Of a DNA stretch of 50,700 nucleotides, positions 1 through 50,700 are shown piece by piece. The notes below the pieces were generated by a model that ran no database searches, was not told where the DNA came from, and worked only from the letters and a program-made list of their open reading frames with translations. Within the stretch, counting starts at the first letter, position 1; every line of letters begins with the position of its first letter. The position numbers were made by a program, and so were the translations under genes. Source of the DNA: Nitrosomonas sp. (GTDB taxonomy: Bacteria > Pseudomonadota > Gammaproteobacteria > Burkholderiales > Nitrosomonadaceae); contig JAHBZZ010000023.1 in the NCBI GenBank assembly GCA_019635215.1, positions 1 to 50,700 of the forward strand, written 5' to 3'.

Positions 1-1689
1 GGGGCGCAGAGCAGCGGCCAGCCGCCGTTTGAAGCCTGCAAGCCCGGCGACTTCACCGTGCTTGGCTATCCCGACGAGTTTGGTCCGCGCGCGACGCCGA
101 GCTTCGACGTGCTCATCGATAAGCGCTTCGACGGGCAGTTCCTCACCCAGCAGAAGATCTGGCTGCCCGTCATCGTCGACGCCATCTCCAAGTGGAACGG
201 CGTGAGCGGCTCGAAGTGGCGCTTCAACAATCTGGGGATGACCGACAAGGAGGCCGATCCCAACGACAACCGCGTGACGATCGCGGCCTGCGGCGGTCTG
301 TTCGCCTGTCCCGAGCAAGGCCCCCCTTCCCCGCCCCGCGGTCCCGGCGGCGACATCCTCGAGTTCTTCCCCGTCTTCCAGACCACGGTGGCCGTCACGC
401 TGATCTACGAGGACTTCAGCCCGGGACGCGCGATCCGCAACTCGGACATCTTCTTCAACCCGGCCATCCCGTTCGCCGTGGACCCGTCGCCGGGACAGAT
501 CGACTTCGAGACTGTCTTGCTGCATGAGCTGGGACATTCGCTGGGCCTGGATCACAACGACAACTGCGTCGCCGGCAAGACCGTGATGGAATCGCTGGTC
601 GGCCTCAACGAGCGCAAGCGGGCGCTGTCTTCGTCCGAGCTCGAGGGCGTGCGATTCCTCTATCCGGCCGACACGGCCGCGTCGGTGCGCGTCAAGGAGA
701 GTGAGCGCCGCGTCGAGCTCAAGGCCGTCGCCGGCCAGTACCCGCCGTTCCCCGTCGACGTGTCGCTGTACGGGCTGCGCTTCCGCCGCTGGAACGCGAC
801 GGCGAGCCAGCCATGGGTGACGCTGGAGCCGCCGACGGGCCGCTTCCACGCCGCCGAGAGCATCCAGATCGGCGTCAATCACGCCGGCCTGCCGGTCGGC
901 GCTCACCAAGCGACCGTCTCGATCTCCGACGATAAGCATGCCGGCCCCCCGGCGACCGTCACGGTGGCGTTGACGGTGAGCGAAGCGGGCGTCCGCGGCG
1001 ACGCCCCGCTGCTGACCTCGGCGGGCATCGTGAGCGCCGCCAATCCGACCTCGCGGCGAGTGGCGCCGGGCTCTCTGGTGACGCTCTACGGCCAGAGCTT
1101 CGCGACCGAAACGCTGGCCGCCGAAGGGTTCCCGCTGCCGACCCGGCTGGGGAGCACGGAGGTCATCATCAATGGCAGCAAGGCGCCGCTGCTCTACGTC
1201 TCGCCGACCCAGATCAATGCGCTGGCCCCGGCCGAGACCTACGCCGGCCGCAGCGGCGTGATCGTACGCAACAGCTTCGGCCAGAACCATGGCACGGCCT
1301 TCGACATGACGACCGCGGCGCCGGAGCTCTTCCTGCTCGACGCCCGCCGGGCGATCGCCCTCAATCAGAACGGCCGCCTCAACGGTCCCAACGATCCGGC
1401 CGCCGGGGGCGAGGTCGTGACGCTCTACTTCACCGGCCAGGGCGCCACCACGCCGCACGTGCCCAGCGGCCACGCGGCGCCGTCGGAGCCGCTGGCCCGG
1501 GTGGCCGGCGCGCACCGCGTGCTGGTGGCGGGCCGCGAGGCCAAGGTGCACTACCTGGGTTTGGCGCCGGGCTTCGCCGGCTTGGCGCAGGCCAACGTCG
1601 AGATGCCCGACGGAATCTTCGGCGAGCTGCCGGTGCGCATCGAGATCGACGGCCAGCTCGGCGAGCCCGGCTTCGTGACCGTCCGTTAG
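1..1689 (+). CDS. Secreted metzincin-type metalloprotease with Solibacter-type C-terminal domain (5' partial)
   Basis: The frame is open to the left edge without a stop, so the true start lies outside the window; GTG at 58 is only the first internal start codon. The zinc site HELGHSLGLDH (HExxHxxGxxH, bases ~529-561) followed by a VMESL Met-turn-like stretch identifies a matrixin/metzincin-like peptidase. Next comes a BACON-like beta-sandwich stretch (about bases 690-990), then a C-terminal region (about 1015-1686) with the phrases SAANP, PGSLVTLYG, YVSPTQIN and LYFTGQG, which I recognise as the TIGR03437 domain abundant in Solibacter and other Acidobacteria. It is probably secreted; its substrate is unknown. 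Base composition is far richer in G+C than the rest of the window, so it is foreign or misassembled here. The family call is firm; the origin is inferred. Confidence 0.8.
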   Translation, partial: GAQSSGQPPFEACKPGDFTVLGYPDEFGPRATPSFDVLIDKRFDGQFLTQQKIWLPVIVDAISKWNGVSGSKWRFNNLGMTDKEADPNDNRVTIAACGGLFACPEQGPPSPPRGPGGDILEFFPVFQTTVAVTLIYEDFSPGRAIRNSDIFFNPAIPFAVDPSPGQIDFETVLLHELGHSLGLDHNDNCVAGKTVMESLVGLNERKRALSSSELEGVRFLYPADTAASVRVKESERRVELKAVAGQYPPFPVDVSLYGLRFRRWNATASQPWVTLEPPTGRFHAAESIQIGVNHAGLPVGAHQATVSISDDKHAGPPATVTVALTVSEAGVRGDAPLLTSAGIVSAANPTSRRVAPGSLVTLYGQSFATETLAAEGFPLPTRLGSTEVIINGSKAPLLYVSPTQINALAPAETYAGRSGVIVRNSFGQNHGTAFDMTTAAPELFLLDARRAIALNQNGRLNGPNDPAAGGEVVTLYFTGQGATTPHVPSGHAAPSEPLARVAGAHRVLVAGREAKVHYLGLAPGFAGLAQANVEMPDGIFGELPVRIEIDGQLGEPGFVTVR

Positions 1690-1711
1690 GGAAAGACGCA
1701 AGGAGAAGACG

Positions 1712-2173
1712 ATGACGATGCAACCGTGGATTTGCCGGGTGATCCTTGTGGCGGCGCTGACGATTCCGGCGCAGGCCTCGTCGGTGCTGGCGGTCGACTT
1801 CCAACAGCTCAGCCGGCTGGCTCGGCATGTGATCAGCGGCGAGGTGACCGCCGTGCAAGCCGACGAGGACGCCTCCGGGCATGTCTACTCGACGGTGACG
1901 ATCAGCGTGCGGCGGTCCTCGCCGGTGCAGCTTCAAGGCCGCGAATACAAGTTCCGCATGCTGGGCGGTGAGACGTCGACCAAACGCCTGGCGATCCAGG
2001 GCATGCCGCGCTTCGCGGTCGGGGACCGGGTGGCGCTGTTCCTCAACGCGCGGCCGGAACATCTGAGTCAAGCGTCTCATTTTCTTTCATATCACGGCAT
2101 GCTGGTTTTGTTTTTCGATTTAGTCTGGAAATTCCAATGTTGTCAGTACAGGCTGATGGCTGCAGCCGGTTAA
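1712..2173 (+). pseudogene. Truncated exported protein cut at the GC discontinuity
   Basis: This lies 22 bases after the metalloprotease, with an AAGGAG ribosome site about 8 bases before ATG 1712. It begins with a signal peptide (MTMQPWICRVILVAALTIPAQASS) and then a conserved-looking segment (RLARHVISGEVTAV, KFRMLGGE, RFAVGDRVALFLN) of a type often found beside such acidobacterial proteases. After about residue 118 (base ~2065) composition drops abruptly and the remaining ~35 residues look like random translation up to the stop at 2173. The native 3' end is therefore missing. I do not know the function. Confidence 0.6.
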
Positions 2174-2241
2174 CACCTTTCGCAGGAGATTGAGTGTAAG
2201 AATGACATCAATGGTATGCAGGCCGGACAATCAGAATCATC

Positions 2242-2388
2242 ATGGAAAAATTGCTTCAAGCGTTTCAATTCAATGAAATTTTGTCACTGAAACACGATGC
2301 TATGTACATTATTCCCAATCATAAAATATCGCAGATAGTACTTGACGAAAAAGCCCGGGATGCGTTTTACTTGGATTTCCTAAAATAA
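2242..2388 (+). CDS. Possible 48-residue small protein
   Basis: ATG 2242 to TAA 2388 encodes 48 residues (MEKLLQAFQF... to ...YLDFLK). There is no clear ribosome site and no family I recognise. Amino-acid content is protein-like (mixed charged and hydrophobic residues), which is the only support. It may equally be a chance frame or a gene remnant next to the composition break. Confidence 0.25.
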   Translation: MEKLLQAFQFNEILSLKHDAMYIIPNHKISQIVLDEKARDAFYLDFLK

Positions 2389-2423
2389 TAATTACCGAGT
2401 ATCTGATATGAGGAGCTAGAGCT

Positions 2424-2498
2424 ATGAAAAAACTCGTTATTATCGCGTTATGTATTTTTATTCCAGGTTATATCTATTTGATGATTCAATACTTTTAA
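2424..2498 (+). CDS. Possible 24-residue membrane microprotein
   Basis: ATG 2424 is preceded by AGGAG at 2411-2415. The 24-residue product (MKKLVIIALCIFIPGYIYLM...) is a lysine start followed by one hydrophobic helix, as in small membrane proteins. Its TAA stop (2496-2498) is formed by the first bases of the family-1 inverted-repeat element, so the original reading frame may have been longer and been cut by that insertion. Confidence 0.35.
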   Translation: MKKLVIIALCIFIPGYIYLMIQYF

Positions 2499-2597
2499 GA
2501 ACCTGTTCAATATCTCACTGAGAGAGGGCTTGCCACGTTTGAATCGAATCCAAAATGTTCGCATACTTCACATTGCGGCGTTTTGTCGTTCAATAAA
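2496..2597. repeat. Degenerate copy of MITE-like repeat family 1
   Basis: The first ~33 bases match, with few changes, the left ends of the copies at 17071 and 50490 (both begin TAAGAA and carry a TCTC core). The following ~65 bases can still be aligned with the interior of those copies, with many substitutions and small gaps (shared words include GAATCGAA and CAAAATG). The right end is not recognisable. Read as an old, truncated insertion. Confidence 0.5.
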
Positions 2598-2626
2598 ACA
2601 CCGGCAACTGAAAAATGGTTGCCGGT
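2591..2626 (-). terminator. Rho-independent terminator of ridA
   Basis: A 9-bp stem (ACCGGCAAC at 2600-2608 with GTTGCCGGT at 2618-2626) is followed, reading the minus strand, by the T-rich run TGTTTTATTG at 2600-2591. It sits 27 bases past the ridA stop codon. Confidence 0.6.
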
Positions 2627-2652
2627 TGATGTAAAAGCGTTTTGGCTTAGAG

Positions 2653-3036
2653 TCATTCGCCGCAATACGCTGTTACCTGAATTTCGATTTTCATGCGGGG
2701 ATCTGACAAGCCTGCGGTGAGCATCATCGCCGATGGTCTGACATCGCCAAAATATTTGCGCGTGACCGGAAAGCATTTGGGAAAGTCGTCGGCATTCGGT
2801 AGCACGTAGGTTACGCGCACGACATCCTTTAAGCTGCTGTTGGCTTCCTTCAATGCGGCTTCGATATTTTTGAAGCACTGTTCGGTCTGCGTTACCAGAT
2901 CGTCGGATATGGTCATGTTGCTGTAGTCGAATCCGGTGGTGCCGGAAACCAGTACCCAGTCGCCCGCGCGGACTGCGCGGGAATAGCCAATTTCCTGTTC
3001 AAATGTAGAGCCGGAACTGATCAGTTGGCGTGTCAT
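2653..3036 (-). CDS. ridA: RidA family (YjgF/UK114) enamine/imine deaminase
   Basis: A 127-residue protein, the normal length for the RidA/YjgF/UK114 superfamily, whose members hydrolyse reactive enamines and imines such as 2-aminoacrylate released by PLP enzymes, acting as cytosolic trimers. The family pattern is visible: a start region GSTFEQEIGYSRAVRAGDWVLVSGTTGF, the central QTEQCFKNIEAALKEANSSLKDVVRVTYVL, and the C-terminal RPSAMMLTAGLSDPRMKIEIQVTAY with the conserved Arg and the glutamate near the end. The start ATG has AAGGAG 7 bases upstream. It stands alone, between an insertion-element wreck and repeat family 1. Exact substrate within the superfamily is not determinable. Confidence 0.85.
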   Translation of the reverse strand: MTRQLISSGSTFEQEIGYSRAVRAGDWVLVSGTTGFDYSNMTISDDLVTQTEQCFKNIEAALKEANSSLKDVVRVTYVLPNADDFPKCFPVTRKYFGDVRPSAMMLTAGLSDPRMKIEIQVTAYCGE

Positions 3037-3072
3037 GCTGTTTTCTCCTTATAAAAGTTTAAAAAAATAATA

Positions 3073-3540
3073 CTATAGTCTGACCAACTTGTGTTCGATG
3101 GGATTGAAGTCTGGAGAATATGCAGGCAGGTACAAGGATATGTCTCGCGTTTTGTATGGCAGTATGTCCTGTCGTTTATGGAACGTGGTATTGTCCACGA
3201 CAATAACGCAGTGTGACGGCAATTTTAGGTAACAGATCTGTATTACTCATCTATGAAATACATCGGCGTTGATGTTGGCTTCTAACAAATTAACAATGAC
3301 CGGCAGTTTTCCGATCAAGGCGCCTATCGCGTTGATACGGCCTTTCGCGTGCCAGTCATACGACCATCGCATCGTTGACTAATAGGGGCGTAACCGTGCG
3401 TGCGCGGTGTATCGTGCGTAAATCCACTCTCATCGATATAAACAATAACCCGGTTTGTCGCTTCATAGACAGGCAGCGATCTTAAATAGAGCTTAATTTT
3501 CTCTCACGTCGTTCAGCTCAGAGAGAACATTCCGCAATAT
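3073..3540 (-). pseudogene. IS630-family transposase remnant (frameshifts and an internal stop)
   Basis: Translating the minus strand in pieces recovers a DDE transposase of the IS630/Tc1 type: SLPVYEATNRVIVYIDESGF (first catalytic Asp) and THDTPRTHGYAPISQRCDGR from about 3480 to 3361, then after a one-base frame change YDWHAKGRINAIGALIGKLP and VIVNLLEANINADVFHR, a TGA stop near 3252, then the continuing frame with VIVVDNTTFHKRQDI (second Asp) and YLPAYSPDFNPIEH (third acidic residue) down to a stop at 3073-3075. Another frame change occurs near 3500. The N-terminal DNA-binding half is missing. It is dead as written. Confidence 0.8.
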
Positions 3541-3730
3541 ATCGATTGATATCAAGAAGTCAGTAATAAATACTATTTTATTCGGCCATAGAAAATCTTC
3601 TTAAATGCTAGAATATAATGCGTTAGAGTAGTTATTTAGAGTGTAAATGTTTTCATTATTTAATTTAAGCTACATACAGTTATCACCGATATTGAGTCTG
3701 GCATAAGTAACTATATAAATGAGGCAAATC

Positions 3731-6700
3731 ATGATTAAAAATATTCCTGTTTTTTATAAAGATAACGTTCCGTATCGCATAGATACTGATTCTTTAGCCA
3801 TAGCCACGATATCTGATTTGATAACAGTCACAGCATCCAAGTATGAAGACAAAATTGCTGTTAAATATGAAGACCAGCAACTTACCTACAAGGAATTGGA
3901 AATCCGATCAAACAAGCTTGCTTATCGGCTTCGTAAAATGGGTATGGGGCCCGGGAAATTAATAGGTATCTATATAGAGCGATCATTAGACATGATGGTA
4001 GCTTTGCTTGGTACATTGAAAGCAGGCGCTGCTTACATTCCACTTGATCCAGCTTATCCTGCTGACAGGATAAGTTACATGCTCGAAGATTCTGGCTCAA
4101 GATTGGTTTTGACAAAAAGCGCTTTGGTAGATTCACTGCATAATTATTCTGGAGAAACACTGTGTTTAGATTCTGATTGGCAAGCTATAAATCAAGAACT
4201 AGAAACTTCTGTACCTCAGATAGCCGAAGCAAAAGATTTAGCTTATGTTATTTATACTTCTGGTTCTACTGGACGGCCCAAGGGAGTTGAAATTCCTCAT
4301 CGAGCAGTTTTAAATTTTCTTTACAGCATGCGTCAGACACCAGGGATAAATGAGAATGACCGGTTACTGGCTGTCACAACGCTGTCATTCGATATTGCAG
4401 GTTTGGAACTTTATCTTCCACTGACGGTGGGAGCCCAAGTTGTCATTGCCAGCCGCACTTCTGCGGTCGATGGTAATTTGCTTGGTCGCATGATTGAAGA
4501 TCTAGGTATAACTGTCATGCAGGCAACTCCGGCCACATGGCGATTGTTATTAGATTCAAAATGGACGGGAAGCTCAAAGCTGAGGGTTTTTTGCGGCGGT
4601 GAAAGTCTATCATCTGAACTGGCCGAACAACTGCTTCCCAGATGTACTGAACTTTGGAATCTCTACGGGCCAACAGAAACAACCATCTGGTCTACTGTAT
4701 GCCGGATTGAAGATGCCAGAAGTCCGATTTCTATTGGATATCCAATTGCGAATACTGAAATCCAGATTCTGGACGATAAATTACAGCCTGTTGAGACTGG
4801 AGTCCCCGGAGAACTGTATATTGGAGGAATGGGACTCGCCTGTGGATATCATAAACGTGAGGATCTAACCAAAGAACGTTTTATACCACACCCGTTAAAG
4901 CCTAATGAGCGTCTTTATCGTACAGGGGATCTTGCTAGACATTTACCTGATGGATCATTGGAACATATGGGTAGGATCGATTATCAGGTTAAAGTTAGAG
5001 GATTTCGCATTGAATTAGGTGAAATCGAATCGGCTCTGAATCAATTACCAATGGTTAAACAAGCTGTTGTATTGGCGCGCGAAGATGTGCCCGGCGAAAA
5101 GCGCTTGGTAGCCTATGTGATCTATCAATCTTCACAACAATCCACCAGTAAAGTATTACGAGAGGCATTGGCTGCAACGCTTCCTGATTATATGGTGCCA
5201 GGGTTTTATGTGACGATGGATACTTTTCCGTTAACGCCTAATGGCAAGATCGATAGGAATGCATTTCCTGTTCCAGAATCAGGTCGTCCAGAACTGGCCA
5301 CAGAATATCTGGCTCCCCGGAATGATAAAGAATCAACGCTTGTTGATATTTGGTCAAAAGTATTGCGTATCGACAATATTGGAGTCAATGATAATTTCTT
5401 CGATCTAGGTGGTGATTCACTGAAGGTTGCTCAGGTTGCGACTCGAATTCGCGATGATTTCGGTGTTGATGTGGCGTTACGCTTGATTTTTGAGAACTCG
5501 ACAATAGCTGATCTTGCTCAGGCCATTACCGGTTCAGGTGCAAAAAAATTAAATGATCTGCCGTTTAGGAAAGTACCTCGTGATGGTTACATACCGCTGA
5601 CATTTGCACAAGAAAGAGTGTGGTTTTTGCATCAATTAAATCCCAACAATCTTGCATATAACTTTATTTCTACAATAGCATTTAATGGTCATTTGGATGT
5701 TAAAGCGCTAGAAAAATCTCTCGGTGAAATACTGCGGCGTCATGAGAGCTATCGAACAACTTTTCCAACTGTTGCAGGCCGGCCGGGCCAAATAATACAT
5801 CCGGCACCGGATTACAAGCTGAATATTATAGACTTGTCTGATAAACATCCCGATGAGCAGGAAAGAGTAACGGATACATGGAGTCAGGAGGAATATCAGC
5901 ATCGTTTCGATTTAACACAACTTCCATTGGTCAGATGGACGCTTTTCCGTTACAGCGGTATGAAAAATGTACTCGTGCATATGGAGCATCATCTTGTACA
6001 CGATGGCTGGGCATTCAATCTGTTTATTCGAGAGCTTGTTGCTTTATACAATGCATACGCTGCTGGAAAGTCTTCACCTCTCGATGAACCACCAATCCAG
6101 TTAGCAGAATTTGCAACCTGGCAACATGACTGGATGCAAGGTGCTATATCGGATTATCAGTTAGCATATTGGAAGAAAAAATTCAGAACAATCCCGCCGA
6201 TTCTGGAATTGCCTACAAAAGATGCACGTCCGCCTATTCAGACTTTCCGAGGTACTTCCCTAAGACCGGAAATTCCTCTGGATATTTGTAATCGATTACG
6301 TGCGTTGAGCAAAAAAGAAGGCAGTACGTTCTTTATGACTATGCTTGCCGGATTCGTTGCACTGCTGCACCGATATACGGGAGAATCGGATATTGCAATA
6401 GGTACTTTTTTTGCCAATCGGCGGAAAGTCGAGTCAGAAAGTGTTATTGGAATGATACTTAACAACGTTGTGATACGTACTACGTTGGACAAAGATCCCA
6501 CCATACGCGATTTAATTCGTCAGGTTCGCAATATTGTTCTAGAAGACGCATCACATCAAGATGTTCCTTTCGATCGTGTTGTTGAAGCTGTTCAGCCTCA
6601 GCGTGATTTGAGTATGAATCCGTTATTCCAGGTAATGTTCAGTTTTCATGATGAACCCATGCCAGAATCCGGTATGACTAATTTAGATGTCAGTCTGACT

Positions 6701-9514
6701 CCTGTAATTAGCAATGGATCATCGAAATTCGATCTTGGTGTCATTGGCATTCCTCATTCCGCACAAAAACTTGGGTTGCCGCAGGGTTCTGAAAATGACG
6801 GACTCACGATGATTTGGGAACACAATACAGATCTGTTCGATACGTCAACAATTGCTCGCATGGTCGAACACTATAAAATGCTATTGCGAGCGATGGTTAG
6901 CGATCCAGATCAGCATTTATCACAAATTGTTTTAAGTGATGAGAACGAACGCAAGAGAATGCTGATATCGTGGAATAACACAGCTGCTGATCTTGAGTCA
7001 GGTCTGACATTGCATGGGCTCGTAGAGAAAACCTATAAATTGACGCCAGAAGCTGTAGCGATTGTTTTTGAATCTGAGGAAGTAACTTATCGTCAGTTAA
7101 TTCAGCAATCTAATCAATTGGCGAATTATCTGATGCATAAAGGTATACAGCCCAACGCGCTGGTTGGATTATGTGTAGATCGTTCGCCAAGAATGCTGGT
7201 CGCGATGCTGGCCATTATGAAAGCAGGTGCGGCTTATATTCCAATTGATCCGAAGTTTCCGCATGAAAGACAATCATTCATACTGAAAGATGCCGGTGTC
7301 AGTTTTCTGATTACAGAAGGAAATCTTTGCGCCAATTTGTTTACGGAAAAAATAACATTAATTAATTTCGATATTGATGCTGGGGCAATCAATAGTGAAA
7401 ATGTCGAGATGCATAAAGCAGTCAAGGTGGACACAGAAAGCTTGGCTTATGTCATCTATACATCAGGCTCGACTGGAATGCCTAAGGGTGTACAGATTCC
7501 GCATCGAGCGATCGTTAATTTACTCTGCTCCATGCGCAAGAAACCCGGGCTAAGTGCGGATGATCAATTATTGGCTGTGACTACTTTGTCATTTGATATT
7601 GCAGGACTTGAACTTTACTTGCCACTCACAGTAGGTGCCCGTGTAATTATTTGTCCTCGTTCAGTAGCCAGTAATGGAGAAGAGCTTACTGGTTTGTTGG
7701 AAAAAACCGAGGCTACTATGATGCAGGCAACGCCAACGACTTGGCAATTATTAATCGATACCGGGTGGAAAGGTTCTAAAGATATTATCGCACTATGCGG
7801 TGGAGAGGCGTTTCCGTCGTCACTTGCTGAGCAATTATTACCCTTAGTAAAAGAATTGTGGAATATGTACGGCCCAACAGAAACTACTGTATGGTCTACG
7901 ATATATAAAGTCGAATCAGTTGATGGAGCAATACCGATTGGTCGCCCCATTGACAATACAAAAATTTTTTTACTGGATCAGTATAACAATATCGTTCCAC
8001 CCGGGATTATTGGCGAATTATGTATTGGTGGTTTGGGCCTTTCTTGTGGCTACTTAAATCGACCCGAGCTGACGAGCGAAAAATTTATCAGTAATCCGAT
8101 CAAAGAAGAAGCCGGAAACAAGATATTTAAAACGGGGGATTTGGCGCGTTTTAAAGCAGATGGTACATTAGAGTGCCTAGGTAGAATTGATCATCAAATC
8201 AAATTACGCGGATTTAGGATTGAATTAGGTGAAATTGAATCATTAATCGAGAAATTGAATGGAATCAAGCAGTCAGTAGTTATTGCACGTGAAGATATAC
8301 CTGGCGATAAACGCCTTGTGGCTTACGTGGTTGTATCAGACGAGAGCGCGAGAAATTCAAATCAGATAATAGCGCAGCTGAAGAATCACTTGCCAGATTA
8401 TATGTTACCAAGTATTTGCGTTTTTCTGGATACGATACCATTGACGCCAAATGGAAAGATCGATAGAAAAGCACTTCCCGTTCCGAGTGGCCAAGAGCGG
8501 ATAGGAAAAAGTAATTCTTATGTTGCGCCTCGGAATGATCTCGAAATAACGCTTGTCGGTATATGGGAAAAAATTCTGGGTGTGTCTCCCATCGGCGTAC
8601 GTGATGATTTCTTTGACGTAGGTGGCCATTCATTACTGGCTGTTCGCCTGACTTCTAAAATAGAAGAAGAAATTGGCAAACGTATTTCACTTGCTGCGCT
8701 TTTACAAGGGCGTACGATTGAGTATGTCGCTAGTACATTGATTGGTGACGACAAGAATATTGCATTATCAAGTTTTATCCCTCACAGAACCACCGGTGGG
8801 AAAATACCATTTTTTGCAGCTGGTAGTCATCCTAAGTATGCAGAAATACCGCAACGTCTTGGAGAAGATCAGCCTTTTTATCAACTGGATTTGTATGCTT
8901 TACTCACAGAGCGCATGGAAAAAGGACTAAAGCCTTTTACCTGTATTGAAGAATTTGCTGAATATTATATTCAGCAAATTTTGGATGTTTGTCCACATGG
9001 TCCATATAATCTAGGTGGTGGTTGCGAAGGAGCTTATCTCGCATATGAAATGGCGGTGCGTCTACAAGAGATGGGCCATGAGATTGGAGCGCTTGTTATG
9101 TGGATACCGCCTGCTCTGCGTGAATCAAAAGGCATCAGTCTGCGGCGCTTTGCTATTTTTTTGTCACTGGAACGTTTACGCTATTTGATCACGAACGGCT
9201 CCCTATCTAAATCAAATTGGCATGCATTGCGAGTGTTGGCAAAACACGAACTGCTGGAATATCGTATCAATCAAGCATTATGCTCTTATGCGCCATCTAA
9301 ACACTTCCACGGTAAAATTACACTTATTCGAACATCGGAAAGCCCGTTCGTGTCCCGCGTAGACATTAATCGGCCTTGGATTGATCGAGCAACTGAAGGA
9401 GGTTCAGTTCATATAGTGAAGGGCAATCATGGCAATTGGCTATACAATAATCTTGACGATTTTGTTGACATTATCGATAAAGGCTTGGGTAACAACCATA
9501 CAAAACGGTATTAA
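3731..9514 (+). CDS. Two-module non-ribosomal peptide synthetase, A-T-C-A-T-TE
   Basis: A 1927-residue NRPS. ATG 3731 is preferred over ATG 3719 because TGAGG at 3720-3724 is correctly spaced before it. Order: A1 (~25-515; P-loop-like YTSGSTGRPKG ~175), T1 (LGGDSL, phosphopantetheine Ser563), C (~585-1010; HHLVHDG at 753-759, all key residues present), A2 (~1060-1590; YTSGSTGMPKG from 1243), T2 (VGGHSL, Ser1634), TE (~1675-1925). Residues at the Stachelhaus positions read by eye as DILQFGLIW (A1) and DILQLGMVW (A2), both close to the glycine code DILQLGLIW, so Gly-Gly or a derivative is the inferred product. The TE nucleophile motif is GGGCEG (Cys1765) instead of GxSxG; His1900 in GNHGN fits the catalytic His. 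No phosphopantetheinyl transferase or tailoring enzyme is adjacent. A TATAAT box lies at 3614-3619, with no convincing -35. Confidence 0.93.
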   Translation: MIKNIPVFYKDNVPYRIDTDSLAIATISDLITVTASKYEDKIAVKYEDQQLTYKELEIRSNKLAYRLRKMGMGPGKLIGIYIERSLDMMVALLGTLKAGAAYIPLDPAYPADRISYMLEDSGSRLVLTKSALVDSLHNYSGETLCLDSDWQAINQELETSVPQIAEAKDLAYVIYTSGSTGRPKGVEIPHRAVLNFLYSMRQTPGINENDRLLAVTTLSFDIAGLELYLPLTVGAQVVIASRTSAVDGNLLGRMIEDLGITVMQATPATWRLLLDSKWTGSSKLRVFCGGESLSSELAEQLLPRCTELWNLYGPTETTIWSTVCRIEDARSPISIGYPIANTEIQILDDKLQPVETGVPGELYIGGMGLACGYHKREDLTKERFIPHPLKPNERLYRTGDLARHLPDGSLEHMGRIDYQVKVRGFRIELGEIESALNQLPMVKQAVVLAREDVPGEKRLVAYVIYQSSQQSTSKVLREALAATLPDYMVPGFYVTMDTFPLTPNGKIDRNAFPVPESGRPELATEYLAPRNDKESTLVDIWSKVLRIDNIGVNDNFFDLGGDSLKVAQVATRIRDDFGVDVALRLIFENSTIADLAQAITGSGAKKLNDLPFRKVPRDGYIPLTFAQERVWFLHQLNPNNLAYNFISTIAFNGHLDVKALEKSLGEILRRHESYRTTFPTVAGRPGQIIHPAPDYKLNIIDLSDKHPDEQERVTDTWSQEEYQHRFDLTQLPLVRWTLFRYSGMKNVLVHMEHHLVHDGWAFNLFIRELVALYNAYAAGKSSPLDEPPIQLAEFATWQHDWMQGAISDYQLAYWKKKFRTIPPILELPTKDARPPIQTFRGTSLRPEIPLDICNRLRALSKKEGSTFFMTMLAGFVALLHRYTGESDIAIGTFFANRRKVESESVIGMILNNVVIRTTLDKDPTIRDLIRQVRNIVLEDASHQDVPFDRVVEAVQPQRDLSMNPLFQVMFSFHDEPMPESGMTNLDVSLTPVISNGSSKFDLGVIGIPHSAQKLGLPQGSENDGLTMIWEHNTDLFDTSTIARMVEHYKMLLRAMVSDPDQHLSQIVLSDENERKRMLISWNNTAADLESGLTLHGLVEKTYKLTPEAVAIVFESEEVTYRQLIQQSNQLANYLMHKGIQPNALVGLCVDRSPRMLVAMLAIMKAGAAYIPIDPKFPHERQSFILKDAGVSFLITEGNLCANLFTEKITLINFDIDAGAINSENVEMHKAVKVDTESLAYVIYTSGSTGMPKGVQIPHRAIVNLLCSMRKKPGLSADDQLLAVTTLSFDIAGLELYLPLTVGARVIICPRSVASNGEELTGLLEKTEATMMQATPTTWQLLIDTGWKGSKDIIALCGGEAFPSSLAEQLLPLVKELWNMYGPTETTVWSTIYKVESVDGAIPIGRPIDNTKIFLLDQYNNIVPPGIIGELCIGGLGLSCGYLNRPELTSEKFISNPIKEEAGNKIFKTGDLARFKADGTLECLGRIDHQIKLRGFRIELGEIESLIEKLNGIKQSVVIAREDIPGDKRLVAYVVVSDESARNSNQIIAQLKNHLPDYMLPSICVFLDTIPLTPNGKIDRKALPVPSGQERIGKSNSYVAPRNDLEITLVGIWEKILGVSPIGVRDDFFDVGGHSLLAVRLTSKIEEEIGKRISLAALLQGRTIEYVASTLIGDDKNIALSSFIPHRTTGGKIPFFAAGSHPKYAEIPQRLGEDQPFYQLDLYALLTERMEKGLKPFTCIEEFAEYYIQQILDVCPHGPYNLGGGCEGAYLAYEMAVRLQEMGHEIGALVMWIPPALRESKGISLRRFAIFLSLERLRYLITNGSLSKSNWHALRVLAKHELLEYRINQALCSYAPSKHFHGKITLIRTSESPFVSRVDINRPWIDRATEGGSVHIVKGNHGNWLYNNLDDFVDIIDKGLGNNHTKRY

Positions 9515-9562
9515 AACACCGAAGTAGCAGTGTGATAGCCACTCAGAACAGGAACACTCAAC

Positions 9563-9604
9563 ATGAAGATTGAAATGGTGCCCAGAAGCTGTACAGCTTG
9601 TTAA
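9563..9604 (+). other. Possible 13-codon micro-ORF ending in SCTAC
   Basis: ATG 9563 to TAA 9604, 48 bases past the NRPS stop, encodes MKIEMVPRSCTAC, with AGGA about 9 bases upstream of the ATG. It could be a short peptide gene, a leader, or chance. Nothing else supports it. Confidence 0.15.
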
Positions 9605-9645
9605 GTTCTGAGAGATTGTTTGGAAATTCTGGATACGAGGGATTA

Positions 9646-9697
9646 ATATAGCACAGCTCACAGCTGCATAATTATGCAGCTGTGAGCTGTGCTATAT
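9646..9697. repeat. Perfect 52-bp palindrome downstream of the NRPS
   Basis: The 24 bases 9646-9669 are the exact reverse complement of 9674-9697, and the four bases between (AATT) are themselves palindromic. The RNA would form a near-uninterrupted 24-bp hairpin; it could terminate NRPS transcription in either direction, although no T-run follows (next bases are CTCAAAG). Alternatively it is a protein-binding or mobile repeat. The rest of 9515-10064 holds no convincing gene. Confidence 0.85.
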
Positions 9698-9979
9698 CTC
9701 AAAGAGAGATTCTGACAAAAGTCTCATTCTATTTTTCGCTTCTGTTCTTTTTCGAGGGAATTATCCATTAGAAAAGAGAAGTGGATCCGGTTAGTTAGAC
9801 ACCAGAAGGTCGAAGTTAAGGAGTTATTTTCTGGGGGGATTACCCACCTCTTTCAAAAGATTGTGAATAGCCCATTATTGGTTATACTTCTCATGAGTAA
9901 AAATTTGATTGAAGTTAGTGCTTCAATATCATGAATTAAATTGCATTATGTTTCTACTATCATCTAACCAACCAAGAAC

Positions 9980-10009
9980 TTGCTTCGAGTATTGCTAAAA
10001 TATTATATT
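9980..10009 (+). promoter_or_regulatory. Candidate sigma70-type promoter for the ABC/AttH operon
   Basis: TTGCTT (9980-9985) and TATATT (10004-10009) are separated by 18 bases, 56 bases before the ATPase start codon. The match to consensus is moderate. It would let the transporter operon be transcribed independently of the NRPS. Confidence 0.35.
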
Positions 10010-10064
10010 CTCTGATTTGGTTTTGAAGTTTCCAGACGGTTTCTAAGTTTCTGAATGTCAGTTA

Positions 10065-10730
10065 ATGCTTGAGTTACATCATCTCCATAAATCTTATGCC
10101 GCAGGGCATCAGGTATTGTCCGATATATCTTATTGCCTTAAATCGGGTGAGTATGTTGCCATCATGGGCGATTCCGGTGTGGGTAAATCAACGTTGCTTA
10201 ATCTTATTGCAGGTTTAGACGTGCCTGATTCGGGTGAAGTGTTAATTGATGGCACTGTGATTTCAGCGCTAAATGACGAAGAAGCAACGTTGCTGCGGAG
10301 AAAAGAATTGGGTTTTATTTTTCAGGAATTTCACGTCCTATCGCATTTGACGTTAAATCAGAATGTTGCATTGCCTTTGTTATTGAATGATTTGCCCGTT
10401 GACCGCGCGGAGGTTCTTCTGGCTGAAGTAGGTTTGCAGGGACGCGAAAATGATTTTCCCCGTCAACTGTCGGGAGGGGAATTGCAGCGTGTAGCCATAG
10501 CGCGTGCTCTGGTTCATCGACCGAAGCTTGTGCTGGCTGATGAGCCTACGGGCAACCTGGATCCGGATACTGCGAACGAGATTTTGCAGTTGATACGCCG
10601 GGAAATTAAGAAAAATGGTGCGTCCGGTATTTTAGTGACGCATTCCCGAGTGGCAGCGTCCACCGCAGATTACGTGCTGACATTGACAAAACACGGTCTG
10701 CAACCGGCGGAGATCATTACAGATCCATGA
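10065..10730 (+). CDS. ABC transporter ATP-binding protein, LolD/FtsE type
   Basis: A 221-residue ATPase subunit of the MacB/LolD/FtsE group, which drives lipoprotein or small-molecule export or mechanotransmission rather than uptake. Walker A is GDSGVGKST (~36-44), the Q-loop lies in FIFQEFHVLSHLT, the signature is LSGGELQRVAIARA (~137-150), Walker B is LVLADEPT, and the H-loop His is in VTHS. Its stop codon overlaps the permease start by 4 bases (ATGA), so the two are translationally coupled. The start has only a weak ribosome site. The ATPase-permease-AttH set resembles att-type operons described in Agrobacterium; the cargo is unknown. Confidence 0.88.
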   Translation: MLELHHLHKSYAAGHQVLSDISYCLKSGEYVAIMGDSGVGKSTLLNLIAGLDVPDSGEVLIDGTVISALNDEEATLLRRKELGFIFQEFHVLSHLTLNQNVALPLLLNDLPVDRAEVLLAEVGLQGRENDFPRQLSGGELQRVAIARALVHRPKLVLADEPTGNLDPDTANEILQLIRREIKKNGASGILVTHSRVAASTADYVLTLTKHGLQPAEIITDP

Positions 10731-13276
10731 AGATGGTGCGGCTATTTTGCTGGTTACTGCAAGGTGAATGGCGCGCCCGATTTGTACAGATCATTGTTGC
10801 GGTGATTGCGATTGCGATGGGTGTGGCATTGGGGTTCTCGATTCACTTAATCAATACGGCAGCGCTGAATGAATTTTCAGCTGCAAATAAAAGCCTCTCG
10901 GGTCAATCGGATGTGCAGGTTTATGGCAAGCAAGGTTTTTTTGATGAGACCGTTTATCCGAAGTTGGCACAATATGAAGGCGTTAAACTGGTAAATCCGG
11001 TATTGGAATTTACAGCAACGGTGTCAGCCGAGTTTGAAAATCGGGATGATCATAAACTGAAAATACTCGGTATTGATGTATTACGTGCGGCAGATATTTC
11101 TCCCGATTTGTTGGGCGTTCCGGGTGAGGGCCGGTCGATGGATAGCTTTGCTGATGATGCAATCTTTTTGTCACCTGCCGCGATGGAATGGTTGGGTCTC
11201 GAGCAGGGTGACATGCTGTATTTTAATGTGGGCCTGGAGACCATCGCACTGCGTGTGGCTGGCGGCCTTACCCGGGCGCATGCTGGCCAGCGTATTGCTG
11301 TCATGGATATAGGCGCAGCACAATGGCGATTTCAGTATCTTGGGTTGCTCTCGAGGATTGAGCTTAAGTTGGAGTCCAATATTCATCATGAAGCTTTTAA
11401 AGTAAAACTGGGGAATGAACTCGGCGAGCAATTTTATGTTTCTGAAATTGCAGATCAGGAAGTGCGTATCGCCAATATGTCACGTGCTTATCGGGTCAAT
11501 TTGAATATGCTGGCGTTGGTAGCGCTTTTCACTGGCTCGTTTCTTGTATTTTCAACCCAGGCGTTGTCGGTTATCCGCCGCCGTCGCCAGTTTACATTAT
11601 TACGTGTGCTGGGATATACCCGGCGGCAGCTGTTGCTGCAGATTCTTACCGAAGGTTTCGTGCTTGGCACCATAGGCGCTTTGTTTGGATTGGCGATTGG
11701 ATATGGTTGTGCTGTTCTTGCAATCAATCTGCTGAGCGGGGATTGGGGCAGTTATATTTTTCCTGGTATACAACCAAGTATCTTTTTCAGTCTGCAGAAT
11801 GCTGCCCTGTTTTTTATGATCGGGCTAGGTGTTACTGTGCTGGGCGCGACTCTGCCCGCTCGAGAGGTTGTCAGTGCAAATCAAGCCAGTGCGCTTAAAT
11901 CGGGTGGTGAGGACAGCACAATGAATCGTGTGCAGCGATCGCGCTCTGCATGGGTTTGTTTGTTTTCCGGTGTTCTGTTGACACAATTACCCCCGGTTTA
12001 TGAATTACCTGTTTTGGGTTATATGGCCATTGCTTTGCTGCTGATTGGCGGTATTGCACTGATGCCTGGCTTGGCAAAATTGGTTTTTTCCTTTTTACAG
12101 AAGTATGTGAGCCGCTATTCCAAAAATGTCATTATTCTGATGACCGTTGCGCGCCAGGCTAATGCGCCGAATCAGGCTTCAATTGCACTGAGCGGGGTGC
12201 TGGCAAGTTTCAGTCTGATCGTGGCAATGGCCATTATGGTGCTGAGTTTTAGGGTATCAGTGGATCAGTGGCTGGATCATGTTTTACCTGCAGATTTATA
12301 TGTACGCGTTGCTGATAGTGGTGTGCAAGGGGGATTCCAAAAGGAAGAACAAAATGCAATCAATAGTTTGCCCGGTTTTTCCCGCACTGATTTTTTTCGT
12401 GTTCAGCAATTGACGCTGAATCCGGATCGTCCGGAAATTACATTGATTGCGCGGCCGATTGACGCGGTTGAGCCGGGTAACACATTGCCTTTAACCGACG
12501 ATGCGAGAGGATTGGATCAACTGCCCAAAGGCGCCATACCGTTATGGGTATCGGAGGCGATGGTTGATTTATACGGCTACGCTGTGGGCGAGAAGGTAAT
12601 GATCCCGATGGGAAATATGTGGTATGAATTCCAGGTTGCGGGTGTGTGGCGGGATTATGGCCGGCAATTTGGTGCGGTACAAATGCAATTGTCTGATTAT
12701 CAGACGCTGACCAGCGATTTCAGTATTAACTCAGTAGCCTTATGGTTGGATACTGAAACGACAATGACCGAAGCTTTGGTGGCGCTGCAACAGCTGCCGT
12801 TCAGCAATGTATTGGAGATTACGCAATCGCAACATATGCGGGAGTCGAGTCTGGCCATTTTTGATCGCAGTTTTGCCATTACTTATGTATTGGAAGTTGT
12901 TGCTGTAATCATTGGCTTGTTAGGTGTCGCAGCGAGTTTCTCGGCGCAGATGCTGGCTCGGGTAAAAGAGTTTAGTATGTTACGGCATATTGGCGTAACG
13001 CAATCCCAGATTAAGCGCATGCTCGCTGCGGAAGGTTGTTTTCTGACGGCTTTTGGTGTGGTATTGGGGTTTGTGCTTGGTTTGGGCATCAGTTTAATTT
13101 TGATTTTTATTGTAAATCCGCAGTCTTTTCATTGGACGATGCAGCTTTACATGCCGTGGAACTGGCTTTTGTTGATATCGGGCGTGATGCTTGTCAGCGC
13201 TTCACTGACCGCCTGGCTTTCCGGTCGGAACGTGGTAAGCGATGGCGTAATCCGTGCGGTACGGGAGGATTGGTGA
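10727..13276 (+). CDS. FtsX/MacB-type ABC transporter permease, duplicated domain
   Basis: An 849-residue inner-membrane permease with two FtsX-like modules. The N-terminal helix (~15-40) is followed by a large periplasmic domain (~45-255), three helices around 258-385, a central helical pair (~405-455), a further N-terminal-type helix (~490-515), a second periplasmic domain (~520-715) and a final three-helix bundle (~725-840). This is the layout of permeases that extract lipids, lipoproteins or hydrophobic compounds from the membrane. It overlaps its ATPase by 4 bases and the following AttH-like gene by 4 bases (GTGA), so the three are one operon. Being just downstream of the NRPS it could export that product, but this is only inference. 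Confidence 0.87.
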   Translation: MKMVRLFCWLLQGEWRARFVQIIVAVIAIAMGVALGFSIHLINTAALNEFSAANKSLSGQSDVQVYGKQGFFDETVYPKLAQYEGVKLVNPVLEFTATVSAEFENRDDHKLKILGIDVLRAADISPDLLGVPGEGRSMDSFADDAIFLSPAAMEWLGLEQGDMLYFNVGLETIALRVAGGLTRAHAGQRIAVMDIGAAQWRFQYLGLLSRIELKLESNIHHEAFKVKLGNELGEQFYVSEIADQEVRIANMSRAYRVNLNMLALVALFTGSFLVFSTQALSVIRRRRQFTLLRVLGYTRRQLLLQILTEGFVLGTIGALFGLAIGYGCAVLAINLLSGDWGSYIFPGIQPSIFFSLQNAALFFMIGLGVTVLGATLPAREVVSANQASALKSGGEDSTMNRVQRSRSAWVCLFSGVLLTQLPPVYELPVLGYMAIALLLIGGIALMPGLAKLVFSFLQKYVSRYSKNVIILMTVARQANAPNQASIALSGVLASFSLIVAMAIMVLSFRVSVDQWLDHVLPADLYVRVADSGVQGGFQKEEQNAINSLPGFSRTDFFRVQQLTLNPDRPEITLIARPIDAVEPGNTLPLTDDARGLDQLPKGAIPLWVSEAMVDLYGYAVGEKVMIPMGNMWYEFQVAGVWRDYGRQFGAVQMQLSDYQTLTSDFSINSVALWLDTETTMTEALVALQQLPFSNVLEITQSQHMRESSLAIFDRSFAITYVLEVVAVIIGLLGVAASFSAQMLARVKEFSMLRHIGVTQSQIKRMLAAEGCFLTAFGVVLGFVLGLGISLILIFIVNPQSFHWTMQLYMPWNWLLLISGVMLVSASLTAWLSGRNVVSDGVIRAVREDW

Positions 13277-14379
13277 TCCCCCTTTTTTTTAATCAAAATG
13301 GAGTTTCCTGGCTTTTCCTGCTGATTATTTTGTGGCCGTCAATATCCGTGTCACAGGAGGCTGTCCAAGGCAATCGGTTCGCAAAAGTTTCGACCGGTTA
13401 TACACTGGTATTTCCACGGGATTATGGTGCGCATCCCGATTTTCGTATCGAATGGTGGTATGTGACCGGTTGGCTGGAAACCGATGATAAAAAGACTCTG
13501 GGTTTTCAGGTTACTTTTTTTCGTTCTTCTACCGGCCATCATCCCGAGAATCCGAGTCAATTTGCACCAAAGCAGTTAATTATTGCACATGCTGCGCTAT
13601 CAGACCCGTCCGTTGGGCGACTGATATACGGTGAAAAGTCTGCGCGTACGGGATTCGATCTGGCTTATGCTAAAGAGGGTGATACAAATGTCAAACTCGA
13701 CGATTGGTATTTCGTCCGTGATGCGGATGGGCATTACCAAACTAAGATAAACGCTGAAAAGTTCGGTATGCAACTTTCATTGATACCAACGCAAAAAATG
13801 ATACTGCAAGGCGAACATGGTTTTTCCCGTAAAGGGCCGAATGTTGAACAAGCGAGTTATTATTACAGCGAACCTCATCTAAAAGTAGCCGGGACCATTA
13901 AACATCAAGGTAAAACCTTAGCCGTAAACGGCCATGCCTGGCTTGATCATGAATGGTCTTCCGAACTATTGGATTCCCGGGCGGATGGCTGGGACTGGGT
14001 TAGTATGAATCTGTTTGATGGTTCATCACTTATGGCTTTCCAGATTCGCGGTAAGGATGGTGCAAAACTCTGGGCTTATGCCAAATTTCGGAACGCCGCT
14101 GGTGAGGTGCGATTTTTTGATCCGGAACAGATTGAATTTATACCGGAGCGCGTTTGGCAATCGCCGCATACCAATGCAGTTTATCCCGTTGAAATGCGTA
14201 TCCGTACGGGAGAAATTGAATGGCGGTTGATCCCGTTTTTTGATGATCAGGAACTGGATTCACGTCGTACTACGGGTGCGGTGTATTGGGAAGGCGCAGT
14301 CAGGATTTTCAAAGAGCATCAGCCGGCCGGGCAAGGTTATCTCGAGTTGACCGGATATGAAAGCGCATTAGATTTGTAA
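13273..14379 (+). CDS. attH: Exported AttH/CrtC-type lipocalin-like protein
   Basis: The likely start is GTG 13273, overlapping the permease stop and preceded by GGGAGG at ~13263-13268; earlier in-frame starts would run deep inside the permease gene. The 368-residue product opens with a hydrophobic signal (VSWLFLLIILWPSISVSQ) and contains the CrtC/AttH lipocalin-like double barrel: FRIEWWYVTGWLETDDKKTLGFQVTFFRS near the start, KFGMQLSL and QGEHGFSRKGP in the first domain, and AWLDHEWSSELL...GWDWVSMNLFDGSSLMAFQ in the second. Family members include carotenoid 1,2-hydratases, but the predicted exported location and ABC partner suggest a periplasmic or outer-membrane-side binding protein for a hydrophobic ligand. 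No enzymatic function is claimed. Confidence 0.82.
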   Translation: MIPLFFNQNGVSWLFLLIILWPSISVSQEAVQGNRFAKVSTGYTLVFPRDYGAHPDFRIEWWYVTGWLETDDKKTLGFQVTFFRSSTGHHPENPSQFAPKQLIIAHAALSDPSVGRLIYGEKSARTGFDLAYAKEGDTNVKLDDWYFVRDADGHYQTKINAEKFGMQLSLIPTQKMILQGEHGFSRKGPNVEQASYYYSEPHLKVAGTIKHQGKTLAVNGHAWLDHEWSSELLDSRADGWDWVSMNLFDGSSLMAFQIRGKDGAKLWAYAKFRNAAGEVRFFDPEQIEFIPERVWQSPHTNAVYPVEMRIRTGEIEWRLIPFFDDQELDSRRTTGAVYWEGAVRIFKEHQPAGQGYLELTGYESALDL

Positions 14380-14613
14380 AATGATTTGTTTGGTTTATAA
14401 TCATCTAATTACAATCTAAACTTAAAAAAGTAATTTAACTTTATTCTTTGTAAATTCGAAAAAACATTGTTTTCAGATGACTATTTTGAAAATGGCACAG
14501 TCACCTGAATGATTAGAATGTGAGAAGTTAAGATGTTTACGCACGAATTGTGCTCGGCGCGGCCACAGTTTGATATTGATGACGTGACCATAATTTTTAG
14601 AGAGGATAATTCA

Positions 14614-15927
14614 ATGTTTGCTCTGATACAAACAGGAAGAAAATGTTTTTTTGCACTCATTGTATTGTTGCTGCTGAGTTTTGTCCCAGTTAGCCAGACA
14701 TGGGCCAATTCACGTTACGCTTCGATCGTGATAGATGCCAATACGGGTGAAGTGCTGCATGAATCGAATGCAAATGCGAGCCGCTATCCGGCTTCCTTAA
14801 CCAAGATGATGACGCTCTATATGTTGTTTGAAGCCATAGAGCGAAAAAAAATGAACCTGAATACGCAAATGCCGGTATCTGCGCATGCTGCATCTATGCC
14901 ACAGACGAATATTGGTTTGCGTGCAGGGGAAACACTGAGTGTACGAGATGCCATTTCTGCGCTAATCGTGCGTTCCGCGAATGATGCTGCGGCGGTTGTG
15001 GCCGAAGCACTCGGTAATACGGAATCCAACTTTGGTACTATGATGACGCAAAAAGCGCGTCAATTAGGCATGACTGCGACGACTTTTCGTAATGCATCCG
15101 GTTTGCCAAACAGCGCGCAGAAAACAACCGCGCGTGATATGGCGAGGCTGTCATCTCGGTTGATGAAAGATTTTCCTCAGTATTATCATTATTTCTCCAC
15201 ACCATCGTTTCGCTACAAAGGAAGAACATACAATAGCCATAATCGAATGGTACGAAACACCCAGGGCGTGGATGGACTGAAGACCGGTTTCATAAGGGCT
15301 TCTGGGTTTAATGTTGCAACCTCGGCAAAGCGCAATAACAGGAGGGTTATTGCGGTAGTCATGGGGGGTAACACAGCTGCGGCGCGTGATCAGCATGTAG
15401 CTCAGTTATTGGATCGCAGTTTTAATCAAATTGCTTCAAGGGTTGCATCAAGACCAGTAAATAGAAATCAGAATGCTGGAAAGATGATTGCCAAAGCGCC
15501 GATTCCGGTTGCGAAACCATCAATTGTCTTAGCACGTGCAAATCCAGATCCTGCTGCAATTCTTCGTGGTGAAATACCACCGTCATCGAATCATTCAGGG
15601 GGTTATGTCACACCAGCATCGTTTGTTGTTCCTGCTGTCTCGGCGCCTAGGATCACTCAAGTCACTCAAAGTGTGCCGCAGGCGGCGCATCATGACAGCT
15701 GGGCGGTTCAGATTGGCTCATATCATGAGCCAGACCGCGCGCATGCACAGGCACGTGCTGCAACCCGCTGGGTAGCGGGCGAAGTGGCGGTAGTGGAAGT
15801 TGAAATCAGCAATCGCACCGTATATCGCGCCAGATTGATCGGTTTCCAGAAAAAACAGGCGCATACCGTTTGTCAGAATTTGTCACGTCAGGGAATGGAT
15901 TGCCTGGTTGTGCGTTCGCATGGCTAA
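14614..15927 (+). CDS. D-alanyl-D-alanine carboxypeptidase with C-terminal SPOR domain
   Basis: The start ATG 14614 follows AGAGAGG and begins a clear signal peptide (CFFALIVLLLLSFVPVSQTWA), so the in-frame upstream ATG at 14533 is rejected. The 437-residue protein has the three penicillin-binding motifs of low-molecular-weight PBPs: SLTK (Ser61, Lys64), SAN (Ser121, Asn123) and KTG (223-225). It trims the terminal D-Ala from peptidoglycan pentapeptides. Residues ~370-437 (SWAVQIGSYHE... to ...MDCLVVRS) form a SPOR domain, which binds denuded glycan at the division site, replacing the usual DacA-type beta domain and amphipathic anchor. This suggests septum-directed activity. It is monocistronic. 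Confidence 0.88.
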   Translation: MFALIQTGRKCFFALIVLLLLSFVPVSQTWANSRYASIVIDANTGEVLHESNANASRYPASLTKMMTLYMLFEAIERKKMNLNTQMPVSAHAASMPQTNIGLRAGETLSVRDAISALIVRSANDAAAVVAEALGNTESNFGTMMTQKARQLGMTATTFRNASGLPNSAQKTTARDMARLSSRLMKDFPQYYHYFSTPSFRYKGRTYNSHNRMVRNTQGVDGLKTGFIRASGFNVATSAKRNNRRVIAVVMGGNTAAARDQHVAQLLDRSFNQIASRVASRPVNRNQNAGKMIAKAPIPVAKPSIVLARANPDPAAILRGEIPPSSNHSGGYVTPASFVVPAVSAPRITQVTQSVPQAAHHDSWAVQIGSYHEPDRAHAQARAATRWVAGEVAVVEVEISNRTVYRARLIGFQKKQAHTVCQNLSRQGMDCLVVRSHG

Positions 15928-16161
15928 CGGGATTACTGCACTTTCTTTTGGCGTGATTCAGTGCAAATGTTTTTATGTATAAATGAGTATCTTGTTATGA
16001 AGATTTCATTTGATTTTTGAATACCCCACTTTCGAAAAGAAGCTCTGTAAGCCTTATTTTGTCGGGTTTTCCTGGAAAATAAGCACAGATTGTGCATATT
16101 GTCTTGAAACCGGTTGTTCTGTTTGCAAAGACCAAGGTGCTACATTATAAAAGTATTCTCT

Positions 16162-17052
16162 ATGAAAACTATCGTCAAAAAGCTGCTTGTACCAACGCCA
16201 TCACAAAACGGGACACAAAAAAAACCTCACCATATTGCTTATACCGATTGGGGTAAGCCGGATAATCCTCATGTTATTATTTGTGTACACGGATTAACAC
16301 GAAATTGTCGGGATTTTGATTTTTTGGCAACAGCACTTTCTTCAGATTATCGCATCATCTGTCCGGATGTTGTCGGGCGAGGCCAAAGCGATTGGCTTGA
16401 GGATGGGAGAGACTATGATTATTATCCATTGTATCTTTCAGATGCCTCAACACTCATTGCATTTATTCAGAGTCAGTACCAGGTTCCCATTACAATCAAT
16501 TGGGTGGGTATATCAATGGGTGGCTTGATCGGGATGATGATCGCGATACAATCTGAAATCAGAATCAACAAACTGGTGATGAGTGATATTGGTCCGTTAA
16601 TTCCTGCCGCTGCTTTAAAAAGAATAGCCGAATATGTTGGAAAAGATATACGCTTCGACAATCTTGATGAATTTGAGGTATATATCCGGAAAATTTCAGC
16701 ACCATTCGGGCCATTGTCGGACGACCAATGGCACCATCTGACAATACATAGTGTTCGATTGCTCAATGATGGCACCTATGGTTTCTGCTATGACCCCAAA
16801 ATATCTGAAAGCTTTAGAACGCATGTGCTATGTGAGGATATCGATTTATGGCAGTACTGGGATATGCTGCAGACATCGACATTGGTAATACGGGGATCCG
16901 AATCTGATGTATTGTTTGCTCAAACCGCAGCAGCAATGCAGGAAAGAGGCCCAAAGGCTAAGTTAATCGAATTGCCTGGAATCGGACATGCACCGACTTT
17001 ATTGGATGAAAAGCAGATCTCGATTGTGAAGGATTTTTTATTAGATGATTAA
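16162..17052 (+). CDS. Alpha/beta-hydrolase
   Basis: ATG 16162 gives a 296-residue cytosolic protein; an upstream TTG at 16114 is less likely. The alpha/beta-hydrolase fold is shown by the oxyanion strand-turn VIICVHGLTRNCRDFDFLA, CPDVVGRGQSDW, the nucleophile elbow WVGISMGGLIGM (Ser in GISMG), an Asp-containing RGSESDVLF strand and the catalytic His in GIGHAPTL. Similar hydrolases cleave esters or C-C bonds; substrate is not predictable. It is flanked by noncoding sequence and by repeat family 1 downstream. In 15928-16161 I see only a weak hairpin (TGCACT/AGTGCA near 15944-15972), a possible terminator for the carboxypeptidase. Confidence 0.8.
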   Translation: MKTIVKKLLVPTPSQNGTQKKPHHIAYTDWGKPDNPHVIICVHGLTRNCRDFDFLATALSSDYRIICPDVVGRGQSDWLEDGRDYDYYPLYLSDASTLIAFIQSQYQVPITINWVGISMGGLIGMMIAIQSEIRINKLVMSDIGPLIPAAALKRIAEYVGKDIRFDNLDEFEVYIRKISAPFGPLSDDQWHHLTIHSVRLLNDGTYGFCYDPKISESFRTHVLCEDIDLWQYWDMLQTSTLVIRGSESDVLFAQTAAAMQERGPKAKLIELPGIGHAPTLLDEKQISIVKDFLLDD

Positions 17053-17070
17053 GTATCTGGTTGGCTTAAT

Positions 17071-17217
17071 TAAGAATCTGTTTATGATCTCACCGAAGGA
17101 TGCATTGCTGCGTTAAAATCGAACTCAAAATACCTACATACACCAAGTATGCTGCGCTTTTTCGTTCAATTTTGTCTTACACTGTCCCCCTTGATCGAAA
17201 CCTTGAACAAGTTCTAA
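17071..17217. repeat. MITE-like repeat family 1, 147-bp copy
   Basis: It begins TAAGAATCTG and ends AAGTTCTAA; the two ends are imperfect inverted repeats over about 30 bases. The whole unit aligns with the larger copy at 50490-50700, which has ~64 extra bases in its middle. It contains no coding frame. It occupies most of the noncoding stretch 17053-17409, in which I see no other feature. Confidence 0.75.
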
Positions 17218-17409
17218 GAAAAGCATTACTTCATAAATTTGTACATATAGCGTTAAGTTCTTCTTAATAATCATTTCAATTTTCCGATGTAAATTAAGTC
17301 TGCCTGCTCAGTAGATTAAATGCTTTGTAGAGAGACAAAATTTTCATTAACTAATCATTGAAATGGATGAATGAAAACTGTTTGTCCGGATTATTTTAAA
17401 GGAGAAAAG

Positions 17410-17703
17410 ATGAAAAAACGTTTAATTTTAATTGTTCTGATATTTTTGTTTTCTGGCCAAGCATATGCTGCTGTCGACATCAATACTGCAACACAAGCTG
17501 AGCTTGAGACACTTCAAGGTATCGGTCCTGCTAAGGCGAAAGCAATTATCGAATATCGCGAAAAGAATGGTTCATTCACGTCGATAGAAGGTCTGGCGGC
17601 CGTTAGTGGTATCGGTCCAGGAACAATGAAACAGCTTGGTGACAGCATTACTGTCGGGAATTCGCAGACTGTGGAAACGGCAGTGGCTGTAACAAGTCCA
17701 TAA
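17410..17703 (+). CDS. ComEA-like helix-hairpin-helix DNA-binding protein
   Basis: ATG 17410 follows AAAGGAGA, the best ribosome site nearby. The 97-residue product has a signal peptide (LILIVLIFLFSGQAYA) and then a tandem helix-hairpin-helix unit: VDINTATQAELETLQGIGPAKAKAIIEYR and FTSIEGLAAVSGIGPGTMKQL. This is the ComEA C-terminal domain, which binds double-stranded DNA without sequence preference in the periplasm. In competent bacteria ComEA pulls DNA across the outer membrane; no other competence genes are adjacent, so a role in DNA uptake is inferred from family only. A terminator follows directly. Confidence 0.85.
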   Translation: MKKRLILIVLIFLFSGQAYAAVDINTATQAELETLQGIGPAKAKAIIEYREKNGSFTSIEGLAAVSGIGPGTMKQLGDSITVGNSQTVETAVAVTSP

Positions 17704-17730
17704 AATAAGTAAAATACGAGTTCGTGAAAG

Positions 17731-17766
17731 AAAAGCTTTCAGGATCAATTCCTGAAAGCTTTTTTG
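17731..17766 (+). terminator. Rho-independent terminator of the comEA-like gene
   Basis: A 14-bp stem (AAAAGCTTTCAGGA with TCCTGAAAGCTTTT) with a 5-base loop ends in a T run (TTTTTTG). It lies 27 bases after the stop codon. Confidence 0.85.
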
Positions 17767-17848
17767 TGTTTCGTGAATTATTGATTAATTGTTTTTCTAT
17801 AATATTGCAGGCAATCTCTGGAATATTGTCACTGTTTATTATTAATCC

Positions 17849-18595
17849 ATGGAACATTATTCAATGGAAAAAATTCGTTTATCTAAACTGATGTCAGAAC
17901 AAGGCATATGCTCGCGGCGTGAAGCGGATCAATATATTGAGCGTGGTTGGGTATTTGTTGATGGAAAACAGATATCCGAGCTGGGCAGTAAAATTTTCTC
18001 TACGCAGAAAATTACACTGCATAAACTTGCGCTAACGCAACAAACTCAACTTGTCACGATTTTGCTTAATAAACCAGTTGGGTACGTTTCCGGACAAGCA
18101 GAGTCCGGATATTCGCCGGCAATTCATTTAATCAAGCCAGAGCGGCAGTTTTGTGCAAAACCATCATGCCGGCAATTCAGAAACAATCATTTGAGAAATC
18201 TGGCGCCAGCCGGACGACTGGATATTGATTCGCAGGGGTTGTTGGTTCTTACTCAGGATGGGCGTATCGCCAAACAATTAATCGGCAGCGAGTCGGCAAT
18301 AGAAAAAGAATATTTGGTCAGAGTAAAAGGTGATCTTCCGCCTGAAAAACTGACATTGCTCAATTATGGATTAAATCTGGATGGTAAGGCGCTGAAGCCG
18401 GCGCAGGTGAGTTGGCAAAATAAAGATCAACTGCGCTTTGTCTTACGCGAAGGCAAAAAACGTCAAATACGCCGCATGTGTGAAATGGTTAATTTGCATG
18501 TAACCGGCCTAAAACGCGTGCGGATTGGAAAAATCAGATTGGGTAACCTGCCGGAAGGAATGTGGCGATATCTTGAGGACAGAGAGCGTTTCTGA
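17849..18595 (+). CDS. RluF/RsuA-family pseudouridine synthase
   Basis: A 248-residue protein with an N-terminal S4 RNA-binding domain ([32 protein letters not shown]) and a catalytic domain containing the family motif [17 protein letters not shown], where the Asp of GRLD is the nucleophile, followed by KEYLVRVKG and the C-terminal [13 protein letters not shown]. It isomerises specific uridines in rRNA or tRNA. The motif details and the absence of long insertions are closest to RluF (23S rRNA) among E. coli relatives, but RsuA- and RluB/E-type enzymes share them. ATG 17849 is taken as start; ATG 17864 is equally possible, neither having a good ribosome site. Confidence 0.82.
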
Positions 18596-18716
18596 ATTTT
18601 TTCAAACTTTCAATCAAGAATAGCTTGAAACAGAAAAGCTCGTGAATTGCATCAATTTATGATTAAATGCGTTAAAAAGTAAATGTTTCTTAACTTAACT
18701 CAATCAGGAGAGTTTG

Positions 18717-18998
18717 ATGGCTAGGGCAAGCGCGCGGCATATTTTGGTGGGGACCGAGGAAGAGTGTAATCATTTGAAGGATAAAATCACTCACGGCGCT
18801 GACTTCGGTGAAATTGCGCAACAGCATTCATTATGTCCCTCAGGTAAACAAGGTGGTGAACTTGGTGAGTTCGGGCCAGGGCAAATGGTGAAAGAATTTG
18901 ATGTGGTGGTTTTCAGTGCACCTGTAGGTGAAGTGCAAGGTCCAGTAAAAACGCAATTCGGATACCACTTAGTAGAGGTCACTGAGCGTAAAGACTGA
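18717..18998 (+). CDS. ppiC: Parvulin-type peptidyl-prolyl isomerase PpiC
   Basis: ATG 18717 follows CAGGAGA at 18705-18711; a TTG just before it is rejected. The 93-residue product matches E. coli PpiC in length and is a lone parvulin domain without a signal peptide, hence cytosolic: ASARHILVGTEEECNHLKDKI, then GADFGEIAQQHSLCPSGKQGGELGEFGPGQMVKEFD, then FGYHLVEVTER. These carry the conserved HIL, the CPS...GG...G and the FGYH active-site His. It accelerates prolyl cis-trans isomerisation during folding. It is monocistronic, bounded by a strong terminator. Confidence 0.92.
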   Translation: MARASARHILVGTEEECNHLKDKITHGADFGEIAQQHSLCPSGKQGGELGEFGPGQMVKEFDVVVFSAPVGEVQGPVKTQFGYHLVEVTERKD

Positions 18999-19020
18999 AG
19001 TTCGCTGTCAATAAAGGTTA

Positions 19021-19055
19021 AACGAAGGGGAGCCACTGTGAGCTCCCCTTCGTTT
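19021..19055 (+). terminator. Terminator after ppiC
   Basis: A 13-bp perfect stem (19021-19033 with 19042-19054, AACGAAGGGGAGC and its complement) lies 23 bases past the ppiC stop and ends in GTTTATC. The T run is short. Confidence 0.7.
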
Positions 19056-19085
19056 ATCAAAGTTGTTTGTATTCAGAATTAATTA

Positions 19086-20849
19086 ATGAAGTATCAAGTA
19101 CCTGAGGGAAAGAATCGTTGGCAGATTGTTAGAGAGCTATGGGGCTTTGTTTTGCCTTATCAGCGTCAGATCATTTACAGTTTGTTGGCGTTGTTATTTA
19201 CGGCGGCAATAACCCTGTCAATCGGGCAAGGTATTCGTCTGTTAATTGATCACGGATTTGCGACACAATCCCGACTGCTATTGGGTCAGTATGTGGTTAT
19301 TTTTTTATGTCTGGTACTGGCGCTCGCAGTAGGCACATTTACCCGTTATTACTGGGTAACTTGGTTAGGTGAGCGCGTTATAGCGGATATTCGTTGCAGT
19401 GTATTTAATCATTTGATTCATCTTCATCCGGGTTTTTTTGAAAAAAACCGCGGTTCAGAAATTCAGTCCCGGCTTACGGTGGATATGACGTTACTACAGT
19501 CTGTCATAGGTTCGTCAATCTCCTTCGCGCTGCGCAATTTGATTATGATGATTGGCGGCATTATTTGGTTGTTCGTAACGAATGCGAAGCTGACAATTAT
19601 TGTTTTGGTTTGTGTGCCATTGGTGGTTGTGCCTATCTTGGTTTTCGGGCGACGCGTACGCGGATTGTCCAGAGAAAGCCAAGACAGGATAGCTATGGTA
19701 GGTGCGTATGTCGGTGAGATGTTGAGTCAGATTAAAACGGTTCAGGCTTATAATCATCAGCCCATAGATCAGCGGAAATTTCATGATTATGTGGAAGATG
19801 CTTTTATAGTTGCAAAGCGCCGTATTACTCAACGGGCATTTTTGGTAACTGTGGTTATCATTCTGGTATTGGGTGCCGTAGGCATGATGCTTTGGATTGG
19901 TGGCATCGATGTGATTGAAGGCCGCATTAGTGGAGGTGAGTTAGCTGCTTTCATATTTTATAGTGTTATTGTGGGTTCCGCTGTGGCTTCAATTTCAGAA
20001 GTGGTCGGTGAATTGCAGCGTGCAGCCGGTGCGGCTGAACGCACCATGGAACTTCTGCGGGCGCCAAGCAAAATACAGACCCCTTTGATTGCGCAAGCGC
20101 TGCCCAAGGTGTCGGGTGCTATTACAATCGATAATATATCTTTTGTATATCCTTCGCGTGCGGATGTTTTTGCAATTGATCGGTTCTCTTTACAAATTAA
20201 TTCGGGTGAGACCTTAGCGCTGGTCGGACCTTCGGGCGCGGGTAAATCGACTTTGTTTGATTTGCTGTTACGTTTTTATGATTGCCAATCAGGAAATATC
20301 AAACTGGATGGGATCGATATTCGTCAGGTAGATCTTTTTGCATTACGCAGATGTTATGCACTGGTATCGCAAACACCTGTGCTGTTTTATGGTTCAATTT
20401 ATGAGAATCTGCGATATGCCAATCCCGATGCGACACAATCAGAGGTTGAGGTAGCTGCAACGCTAGCCTTTGCACATGATTTTATATGTGAATTACCGCA
20501 AGGCTATCAGACGCAACTGGGCGAAGGAGGACAGGGCCTATCAGGAGGACAGAAGCAGCGATTAGCCATTGCGCGGGCAATATTGGCAGATGCGCCGATA
20601 TTATTACTGGATGAGGCAACCAGTGCGCTGGATGCGCAAAGCGAATATTGGGTACAGCAGGCACTTGGGCAGCTAATGATTAATCGAACCACGCTAGTGA
20701 TAGCGCATCGATTGTCTACAGTGCAAGCGGCAGATCGAATAGCTGTTCTTAATCATGGGCGACTGGAAGCAATCGGTAAGCATGCAGAATTAATTGCGAC
20801 AAATCAATTATATTCTCAATTGGCTTCTTTGCAGTTCAAATCGGCGTAA
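19086..20849 (+). CDS. MsbA-like ABC exporter (fused membrane and ATPase domains)
   Basis: A 587-residue half-transporter: an N-terminal six-helix exporter domain (~25-315) followed by an ATPase domain (~340-585) with Walker A GPSGAGKST, Q-loop in YALVSQTPVLF, signature LSGGQKQRLAIARA, Walker B ILLLDEATSALD and H-loop AHRLS. It works as a homodimer in the inner membrane. The family includes MsbA lipid flippases and an MsbA-related group common in proteobacteria; without LPS genes adjacent the substrate is unknown. It lies 26 bases past the ppiC terminator and is probably transcribed alone, ahead of the atp operon. Confidence 0.87.
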   Translation: MKYQVPEGKNRWQIVRELWGFVLPYQRQIIYSLLALLFTAAITLSIGQGIRLLIDHGFATQSRLLLGQYVVIFLCLVLALAVGTFTRYYWVTWLGERVIADIRCSVFNHLIHLHPGFFEKNRGSEIQSRLTVDMTLLQSVIGSSISFALRNLIMMIGGIIWLFVTNAKLTIIVLVCVPLVVVPILVFGRRVRGLSRESQDRIAMVGAYVGEMLSQIKTVQAYNHQPIDQRKFHDYVEDAFIVAKRRITQRAFLVTVVIILVLGAVGMMLWIGGIDVIEGRISGGELAAFIFYSVIVGSAVASISEVVGELQRAAGAAERTMELLRAPSKIQTPLIAQALPKVSGAITIDNISFVYPSRADVFAIDRFSLQINSGETLALVGPSGAGKSTLFDLLLRFYDCQSGNIKLDGIDIRQVDLFALRRCYALVSQTPVLFYGSIYENLRYANPDATQSEVEVAATLAFAHDFICELPQGYQTQLGEGGQGLSGGQKQRLAIARAILADAPILLLDEATSALDAQSEYWVQQALGQLMINRTTLVIAHRLSTVQAADRIAVLNHGRLEAIGKHAELIATNQLYSQLASLQFKSA

Positions 20850-20942
20850 AGTTGCTGTATGAAATAGAAGATATGTTTTGTACGGCAGGTTTGATTTTAA
20901 ATTGCAAGTTAGAAAATAAATACCTATGTTAAGCATTTGACA

Positions 20943-20971
20943 TTGACTGAGTATGGATATCAGTTTAGAAT
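20943..20971 (+). promoter_or_regulatory. Probable sigma70 promoter of the atp operon
   Basis: TTGACT (20943-20948) and TAGAAT (20966-20971) are 17 bases apart, each one base off consensus, and lie 49 bases before the atpI start codon in the noncoding gap after the ABC exporter gene. Confidence 0.55.
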
Positions 20972-21019
20972 CCCGCTTTTTTATGGCGTAGAGAAGGGGC
21001 TTGCTCCAGGATAAAGTCG

Positions 21020-21409
21020 ATGTCGTCTTGGATAACGGTAAAGCCGCTACAAATAGTTCTGCGCTGGCAACTACTCGGCACGGCAATAATTACAATTGGA
21101 TTGGCCATGCTCTATGATTCTGAAGTTGCTGTATCGGCATTATTAGGAGGGATGATCAGTGTTATCTCTTCGACAGTATTTGCAGTGATTGTTTCCCGTC
21201 ATCGAGGATATACGGCTGGTGGAACGATCAGAACCGCATTGAGAGCTGAAGCGGTTAAAATTACACTGATTATTCTTATGCTCTGGTTAGTATTTAAATT
21301 ATATGAAGGTGTAAATGCGTTGGCATTTATAGGGACGTTTATATTGACAGTCATAATGCACAGCATGGCATTGTTTGTGTCAGAAAGTAATAAAAAAGAA
21401 ATAACGTAA
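21020..21409 (+). CDS. atpI: ATP synthase protein I
   Basis: A 129-residue membrane protein with four hydrophobic segments, first gene of the ATP synthase operon. AtpI aids assembly or stability of the c-ring and is not part of the finished enzyme. The sequence has the family's AMLYDSEVAVSALLGGMISVISS stretch. AGGA lies upstream of ATG 21020. Identification rests on position just before atpB as well as on the hydrophobic pattern. Confidence 0.83.
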   Translation: MSSWITVKPLQIVLRWQLLGTAIITIGLAMLYDSEVAVSALLGGMISVISSTVFAVIVSRHRGYTAGGTIRTALRAEAVKITLIILMLWLVFKLYEGVNALAFIGTFILTVIMHSMALFVSESNKKEIT

Positions 21410-21439
21410 ATTTTAGAAAAATCTTACAAGTAGACAGCG

Positions 21440-22249
21440 ATGGCAGCGGATATAGAGCTTACCCCGACTAAATATATCGATCACCATTTAACCCATATGA
21501 CCGTTCAGGTCAAAGATGGAGCATTCTGGACATTGCATCTGGATACGTTGGTAACGTCAGTTATTTTGGGGCTTATCGGAATGGGGTTTGTGTGGTTGGT
21601 AGTACGCAAAGCAACTCCGGGAGTTCCGAGCAAACGCCAGGCTTTTGTTGAGTTGATGATAGAGTTCATCGATAACGAAGTGAAAAATACTTTTCATGGA
21701 AATCGGCATGTGTTTGTGGCGCCGACAGCATTGACCATATTTATCTGGGTGTTGTTAATGAATACCATGGATATTATGCCCATTGATATTACAGCCTGGG
21801 TTATAGAAAATATCTTTGGGGTGCACTACTGGAAGATAGTTCCGACAACAGATGTCAACACCACTTTTGCATTGGCATTAACGATCTGGTTCCTGATGAT
21901 TTTCTTTAGTGTGAAAGTCAAAGGATTGGGGGGGTGGATGCATGAGTTGTTTTGTACGCCATTTGGAAAAAATCCATTATTGTGGATTCTGAATCTGTTG
22001 TTTAATTTCATAGAGTATGTTTCAAAACCGCTTTCTCATTCATTGCGCTTGTTTGGTAATATTTACGCGGGTGAAATTATATTCTTGTTGTTAGGCATGT
22101 GGGCTGCAACGGGGGTAGCGGGTACGATTTTCGGTGCGGTGCTTGGCGCTGGTTGGGCAATATTTCATATTTTAATTGTGACTCTGCAAGCATTTATATT
22201 CATGATGCTGGCGGTTGTGTATATTTCAATGGCGCATGAGTCGCATTAA
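21440..22249 (+). CDS. atpB: F-type ATP synthase subunit a
   Basis: A 269-residue integral membrane subunit forming the two proton half-channels of Fo. The conserved block [21 protein letters not shown] contains the essential Arg facing the c-ring, and the C-terminal helix ([21 protein letters not shown]) carries the conserved Gln and hydrophobic face. Length matches beta- and gammaproteobacterial AtpB. It starts 30 bases after atpI. Confidence 0.97.
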
Positions 22250-22280
22250 TTTGTTTTTGTTATAAAGTCATTAATTTTAA

Positions 22281-22568
<288 letters not shown>

Positions 22569-22600
22569 AACAAAAATCTAAGAACCAATATGGGTTGGTT

Positions 22601-23074
22601 ATGAATATAAATTTTACATTAGTTTCTCAGGCATTAGCATTTTCAACGTTCATTTGGTTTACTGTTAAATTTGTTTGGCCGCCGTTGTTGCGTGCCATTG
22701 AAGAGCGCCAAAAAACAATAGCGGATGGTTTGGCTGCGGGTGAGCGTGGGCGGCATGAATTGGAGTTGGCCAGTCAGCGTGCGTCGGATATTTTGAAAGA
22801 AGCAAAGCAACAGGCATCTGATGTAATCCTCCAGGCAGAGAAGCGTGCTTCAGAGATTGTGGAAGAAGCAAAGCGTACGGCTAAGGAGGAAGGTGAGCGT
22901 ATTATTACAGGCGCAAAAGCTGAGATCAATCATGAAATATTCGGTGCGAAAGAAGCGTTAAGGCAACATGCGGCTAGTTTGGCGATAGCAGGAGCTGAAA
23001 AAATACTACGTAGAGAAGTCGATGCGAAAGTGCATGCGGATATGTTAGCGTCAATTGAGGAAGATCTAAAATAA
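22601..23074 (+). CDS. atpF: F-type ATP synthase subunit b
   Basis: ATG 22601 gives 157 residues, one more than E. coli subunit b; an in-frame TTG six bases earlier is less likely. An N-terminal membrane helix ([19 protein letters not shown]) is followed by a long charged coiled coil (about residues 35-150) that forms the peripheral stalk linking Fo to F1. The stop codon overlaps the atpH start by one base. Confidence 0.95.
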
Positions 23075-23610
23075 TGGCTGAAGCAGTTACGGTGGCAAGG
23101 CCTTATGCTGATGCAGTCTATAAGTTGGCCGTAATCAGGAATGCGTTGGTTGAATGGTCTGAAATGTTGCGTGATGCAGCAGATATAGCAGAAAATGAAA
23201 ATGTTAAGGCATTAATAGGTAATCCGATAGTGACTTCACGACAATTGGGTGAATTGCTACTCGAAATCGGCAAAAATAAATTCAATGAAGATGGGCGTAA
23301 ATTTTTGCTCATGCTTGCAGAAAATGGTCGTGTAGGTTTGTTGCCGCAAATTCGATATTTGTTTGAGCGGCTAAAAGCCCAGCATGATGGTGTCTTGGAG
23401 GCAAATATTGTATCTGCCTTTGAAATAAGCAATAGCCAGCTAGAAAAATTGGTCGGCACATTAGAGCAGAAATTCAAGCGCAAAGTGGAAGCTAAAGTCA
23501 CGGTGAATCCGGAATTGATCGGCGGTGTCATAGTTGAAATCGGTGATGAAGTATTTGATGCTTCTGTACGTGGAAAGCTTGAAGCAATGACGAATGCCCT
23601 TAAAAGCTAG
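23074..23610 (+). CDS. atpH: F-type ATP synthase subunit delta
   Basis: A 178-residue soluble subunit that clamps the peripheral stalk onto the top of F1. The N-terminal helical region begins VARPYADAVYKLAV and the C-terminal signature KRKVEAKVTVNPELIGGVIVEIGDEVFDASVRGKLE is the AtpH/OSCP pattern. It overlaps atpF by one base (TAATG). Confidence 0.96.
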   Translation: MAEAVTVARPYADAVYKLAVIRNALVEWSEMLRDAADIAENENVKALIGNPIVTSRQLGELLLEIGKNKFNEDGRKFLLMLAENGRVGLLPQIRYLFERLKAQHDGVLEANIVSAFEISNSQLEKLVGTLEQKFKRKVEAKVTVNPELIGGVIVEIGDEVFDASVRGKLEAMTNALKS

Positions 23611-23622
23611 GAGTTAAATGAA

Positions 23623-25164
23623 ATGCAGTTAAATCCATCCGAAATCAGTGAACTGATTAAAAATAGGATAGAAGGACTTGCTGATACAGCAGAGGTTCGT
23701 ACACAGGGTACAATAGTATCAGTGACAGACGGTATTGTGCGTATACACGGCTTGTCTGATGTGATGCAGGGTGAGATGCTCGAGTTCCCGGACAATACAT
23801 TCGGGCTTGCACTTAATCTGGAAAGAGATTCAGTGGGTGCGGTTATTATGGGGGCATACGAACACATTTCTGAAGGCGATACGGTTAAGTGCACCGGAAG
23901 GATTTTAGAAGTGCCGGTGGGGGACGGCCTATTGGGGCGTGTCGTTAATGCATTGGGTCAGCCTATAGATGGAAAAGGACCGATAACAGCGGAGAAATCT
24001 GAGCCTATCGAGAAAATTGCGCCGGGTGTCGTTTGGCGTAAATCTGTAGATCAGCCAGTGCAAACAGGTTTAAAGTCAGTCGATTCGATGGTTCCGGTAG
24101 GCAGAGGGCAGCGCGAATTGATTATTGGTGATCGTCAAACTGGCAAAACGGCGGTTGCGGTTGATGCGATCATCAATCAAAAAGGTCAGAATATGCTATG
24201 TATCTACGTGGCAATTGGCCAAAAAGCTTCATCAATTGCAAACGTTGTGCGTAAGCTTGAAGAATTTGGTGCAATGGAATACACCATTGTGGTCGCTGCA
24301 ACAGCTTCGGAATCAGCCGCGATGCAATTTATCGCCCCCTACTCTGGATGTACCATGGGTGAATATTTCCGCGATAAAGGACAGGATGCATTGATTGTTT
24401 ATGATGATTTGACAAAACAAGCCTGGGCTTATCGGCAAATCTCGCTCCTATTAAGAAGACCACCGGGACGTGAAGCGTATCCTGGAGATGTATTTTATTT
24501 ACATTCACGTTTGCTGGAACGTGCTGCACGCGTCAATGCAGAGTATGTGGAAAGAAATACAAATGGTGCAGTAAAGGGTAAAACGGGTTCGCTGACTGCA
24601 CTGCCGATCATTGAAACACAAGCAGGGGACGTAACGGCATTTGTTCCAACTAATGTGATTTCCATCACTGATGGACAAATTTTCCTGGAGACGGATTTAT
24701 TTAACGCAGGTATACGTCCGGCAATTAATGCGGGTGTATCAGTTTCACGCGTTGGCGGTGCAGCGCAAACAAAAGTCATTAAGAAACTGGGTGGTGGTAT
24801 CCGCTTAGCGCTGGCGCAGTATCGTGAATTGGCGGCGTTTGCGCAATTTGCCTCAGATTTGGATGAAGCGACGCGAAAACAACTTGATCGCGGAAAGATG
24901 GCGACAGAACTGATGAAGCAACCGCAATACGCGACTTTGAGTGTTTCTGAGATGGCATTGACATTATTTGCGATTAACAATGGTTATTATGATGATGTCG
25001 AAGTAAACAGAGCGTTGGCTTTTGAAGCAGCCTTAAAGAGCTATATCCGCGGACAGCATGGGTCAATTCTAGATAAAATTGAGAGTACGAAAGAATTGGA
25101 TGCTGAAACTGAAAAAAATCTTATTGCTGCAATTGAAGAATTTAAAAAGAACGGAACATACTAG
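23623..25164 (+). CDS. atpA: F-type ATP synthase subunit alpha
   Basis: A 513-residue F1 subunit, same length as E. coli AtpA. It binds non-catalytic nucleotide: P-loop GDRQTGKT (~169-176), Walker B ALIVYDDL, and the arginine-finger region [34 protein letters not shown]. The C-terminal helical domain is intact. AGGAG precedes ATG 23623 by 9 bases. Confidence 0.98.
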
Positions 25165-25167
25165 GCT

Positions 25168-26046
25168 ATGGCTGGTAGCAGAGAGATTCGTAACAAAATC
25201 AAGAGCGTAAAGAATACGCAAAAAATTACGCGTGCGATGGAAATGGTGGCTGCGTCAAAAATGCGCAAAGCACAAGATCGTATGAAAAAGGCTAGGCCCT
25301 ATGGAGAGAAAATCCGGAATGTGGCTGCACATATGAGCAAAGCAAATACGGAATACCGTCATCCATTCTTGATTGAGCGAGATACCGTCAAACGCGTAGG
25401 AATAATAGTAATTACATCGGATAAAGGCCTGTGCGGTGGATTAAATACGAATGTACTGCGTCGTGTTTTGGGCGAAATGAGAAAATGGCAAGCCGAAGGC
25501 GAGGAAATTGAGGTTTGCTGCATTGGAAACAAAGGTTTTGGATTTATGAGTCGTATCAAGGCGAACGTCATTTCTCAGGTCGTTGGCTTGGGTGATGCGC
25601 CTGATATGGAAAGACTTATTGGCGCAGTAAAAGTGGTTCTGGATGGATATACCGAAGATCGATTTGACAGGGTTTATATTTTTTATAACCGCTTTATTAA
25701 TACCATGAAACAAGAGCCCGTGATGGAGAAGCTACTGCCATTAACAGACGATAAAATGCAAGCAAGTTCTGGATCTTCTGCTCAAGTGGGGTGGGATTAT
25801 ATCTATGAACCAGAAGCCAAACCTGTAATTGATGACGTTATGGTTCGCTATGTGGAAGCGCTTATTTATCAGGCGGTGACAGAGAATATGGCGTCCGAGC
25901 AATCAGCGAGAATGGTGGCCATGAAAGCCGCATCAGATAATGCCGGCAATGTTATTGATGAATTGACGCTGATTTATAATAAATCACGACAAGCAGCAAT
26001 TACCAAAGAGTTGTCCGAGATCGTGGGTGGCGCTGCGGCAGTTTAA
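25168..26046 (+). CDS. atpG: F-type ATP synthase subunit gamma
   Basis: A 292-residue central-stalk subunit. The N-terminal helix ([34 protein letters not shown]) and the C-terminal helix ([53 protein letters not shown]) form the coiled-coil shaft that turns inside the alpha3beta3 ring. It begins 3 bases after the atpA stop. Confidence 0.98.
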
Positions 26047-26054
26047 AACTATAA

Positions 26055-27452
<1,398 letters not shown>

Positions 27453-27469
27453 AAAATGAGTAAAAATTA

Positions 27470-27892
27470 ATGGGCACTATTTTTCATCTCGATATCGTTA
27501 GTGCAGAGGAATCGATATACTCAGGGCCAGTTGAGTTTCTGGTTGCACCAGCGCAAATGGGGGAATTGGGTATTTATCCACGCCATACGCCTTTGTTAAC
27601 CCGAATAAAATCAGGTATGGTGCGTATAAAAGCACAATTAAAAGAAGAAGAACTGGTTTATGTGTCAGGTGGAATGCTTGAAGTGCAACCGGATGTAGTG
27701 ACAATACTTGCAGATACCGCAATTCGAAGTCATGATCTGGATGAAGCAAAAGCCGTAGAAGCAAAACGTGCTGCTGAAGAAGCTATGAGAGACAAGGCCT
27801 CAGAATTGGATTACGCCAAGGCACAAGCTGAACTGATGGAAGCAGTCTCTCAATTAGCAGCGATTGAAAAATTGAGAAAACGGAGACATTAG
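27470..27892 (+). CDS. atpC: F-type ATP synthase subunit epsilon
   Basis: A 140-residue protein with an N-terminal beta-sandwich ([39 protein letters not shown]) and a C-terminal helical hairpin, the rotor subunit that can inhibit ATP hydrolysis. It is the last atp gene and is followed at once by a strong terminator, although glmU and glmS continue on the same strand. Confidence 0.96.
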
Positions 27893-27911
27893 CACATAAT
27901 CCGAATAAATT

Positions 27912-27944
27912 AAAAAGGCGACAATAGAGGTCGCCTTTTTTTTT
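27912..27944 (+). terminator. Terminator of the atp operon
   Basis: An AAAAGGCGAC / GTCGCCTTTT stem with a small loop is followed by a run of nine or more T. It lies about 20 bases past atpC and separates the ATP synthase operon from glmU. Confidence 0.9.
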
Positions 27945-28037
27945 ATCGCAAATTACCCCGAGTTTAACTATCAGATCGATTACAGATTAATTTAGGAAAC
28001 CGATAGAATATAAATTTAACTTTAGAAAATAACGCAA

Positions 28038-29411
28038 ATGAGATCGAAACTGCATATAGTGATACTGGCGGCTGGCATTGGTAAACGTATGAAGTCTTCA
28101 TTGCCGAAAGTGCTGCACGAATTAGCTGGAAAACCGATGCTTTCGCATGTATTAGAAGCTGCGGGGGCTCTACAGCCTTACCGAGTTTGTGTGGTGATAG
28201 GGCATGGGGGCGAGCAAGTCAGGGAACGCTTTTGCACAAGTGATCTTATTTGGATAAAACAGGAGCCGCAGCTGGGTACAGGGCATGCTTTGTTACAAGC
28301 CCTACCAGAACTTGATGATGAAGGTTCAACTTTAATTCTGTATGGCGACGTTCCTTTGGTGCAGGCGGAGACACTGAGCAGGCTTATTCAGGAAGGTCTG
28401 GAGGAAAAATGCGCCATACTGACAACAGAACTTGAAAACCCCTATGGTTATGGAAGAATTATCAGAAATAAGGATACTCATGCTATAACGTGTATTGTCG
28501 AACAAAAAGATGCTGACGAAACGCAATTGTCAGTTAATGAAATCAATACGGGAATCATGCATATTCCTAATCGGAAATTGCATATGTGGCTACCGAAACT
28601 CAAAAATGATAATGCGCAAAAGGAATATTATCTGACTGATCTGATTAAAATGGCGGTCGATGAAAATGTTCCGATCGTATCCACGCAGCCAAAGCATAAC
28701 TGGGAAATCCTGGGTGTTAATAGCCGCACTCAAATGGCAGAATTAGAACGCATTTATCAGAAAGAAAATGCCAACAGATTATTGGAAGATGGTGTAACGT
28801 TATATGATTCATCGCGTATTGATGTCCGTGGTCAATTGGAATGCGGCAGTGACGTTGAGATAGACATCAATTGCTTGTTTGAAGGCCATGTAAAACTAGG
28901 AAATGATGTAAAAATAAAAGCAAATTGCATATTAAGAGATGTCACGGTTGCAGATGGCACGATTATTTATCCTTTTTCGCATATCGAAAGTTCAGAGATA
29001 GGGAAAGGTTGTAAAATTGGTCCTTATTCGAGAATACGCCCGAACACGAATCTTAATGACAATGTACACATCGGAAATTTTGTAGAAATCAAACAAAGCC
29101 ACATATCCGGTGGCAGCAAGGTTAATCACTTGAGTTATATCGGTGATACCGTCATAGGGCAAAATGTCAATGTTGGAGCTGGTACGATTACATGTAACTA
29201 TGATGGGGCGTATAAACATCAGACAATTATCGAAGATAATGTTTTTATCGGTTCGGATACCCAGTTGGTTGCGCCGGTAAAAATTTCTCAGGGGACAACC
29301 ATCGGTGCAGGTTCAACAATCACCAAGGATACGCCGGAAAATGAATTGACTTTATCAAGAGCCAAGCAAGTAACATTGACTGGATGGAAACGGCCGTCAA
29401 AGAATAAATGA
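28038..29411 (+). CDS. glmU: Bifunctional GlmU: UDP-GlcNAc pyrophosphorylase / GlcN-1-P acetyltransferase
   Basis: A 457-residue cytosolic enzyme making UDP-GlcNAc for peptidoglycan and LPS. The N-terminal pyrophosphorylase domain (~1-230) begins VILAAGIGKRMKSSLPKVLHEL, with YGDVPL and EINTGIM. The C-terminal acetyltransferase is a left-handed beta-helix (~255-450) with SYIGDTVIGQNVNVGAGTITCNYDG and the CoA-contact region following. It pairs with glmS 43 bases downstream, as in many proteobacteria. Confidence 0.96.
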   Translation: MRSKLHIVILAAGIGKRMKSSLPKVLHELAGKPMLSHVLEAAGALQPYRVCVVIGHGGEQVRERFCTSDLIWIKQEPQLGTGHALLQALPELDDEGSTLILYGDVPLVQAETLSRLIQEGLEEKCAILTTELENPYGYGRIIRNKDTHAITCIVEQKDADETQLSVNEINTGIMHIPNRKLHMWLPKLKNDNAQKEYYLTDLIKMAVDENVPIVSTQPKHNWEILGVNSRTQMAELERIYQKENANRLLEDGVTLYDSSRIDVRGQLECGSDVEIDINCLFEGHVKLGNDVKIKANCILRDVTVADGTIIYPFSHIESSEIGKGCKIGPYSRIRPNTNLNDNVHIGNFVEIKQSHISGGSKVNHLSYIGDTVIGQNVNVGAGTITCNYDGAYKHQTIIEDNVFIGSDTQLVAPVKISQGTTIGAGSTITKDTPENELTLSRAKQVTLTGWKRPSKNK

Positions 29412-29454
29412 GGAAATCAGGATTTAAACCATACACGGGTAAAAGGAGCTTGAA

Positions 29455-31302
29455 ATGTGCGGTATCGTAGGCGCAATTGCTGAGAAGAATATAGTTCCGG
29501 TTTTACTGGATGGATTGTTCTGTTTGGAATATAGAGGCTATGATTCCGCAGGCTTGGTAATTACCAACAATGGCCTGCAGAGGCTCCGTACAGCAGGCCG
29601 TGTTGCAGAACTGGAAAAAAAAGTTGTCGAACAGAAAACCAACGGATTCGCAGGCATTGCACATACGCGATGGGCCACACATGGGGAACCTTCTGAGCGC
29701 AATGCGCATCCTCATCTTTCCAGTGCTGAATCGAAAATTGCTGTAGTCCATAACGGCATTATCGAGAATCATGAAATCATGCGTAAACGGCTGCAGGTCG
29801 AAGGTTTTCGGTTTGACTCGGATACCGATACCGAGGTTATTGCACATTTAATTGCGTTTAATTTGAGGAAATCGGATGGTTTGCTGAGAGCAGTGAGTCT
29901 GGCGATATCGGAATTACAGGGTGCTTATGCTATAGCGGTCATGGAAGAGAATCACCCGGAGCGGATCATCGTTGCCCGTAACGGTGCGCCGCTGCTATTA
30001 GGGCTGGGAGAACAAGGTAATTATGCCGCCTCCGATGCTTCGGCTTTACTGAAAACGACGCGAAGCATGATATATCTGGAAGATGGCGATATTGCTGAAC
30101 TCTATAAAGATCGTTACGCCATTTTCGAATGCAGGAACGGTGATCTCAGCCAGGAGATTAAACGTCCCGTGCATCACAGCGACTTGACCAGCGATGCGAT
30201 TGATATGGGGCCTTATGCGCACTTCATGCAAAAAGAAATTTTCGAGCAACCCAGTGCAGTGGCCAATACACTGGAAATGGTACTTAATGCGCAAGCCATA
30301 TTACCTGGTTTATTTGGCAGCGCGGCTGAAAGAATTTTTTCCCAAACTAAAGGCCTGCTGATATTGGCCTGCGGAACCAGCTATCATGCCGGACTGGTGG
30401 CCCGGTACTGGCTGGAAACCATAGCCGGTTTACCCTGTACAGTAGAAATCGCCAGTGAATATCGCTATCGTAATCCAATAGCGGATGCTCATACGCTCGT
30501 GGTAGGCATATCACAATCTGGTGAAACTGCGGATACGCTGGCGGCGATGAGTTACGCGAAAGCGCTTGGTCATCTCCATAGTCTTGCAATATGTAATGTA
30601 GCAGAGAGTGCGTTGATCAGACAGACGGACTTGCGTTTTCTCACCCGTGCAGGCCCTGAAATCGGCGTTGCTTCAACAAAGGCGTTTACCACGCAACTGG
30701 CTTCGCTACTGTTGCTGACTATTGTATTGGCGAAAATGCGAAATAAACTGTCATCTGAAAAGGAAACTGCCGTGATTGCAGCATTGCGGCATTTACCCGC
30801 TGCATTGCAGTCAACCTTGCAGATAGAGCCTGAAGTACAGGAATGGGCGCAAAGATTTTCAGAAAAACGGCATGCACTATTTCTCGGGCGTGGCGTGCAT
30901 TATCCGATAGCCATGGAAGGTGCGTTGAAACTTAAGGAAATTTCATATATTCATGCCGAAGCCTACGCGTCGGGTGAATTGAAACATGGTCCACTGGCGC
31001 TGGTTGACAGGGAAATGCCCGTTGTAGCGATAGCGCCGAATGACCAGTTGCTGAGCAAATTAAAATCGAATTTACAGGAAGTACATGCGCGTGGTGGCGA
31101 GTTATATGTATTTGCGGATGCTGATACGCAGATCGAAGAAAGTAATCAACTGCATGTCATAAGGCTTGCAGAACATGCGGGGATTTTAAGTCCGATCCTG
31201 CATACGCTTCCATTACAGTTACTGGCGTATCATGTAGCGCTGGTAAAAGGCACCGATGTAGACAAACCGCGTAACCTTGCCAAAGCGGTAACCGTCGAAT
31301 GA
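29455..31302 (+). CDS. glmS: Glutamine--fructose-6-phosphate aminotransferase (isomerising)
   Basis: A 615-residue enzyme forming glucosamine-6-phosphate from fructose-6-phosphate and glutamine, the first step to UDP-GlcNAc. Met is followed by the N-terminal Cys nucleophile (MCGIVGA), then the glutaminase domain (~2-240, with THGEPSERNAHPH and NGIIENH), two SIS sugar-isomerase domains (LILACGTSYHAG, GISQSGETADT) and the C-terminal KPRNLAKAVTVE. A strong AAAGGAG site precedes ATG 29455. The 43-base gap after glmU is too short for a glmS ribozyme. Confidence 0.97.
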   Translation: MCGIVGAIAEKNIVPVLLDGLFCLEYRGYDSAGLVITNNGLQRLRTAGRVAELEKKVVEQKTNGFAGIAHTRWATHGEPSERNAHPHLSSAESKIAVVHNGIIENHEIMRKRLQVEGFRFDSDTDTEVIAHLIAFNLRKSDGLLRAVSLAISELQGAYAIAVMEENHPERIIVARNGAPLLLGLGEQGNYAASDASALLKTTRSMIYLEDGDIAELYKDRYAIFECRNGDLSQEIKRPVHHSDLTSDAIDMGPYAHFMQKEIFEQPSAVANTLEMVLNAQAILPGLFGSAAERIFSQTKGLLILACGTSYHAGLVARYWLETIAGLPCTVEIASEYRYRNPIADAHTLVVGISQSGETADTLAAMSYAKALGHLHSLAICNVAESALIRQTDLRFLTRAGPEIGVASTKAFTTQLASLLLLTIVLAKMRNKLSSEKETAVIAALRHLPAALQSTLQIEPEVQEWAQRFSEKRHALFLGRGVHYPIAMEGALKLKEISYIHAEAYASGELKHGPLALVDREMPVVAIAPNDQLLSKLKSNLQEVHARGGELYVFADADTQIEESNQLHVIRLAEHAGILSPILHTLPLQLLAYHVALVKGTDVDKPRNLAKAVTVE

Positions 31303-31423
31303 TAAGAGATTCCGCAGGTTTTTAATTTGAGTAACGATCAACTGATCGGCGCGTAATGGATACTTTATCGCTGGCAGATGCAATGATAAGATAAGCCATT
31401 CTTAATGAGAGAGATACAAATCG

Positions 31424-32149
31424 ATGGCTGGTCATAGTAAATGGGCTAATATCAAGCATAAAAAAGCAGCGCAGGACGCCAAACGCGGCAAGGTTTTCAC
31501 CCGACTTATCAAGGAAATTACTGTTGCTGCCCGCCTGGGCGGTGCTGATCCAAACAGTAATCCGCGCTTGCGATTGGCGATGGATAAAGCGTTTGGACAT
31601 AACATGCCAAAAGACAATATTGAACGCGCCATCAAACGTGGCAGCGGTGATCTGGAGGGCGTGAATTATGAAGAGATTCGTTATGAAGGCTACGGTGTTT
31701 CAGGTGCTGCGGTTATTGTCGATTGCATGACGGATAATCGTATGCGTACAGTATCCGATGTGCGGCATGCTTTCACCAAATATGGCGGTAATCTGGGGAC
31801 GGACGGATCGGTCGCCTTTTTGTTCAAGCATTGCGGGCAGTTTCTGTTTGCACCAGGCACCAGCGAGGAAAAACTCATGGACGCTGCACTGGAAGCAGGT
31901 GCCGAGGATGTCATTACCCATGATGATGGCAGTATGGAAGTGATTACAGCGCCTTATGAATTTGTTACAGCTAAGGAAGCATTGGAGCAAGCAGGATTCA
32001 TCGCCGAAATAGCTGAAGTTACCATGAAACCGACCAATGAAACGTTATTGGTTGGCGATGATGCAGTCAAAATGCAAAAGCTGCTGGACGCGCTGGAGAA
32101 TCTGGATGACGTGCAAGCCGTTTATACCACCGCAGTACTGGAAGAATAA
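31424..32149 (+). CDS. yebC: YebC/PmpR-family protein (TACO1 type)
   Basis: A 241-residue protein beginning [32 protein letters not shown], the invariant start of the YebC/TACO1 family, with [14 protein letters not shown] and [19 protein letters not shown]. Members are described as transcriptional regulators or, more recently, as translation factors relieving stalls. Its position directly ahead of ruvCAB is the classical arrangement. Confidence 0.95.
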
Positions 32150-32172
32150 TTTACAAACCTACAGGTGATCCT

Positions 32173-32691
32173 ATTCGAATACTCGGCATAGATCCCGGTT
32201 TGCGTATCACCGGATTTGGTGTCATTGATCATCATGCCCATCAGTTGATTTATGTGGGCAGCGGGTGTGTCAGAACATCCGAAGGTTCTCTGCCGTCCCG
32301 CCTCAAATTGATCATGAACAATCTGCGTGAAATCATTTTACGCTATCGCCCCGAACAGGTCGCAATTGAGCAGGTTTTCTTCAATGTCAATCCGAAATCG
32401 ACCCTGCTGCTTGGACAGGCACGGGGTGCGGCCATTTGTGCCGCCGTTCTCGACGATCTCGAGGTCGCTGAATATACTGCTCTGCAGATCAAGCAAGCCG
32501 TTGTCGGCAATGGTCATGCACATAAAAATCAGGTACAGGCCATGGTGATACGGCTCTTGAACCTGGCGAGCAAACCCGGTGCGGATGCGGCGGATGCTTT
32601 GGCCTGTGCGATATGCCATGCACATAGCGGATCGGGATTGATTGAAATCGGCAAGGTAAACATGCGCATGAAACGGGGACGGCTGGTGTGA
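32173..32691 (+). CDS. ruvC: Holliday junction resolvase RuvC, apparent ATT start
   Basis: RuvC cuts Holliday junctions as a dimer with RuvAB. The frame has no ATG, GTG or TTG that keeps the catalytic N-terminus: the first usual start (TTG 32200) lies after the essential Asp of GIDPG. Beginning at ATT 32173, preceded by AGGTGA at 32163-32168, gives the canonical N-terminus (M)[15 protein letters not shown], with Asp7 in its family position and 172 residues (E. coli 173). The other acidic residues are visible in VAIEQVF and GADAADALA. The gene overlaps ruvA by 4 bases. A sequencing error at the start codon is the alternative. Confidence 0.9.
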
Positions 32692-33272
32692 TCGGGCGGC
32701 TGACCGGTATTCTTCTGGAAAAGCAGCCACCGCAAGTGTTGTTGGATGTTTATGGCGTTGGTTATGAAATCGATGTACCCATGAGCACCTTTTTTGTCCT
32801 GCCAGCTATAAGTGAGCAAGCAACATTGTATACGCATCTGTTAATTCGTGAAGATGCGCATATCCTGTTTGGTTTTGCAACCGAACCGGAGCGACGGACG
32901 TTTCGCCAGCTTATTAAAATAACCGGTATTGGCTCAAGGACGGCACTCGCATTACTGTCGGGCATGAATATTGCCGAATTGCATCAGGCTGTCAGTTCGC
33001 ACGATAGTACGCGGCTGGTCAGAATCCCGGGAATTGGCAAAAAAACTGCTGAGCGGCTTTTGCTTGAATTACGCGACAAGCTTAAGATAGAGAAATCCGA
33101 TGCTATGCAGATGTCAGTCTCATCACATCAGACAAACGACATTTTCAATGCATTACTGTCTTTGGGCTATAATGAACGCGAAGCTGACTGGGCTGTACAA
33201 CAGATTCCGGCAGAAACAACGGTAGCAGAGGGCATACGCCAGGCACTACAGCGACTGTCCAAAGATAAATAG
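32688..33272 (+). CDS. ruvA: Holliday junction DNA helicase subunit RuvA
   Basis: GTG 32688 overlaps the ruvC stop (GTGTGA). The 194-residue protein has the N-terminal OB fold ([11 protein letters not shown]... [15 protein letters not shown]), a central pair of helix-hairpin-helix motifs ([15 protein letters not shown] and [20 protein letters not shown]) and a C-terminal RuvB-contact domain ([20 protein letters not shown]). It forms the tetramer that holds the four-way junction open. Confidence 0.97.
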
Positions 33273-33280
33273 CATTGACA

Positions 33281-34327
33281 ATGATAGAAACAGACCGTTT
33301 GATGACCGCTTCCACTGCCTCTTCGCAGGAAGAATTGCTGGAACGCGCGCTGCGTCCCAAGCAGCTTGACGAATATGTCGGCCAGGAAAAAATCAGGGGG
33401 CAATTGCAGATCTTCATCGAGGCAGCCCGGCGCCGCAAAGAAGCGCTTGATCATGTGCTGCTATTTGGTCCTCCTGGTCTGGGAAAAACAACACTGGCGC
33501 ATATCATAGCCAGAGAAATGGGCGTCAGTCTGCGTCATACCTCAGGACCGGTACTCGAACGCCCAGGCGACCTGGCAGCCTTGCTGACCAATCTGGAACC
33601 GCATGATGTGCTCTTTGTCGACGAGATACACCGCTTGTCGCCCATGGTTGAAGAAATACTCTATCCCGCCCTGGAAGATTATCAGCTGGATATCATGATT
33701 GGCGAAGGGCCCGCCGCGCGTTCGGTAAAACTGGATCTGCCGCCTTTTACATTGGTGGGTGCAACCACGCGCGCCGGTATGTTGACTAATCCCCTGCGGG
33801 ATCGCTTTGGTATTGTGTCGCGGCTGGAATTTTATAGCGCGGATGAACTCAGCCGGATAGTTATGCGTTCAGCAGGATTGCTGAATGTGCAGATGACGCC
33901 GGATGGCGCGTTTGAAATTGCGCGGCGCTCGCGTGGCACGCCGCGTATCGCCAATCGCTTGTTGCGCCGTGTGCGTGACTTTGCCGAAGTCCGGGCGGAT
34001 GGGCGGGTCAATCGCCAGATCGCCGATGCGGCACTCAGCATGCTGGATGTTGATGCAATCGGGCTGGATATCATGGACCGTAAATTATTGCTGGCCGTGA
34101 TGGAAAAATTTGGTGGCGGGCCGGTCGGCGTGGATAATCTCGCAGCGGCCATCGGCGAGGAACGCGATACCATCGAAGACGTGCTGGAGCCGTACCTGAT
34201 CCAGCAGGGTTTTTTGAAACGTACGCCGCGCGGACGCATGGCGACTATCATCGCTTTTCATCATTTCGGTATTCCCCTGCCCAGAAATGGCCTGCCGGGC
34301 GAACTGTGGGAAGAAAATCATTCCTGA
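33281..34327 (+). CDS. ruvB: Holliday junction branch-migration ATPase RuvB
   Basis: ATG 33281 gives 348 residues; a TTG two codons earlier is less likely. AAA+ motor driving branch migration: [14 protein letters not shown], Walker [10 protein letters not shown], Walker [10 protein letters not shown], sensor 1 VGATTRAG, arginine finger region LRDRFGI and the C-terminal winged helix ([19 protein letters not shown]). It follows ruvA by 8 bases. Confidence 0.97.
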
Positions 34328-34357
34328 TTTCTTGATCAATCCATTCGATTCTGAATT

Positions 34358-34795
34358 ATGCAAGTTCAAACATTACGTCTTATCACCGCGGTATTGGTGA
34401 TTATTGTCTTCATGCTGTACGTTCATACCAACAGTGAGCAGCGTTTCTACAGTAAAACGGCTGAACCAGCGGTAGCGCAGATTCTGAAAGAGATATCCAC
34501 CTGGCAGGAAGAGCCACTATTGCGGCATCTGGCTCCCGAAGCCAGGGAAACCATTACCGATGAACAATTAAAGCAACTATTGGATCGGTATCGCGAGTTT
34601 GGTTGGTTTTATTCCGTCAATGAACTGAATTTCTCACGTACCGCGAGTGTTTTTTCGTTATTTGGTGATAAACGCATCAACTATTCCGGCATTGCGGATT
34701 ATTCGACGGGACCGGTGAGCCTTAACATGACGCTGATTGAGCGCGGGGGATATTTCCTGGTTTATAATTTCAGCCTGGCACGGGTGGCGGATTGA
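34358..34795 (+). CDS. Hypothetical single-pass membrane protein
   Basis: A 145-residue protein with one N-terminal helix (LITAVLVIIVFMLYV) and a periplasmic alpha+beta domain of about 115 residues (PAVAQILKEISTWQEEPLLRHLAPEARETI... to ...GGYFLVYNFSLARV). The pattern of helices then antiparallel strands resembles small NTF2-like domains of unknown function, but I do not recognise a named family. It lies 30 bases after ruvB and may be cotranscribed with it. Confidence 0.7.
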   Translation: MQVQTLRLITAVLVIIVFMLYVHTNSEQRFYSKTAEPAVAQILKEISTWQEEPLLRHLAPEARETITDEQLKQLLDRYREFGWFYSVNELNFSRTASVFSLFGDKRINYSGIADYSTGPVSLNMTLIERGGYFLVYNFSLARVAD

Positions 34796-34880
34796 TAGCA
34801 AAAATTTAGACATCCTTTGATGTATGTGCTGTATCTATCACTGTAACACTATCCTGTAAACGCGATCGGAGGAACACAGC

Positions 34881-35549
34881 ATGTCAGCAGCAACGCACTT
34901 GACTAAATTGGGTATAACCGTTGAACAGGCTTATGACTTTATCATTGCCAACGTCGATCAGCCTGAAATAATATTCGACACAGCTGAAGAATTTGCGGTA
35001 ACAACCGCAATGCTCAGCGAAATAACGCAATTCTCAACCGCAGTGATCAGCGATTATTTCGCATCCTTTAATCTGGATACCGGTAAACTGGATGATACGC
35101 ATATTCTGATTAATTCGGATCCAGAGGCCTTAAGTGCTTTGATTGCTTTTAACGAACGGACAGGCATTCTGTCAAATGAATCGTTGAGAGGATTCGTTCA
35201 ACAATCACTCAGCGATCCTTCACAATATGATTCTGTATTTGGTCCGCAATTTCCGTTTCAGGATGACGACGGCGTTTACGATGCGGAAGAATTGGGTGTA
35301 GCCACGCTGAATAATATACCGGCCACTAGCGAAAGCATCGAATCGCTGTTCTATGGTTCACTCATCAACATGTTTCTGAGATTCGATCAAATCGAATTAA
35401 ACCAGATTGTTTTTTTTCCTGTCGCCGAAAGGCGTGGCTCCGATGATTTCCAGGCATATGTATTCGAAGCGCTGAGCGATATTCCGCTAACGGTGCCAAG
35501 ACCGGATGATAACTGGCAGGACTGGTCGTCAGGGAAGCGGCCATTCTGA
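34881..35549 (+). CDS. Hypothetical protein, tandem paralogue copy 1 (C-terminus frameshifted)
   Basis: A strong GGAGG site precedes ATG 34881. The 222-residue product aligns along its length with the next gene: LGITVEQAYDFIIANVDQPEIIF against LGITKQQAYDFIFANLDRPEIIY, and DGVYDAEELGVATL against DGIYDADELGVSRL. Similarity stops near base 35510, but resumes in another frame (LAGLVVREAAILITELIEDSTIVGVLDQSFLGLAVA) up to TAG 35621-35623, matching the C-terminus of copy 2. So this copy carries one frameshift, real or from sequencing. There is no signal peptide. The function is unknown; the N-terminal AYDFIxAN...MLxEIT...YF segment resembles a short module seen in some secreted or calcium-binding repeat proteins. 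Confidence 0.7.
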   Translation: MSAATHLTKLGITVEQAYDFIIANVDQPEIIFDTAEEFAVTTAMLSEITQFSTAVISDYFASFNLDTGKLDDTHILINSDPEALSALIAFNERTGILSNESLRGFVQQSLSDPSQYDSVFGPQFPFQDDDGVYDAEELGVATLNNIPATSESIESLFYGSLINMFLRFDQIELNQIVFFPVAERRGSDDFQAYVFEALSDIPLTVPRPDDNWQDWSSGKRPF

Positions 35550-35660
35550 TCACAGAACTTATCGAAGACAGCACCATTGTCGGGGTGCTCGATCAGAGTT
35601 TCCTGGGATTGGCAGTTGCTTAGAACGGTCTTTAATTAAAATAAAAGGAAAGGGTTGTTA

Positions 35661-36422
35661 ATGTCGAAAAAGCAATTTATATCAGCAGATGCGCACTTGG
35701 CTAAATTGGGAATTACAAAACAGCAGGCTTATGATTTTATTTTTGCCAATCTTGATCGGCCGGAAATAATTTATGCCGCAGCACGGGAATATGGTGTGAC
35801 TCATGCGATGTTGCATGAAATTACTGATGTTCCTGTCATCGTCATTGATAATTATTTTATTGATGCTGATTTTGATCCAGGAAGACTGGATCATACGAGT
35901 ATTCTTTTTAATACGGACATAGGTTCATTGGAAACTTTGGTTGATTTAAATGGCAATACGGGTATTTTATCGACAGCTTCACTCCGAGAGAAAGTTCAAC
36001 CATTGATTAACTTCTCAACGGTATATGATTTTCCGTTTACAGCCAGATACGGTTTTCAACTTGCTGATGGTATCTATGATGCCGACGAATTAGGTGTGTC
36101 ACGGCTGGGTGATATAGCTGCAACCGATGGGAATATTGAGTCCATATTCTATGGCACATTGATCAACATGTTTTCGCGTTTTGATCAAGCAGAATTAGAT
36201 CAAATTAAAGCATTTCCAGAGAATGGCAATCCTGAAGATTTCCAGGCGTTACTTTCAGATGCCTTAAACGATGTCCCTGCAACTTCTGCGTGGACTGATG
36301 AGGAATTACTGGATTTGGTCGTTGATGAGGCAGTGTATCTCCACAATCATTATATAAATGATAGTTTTGTAATTGGATTATTTGATCATAGCTATTTAGG
36401 TTATGCACCAGTAATACATTAA
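35661..36422 (+). CDS. Hypothetical protein, tandem paralogue copy 2 (intact)
   Basis: ATG 35661 follows AAGGAAAGGG; the TTG six bases earlier is less likely. The 253-residue product is the intact version of the preceding gene, with acidic composition, no signal peptide and no membrane helix. Conserved blocks are AYDFIFANLDRPEIIYAAAREYGVTHAMLHEITDVPVIVIDNYF, TGILSTASLREKVQ, DGIYDADELGVSRL, FYGTLINMFSRFDQAELDQI and the C-terminal FVIGLFDHSYLGYAP. The function is unknown. Two adjacent copies imply recent duplication. A hairpin ends the transcript. Confidence 0.75.
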   Translation: MSKKQFISADAHLAKLGITKQQAYDFIFANLDRPEIIYAAAREYGVTHAMLHEITDVPVIVIDNYFIDADFDPGRLDHTSILFNTDIGSLETLVDLNGNTGILSTASLREKVQPLINFSTVYDFPFTARYGFQLADGIYDADELGVSRLGDIAATDGNIESIFYGTLINMFSRFDQAELDQIKAFPENGNPEDFQALLSDALNDVPATSAWTDEELLDLVVDEAVYLHNHYINDSFVIGLFDHSYLGYAPVIH

Positions 36423-36426
36423 CTGT

Positions 36427-36457
36427 TTTGCACTGTATTTCATTAATACAGTGCAAA
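36427..36457. terminator. Bidirectional hairpin between convergent genes
   Basis: A perfect 13-bp stem (36427-36439 with 36445-36457) and 5-base loop lie between the stop of the hypothetical gene on the plus strand and the lipoprotein gene on the minus strand. T runs on both sides are short (TTTAG, and TTTTGCAC read the other way). Confidence 0.55.
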
Positions 36458-36481
36458 TTTAGTGGGATAGAAAGTGTTATA

Positions 36482-36892
36482 TCAATGTCTGATGTGAGTA
36501 CAGACTATGGCCCCGCTGCCGCCAAGGGATATGCCGGTGCATTTACTACCCTCAAACCTAAACACTGTTATTGGTGTGACTGATTTAATCTCCTGAGTTG
36601 AAATTGGAAATTTGAGGTCTTTTATTTCAGCATCGCGACTTTTGAATATGAAAATATCGCCACTTTCATGATCTATAATAGGAACGATTCCTGCTTTTAT
36701 TCCGAGTTTACTGAGTGTTTCTTCGAATTCTTTTGGTAAATCATTTATTTTCTGGATTGGTTCAGACTGTTCGGCTTTAGACGCATAAGCGAGAATATTA
36801 GTGACAGGCTTGTCATCTTCTTTTTTGCATCCAATTAGCCCTAAAATTGCAATAGAAGAAAATGTTGTGATGATTAATTTATTGACATTCAT
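36482..36892 (-). CDS. Hypothetical lipoprotein
   Basis: AAGGAAGG precedes the ATG at 36892. The 136-residue product has a lipoprotein signal ending in a lipobox (AILGLIGC, Cys22) followed by KKEDDKP, then a ~110-residue domain with no family I recognise (FIFKSRDAEIKDLKFPI, ITVFRFEGSKCTGISLGG). The Lys-Lys after the Cys argues for outer-membrane sorting rather than inner-membrane retention. It follows the FecR-TPR-barrel gene by 13 bases and is likely in its operon. Confidence 0.72.
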   Translation of the reverse strand: MNVNKLIITTFSSIAILGLIGCKKEDDKPVTNILAYASKAEQSEPIQKINDLPKEFEETLSKLGIKAGIVPIIDHESGDIFIFKSRDAEIKDLKFPISTQEIKSVTPITVFRFEGSKCTGISLGGSGAIVCTHIRH

Positions 36893-36905
36893 ACTGTCCT
36901 TCCTT

Positions 36906-39900
36906 TTAGAAATTTAAAGTAATACGCCCGAAAACTGTACGCTCCGGTACGAAACGGGTATCGATTTGCTCAGGTGATAAAAAGTTATTATTACGGAATA
37001 AAAAATTTTGATCCAGAAGATTTCTTCCTTCCAAACTTAAAAAACCTCTTCTATCGGGGAGGCGATAACTGACTACAGCATCAAGCAGGAAAAAATTCTC
37101 AACCCCTTCATTGTCTATTGAAAACTTACGATCTACTTTTTGATGGACAAATGTGCCTGTCAAATTTGCAGATATTCCCATAACGGTATAGAAGCCTACA
37201 CCTATAGGCATAGTGAGTGTATTGATTTGATGCGGTCCATCTAGAGATCCATAACGTGATAATTTCTCGTAAATCACCTCACTGTTGATTACCCAGTTCT
37301 TGTTCCTGATTCCATAAAGGTAAGCCCGATATATCTTTTCTGTGCCTTTTTCGAAATCCCTGAAATTAAAAGGCGCTTCATATTCACGCCGTGAAATTTC
37401 ACTTCCTCCAATGATATTGTGAGTGAAATAGGTATCTATACCGATACCCATTCGTCGGGATCTGGTGCCATTGAGATCATCAAATAATTGATTAAAACCG
37501 GCTATCTGAGTGGGCTCAAGTGTTTGTCTGGTAGCCAAATATGATTTGGTACTCTCAAACCATGCAAGCCGTAATCGCGTATTCTTTATAAAATCCCATT
37601 GAATCCCAAATTTTGGATCGAACGAGTCAAAATCCAGCATGTTCTCTTTATATGCGCCATAGCTGAAACCAAGTGTTAAATTGAGTTTTGGATTCAAATT
37701 GATATTGGAATAAGTGTAACCATTCGTAGTATTTCTGCTGAAATTACCTTCAAAACAATTATTAGTGCAATTTGAAGGTATATTTGTAAAAATATTTCTG
37801 TTTTGACTAAACTGTTGAGCGTTTATGCGATATATGCCCATACCGGCCAGGATATTAAACCGGTCACCGCGAAATTGGTATTGGGCTTCAGTTTGATATC
37901 CGGAGTCATGAGTAAATATTTCAGTATTGTTGGCAGATATGCCAAATGCGGTTGTATCTTGAAACTTTTTATCTAAATATATCCCTGAGAAAATAAAATC
38001 CTGACTCGGAGATAGAGAATATCTGGTTCCAATACGGGCTGTTTTTTCATCGATTTTCTGTCGTAGCCGATTTTTTGGCAGTCGTGGATTATCTGCATCC
38101 CTGTCAAAATCTAGCAGTAAATTGCCCTGATCGGTCGAACGCGTCCGTACTTCCGCCTGGACATTGAGTTTTGGTGTGACGGCATGTTGTATAAATGCAT
38201 TGAGGATATCGTGGTTCTGGTCATTATTGGTACGAAAGCCATCGGTCTGATAATGAAACTGCCCCAGGCTAACCGATGTGCGTTCATAGAGTTTTGAGAA
38301 GACAATCTCGTTACCAAAAGTATTGTTGTTGCCGCCAAACCCGGAAGCTACGAATTGCGAACGGTTGCGTTCCATCAACGGCGCAAATTCATTGAAACCG
38401 GCTCCGGAAGGGCCTGTATTGGTGATGATATTCAGATCCGCGACAGCCAGACGGGGTTGAACCGGATTCACATTAATCGGCTGCATCAACTGCGCCTGCA
38501 GCAGCTCGCTGATGCGGGCAGCTTCGTGACGCGGAATTCTGGCATAAGTATCTGACAAAAAACGATGCGCCGAATGGTTGGATGGATCATGGCTCAGCGA
38601 TTTGGCGGTTTCCACGATGGCGCGTTTATCGAAACCGAGATTGTCGTAAATACGCGCCAGACTCGATCCGCGTCCGGCTTGGTCCTGATCGAGCAGTAAT
38701 CTGGAGCGGTAAACGGCGCGGTTATCGTTCAGTTCGATCGATTTCTGTATATCTTGGAGTGCTTTTACCGGCCGGTTCTGCGTTTGTTTCTGTATGGCAT
38801 CGTAAAACCAGGGTGTCGGGTCGAGCGGATCCAGTTCCTTAGCCAGTTCGAATTGCGTTTCGGCAAGTGAATACCGTTTTTCCTCAAAATATGCTTTGCC
38901 CAGATAGCTGCGGATCAAAGAATTGCCGGGATCGAGGCTTGCGGCAATCTCGAGCTGGATGCGGCCGGCTTCCAGTTGCCCCTCGCGGATGAGCGCCAGG
39001 CCCAGACCGAGCCGTGGCATAGGATCAGTCTGATCAAGCAGTATGGCTTCATGAAAAATCGATTGGGCTTCTTTTGTATCAATTTTCAGCAGGTGCGCAA
39101 AACCTAACACCGTTTGTGTTTTAGCGATGGCCGGATTCAGATTGACGGCTTCCTGCGCCGATTCCAGCGCCTGTTCGAGTTCGCCAACCGACATGTGCAG
39201 CTCGGATAGTCTTGCCCAGATCAGTGCATTCTGCGGGTCGAGGGTAACCGCCAGTTTGACACTGGTCAGGGCTGCATCGATGTCAAAAGCGGCTTGTTGC
39301 GCGTAGGAGAGCGCAAGCCGGGCAGGTGCGGATAAATCGTCATGCTGAACAGCCTGGTGCGCCAACTCCAGCGCGCGATCCTTATCGTTCTGAACGACAG
39401 CGATGATGGATTGCAGCGCAATGGCTGTATTGTTACCGGGGTCATCGGCTAACAGACGGTCGAGGGCGATTCCGGCCTCATCTGCCTGACCAACGGATAA
39501 CAGGTATTCGGCCTGCGCTATCCGGTTGTCGGTGTTATCGCTACCTTGATTTCGGTGATAGCCAATAATCGCCGGGTAATACAGCGCCCACTGCACGGCA
39601 TCGAGTGGCCTGACAATGGTTTCTTTTAGTGGTGGTTGGTGCTGATACGCGATTGCCGCTTCATGGCCGGCCAACATCACACTGCCGTGTTCGTTACTGG
39701 CGGATACACGGCCTTCAAAAATGACTACCCGTGCATGGCCGGTTCCCAGTGCAACGGAAAATTCCGTACCTTCCACACCTGCATTCAAAAAAGGTGTTCT
39801 GACTTTAAACGGCAGCGGTGTGCGCGTAATGATATGGATTGCACCTTTGATCAGGTCGATTAACGCGGTGATTCTGTTTGTTTCGGTTTCGGGGATGGTG

Positions 39901-40196
39901 ATCGTTGTGCGCTGATCTAGCCGCATGACACTGTCGTTATTGAGACGGATAGCGGCGCGGCTGTGCGTGCGTACCCGCAGCAAATCCCCGGCGCATAGCT
40001 GTGTTTCAAACGCGGCAGGTTCCCAGGATGCAGATTGATGGCGGCGCACTTCGACAGTTCCCTGTACTGAAACCACCTGCGCAGCGCGTACAACGCAGCC
40101 ATCGACTGCCAGTGCATTGCGTATCAGCATGAATGGTGTGAGGACAATAGCGGCAAAAACCAGAAGATAAATCCGGTTAATACCTGTTGCATGCAT
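36906..40196 (-). CDS. FecR domain - TPR repeats - C-terminal outer-membrane beta-barrel fusion
   Basis: The start at 40196 (1096 residues) follows TGAGGA by 9-10 bases and opens directly on a signal peptide (INRIYLLVFAAIVLTPFMLIRNALA); an upstream in-frame GTG at 40271 and ATG at 40220 are alternatives. After the signal: a FecR-like domain (~35-200; VVSVQGTVEVRR, AGDLLRVRTHSRAAIRL, GTEFSV, VVIFEGRV), about ten TPR-type repeats (~220-590; e.g. LALSYAQQAAFDIDAALTSVKLAVTLDPQNALIWARL), and a ~480-residue Tyr/Phe-rich strand region ending ...RTVFGRITLNF, the terminal aromatic typical of outer-membrane barrels. FecR domains usually relay outer-membrane signals to the inner membrane. The CHASE2 cyclase encoded ~440 bases upstream on the same strand is the probable partner. 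A role as exporter or assembly barrel is an alternative. Confidence 0.82.
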   Translation of the reverse strand: MHATGINRIYLLVFAAIVLTPFMLIRNALAVDGCVVRAAQVVSVQGTVEVRRHQSASWEPAAFETQLCAGDLLRVRTHSRAAIRLNNDSVMRLDQRTTITIPETETNRITALIDLIKGAIHIITRTPLPFKVRTPFLNAGVEGTEFSVALGTGHARVVIFEGRVSASNEHGSVMLAGHEAAIAYQHQPPLKETIVRPLDAVQWALYYPAIIGYHRNQGSDNTDNRIAQAEYLLSVGQADEAGIALDRLLADDPGNNTAIALQSIIAVVQNDKDRALELAHQAVQHDDLSAPARLALSYAQQAAFDIDAALTSVKLAVTLDPQNALIWARLSELHMSVGELEQALESAQEAVNLNPAIAKTQTVLGFAHLLKIDTKEAQSIFHEAILLDQTDPMPRLGLGLALIREGQLEAGRIQLEIAASLDPGNSLIRSYLGKAYFEEKRYSLAETQFELAKELDPLDPTPWFYDAIQKQTQNRPVKALQDIQKSIELNDNRAVYRSRLLLDQDQAGRGSSLARIYDNLGFDKRAIVETAKSLSHDPSNHSAHRFLSDTYARIPRHEAARISELLQAQLMQPINVNPVQPRLAVADLNIITNTGPSGAGFNEFAPLMERNRSQFVASGFGGNNNTFGNEIVFSKLYERTSVSLGQFHYQTDGFRTNNDQNHDILNAFIQHAVTPKLNVQAEVRTRSTDQGNLLLDFDRDADNPRLPKNRLRQKIDEKTARIGTRYSLSPSQDFIFSGIYLDKKFQDTTAFGISANNTEIFTHDSGYQTEAQYQFRGDRFNILAGMGIYRINAQQFSQNRNIFTNIPSNCTNNCFEGNFSRNTTNGYTYSNINLNPKLNLTLGFSYGAYKENMLDFDSFDPKFGIQWDFIKNTRLRLAWFESTKSYLATRQTLEPTQIAGFNQLFDDLNGTRSRRMGIGIDTYFTHNIIGGSEISRREYEAPFNFRDFEKGTEKIYRAYLYGIRNKNWVINSEVIYEKLSRYGSLDGPHQINTLTMPIGVGFYTVMGISANLTGTFVHQKVDRKFSIDNEGVENFFLLDAVVSYRLPDRRGFLSLEGRNLLDQNFLFRNNNFLSPEQIDTRFVPERTVFGRITLNF

Positions 40197-40450
40197 GAAT
40201 GGCGTCCTCAGAATATTCATCGTGTCATAAAGCTTTCGATTAACAAAGTTCTTCAAAGAATAGCTTAACACAAAAAATCTTGACTTCTTGACTTGTATAT
40301 ATATAACTATATGATTATAATTAATTTTTACGGGTCATGCGGGGGTGCCGTGAGCGTATATTTCCGGCAGTATCCTTGCTGACTTAAAAGTCTGGCTTGA
40401 TGCGACTGTGCTGTCGGTGAGAATTGTCACATGAAGAGGTGTTATGGGCG

Positions 40451-40618
40451 TCTCTGAAAATTTAAAGCTTTTAAACAAAACGCGGTATGAGCAAAAAATG
40501 CTGACTCAGCATATAATTGATATATAAGGAAATATTATTTTGCGAAAAATAAAATGTTGTGACGAGATGAGGTAGGTAATCCGCGAAGCGGATACCTGCG
40601 AATCTGAACTTTTAGAGA
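40451..40618. repeat. MITE-like repeat family 2, copy 1
   Basis: About 168 bases alignable, in the same direction, with 44636-44806 (shared words include AAACAAAACG, GACGAGATGAGGTA and CCGCGAAGCGGAT). Its ends, TCTCTGAAAATT and AACTTTTAGAGA, are imperfect inverted repeats, and an ATCCGC/GCGGAT stem sits inside. It is noncoding and lies between the cyclase and FecR-TPR genes. The remaining noncoding bases 40197-40450 show no gene or clear signal. Confidence 0.7.
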
Positions 40619-40633
40619 TGCCCTTATCACGGT

Positions 40634-42889
40634 TTATGATTTTTCTGACAGCCGGATAACCGGATTCCATTGATCGGACGGGGATTGCCGGCAGAAATCA
40701 AGGTAAAATCGTGTGGGGCCGTCATTCGGGAAAAGCGTGAGGATGTCCTGCCATTTTTCGATCGCGTCAATCCGTTGCTGTGCATAGGCAGTCAACGCAG
40801 CGGTGAACATTTCGCACAGCAGAATCTGCTCTTTGCTGGCAGCCTGCCGGTGTGCGACCAGTTCGTGCAGCTGAACCGGCAAAGACTTACCGGCGAATTG
40901 AAAAGCGCCTAACGGGCGCGTCAGAAAGCAATCGATTCCGTCCAGTACTTCATGAGTGACCAGCAGTCTCGTACCCAGGCGCTTGTTGATTGCTTCGATG
41001 CGGCTGGTCGTGTTGACGAGATCACCGACCGTTCTATAGATATAATCTGCGCGCGTGCCGGAGCCGAATTTGCTGATCAGCAATTCGCCAAAATGAATGC
41101 CGATACGCGTCGGCATTGCGGGATGGCTGCCTTCACGATTGAACCGGTAGACATTATCCATGATGGCAAGCCCTGCCGTGCAGGCTTGTTCGCGCAGTGT
41201 TTGGCTGGCGGCTGCGGTTTCCCAGACCGCCAGCATGGCATCGCCGGTTTTTTCGGAAACAATGCCGTTGTTTTCCCGGACGGAGCGGGACAGGAGGGCG
41301 AAATAGTCATCCAGCAGCGCTTTCAGCTGCCGCACGTTCATTGCTTCGGCGAGCGTGGTATAACCCTCCACATCGGTGAGCAGACAGGCGCCAAAGACAA
41401 TCTGGTCCTTGCGTAGTGTGGAGTCCATATGTCGGACCATATCTCCAACGATACGGTCAGGCGTAAACTGACCGAACAGCGCCAGCAATTGATCGCGCTC
41501 CTGTCGGGCGGCGAGATATTTGAGAAAGACGGCGCCCGCGATGGTGCAGGGGATAACGATGAAAAGTGGTGTGATCAGCGGCAGCCAGATACCGGACTGC
41601 TTGAAGGCCAACCAGGCGGATAGCGTATAAGAGCCCGCCAGGGTTGAACTGACGATGATCAGGTGACGGCTGGACAGTGCAGGCATAATAATACCCAGTA
41701 TCAATCCCATAATGAACAGCAATCCCAGGCTGCCGGCATACGGAAAGGGTTTGACGGGTTTGTTTTCGAGCAGGTTGGCAAAGGCTGTAGCGGCAATTTC
41801 CACGCCGCTGATTTTCACGCCTTCCGAATCGGTAAATACGGTGTGATAGGCATCCCGGATCAGTTCATTTTCCGACTGTGTGGTGGCAGACAGGCCGACA
41901 AAAACAACTTTTCCTGCGATGTTTGCGCGCAGCGTATTCAGTGATGCTTCATCGCCTTCGGCGGATTGTATGATCTGATAATACGGAATGGTGCGGATGC
42001 TGCGCGGCGGCCCGTAAAAATTCAGGTAGTGCGCACCACCGCTGGCATATACGTTCAGCAGCGACTCTATCAGTTGTTTTTTCCGGTTATCCAGGTGACC
42101 TGCGCGCAGTTCTGAAATGATGCGCTGCCTGATGTCCGGATGATCGGTAAACAACTGGCGCAGAAAAAAAATAACCGTCTCAATATTGTCTATTTGATGA
42201 TGCCGTGGTAATTGATCGATATCCGGCGCTTGAATTGTACGCAGCAGCGTCATCAAATCATCATAAATCTGCAGGGTATAAGTCTGGAAAACAATGACAG
42301 GAATTGTCGGCGCATCGCCCATGCCTGGTTTGAATGTCCAATAGGCGTTAATACGCGGTTTGTCCGGCAACGGAAAAGGCGCGTGTGCAAAGACCGCATC
42401 CGCGAATTCGGGCAACAGCGGTATGCTTTCTTCCTTGATCAGTTTGAATTGAAATGCATTGGCTTGGTGATCGGTCAAATCAAGCGACTCACTGTGCAAT
42501 CGTTCGACGATGACGACATTGCCCGCATTTTTAATAGCGCCGGCCAGTTGACGGTCGTGCCCGGGATGTGCGCCAGGGGTATGAAAGATCAGATCCAGTA
42601 CAATGACCTTAGCGCCGGCGCTGGCCAGATAATCGATCAAGCGCGTATGAATGTCCCTGGGCCACGGCCAGAAATTCGGTGAAACCGGCAACCCCAATTG
42701 GTTTGCGGACGGTCGGTCAATAGCAATAACCATGACGTCATCGGGCGGAGGTATTGCGCCGCGAAGCTGGAACAACCAGTACAGGCCGTATTTTTCCTCA
42801 AGTTCCCAGCCTTGCGGCATCAGATAGATGAAGCAGCCCAGCAGGCCTGAAAAAATTCCGAGGAGTATCTGCCTGACACGTTTCGGCAT
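40634..42889 (-). CDS. CHASE2-domain class III adenylate cyclase
   Basis: A 751-residue inner-membrane receptor cyclase. An N-terminal helix (~8-26) precedes a large extracytoplasmic CHASE2 domain (~30-375; DDVMVIAIDRPSANQLG, WPWPRDIHTRLIDYLASAGAKVIVLDLIF, GKVVFVGLSA), then three helices (~385-470) and the cyclase domain (~490-690). The two metal-binding Asp are in LLTDVEGYT and KTGDAMLAVW, the adenine-selecting Lys and Asp in SEKTGD and TRADYIY, and the transition-state Asn and Arg in VNTTSRIE; all are present, so ATP to cAMP is predicted. It likely senses through CHASE2 and partners with the FecR-TPR-barrel protein downstream. Confidence 0.9.
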   Translation of the reverse strand: MPKRVRQILLGIFSGLLGCFIYLMPQGWELEEKYGLYWLFQLRGAIPPPDDVMVIAIDRPSANQLGLPVSPNFWPWPRDIHTRLIDYLASAGAKVIVLDLIFHTPGAHPGHDRQLAGAIKNAGNVVIVERLHSESLDLTDHQANAFQFKLIKEESIPLLPEFADAVFAHAPFPLPDKPRINAYWTFKPGMGDAPTIPVIVFQTYTLQIYDDLMTLLRTIQAPDIDQLPRHHQIDNIETVIFFLRQLFTDHPDIRQRIISELRAGHLDNRKKQLIESLLNVYASGGAHYLNFYGPPRSIRTIPYYQIIQSAEGDEASLNTLRANIAGKVVFVGLSATTQSENELIRDAYHTVFTDSEGVKISGVEIAATAFANLLENKPVKPFPYAGSLGLLFIMGLILGIIMPALSSRHLIIVSSTLAGSYTLSAWLAFKQSGIWLPLITPLFIVIPCTIAGAVFLKYLAARQERDQLLALFGQFTPDRIVGDMVRHMDSTLRKDQIVFGACLLTDVEGYTTLAEAMNVRQLKALLDDYFALLSRSVRENNGIVSEKTGDAMLAVWETAAASQTLREQACTAGLAIMDNVYRFNREGSHPAMPTRIGIHFGELLISKFGSGTRADYIYRTVGDLVNTTSRIEAINKRLGTRLLVTHEVLDGIDCFLTRPLGAFQFAGKSLPVQLHELVAHRQAASKEQILLCEMFTAALTAYAQQRIDAIEKWQDILTLFPNDGPTRFYLDFCRQSPSDQWNPVIRLSEKS

Positions 42890-43037
42890 GGAGTGGATGG
42901 AATAAGTTTTCTGTTTTTTGATGTTGCGGGTGTTTTATCCGGATTCAGTACCGGGTTCAATAAGCTGATCAGGGCAGATTTTAGTATACTTAATCCGAAA
43001 AATGGTATTCGATCGGAAATTTTCAGGATAAAAGTGC

Positions 43038-43817
43038 ATGATAATTGTGATTTCTCCGGCTAAAACGCTGGATTTCGAAACACCCGCGGGCGCTGGCCAG
43101 TACTCCATGCCCGATTTTCTGGATGAATCGGCGGTATTGATCGATCAGCTCAGAACATTGCCACCGGACCAACTCGGTACATTGATGTCGATCAGCTCAA
43201 AACTGGCAGCTTTGAATGCCGACCGCTACCGCACATGGACAAGGCCGTTTACACCCGTCAATGCCAAGCAGGCTTTGTATGCATTCAAGGGCGATGTGTA
43301 TACGGGACTGGATGCTGAAACATTATGCGCCGAGGATATCGCATTCGCGCAGGATCATTTGCGTATTCTTTCCGGTCTTTATGGCGTGCTGCGGCCGCTT
43401 GATCTCATGCAGCCTTACCGCCTGGAGATGGGGACGCAACTGAAAAATAGCCGCGGTGAGAACTTGTACGAATTCTGGGGAGACCGGATTACCGACGCGA
43501 TCAACTGTGAACTGAAACGGCAGAAAACGGATACGCTGATTAATCTGGCTTCGAATGAATACTTCAAGTCCGTGCGTTCGGAGAAAATCGAGGGAAAAGT
43601 CATTACACCGGTTTTCAAAGATCAGAAAAACGGCATGTATAAAATTATCAGCTTCTTTGCCAAAAAAGCGCGCGGTTTGATGAGCCGCCATATCATTCAG
43701 CATAGACTATCCGATCCGGAAGCGATCAAGGATTTCGATACGGCGGGTTATCATTTTGAACCAACGTTCAGCGATGCGTATGAATGGGTTTTTCTGCGTG
43801 AAGAATCAAAAACATGA
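43038..43817 (+). CDS. yaaA: Peroxide stress protein YaaA (DUF328)
   Basis: A 259-residue cytosolic protein; E. coli YaaA is 258. It begins [16 protein letters not shown], the family's invariant start, with [45 protein letters not shown] and [23 protein letters not shown]. YaaA limits damage by lowering free iron after peroxide exposure and binds DNA. It is divergent from the cyclase gene, with 148 bases between them. Confidence 0.94.
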
Positions 43818-43864
43818 GCGGTGTGAAACGGGTCAATTTTATTGAGTGATGACAGGAGCGACTG

Positions 43865-44236
43865 ATGAACAGTAAGTTGTATATTGAATGGGCAAAGCAA
43901 TATGTCGCGCTTTCCAATAAGCATGATCTTAAAGGATTGGAAGTCATGTTTCTGGGCAGCGCAATCTATCATTCGGATTATTTCGGGGAATACAAAGGCA
44001 GTGTGGCCATCCGTGAAATGATGACAAGTTTTTTTGCACGTTATTCGGATGCGCACTGGGAAGTAACCGATTACCGCGGGATCGAGGAAAACGGTGTCGA
44101 ATTTGATTTTCTGATGACGGGAACCGATGCGGCAGCGGGTGAGTCGGTCAGAAGACGCGGCCGGGAGTGTATTTACTTTGAGCCGGACGGTCTGATCAGC
44201 CGCATCCATGTGTACAAACCTGACGAATATCAGTAA
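43865..44236 (+). CDS. NTF2-like (SnoaL-type) protein
   Basis: ATG 43865 has AGGAG 9 bases upstream. The 123-residue product has the NTF2-like cone fold pattern: an opening helix (YIEWAKQYVALSNKHDLKGLEVMF), YHSDYFGEYKGSVAIREMMTSFFARYSDAHWEV, and paired strands ending ECIYFEPDGLISRIHVYKP. Such proteins are either small enzymes or ligand-binding domains; no catalytic set is evident. Its 3' end overlaps the convergent mnhG by 7 bases. Confidence 0.75.
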   Translation: MNSKLYIEWAKQYVALSNKHDLKGLEVMFLGSAIYHSDYFGEYKGSVAIREMMTSFFARYSDAHWEVTDYRGIEENGVEFDFLMTGTDAAAGESVRRRGRECIYFEPDGLISRIHVYKPDEYQ

Positions 44237-44625
44237 TCAGGCCGGGATGGACGATCGGGCGTTGCTTCCGGTTCAACAGGTTTCACATCGGCCGTATTGC
44301 TGTCGTCAGCGGCATCGCTCTCCGGTATTTTTACGATGGAATACAGGCTTGAATGTAATGCTGCTTTGGCCAGCAAGTGCGCGCTGACCGGCGCGGTGAT
44401 AAACAGAAACAGCGTGATCAGCACTTCGTGCAGGCTGATATTTTCCGTATACGTGCTGAAATAAATGGACGATGCAATCAGCAGGCTGCCGACACCCAGT
44501 GTCGTTGCTTTGGTAGGCCCATGCAGGCGCGTGTATAAATCTTTGAGCCGAACGAGGCCGAGTGAGCCGATGAAGGTGAGCAGGGCACCGGTCAGAATCA
44601 GGAATGATAAAAAATATTCCAGCAT
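44230..44625 (-). CDS. mnhG: Mrp antiporter subunit G
   Basis: A 131-residue protein with three membrane helices and the MnhG signature ALLTFIGSLGLVRLKDLYTRLHGPTKATTLGVGSLLIAS. Its C-terminal ~35 residues are charged and Pro-rich, longer than usual. It is the last gene of the Mrp operon but is separated from mnhF by a 175-base gap filled with repeat family 2. Confidence 0.93.
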   Translation of the reverse strand: MLEYFLSFLILTGALLTFIGSLGLVRLKDLYTRLHGPTKATTLGVGSLLIASSIYFSTYTENISLHEVLITLFLFITAPVSAHLLAKAALHSSLYSIVKIPESDAADDSNTADVKPVEPEATPDRPSRPDY

Positions 44626-44635
44626 ATAAAATGGG

Positions 44636-44806
44636 TATCTTTAAAAATTCAAAGTTCTAAACAAAACGAGGCGCGAACAGAAAATGTTGACGTAGCATAT
44701 GATTGATATGTAAGGAAACATTTTTTGCGAGTAACAAAGTGTCGTGACGAGATGAGGTAAGCAGGCAATCCGCGAAGCGGATGCTCGCAAATTTGGATTT
44801 TTACTC
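44636..44806. repeat. MITE-like repeat family 2, copy 2, between mnhF and mnhG
   Basis: It aligns end to end with 40451-40618 at roughly three-quarters identity by eye. Imperfect inverted ends (TATCTTTAAAAATTC and GGATTTTTACTCGAT) bound it, and it contains the same ATCCGC/GCGGAT stem. Its right end supplies the TAA stop of mnhF. Confidence 0.7.
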
Positions 44807-45070
44807 GATAACATCGCCGCGTAATAGATACTTGCACAATGCGACCGTACCGATAAATCCCATGAGTGCGATCAGCAGGGCTGCTTCAAAAAAAAGCGCA
44901 CTACCAAGATAGATACCCAGTAAAACCAGCAAGGCGATGGTATTGATATACAGCGTATCCAGCGCCAGAATCCGGTCCGGCATATCCGGTCCGCGCAGCA
45001 GGCGGTAAAAACTCATGATCACTGCGGCGGTGACCAGTGCGAATGCGATTTGAATGGTAACCGTTAACAT
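44801..45070 (-). CDS. mnhF: Mrp antiporter subunit F
   Basis: An 89-residue protein with three helices and the MnhF pattern YRLLRGPDMPDRILALDTLYINTIALLVLLGIY. It overlaps mnhE by 7 bases. The last codons and stop (VIE, TAA) lie in the end of repeat family 2, so the original C-terminus may have been slightly different. Confidence 0.94.
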   Translation of the reverse strand: MLTVTIQIAFALVTAAVIMSFYRLLRGPDMPDRILALDTLYINTIALLVLLGIYLGSALFFEAALLIALMGFIGTVALCKYLLRGDVIE

Positions 45071-45555
45071 GATTCAAAAATCTCCTTCAATGGTCTTTCG
45101 TAACGTTGCTTGATTGTTGCGACGAGTGCATCGGGATCTGTTTCATTCAGTGCATGTATCAGCAGAGTGCTGCGATCCGTCGAGAGCCGCGCCGACAGGG
45201 TGCCGGGCGTTAAAGTCACGCTGCTGGCCAGCAGGCTGATCGCGAGATCGGAGGTCAAATCCAGCGGCAGTTTGACAAACACGGGTGTCAGTTTATCCGG
45301 GTTGCCGAGAATCAGCCGCGCAACGGTGAAATTGGATACCACAATGTCATACAAAAATATGGCGCCAAAACGCAGCAGAGTCATCGGTTTGCGAATGACC
45401 GCTTTTTCCGGCCAGAAGCGGATTGTCAGCACCGGTATGATCCAGCCCAGTAGAAAACCGAGCAGAATGTGACCCGGCTCGATACTGTTGTTCAGCAGCA
45501 GCCATATGCCTGTAAGCACGGGTGTCAGCAAAGGATGCGGTAACAGCCGGGTCAT
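45064..45555 (-). CDS. mnhE: Mrp antiporter subunit E
   Basis: A 163-residue subunit: two N-terminal helices (PVLTGIWLLLNNSIEPGHILLGFLLGWIIPV), then a cytosolic domain with the family motif SVTLTPGTLSARLSTDRSTLLIHAL. It overlaps mnhD by 4 bases. Confidence 0.94.
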   Translation of the reverse strand: MTRLLPHPLLTPVLTGIWLLLNNSIEPGHILLGFLLGWIIPVLTIRFWPEKAVIRKPMTLLRFGAIFLYDIVVSNFTVARLILGNPDKLTPVFVKLPLDLTSDLAISLLASSVTLTPGTLSARLSTDRSTLLIHALNETDPDALVATIKQRYERPLKEIFESC

Positions 45556-47096
45556 GGTTGGATGACCTCCATGTGCAGTACCGATTTGATATACGTTTCG
45601 GGGTGCAGCAATTGATTTGCGATGGCGGCGGTGTAGTCGGTAACCGTTCCGGCGAAAATTACCAGACCGATACAGAATAATAACAGGCCGACAACCGGTG
45701 TCAGTTCTCCGGTTACGGATAGTACGCTGCGTGGTTTATTGATATCAGGATTGACGTTACCGGTATGCGGTTCCTGTGTGCGGTAAAACAGCATGCTGCC
45801 GCTGCGTGCCAGTGCAATGAGTGTGAACAGGCTGGTGACCAGTATGACGCCCATGATCCAGGGCAAATCCGGATGATGTAAGGCGGCGTTCAGGATCAGG
45901 AATTTACCGATGAAGCCCGATAAAGGCGGTAAGCCGGCGATCAGTATCGCGGTGATAAAAAACAGACTGCCCAGCAAGCGTTGTTGCTGGATAACCGGAC
46001 CGGGTTCAAACTGATCGTCCATGATATGACGCCGTTGAGCGATGCTGTCGGACAATAGAAAGAAGGCCGCTGCCGCAAAGGTCGAGTGCGGCAGATAATA
46101 CAATGCGGCGGTAATGCCCGCGGCTGAATTGATGCCGGTTGCCGTCAGCAATGTGCCGATGGAAGCGATCACCAGATAAGCTATCTGCTGGCGTAACCGG
46201 GTGCTGGCGAGAACGCCGAGAACGCCGATAATCAGTGTCAGTATGGCCATGGGCAGCAGCCATGTTTCGGTTAAATTGGCTGCAATGCCTGCCTGAGTGC
46301 CAAAGATCAGGGTATAAACGCGCAAAATGCTGTATGCGCCGACTTTCGTCATAATCGCAAATAATGCGGCAACCGCCGCCGTGGTGTGTGCATAAGCTGC
46401 TGGCAGCCATAAATAAAGCGGCACCAGCGCGGCTTTCAGGGAAAAAACGGCAAATAGCAGTAAACCGGCGATATGGATCAGCACCACGTCATCCGCAGGC
46501 GCGGCAGCCACTTTTACCGCCAGATCGGCCATATTAAGCGTTCCGAGCAGGCCATACAGTGTTCCTACTGCAAACAGAAACAGTGTCGAGCCGACCAGAT
46601 TGATGGTGACAAAATGCAGGCCGGCCTTGGTTCTCAAACGGCCGCCACCGTGCAGCAGCAGGCTGTACGACGCGAGCAGCAGGATTTCAAAAAACACAAA
46701 CAGGTTAAACAGATCGCCGGTGAGAAAAGCGCCGTTCAGGCCGAATAGCTGCAGCTGAAACAAAGTATGGAAATGCGCGCCGTTGCTGTCCGAGCCACGC
46801 GAGGCATAGAACAACGCGCAGATGGCGACGAGCGCAGTGATCGTCAGCATCCATACCGCCAGCCGGTCGGCGACCAGCACAATACCGAAAGGCGGTACCC
46901 AGTTACCTAACGCATAAACCAGAATTTCGCCGTTGCTGACTGTGTTTAACAGAACAACTGCGGTAATGATTTGCAATACGACTGAAATCAGACTGGCGGC
47001 ACGTTTCAACGGTAATTGACGGCCGGGCAGTAACAGCAGGGCAATACCTGCCAGCAGCGGCAACAGCACGGGAAAAATAGCGATATGGTTGATCAT
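45552..47096 (-). CDS. mnhD: Mrp antiporter subunit D
   Basis: A 514-residue, ~14-helix subunit of the NuoN/NuoM proton-channel family, including the helix Lys and Glu residues of that family (FFEILLLASYSLLLHGG, FSLKAALVPLYLWLPAAYAHTTAAVAALFAIMTKVGAYSILR). With MnhA it carries the ion paths of the antiporter. It overlaps mnhC and mnhE by 4 bases each. Confidence 0.95.
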   Translation of the reverse strand: MINHIAIFPVLLPLLAGIALLLLPGRQLPLKRAASLISVVLQIITAVVLLNTVSNGEILVYALGNWVPPFGIVLVADRLAVWMLTITALVAICALFYASRGSDSNGAHFHTLFQLQLFGLNGAFLTGDLFNLFVFFEILLLASYSLLLHGGGRLRTKAGLHFVTINLVGSTLFLFAVGTLYGLLGTLNMADLAVKVAAAPADDVVLIHIAGLLLFAVFSLKAALVPLYLWLPAAYAHTTAAVAALFAIMTKVGAYSILRVYTLIFGTQAGIAANLTETWLLPMAILTLIIGVLGVLASTRLRQQIAYLVIASIGTLLTATGINSAAGITAALYYLPHSTFAAAAFFLLSDSIAQRRHIMDDQFEPGPVIQQQRLLGSLFFITAILIAGLPPLSGFIGKFLILNAALHHPDLPWIMGVILVTSLFTLIALARSGSMLFYRTQEPHTGNVNPDINKPRSVLSVTGELTPVVGLLLFCIGLVIFAGTVTDYTAAIANQLLHPETYIKSVLHMEVIQP

Positions 47097-47422
47097 GGTT
47101 TGTGCTTGCCGTCCACGTGATCGTTACCCATTTCAGAAAATGCTTTCAATGCCAGTACAATGACAAAAGCCGTCATCCCAAAACTGATGACAATCGCCGT
47201 CAATACCAGCGCCTGCGGCAAGGGATCGGCATACCGGGAGATGCCATCGGCGATGATGGGGGGCGCGCCAATAGTTAACCGTCCCATGACCAGCAGGAAC
47301 AGATTCACAGCATACGATAAAAAGGTCAATCCCAGTACAACAGGAAATGTGCGCCCGCGCAGTGACAGATAAATGCCACTTGCCGTCAGTACGCCTATGA
47401 TTACAGCAATCAGCAGTTCCAT
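47093..47422 (-). CDS. mnhC: Mrp antiporter subunit C
   Basis: A 109-residue, three-helix subunit homologous to NuoK (GIYLSLRGRTFPVVLGLTFLSYAVNLFLLVMG, then DPLPQALVLTAIVISFGMTAFVIVLAL). It overlaps the mnhA stop by one base and mnhD by 4. Confidence 0.95.
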   Translation of the reverse strand: MELLIAVIIGVLTASGIYLSLRGRTFPVVLGLTFLSYAVNLFLLVMGRLTIGAPPIIADGISRYADPLPQALVLTAIVISFGMTAFVIVLALKAFSEMGNDHVDGKHKP

Positions 47423-50232
47423 CAGCGTATCCGCTTTCTGACGTTCACCGGATGGTTGTGGTGATGCACCAGCCCCAGGTGAACCAAAATGAGTAATGTG
47501 GCGCCGACAACGACGAGATAAACGCCCAGATCGAATGCCATCGCAGACGCCAGTTCAAATTCGCCGATAACCGGCCAACGGATGTGACTGAATGCCGATG
47601 TCAGGAAAGGATAGCCAAAAAACCAGCTTGCCAGTCCTGTAGCCGTGGCAATCAGCAGGCCGTAACCGATAATGGCATGCAGATTGAAGGGGATGCGTTC
47701 CTGAGTCCAGACAACGCCGTTGGCAAGGTATTGCATGACCAGTGCGACAGCAGTAATTAAACCGGCGATAAAGCCGCCGCCGGGTAAATTATGGCCGCGC
47801 AGCAGGATAAATAATGATACCAGCAGCGCCAACGGCAGCAGCAGGCGCGCAAAAGAAGCCATGATGACCGGATGCCTGTCCGTGTCCCATGTGCGCCCCT
47901 GGCTGTCATGACGGGATCCTGTCAGTTTCAGGTGCTCCAGCATGGCGTAGATGCCGAGGCCGGCCAATCCCAGTACGGTGATTTCACCCAGCGTATCATA
48001 ACCCCTGAAATCGACCAGAATCACATTCACAACATTGGTGCCACCGCCGTCGGGCAGGCTGTGTTCCAGAAAATAGTCGGCAATGGTTTCATAAGGCCGT
48101 GTCAATACCGCCCAAACCAGAAGCGCCACGCCGCCGCCGGCTGCGGAAGCAATGACCGCATCCCGACTGCGCAGCCATTTGCCCGATTCATTTGGAGATT
48201 CCTGCGGTAGGAAATATAAAGCCAGCAGCATCAGCACGATGGTGACCACTTCGACGGAGATCTGCGTTAGAGCCAGATCGGGTGCGGAAAATTTCACGAA
48301 AATCAGCGATATGCCCAGTCCTACGGTGCCTAATAAAATGAGTGAGACAAGCCGTTGCCGGTGCATGACGGCAGTCGCCACAGCGGCAATCACGATAATC
48401 AGCGCAACCAACAGGCTGACGCCATCAACCGGTAAAATGGCGCGTTCTCCGGTCAGGTGGTAATCGGTATCCATAGCCGACAGGCCGAGTGCCAGGATAA
48501 ACAGCATAAATATCAATATCATGCGCTGCAGCGATTGTTTGTCCAGAAAATGGGTAACGGTATTGGCGAGATAAAACAGTTTTGTCAGAAACAGTTCATA
48601 CAGGGTCTTGAAGCTCAGCCATTCCAGCCGCTCCTGCAGCGCGAATAACGGTCTGCGGATCAGGTAGAAAAGCACACCGCCAGCCAATGCAGTGATGCTC
48701 ATGTATAAAGCGGTATTAAAGCCATGCCAGATCGCTAGATCATGCTCCGGAACAGGGCCCTGCAGAACGCCGGATGCTGCGACGGACAGAATGGGTTCAA
48801 CAGTGAACGCCGGAAAAATGCCCACCAGCAGGCACAGCGCGACCAGAATTTCAATCGGTACTTTCATCCAGCGCGGCGGTTCATGCGGTTGTTTGGGCAA
48901 ATCGGGGGATATTTCACCAAAAAAAACGTTGTGAATAAACCGCAGGGAATAGGCCACGGCAAATATTCCGGCTAGTGTCGCTGTTGCCGGCAGCAACCAC
49001 CCCCAGGGTTGGTCGGTGACCGATAAGGTTTCGGCAAAGAACATTTCCTTGGACAGAAAGCCGTTGAACAACGGTACGCCCGCCATGGATGCCGTCGCGA
49101 CCATTGCGAGTAAACCGGTATACGGCATGTATTTCCACAAGCCGCTCAGTATGCGCATATCGCGTGTGCCCGTTTCATGATGAATAATGCCGGCAGCCAT
49201 GAACAATGAAGCTTTGAAAATCGCGTGGTTGATAATATGGAAAGTACCGGCAAGTGCGGCCATGGGCGTGCCAATACCGAACAGCAGCGTGATCAGACCC
49301 AGGTGGCTGATGGTGGAATAAGCCAGTAAGCCTTTCAGATCATGCTTGAATATCGCAATATAGGCGGCGACAACCAGTGTTACCGCGCCGGTGATACAAA
49401 CCAGCCAGAACCATGCCGATGTGCCTGATAATGCCGGAAATAACCGCGCCAGCAGAAAAACACCGGCCTTGACCATGGTAGCCGAATGCAGATAGGCGGA
49501 AACCGGCGTCGGCGCCGCCATCGCGTTGGGCAACCAGAAATGGAATGGAAACTGAGCCGACTTGGTAAATGCACCCAGTAATACCAGAATCAGCATGGGC
49601 AGATACAAGTCGTGTGCGCGGATCAGATCGCCGGATGCCAGAATATCCGTCAGATTATAGCTGCCGACGATATCGCCCAGCAGGATAAATCCGCCCAGTA
49701 ACGCCAGTCCGCCGCCGCCGGTGATGGCCAAGGCCATGCGCGCACCCATGCGTGATTCATGGCGTGTCTGCCAGTAGCTGATCAGCAGGAATGATGACAG
49801 GCTGGTTAATTCCCAGAAAATCAGCAATTGAATGATATTTTCGGATGTGGCGATGCCCAGCATGGAACCCATGAACATCAGCAGGTACGCATAAAAGCGC
49901 CCCATGTTATCGCGCTCGGACAGATAATAACGCGCGTAAAGAATGATCAGCAGACCGATGCACAGGATCAGAAGCACGAATAAAAGCCCCAGCCCATCCA
50001 GACGGAAGGCAAGATCTAACCCTAAACCTGATGCCGGCAGCGGAATCCAGCTGATGCTTTGCACCACGACCTGACCTGAAAAAGCCCCGGTGATGAACGG
50101 CAATAGGAAAGCCAGTGCGATCAAGGTGATCAGACCCGCTCCCCAGGCGGCGTACAGACGCCCCATGTGTGAAATTGCCGCGACTAAAGCAGCGCCCAGG
50201 AACGGCGTTAACGCAATGAGCGATAAATGCAT
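47422..50232 (-). CDS. mnhA: Mrp antiporter subunit A/B fusion
   Basis: A 936-residue subunit. The N-terminal ~500 residues are the NuoL-like MnhA proton-channel part ([55 protein letters not shown]); then an MbhD/E-like stretch (~610-770); the C-terminal ~135 residues (~800-936) are MnhB ([30 protein letters not shown]). Fused A and B is common in proteobacteria. As first gene it leads mnhA(B)CDEFG, a complete Na+/H+ antiporter that keeps cytosolic sodium and pH low at the cost of proton motive force. No clear ribosome site precedes the ATG. Confidence 0.95.
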
Positions 50233-50290
50233 ATCATATGAAATGCTGAAAGCAAAAACCTATAAAAAGGCTCTATTGTAGGCGATGTTT

Positions 50291-50482
50291 TCAGTTTAAA
50301 AAAACTTTTCGGCAAAAAGGTGGGGAAAACAATCGCTTGTTACTGACCATGCTAAACCGTCCAGCGGTATTTCGAATGGAAACTCTTGTACCGTTATCGA
50401 GTGAATTGCCTGTTGTACTCACTGTAGGTGTATGTTTTATGATAGGTTCGGTTGCGCGGTAGTTTATTGTTATTCGTGTCAT
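50291..50482 (-). CDS. Possible small hypothetical protein
   Basis: A 63-codon frame (MTRITINYRATEPIIKHTPTV... to ...PPFCRKVFLN) on the minus strand in the noncoding stretch 50233-50489. There is no ribosome site and no recognisable family; the Arg/Thr/Asn-rich content is undistinguished. Likely spurious, listed because the stretch holds no better candidate. Confidence 0.15.
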   Translation of the reverse strand: MTRITINYRATEPIIKHTPTVSTTGNSLDNGTRVSIRNTAGRFSMVSNKRLFSPPFCRKVFLN

Positions 50483-50489
50483 GGTTCTG

Positions 50490-50700
50490 TAAGAACCTGT
50501 TCAAGATCTCGCTGAAGGGCGCATTGCTGCGTTAAAATCGAACTCAAAATGCGCACATACTGCAAGTATGCTCCGTTTTTTACTCGGCGTAGGCGCCTCG
50601 CCTTACGGGCCAGCCTTACGGCTGTTCGCTACGCTTTGCTTGCGTCGTTCTATTTTGCCTTGCACTGTACCCCTTGATCGAGATATTGAACGGGTTCTAA
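50490..50700. repeat. MITE-like repeat family 1, 211-bp copy at the window end
   Basis: It begins TAAGAACCTG and ends GGGTTCTAA at the last base of the window, with ~30-base imperfect inverted ends. Compared with the 17071 copy it has ~64 extra bases in its middle (about 50583-50650), GC-richer and with internal repeats of the CCTTACGG type. No frame of useful length lies inside. Confidence 0.75.

Follow-up and report, generated by a model that had tools for sequence, protein, structure and literature searches.

The locus analysed here raises the question of what a nonribosomal peptide synthetase (NRPS) with two modules of predicted glycine specificity might make in a Nitrosomonas, presumably an ammonia oxidizer, and whether this enzyme works alone, as the initial annotation had proposed. 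The window, that is, the whole stretch of DNA that was analysed, is one entire contig (C16) of 50,700 bases, from an assembly of 3.39 Mb in 46 contigs that is 99.96% complete.

Results

Organization of the synthetase and its predicted substrates

The NRPS gene occupies an intact open reading frame of 1,931 codons (1931 aa) on the plus strand, at 3719..9514, which runs in a single frame. The in-frame ATG at 3731 is its likeliest start, as the N-termini of the orthologues described below align with the Met at this position. Pfam recognized two each of the AMP-binding and PP-binding domains, plus a single Condensation and a single Thioesterase domain, and their positions yield the order A-T-C-A-T-TE. 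Both the two-module order and the start at 3731, as initially annotated, were thus borne out. The features of the gene are the following:

3731..9514, plus strand: two-module NRPS gene, A-T-C-A-T-TE (the longest frame starts at 3719; the orthologues favour ATG 3731)
3830..5248, plus strand: A1, code DILQFGLIW (DILQYGLIW in the orthologues), glycine predicted
5336..5527, plus strand: T1 carrier, serine of GGDSL present
5588..6961, plus strand: condensation domain, HHLVHDG motif intact
7028..8476, plus strand: A2, code DILQLGMVW (the two aligned orthologues have the same letters), glycine predicted
8540..8740, plus strand: T2 carrier, serine of GGHSL present, borders approximate
8816..9481, plus strand: thioesterase domain, Cys nucleophile

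The A, T and C core motifs of a modular NRPS are in working order in this gene. The statement that all catalytic motifs were intact stood for the HHLVHDG of the condensation domain, the GGDSL and GGHSL of the carriers and the A10 lysines, but not for the thioesterase (TE), which has Cys1769 instead of Ser and Ile1796 at position I.

The code read-out comprised 17 adenylation-type domains (the two of the window, the A1 domains of the two orthologues and 13 from the other NRPS contigs of the genome), which were aligned and read at the nine pocket positions; the motif used did not capture A2 of either orthologue and may have passed over A domains elsewhere in the genome, and the A2 codes of the orthologues were taken from their protein alignment. 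A1 reads DILQFGLIW and A2 DILQLGMVW, each with its A10 lysine, and the A1 code is DILQYGLIW in both orthologues. The DILQ pattern was present in the four window and orthologue domains of the read-out and in one of the 13 other domains (DILQLGVIW); the remaining 12 had differing codes, among them DVWHISLID, DFWNIGMVH and DLTKVGHVG, which we take to be of the serine, threonine and aspartate types. One of the 13 (DMGGFGCLF) lacks the A10 lysine; it is probably an acyl-AMP ligase, and such a read-out is meaningless for that kind of enzyme.

A1 matched the PDB entry 5u89_A (474.8 bits), presumably a fragment of DhbF, whose starter is DHB. The glycine domain in the first module of DhbF, from the bacillibactin pathway, carries the code DILQVGLIWK, one letter off that of A1; unlike the enzyme studied here, DhbF is described as having two C-A-T modules followed by a TE, the second module being for threonine (PMC4169593). 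The A2 code is one letter off DILQLGMIWK, reported for four glycine domains (PMC12283262). For NcmB (DILQLGVI; PMC5466765) and for a diperamycin domain (DILQVGWV; PMC10888640), glycine was predicted from the code, and the prediction is reported to agree with the product. Because the A1 and A2 codes lie so near to reported glycine codes, the glycine prediction is good for both domains, which likely use this amino acid. At the code level, this upheld the initial prediction of two glycines; the exact string DILQLGLIW, cited there as the published code, was not found in the literature searched.

Three other contigs of the genome carry another 19 condensation domains, namely three on C2, 12 on C23 and four on C26 (L016, L018-L021); therefore the gene at 3731..9514 is not the only NRPS of this organism. 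The codes DSALIAEVW and DVWHISLID were common to C2 and C26, and a glycine-type code was seen in one module of C23.

A cysteine thioesterase without the position-I acid

The residues of the TE discussed here are encoded as follows:

9023..9025, plus strand: Cys1769, presumed nucleophile (GGCEG)
9104..9106, plus strand: Ile1796, at position I, a position held by Asp in 17 of the 19 other TEs aligned
9338..9340, plus strand: Glu1874, candidate position-II acid, 30 residues before His1904
9428..9430, plus strand: His1904 (GNHGNWL), presumed catalytic His

All three orthologues, the window copy included, have Cys as the nucleophile and Ile at position I; this is therefore not a canonical Ser-Asp-His TE. 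The comparison set consisted of 19 non-orthologous TEs, which were query matches from the fetched loci and not a random sample, with rows shorter than 200 residues and duplicates left out. Position I was Asp in 17 of them, Glu in one (L012) and neither in one (L038, itself a Cys TE). A Cys nucleophile was also present in six of the 19 and is, taken alone, unremarkable. Glu1874 is invariant in the three orthologues, always 30 residues before the His, and could serve as the position-II acid, judging from this alignment. The same column holds Glu in five of the 19 other TEs, four of which also have the position-I Asp; the rows of L012 and L013 stop short of the position-II block or are gapped within it. 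An AlphaFold model of the TE built from three close orthologues had a pLDDT of 49.3, too poor to place Glu1874.

Among the NRPS TEs with structures considered in PMC11298585, the acid is located after strand 7 (position II) only in ObiF1 and SulM, both of which have Cys and make small products, while the AB3403 TE combines Cys with an acid at position I. The TE studied here resembles those of ObiF1 and SulM in its Cys nucleophile, in the absence of the position-I Asp and in a small predicted product. The spacing is also the same, the acid being 30 residues before the His in ObiF1 (Asp1254/His1284), in SulM (Asp2926/His2956) and, if the candidate Glu is the acid, here (Glu1874/His1904). On the other hand, SulM has Gln-Cys-Asn where our TE has Gly-Cys-Glu, and the ObiF1 and SulM enzymes close a beta-lactone or a beta-lactam on a beta-substituted residue. 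As glycine has no beta substituent, formation of either ring would not be expected from Gly-Gly.

Within the genus, the TEs of L012 and L013 (from G018 and G046) have a Cys elbow (GNCQA and GYCSG, respectively) and are weakly similar to the TE studied here. In one other genus, carrier-TE proteins with a Cys nucleophile (GMCLG) were seen, by eye, beside a PPTase-like gene (L051, L052 and L053). These proteins of 355-356 aa were rejected as kin, as they show a partial TE likeness and the Cys but keep the position-I Asp; their surroundings are, by eye, exopolysaccharide export and PKS-like genes.

Orthologues and their neighbouring genes

A search with the TE gave strong matches in three of 85 Nitrosomonas genomes (that of the window, G064 and G048) and weak ones in two more; a family sample of 125 genomes added four further matches, all weak. 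The check proposed at the outset, for the same domain order in other Nitrosomonadaceae, thus returned the orthologues of G064 and G048, which are 81 and 78% identical to the window NRPS, and otherwise weak matches.

In both relatives the NRPS gene is directly preceded, on the same strand, by a gene for an AsnB-type amidotransferase and directly followed, also on the same strand, by one for a phosphopantetheinyl transferase (PPTase). The amidotransferase was found at E <= 1e-80 in these two of the 85 genus genomes. Its GATase and Asn_synthase domains scored above their cut-offs, TIGR01536 gave 386.8 bits (cut-off 267.1), and the motifs MCGIFG (N-terminal Cys glutaminase), SGGVDSS and SGEGSDE are kept. 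Two more specific identities were discarded, N-acetylglutaminylglutamine amidotransferase (258.1 bits, far under the cut-off of 570.1) and XrtA amidotransferase (268.7 bits, far under 816.9). Scored against this neighbour, E. coli AsnB (1ct9) gave 164.9 bits and the hydroxyamidotransferase 7ylz, which we take to be TsnB9, 130.9 bits. Between G064 and G048 the AsnB-type proteins are 78.1% identical and the PPTases 51.3%, so the link of the PPTase to the set is looser. The arrangement was seen at these two loci only, and the G048 locus is on a contig of 20.6 kb from an assembly that is 6% contaminated. PADLOC (anti-phage systems) gave no match for the NRPS nor for the amidotransferase.

The description of the NRPS as stand-alone and without tailoring genes consequently applies to the window and not to the two other loci, where the AsnB-type gene and the PPTase gene adjoin it; the relatives do not bear out the idea of a dedicated synthetase that lacks tailoring. 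The AsnB-type neighbour hints at a modified rather than a plain two-glycine product.

A few kilobases from the G048 cluster (L015:12511-17672), what appears by eye to be a Mrp-type antiporter operon was seen; the Mrp-type genes of the window, at 45552-50232, are far from the NRPS.

Wider searches were made in a class sample of 369 genomes and a phylum sample of 398, neither of which had G064 or G048 among its matching rows. Each gave seven genomes at E <= 1e-12, the window's own included, and the best other matches were 3.5e-17 and 9.6e-23, respectively; therefore neither sample holds a match of orthologue grade. A contig scan with two 7-residue patterns returned 80 matching stretches and, as relatives, G064 and G048; with only two such patterns, diverged kin would be missed. 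NRPS matches in 2,857 plasmid records were all below 60% identity among the matches listed, and 13 of the 15 records inspected were annotated as NRPS, PKS or adenylation proteins. A class-sample match to the AsnB-type protein at E <= 1e-100 (one of 274 genomes, 36% identity) was set aside, since it lies on a 10 kb contig where no NRPS was seen by eye. In the literature on bimodular and dipeptide nonribosomal peptide synthetases, glycylglycine was absent among the matches listed.

The window copy and its surroundings

No orthologue of the AsnB-type partner was found in the window genome, which has only distant AsnB kin (best 32% identity). A PPTase family search of this genome gave three genes. 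The frame of 139 aa is of AcpS size; those of 299 and 220 aa are of Sfp size and not orthologous to the cluster PPTase, tblastn finding nothing below E 0.1. The NRPS gene itself is not decaying: against G064, pN was 0.108 and pS 0.659, the latter near saturation, and the dN branch of the window copy (0.062) is not faster than the other two (0.055 and 0.077). That this copy has persisted with no amidotransferase, and on a branch that is not accelerated, speaks against a partner that is indispensable.

The following features flank the gene:

3076..3452, minus strand: decayed DDE_3 transposase pieces, 3076-3216 (34.1 bits) and 3327-3452 (22.7 bits, under the 28.6 cut-off)
9646..9697, no strand: perfect palindrome of 52 bp with no spacer, just downstream of the NRPS and ahead of the transporter block
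10058..15926, plus strand: block colinear with G039 at 78.8% DNA identity, the NRPS lying outside it

The NRPS thus sits between a decayed transposase, presumably of the IS630 type, and the transporter block. The permease next to it is present in all 41 genus genomes of at least 95 completeness and in G064 and G048; the G039 protein is the closest of the 41 (84% identity), and the LolD-type neighbour of the permease was found in all four relatives checked. Left of the break at 10058, G039 has other genes, and the window has the NRPS, the palindrome and the decayed transposase. The simplest explanation is that an insertion or a rearrangement took place here; the palindrome may mark the end of an insertion, act as a terminator or be left by assembly. 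As regards a recent transfer of the NRPS, divergence from G064 in terms of pS was 0.659 for this gene and 0.760 for the permease, both near saturation.

Positions 1-2090 have about 70% GC and a Solibacter-type C-terminal domain (TIGR03437, 195.4 bits), and the GC content drops from 61% to 45% between adjoining 100-base bins at 2100. No second copy of this piece was found in the assembly, and it is probably a foreign piece joined in assembly; for this reason an assembly error at the NRPS spot is possible too. A Rid-family (imine/enamine deaminase) gene lies upstream at 2653-3036, minus strand, with no tblastn copy in the four syntenic relative loci compared. Neither the tRNA scan nor the Rfam scan (gathering threshold) of the whole window gave a match.

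Discussion

As a tentative explanation, which we rate at somewhat less than even, we propose that the AsnB-type amidotransferase, the NRPS and the PPTase form a small gene set, sporadic in Nitrosomonas, and that the NRPS makes and releases Gly-Gly, to be amidated in the relatives and left as the free dipeptide or its cyclic form in the window genome. One glycine would be loaded on each of T1 and T2 and the condensation domain would join the two, steps that would follow from established NRPS logic. The Cys of the TE would then take over the dipeptide, and water would release Gly-Gly, a step in which our confidence is moderate. In the complete sets, the PPTase would arm the carrier domains and the AsnB-type enzyme would activate the carboxylate of the released dipeptide and add glutamine-derived ammonia, giving the Gly-Gly amide. 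In the window genome, activation of the carriers would have to fall to one of the other PPTases, and Gly-Gly would end up free or cyclized.

Our confidence in the amidation, suggested by the gene neighbourhood and, loosely, by KnmC, is weak to moderate. KnmC is an asparagine-synthase-type enzyme tied to an NRPS pathway, that of karnamicin, and thereby a partial precedent for the neighbour of the relatives; its step yields an amide. It is described as acting after chain release, in a step called transamination, and its knock-out abolishes karnamicin (PMC9838390).

If this explanation is right, an ammonia oxidizer invests a 1,900-residue enzyme and ATP in the smallest possible dipeptide, for which the AsnB-type neighbour in the relatives offers a direct, testable chemistry. 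In addition, a Cys TE without the position-I acid would release a product for which a strained ring is impossible; such a release, if real, would imply that the Cys and the missing acid need not mean a beta-lactam or a beta-lactone. Against our explanation, the two TEs of known structure most like this one in make-up both form strained rings.

The fate of the dipeptide on the TE may differ from simple hydrolysis. The initial annotation had suggested a diketopiperazine, a glycylglycine carrier intermediate or a metal ligand as possible products. A Gly-Gly thioester with a free amine cyclizes easily, as dipeptidyl thioesters with a free amine are prone to do, and the Cys TE might release the diketopiperazine cyclo(Gly-Gly), the AsnB-type neighbour acting on something else. 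The likeness to the ring-forming ObiF and SulM TEs, in the Cys and the lack of the position-I Asp, is in line with this, as is the persistence of the window copy without AsnB. However, a special TE would not be needed for cyclo(Gly-Gly), and with the ring closed the AsnB-type enzyme, present beside the other two of the three copies, would find no carboxylate to work on. Given the ease of the cyclization, the ring is as plausible as our preferred product; as a complete account of the locus, with the neighbour left aside, we regard it as unlikely. Instead of water, the TE could also use an acceptor with an amine or hydroxyl group for Gly-Gly, for instance a surface polysaccharide. Changing the catalytic Cys of ObiF to Ser is reported to give mainly hydrolysis (PMC6668435), a polysaccharide deacetylase gene lies beside the G048 cluster, and a surface-carbohydrate match, far under its cut-off (21.8 of 125 bits), lies beside that of G064. 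Yet the two loci do not have the same carbohydrate genes, and the ORF lists, inspected by eye, held no acceptor or transport gene common to both, which leaves such a transfer quite unlikely.

Other explanations concern the window copy alone. Its contig may be misassembled around the NRPS, with the partners present in the organism but outside the assembly; the foreign look of the first ~2.1 kb and the start of G039 synteny only at 10058 agree with this. We nevertheless consider it improbable in so complete an assembly, as the stretch at 2.1-3.7 kb holds the IS remnant and tblastn there with both amidotransferases gave nothing, even at E <= 10. Slightly less probable still is an NRPS gene left over from an old insertion and without a product. 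The window genome yielded no orthologue of the amidotransferase or of the PPTase, the upstream transposase is decayed, and the NRPS is absent from G039, the closest of the 41 genomes searched by the neighbouring permease; against this, the frame is full-length, the core motifs are kept, pN/pS is low, the branch is not faster, and two further PPTase genes of Sfp size are available.

A bolder alternative to the amide concerns the Nitrosomonas with the complete set. Hydroxylamine is the central intermediate of ammonia oxidation, and the AsnB-type enzyme might conceivably place it on Gly-Gly via glutamyl hydroxamate, giving glycylglycine hydroxamate. The idea derives from TsnB9, a relative of the neighbour amidotransferase, which was annotated as an amidotransferase but is reported to take the hydroxylamine that it transfers from glutamic acid monohydroxamate (PMC11160463, PMC13418202). 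We rate it as highly improbable: by score the neighbour is closer to plain AsnB than to 7ylz, and no genes like the amidooxygenase that feeds TsnB9 were seen beside it in the ORF lists, by eye. If true, glycylglycine hydroxamate would be a minimal metal ligand, or a hydroxylamine sink, made from an intermediate of the cell's own nitrification. With only three genes, the set could be expressed whole.
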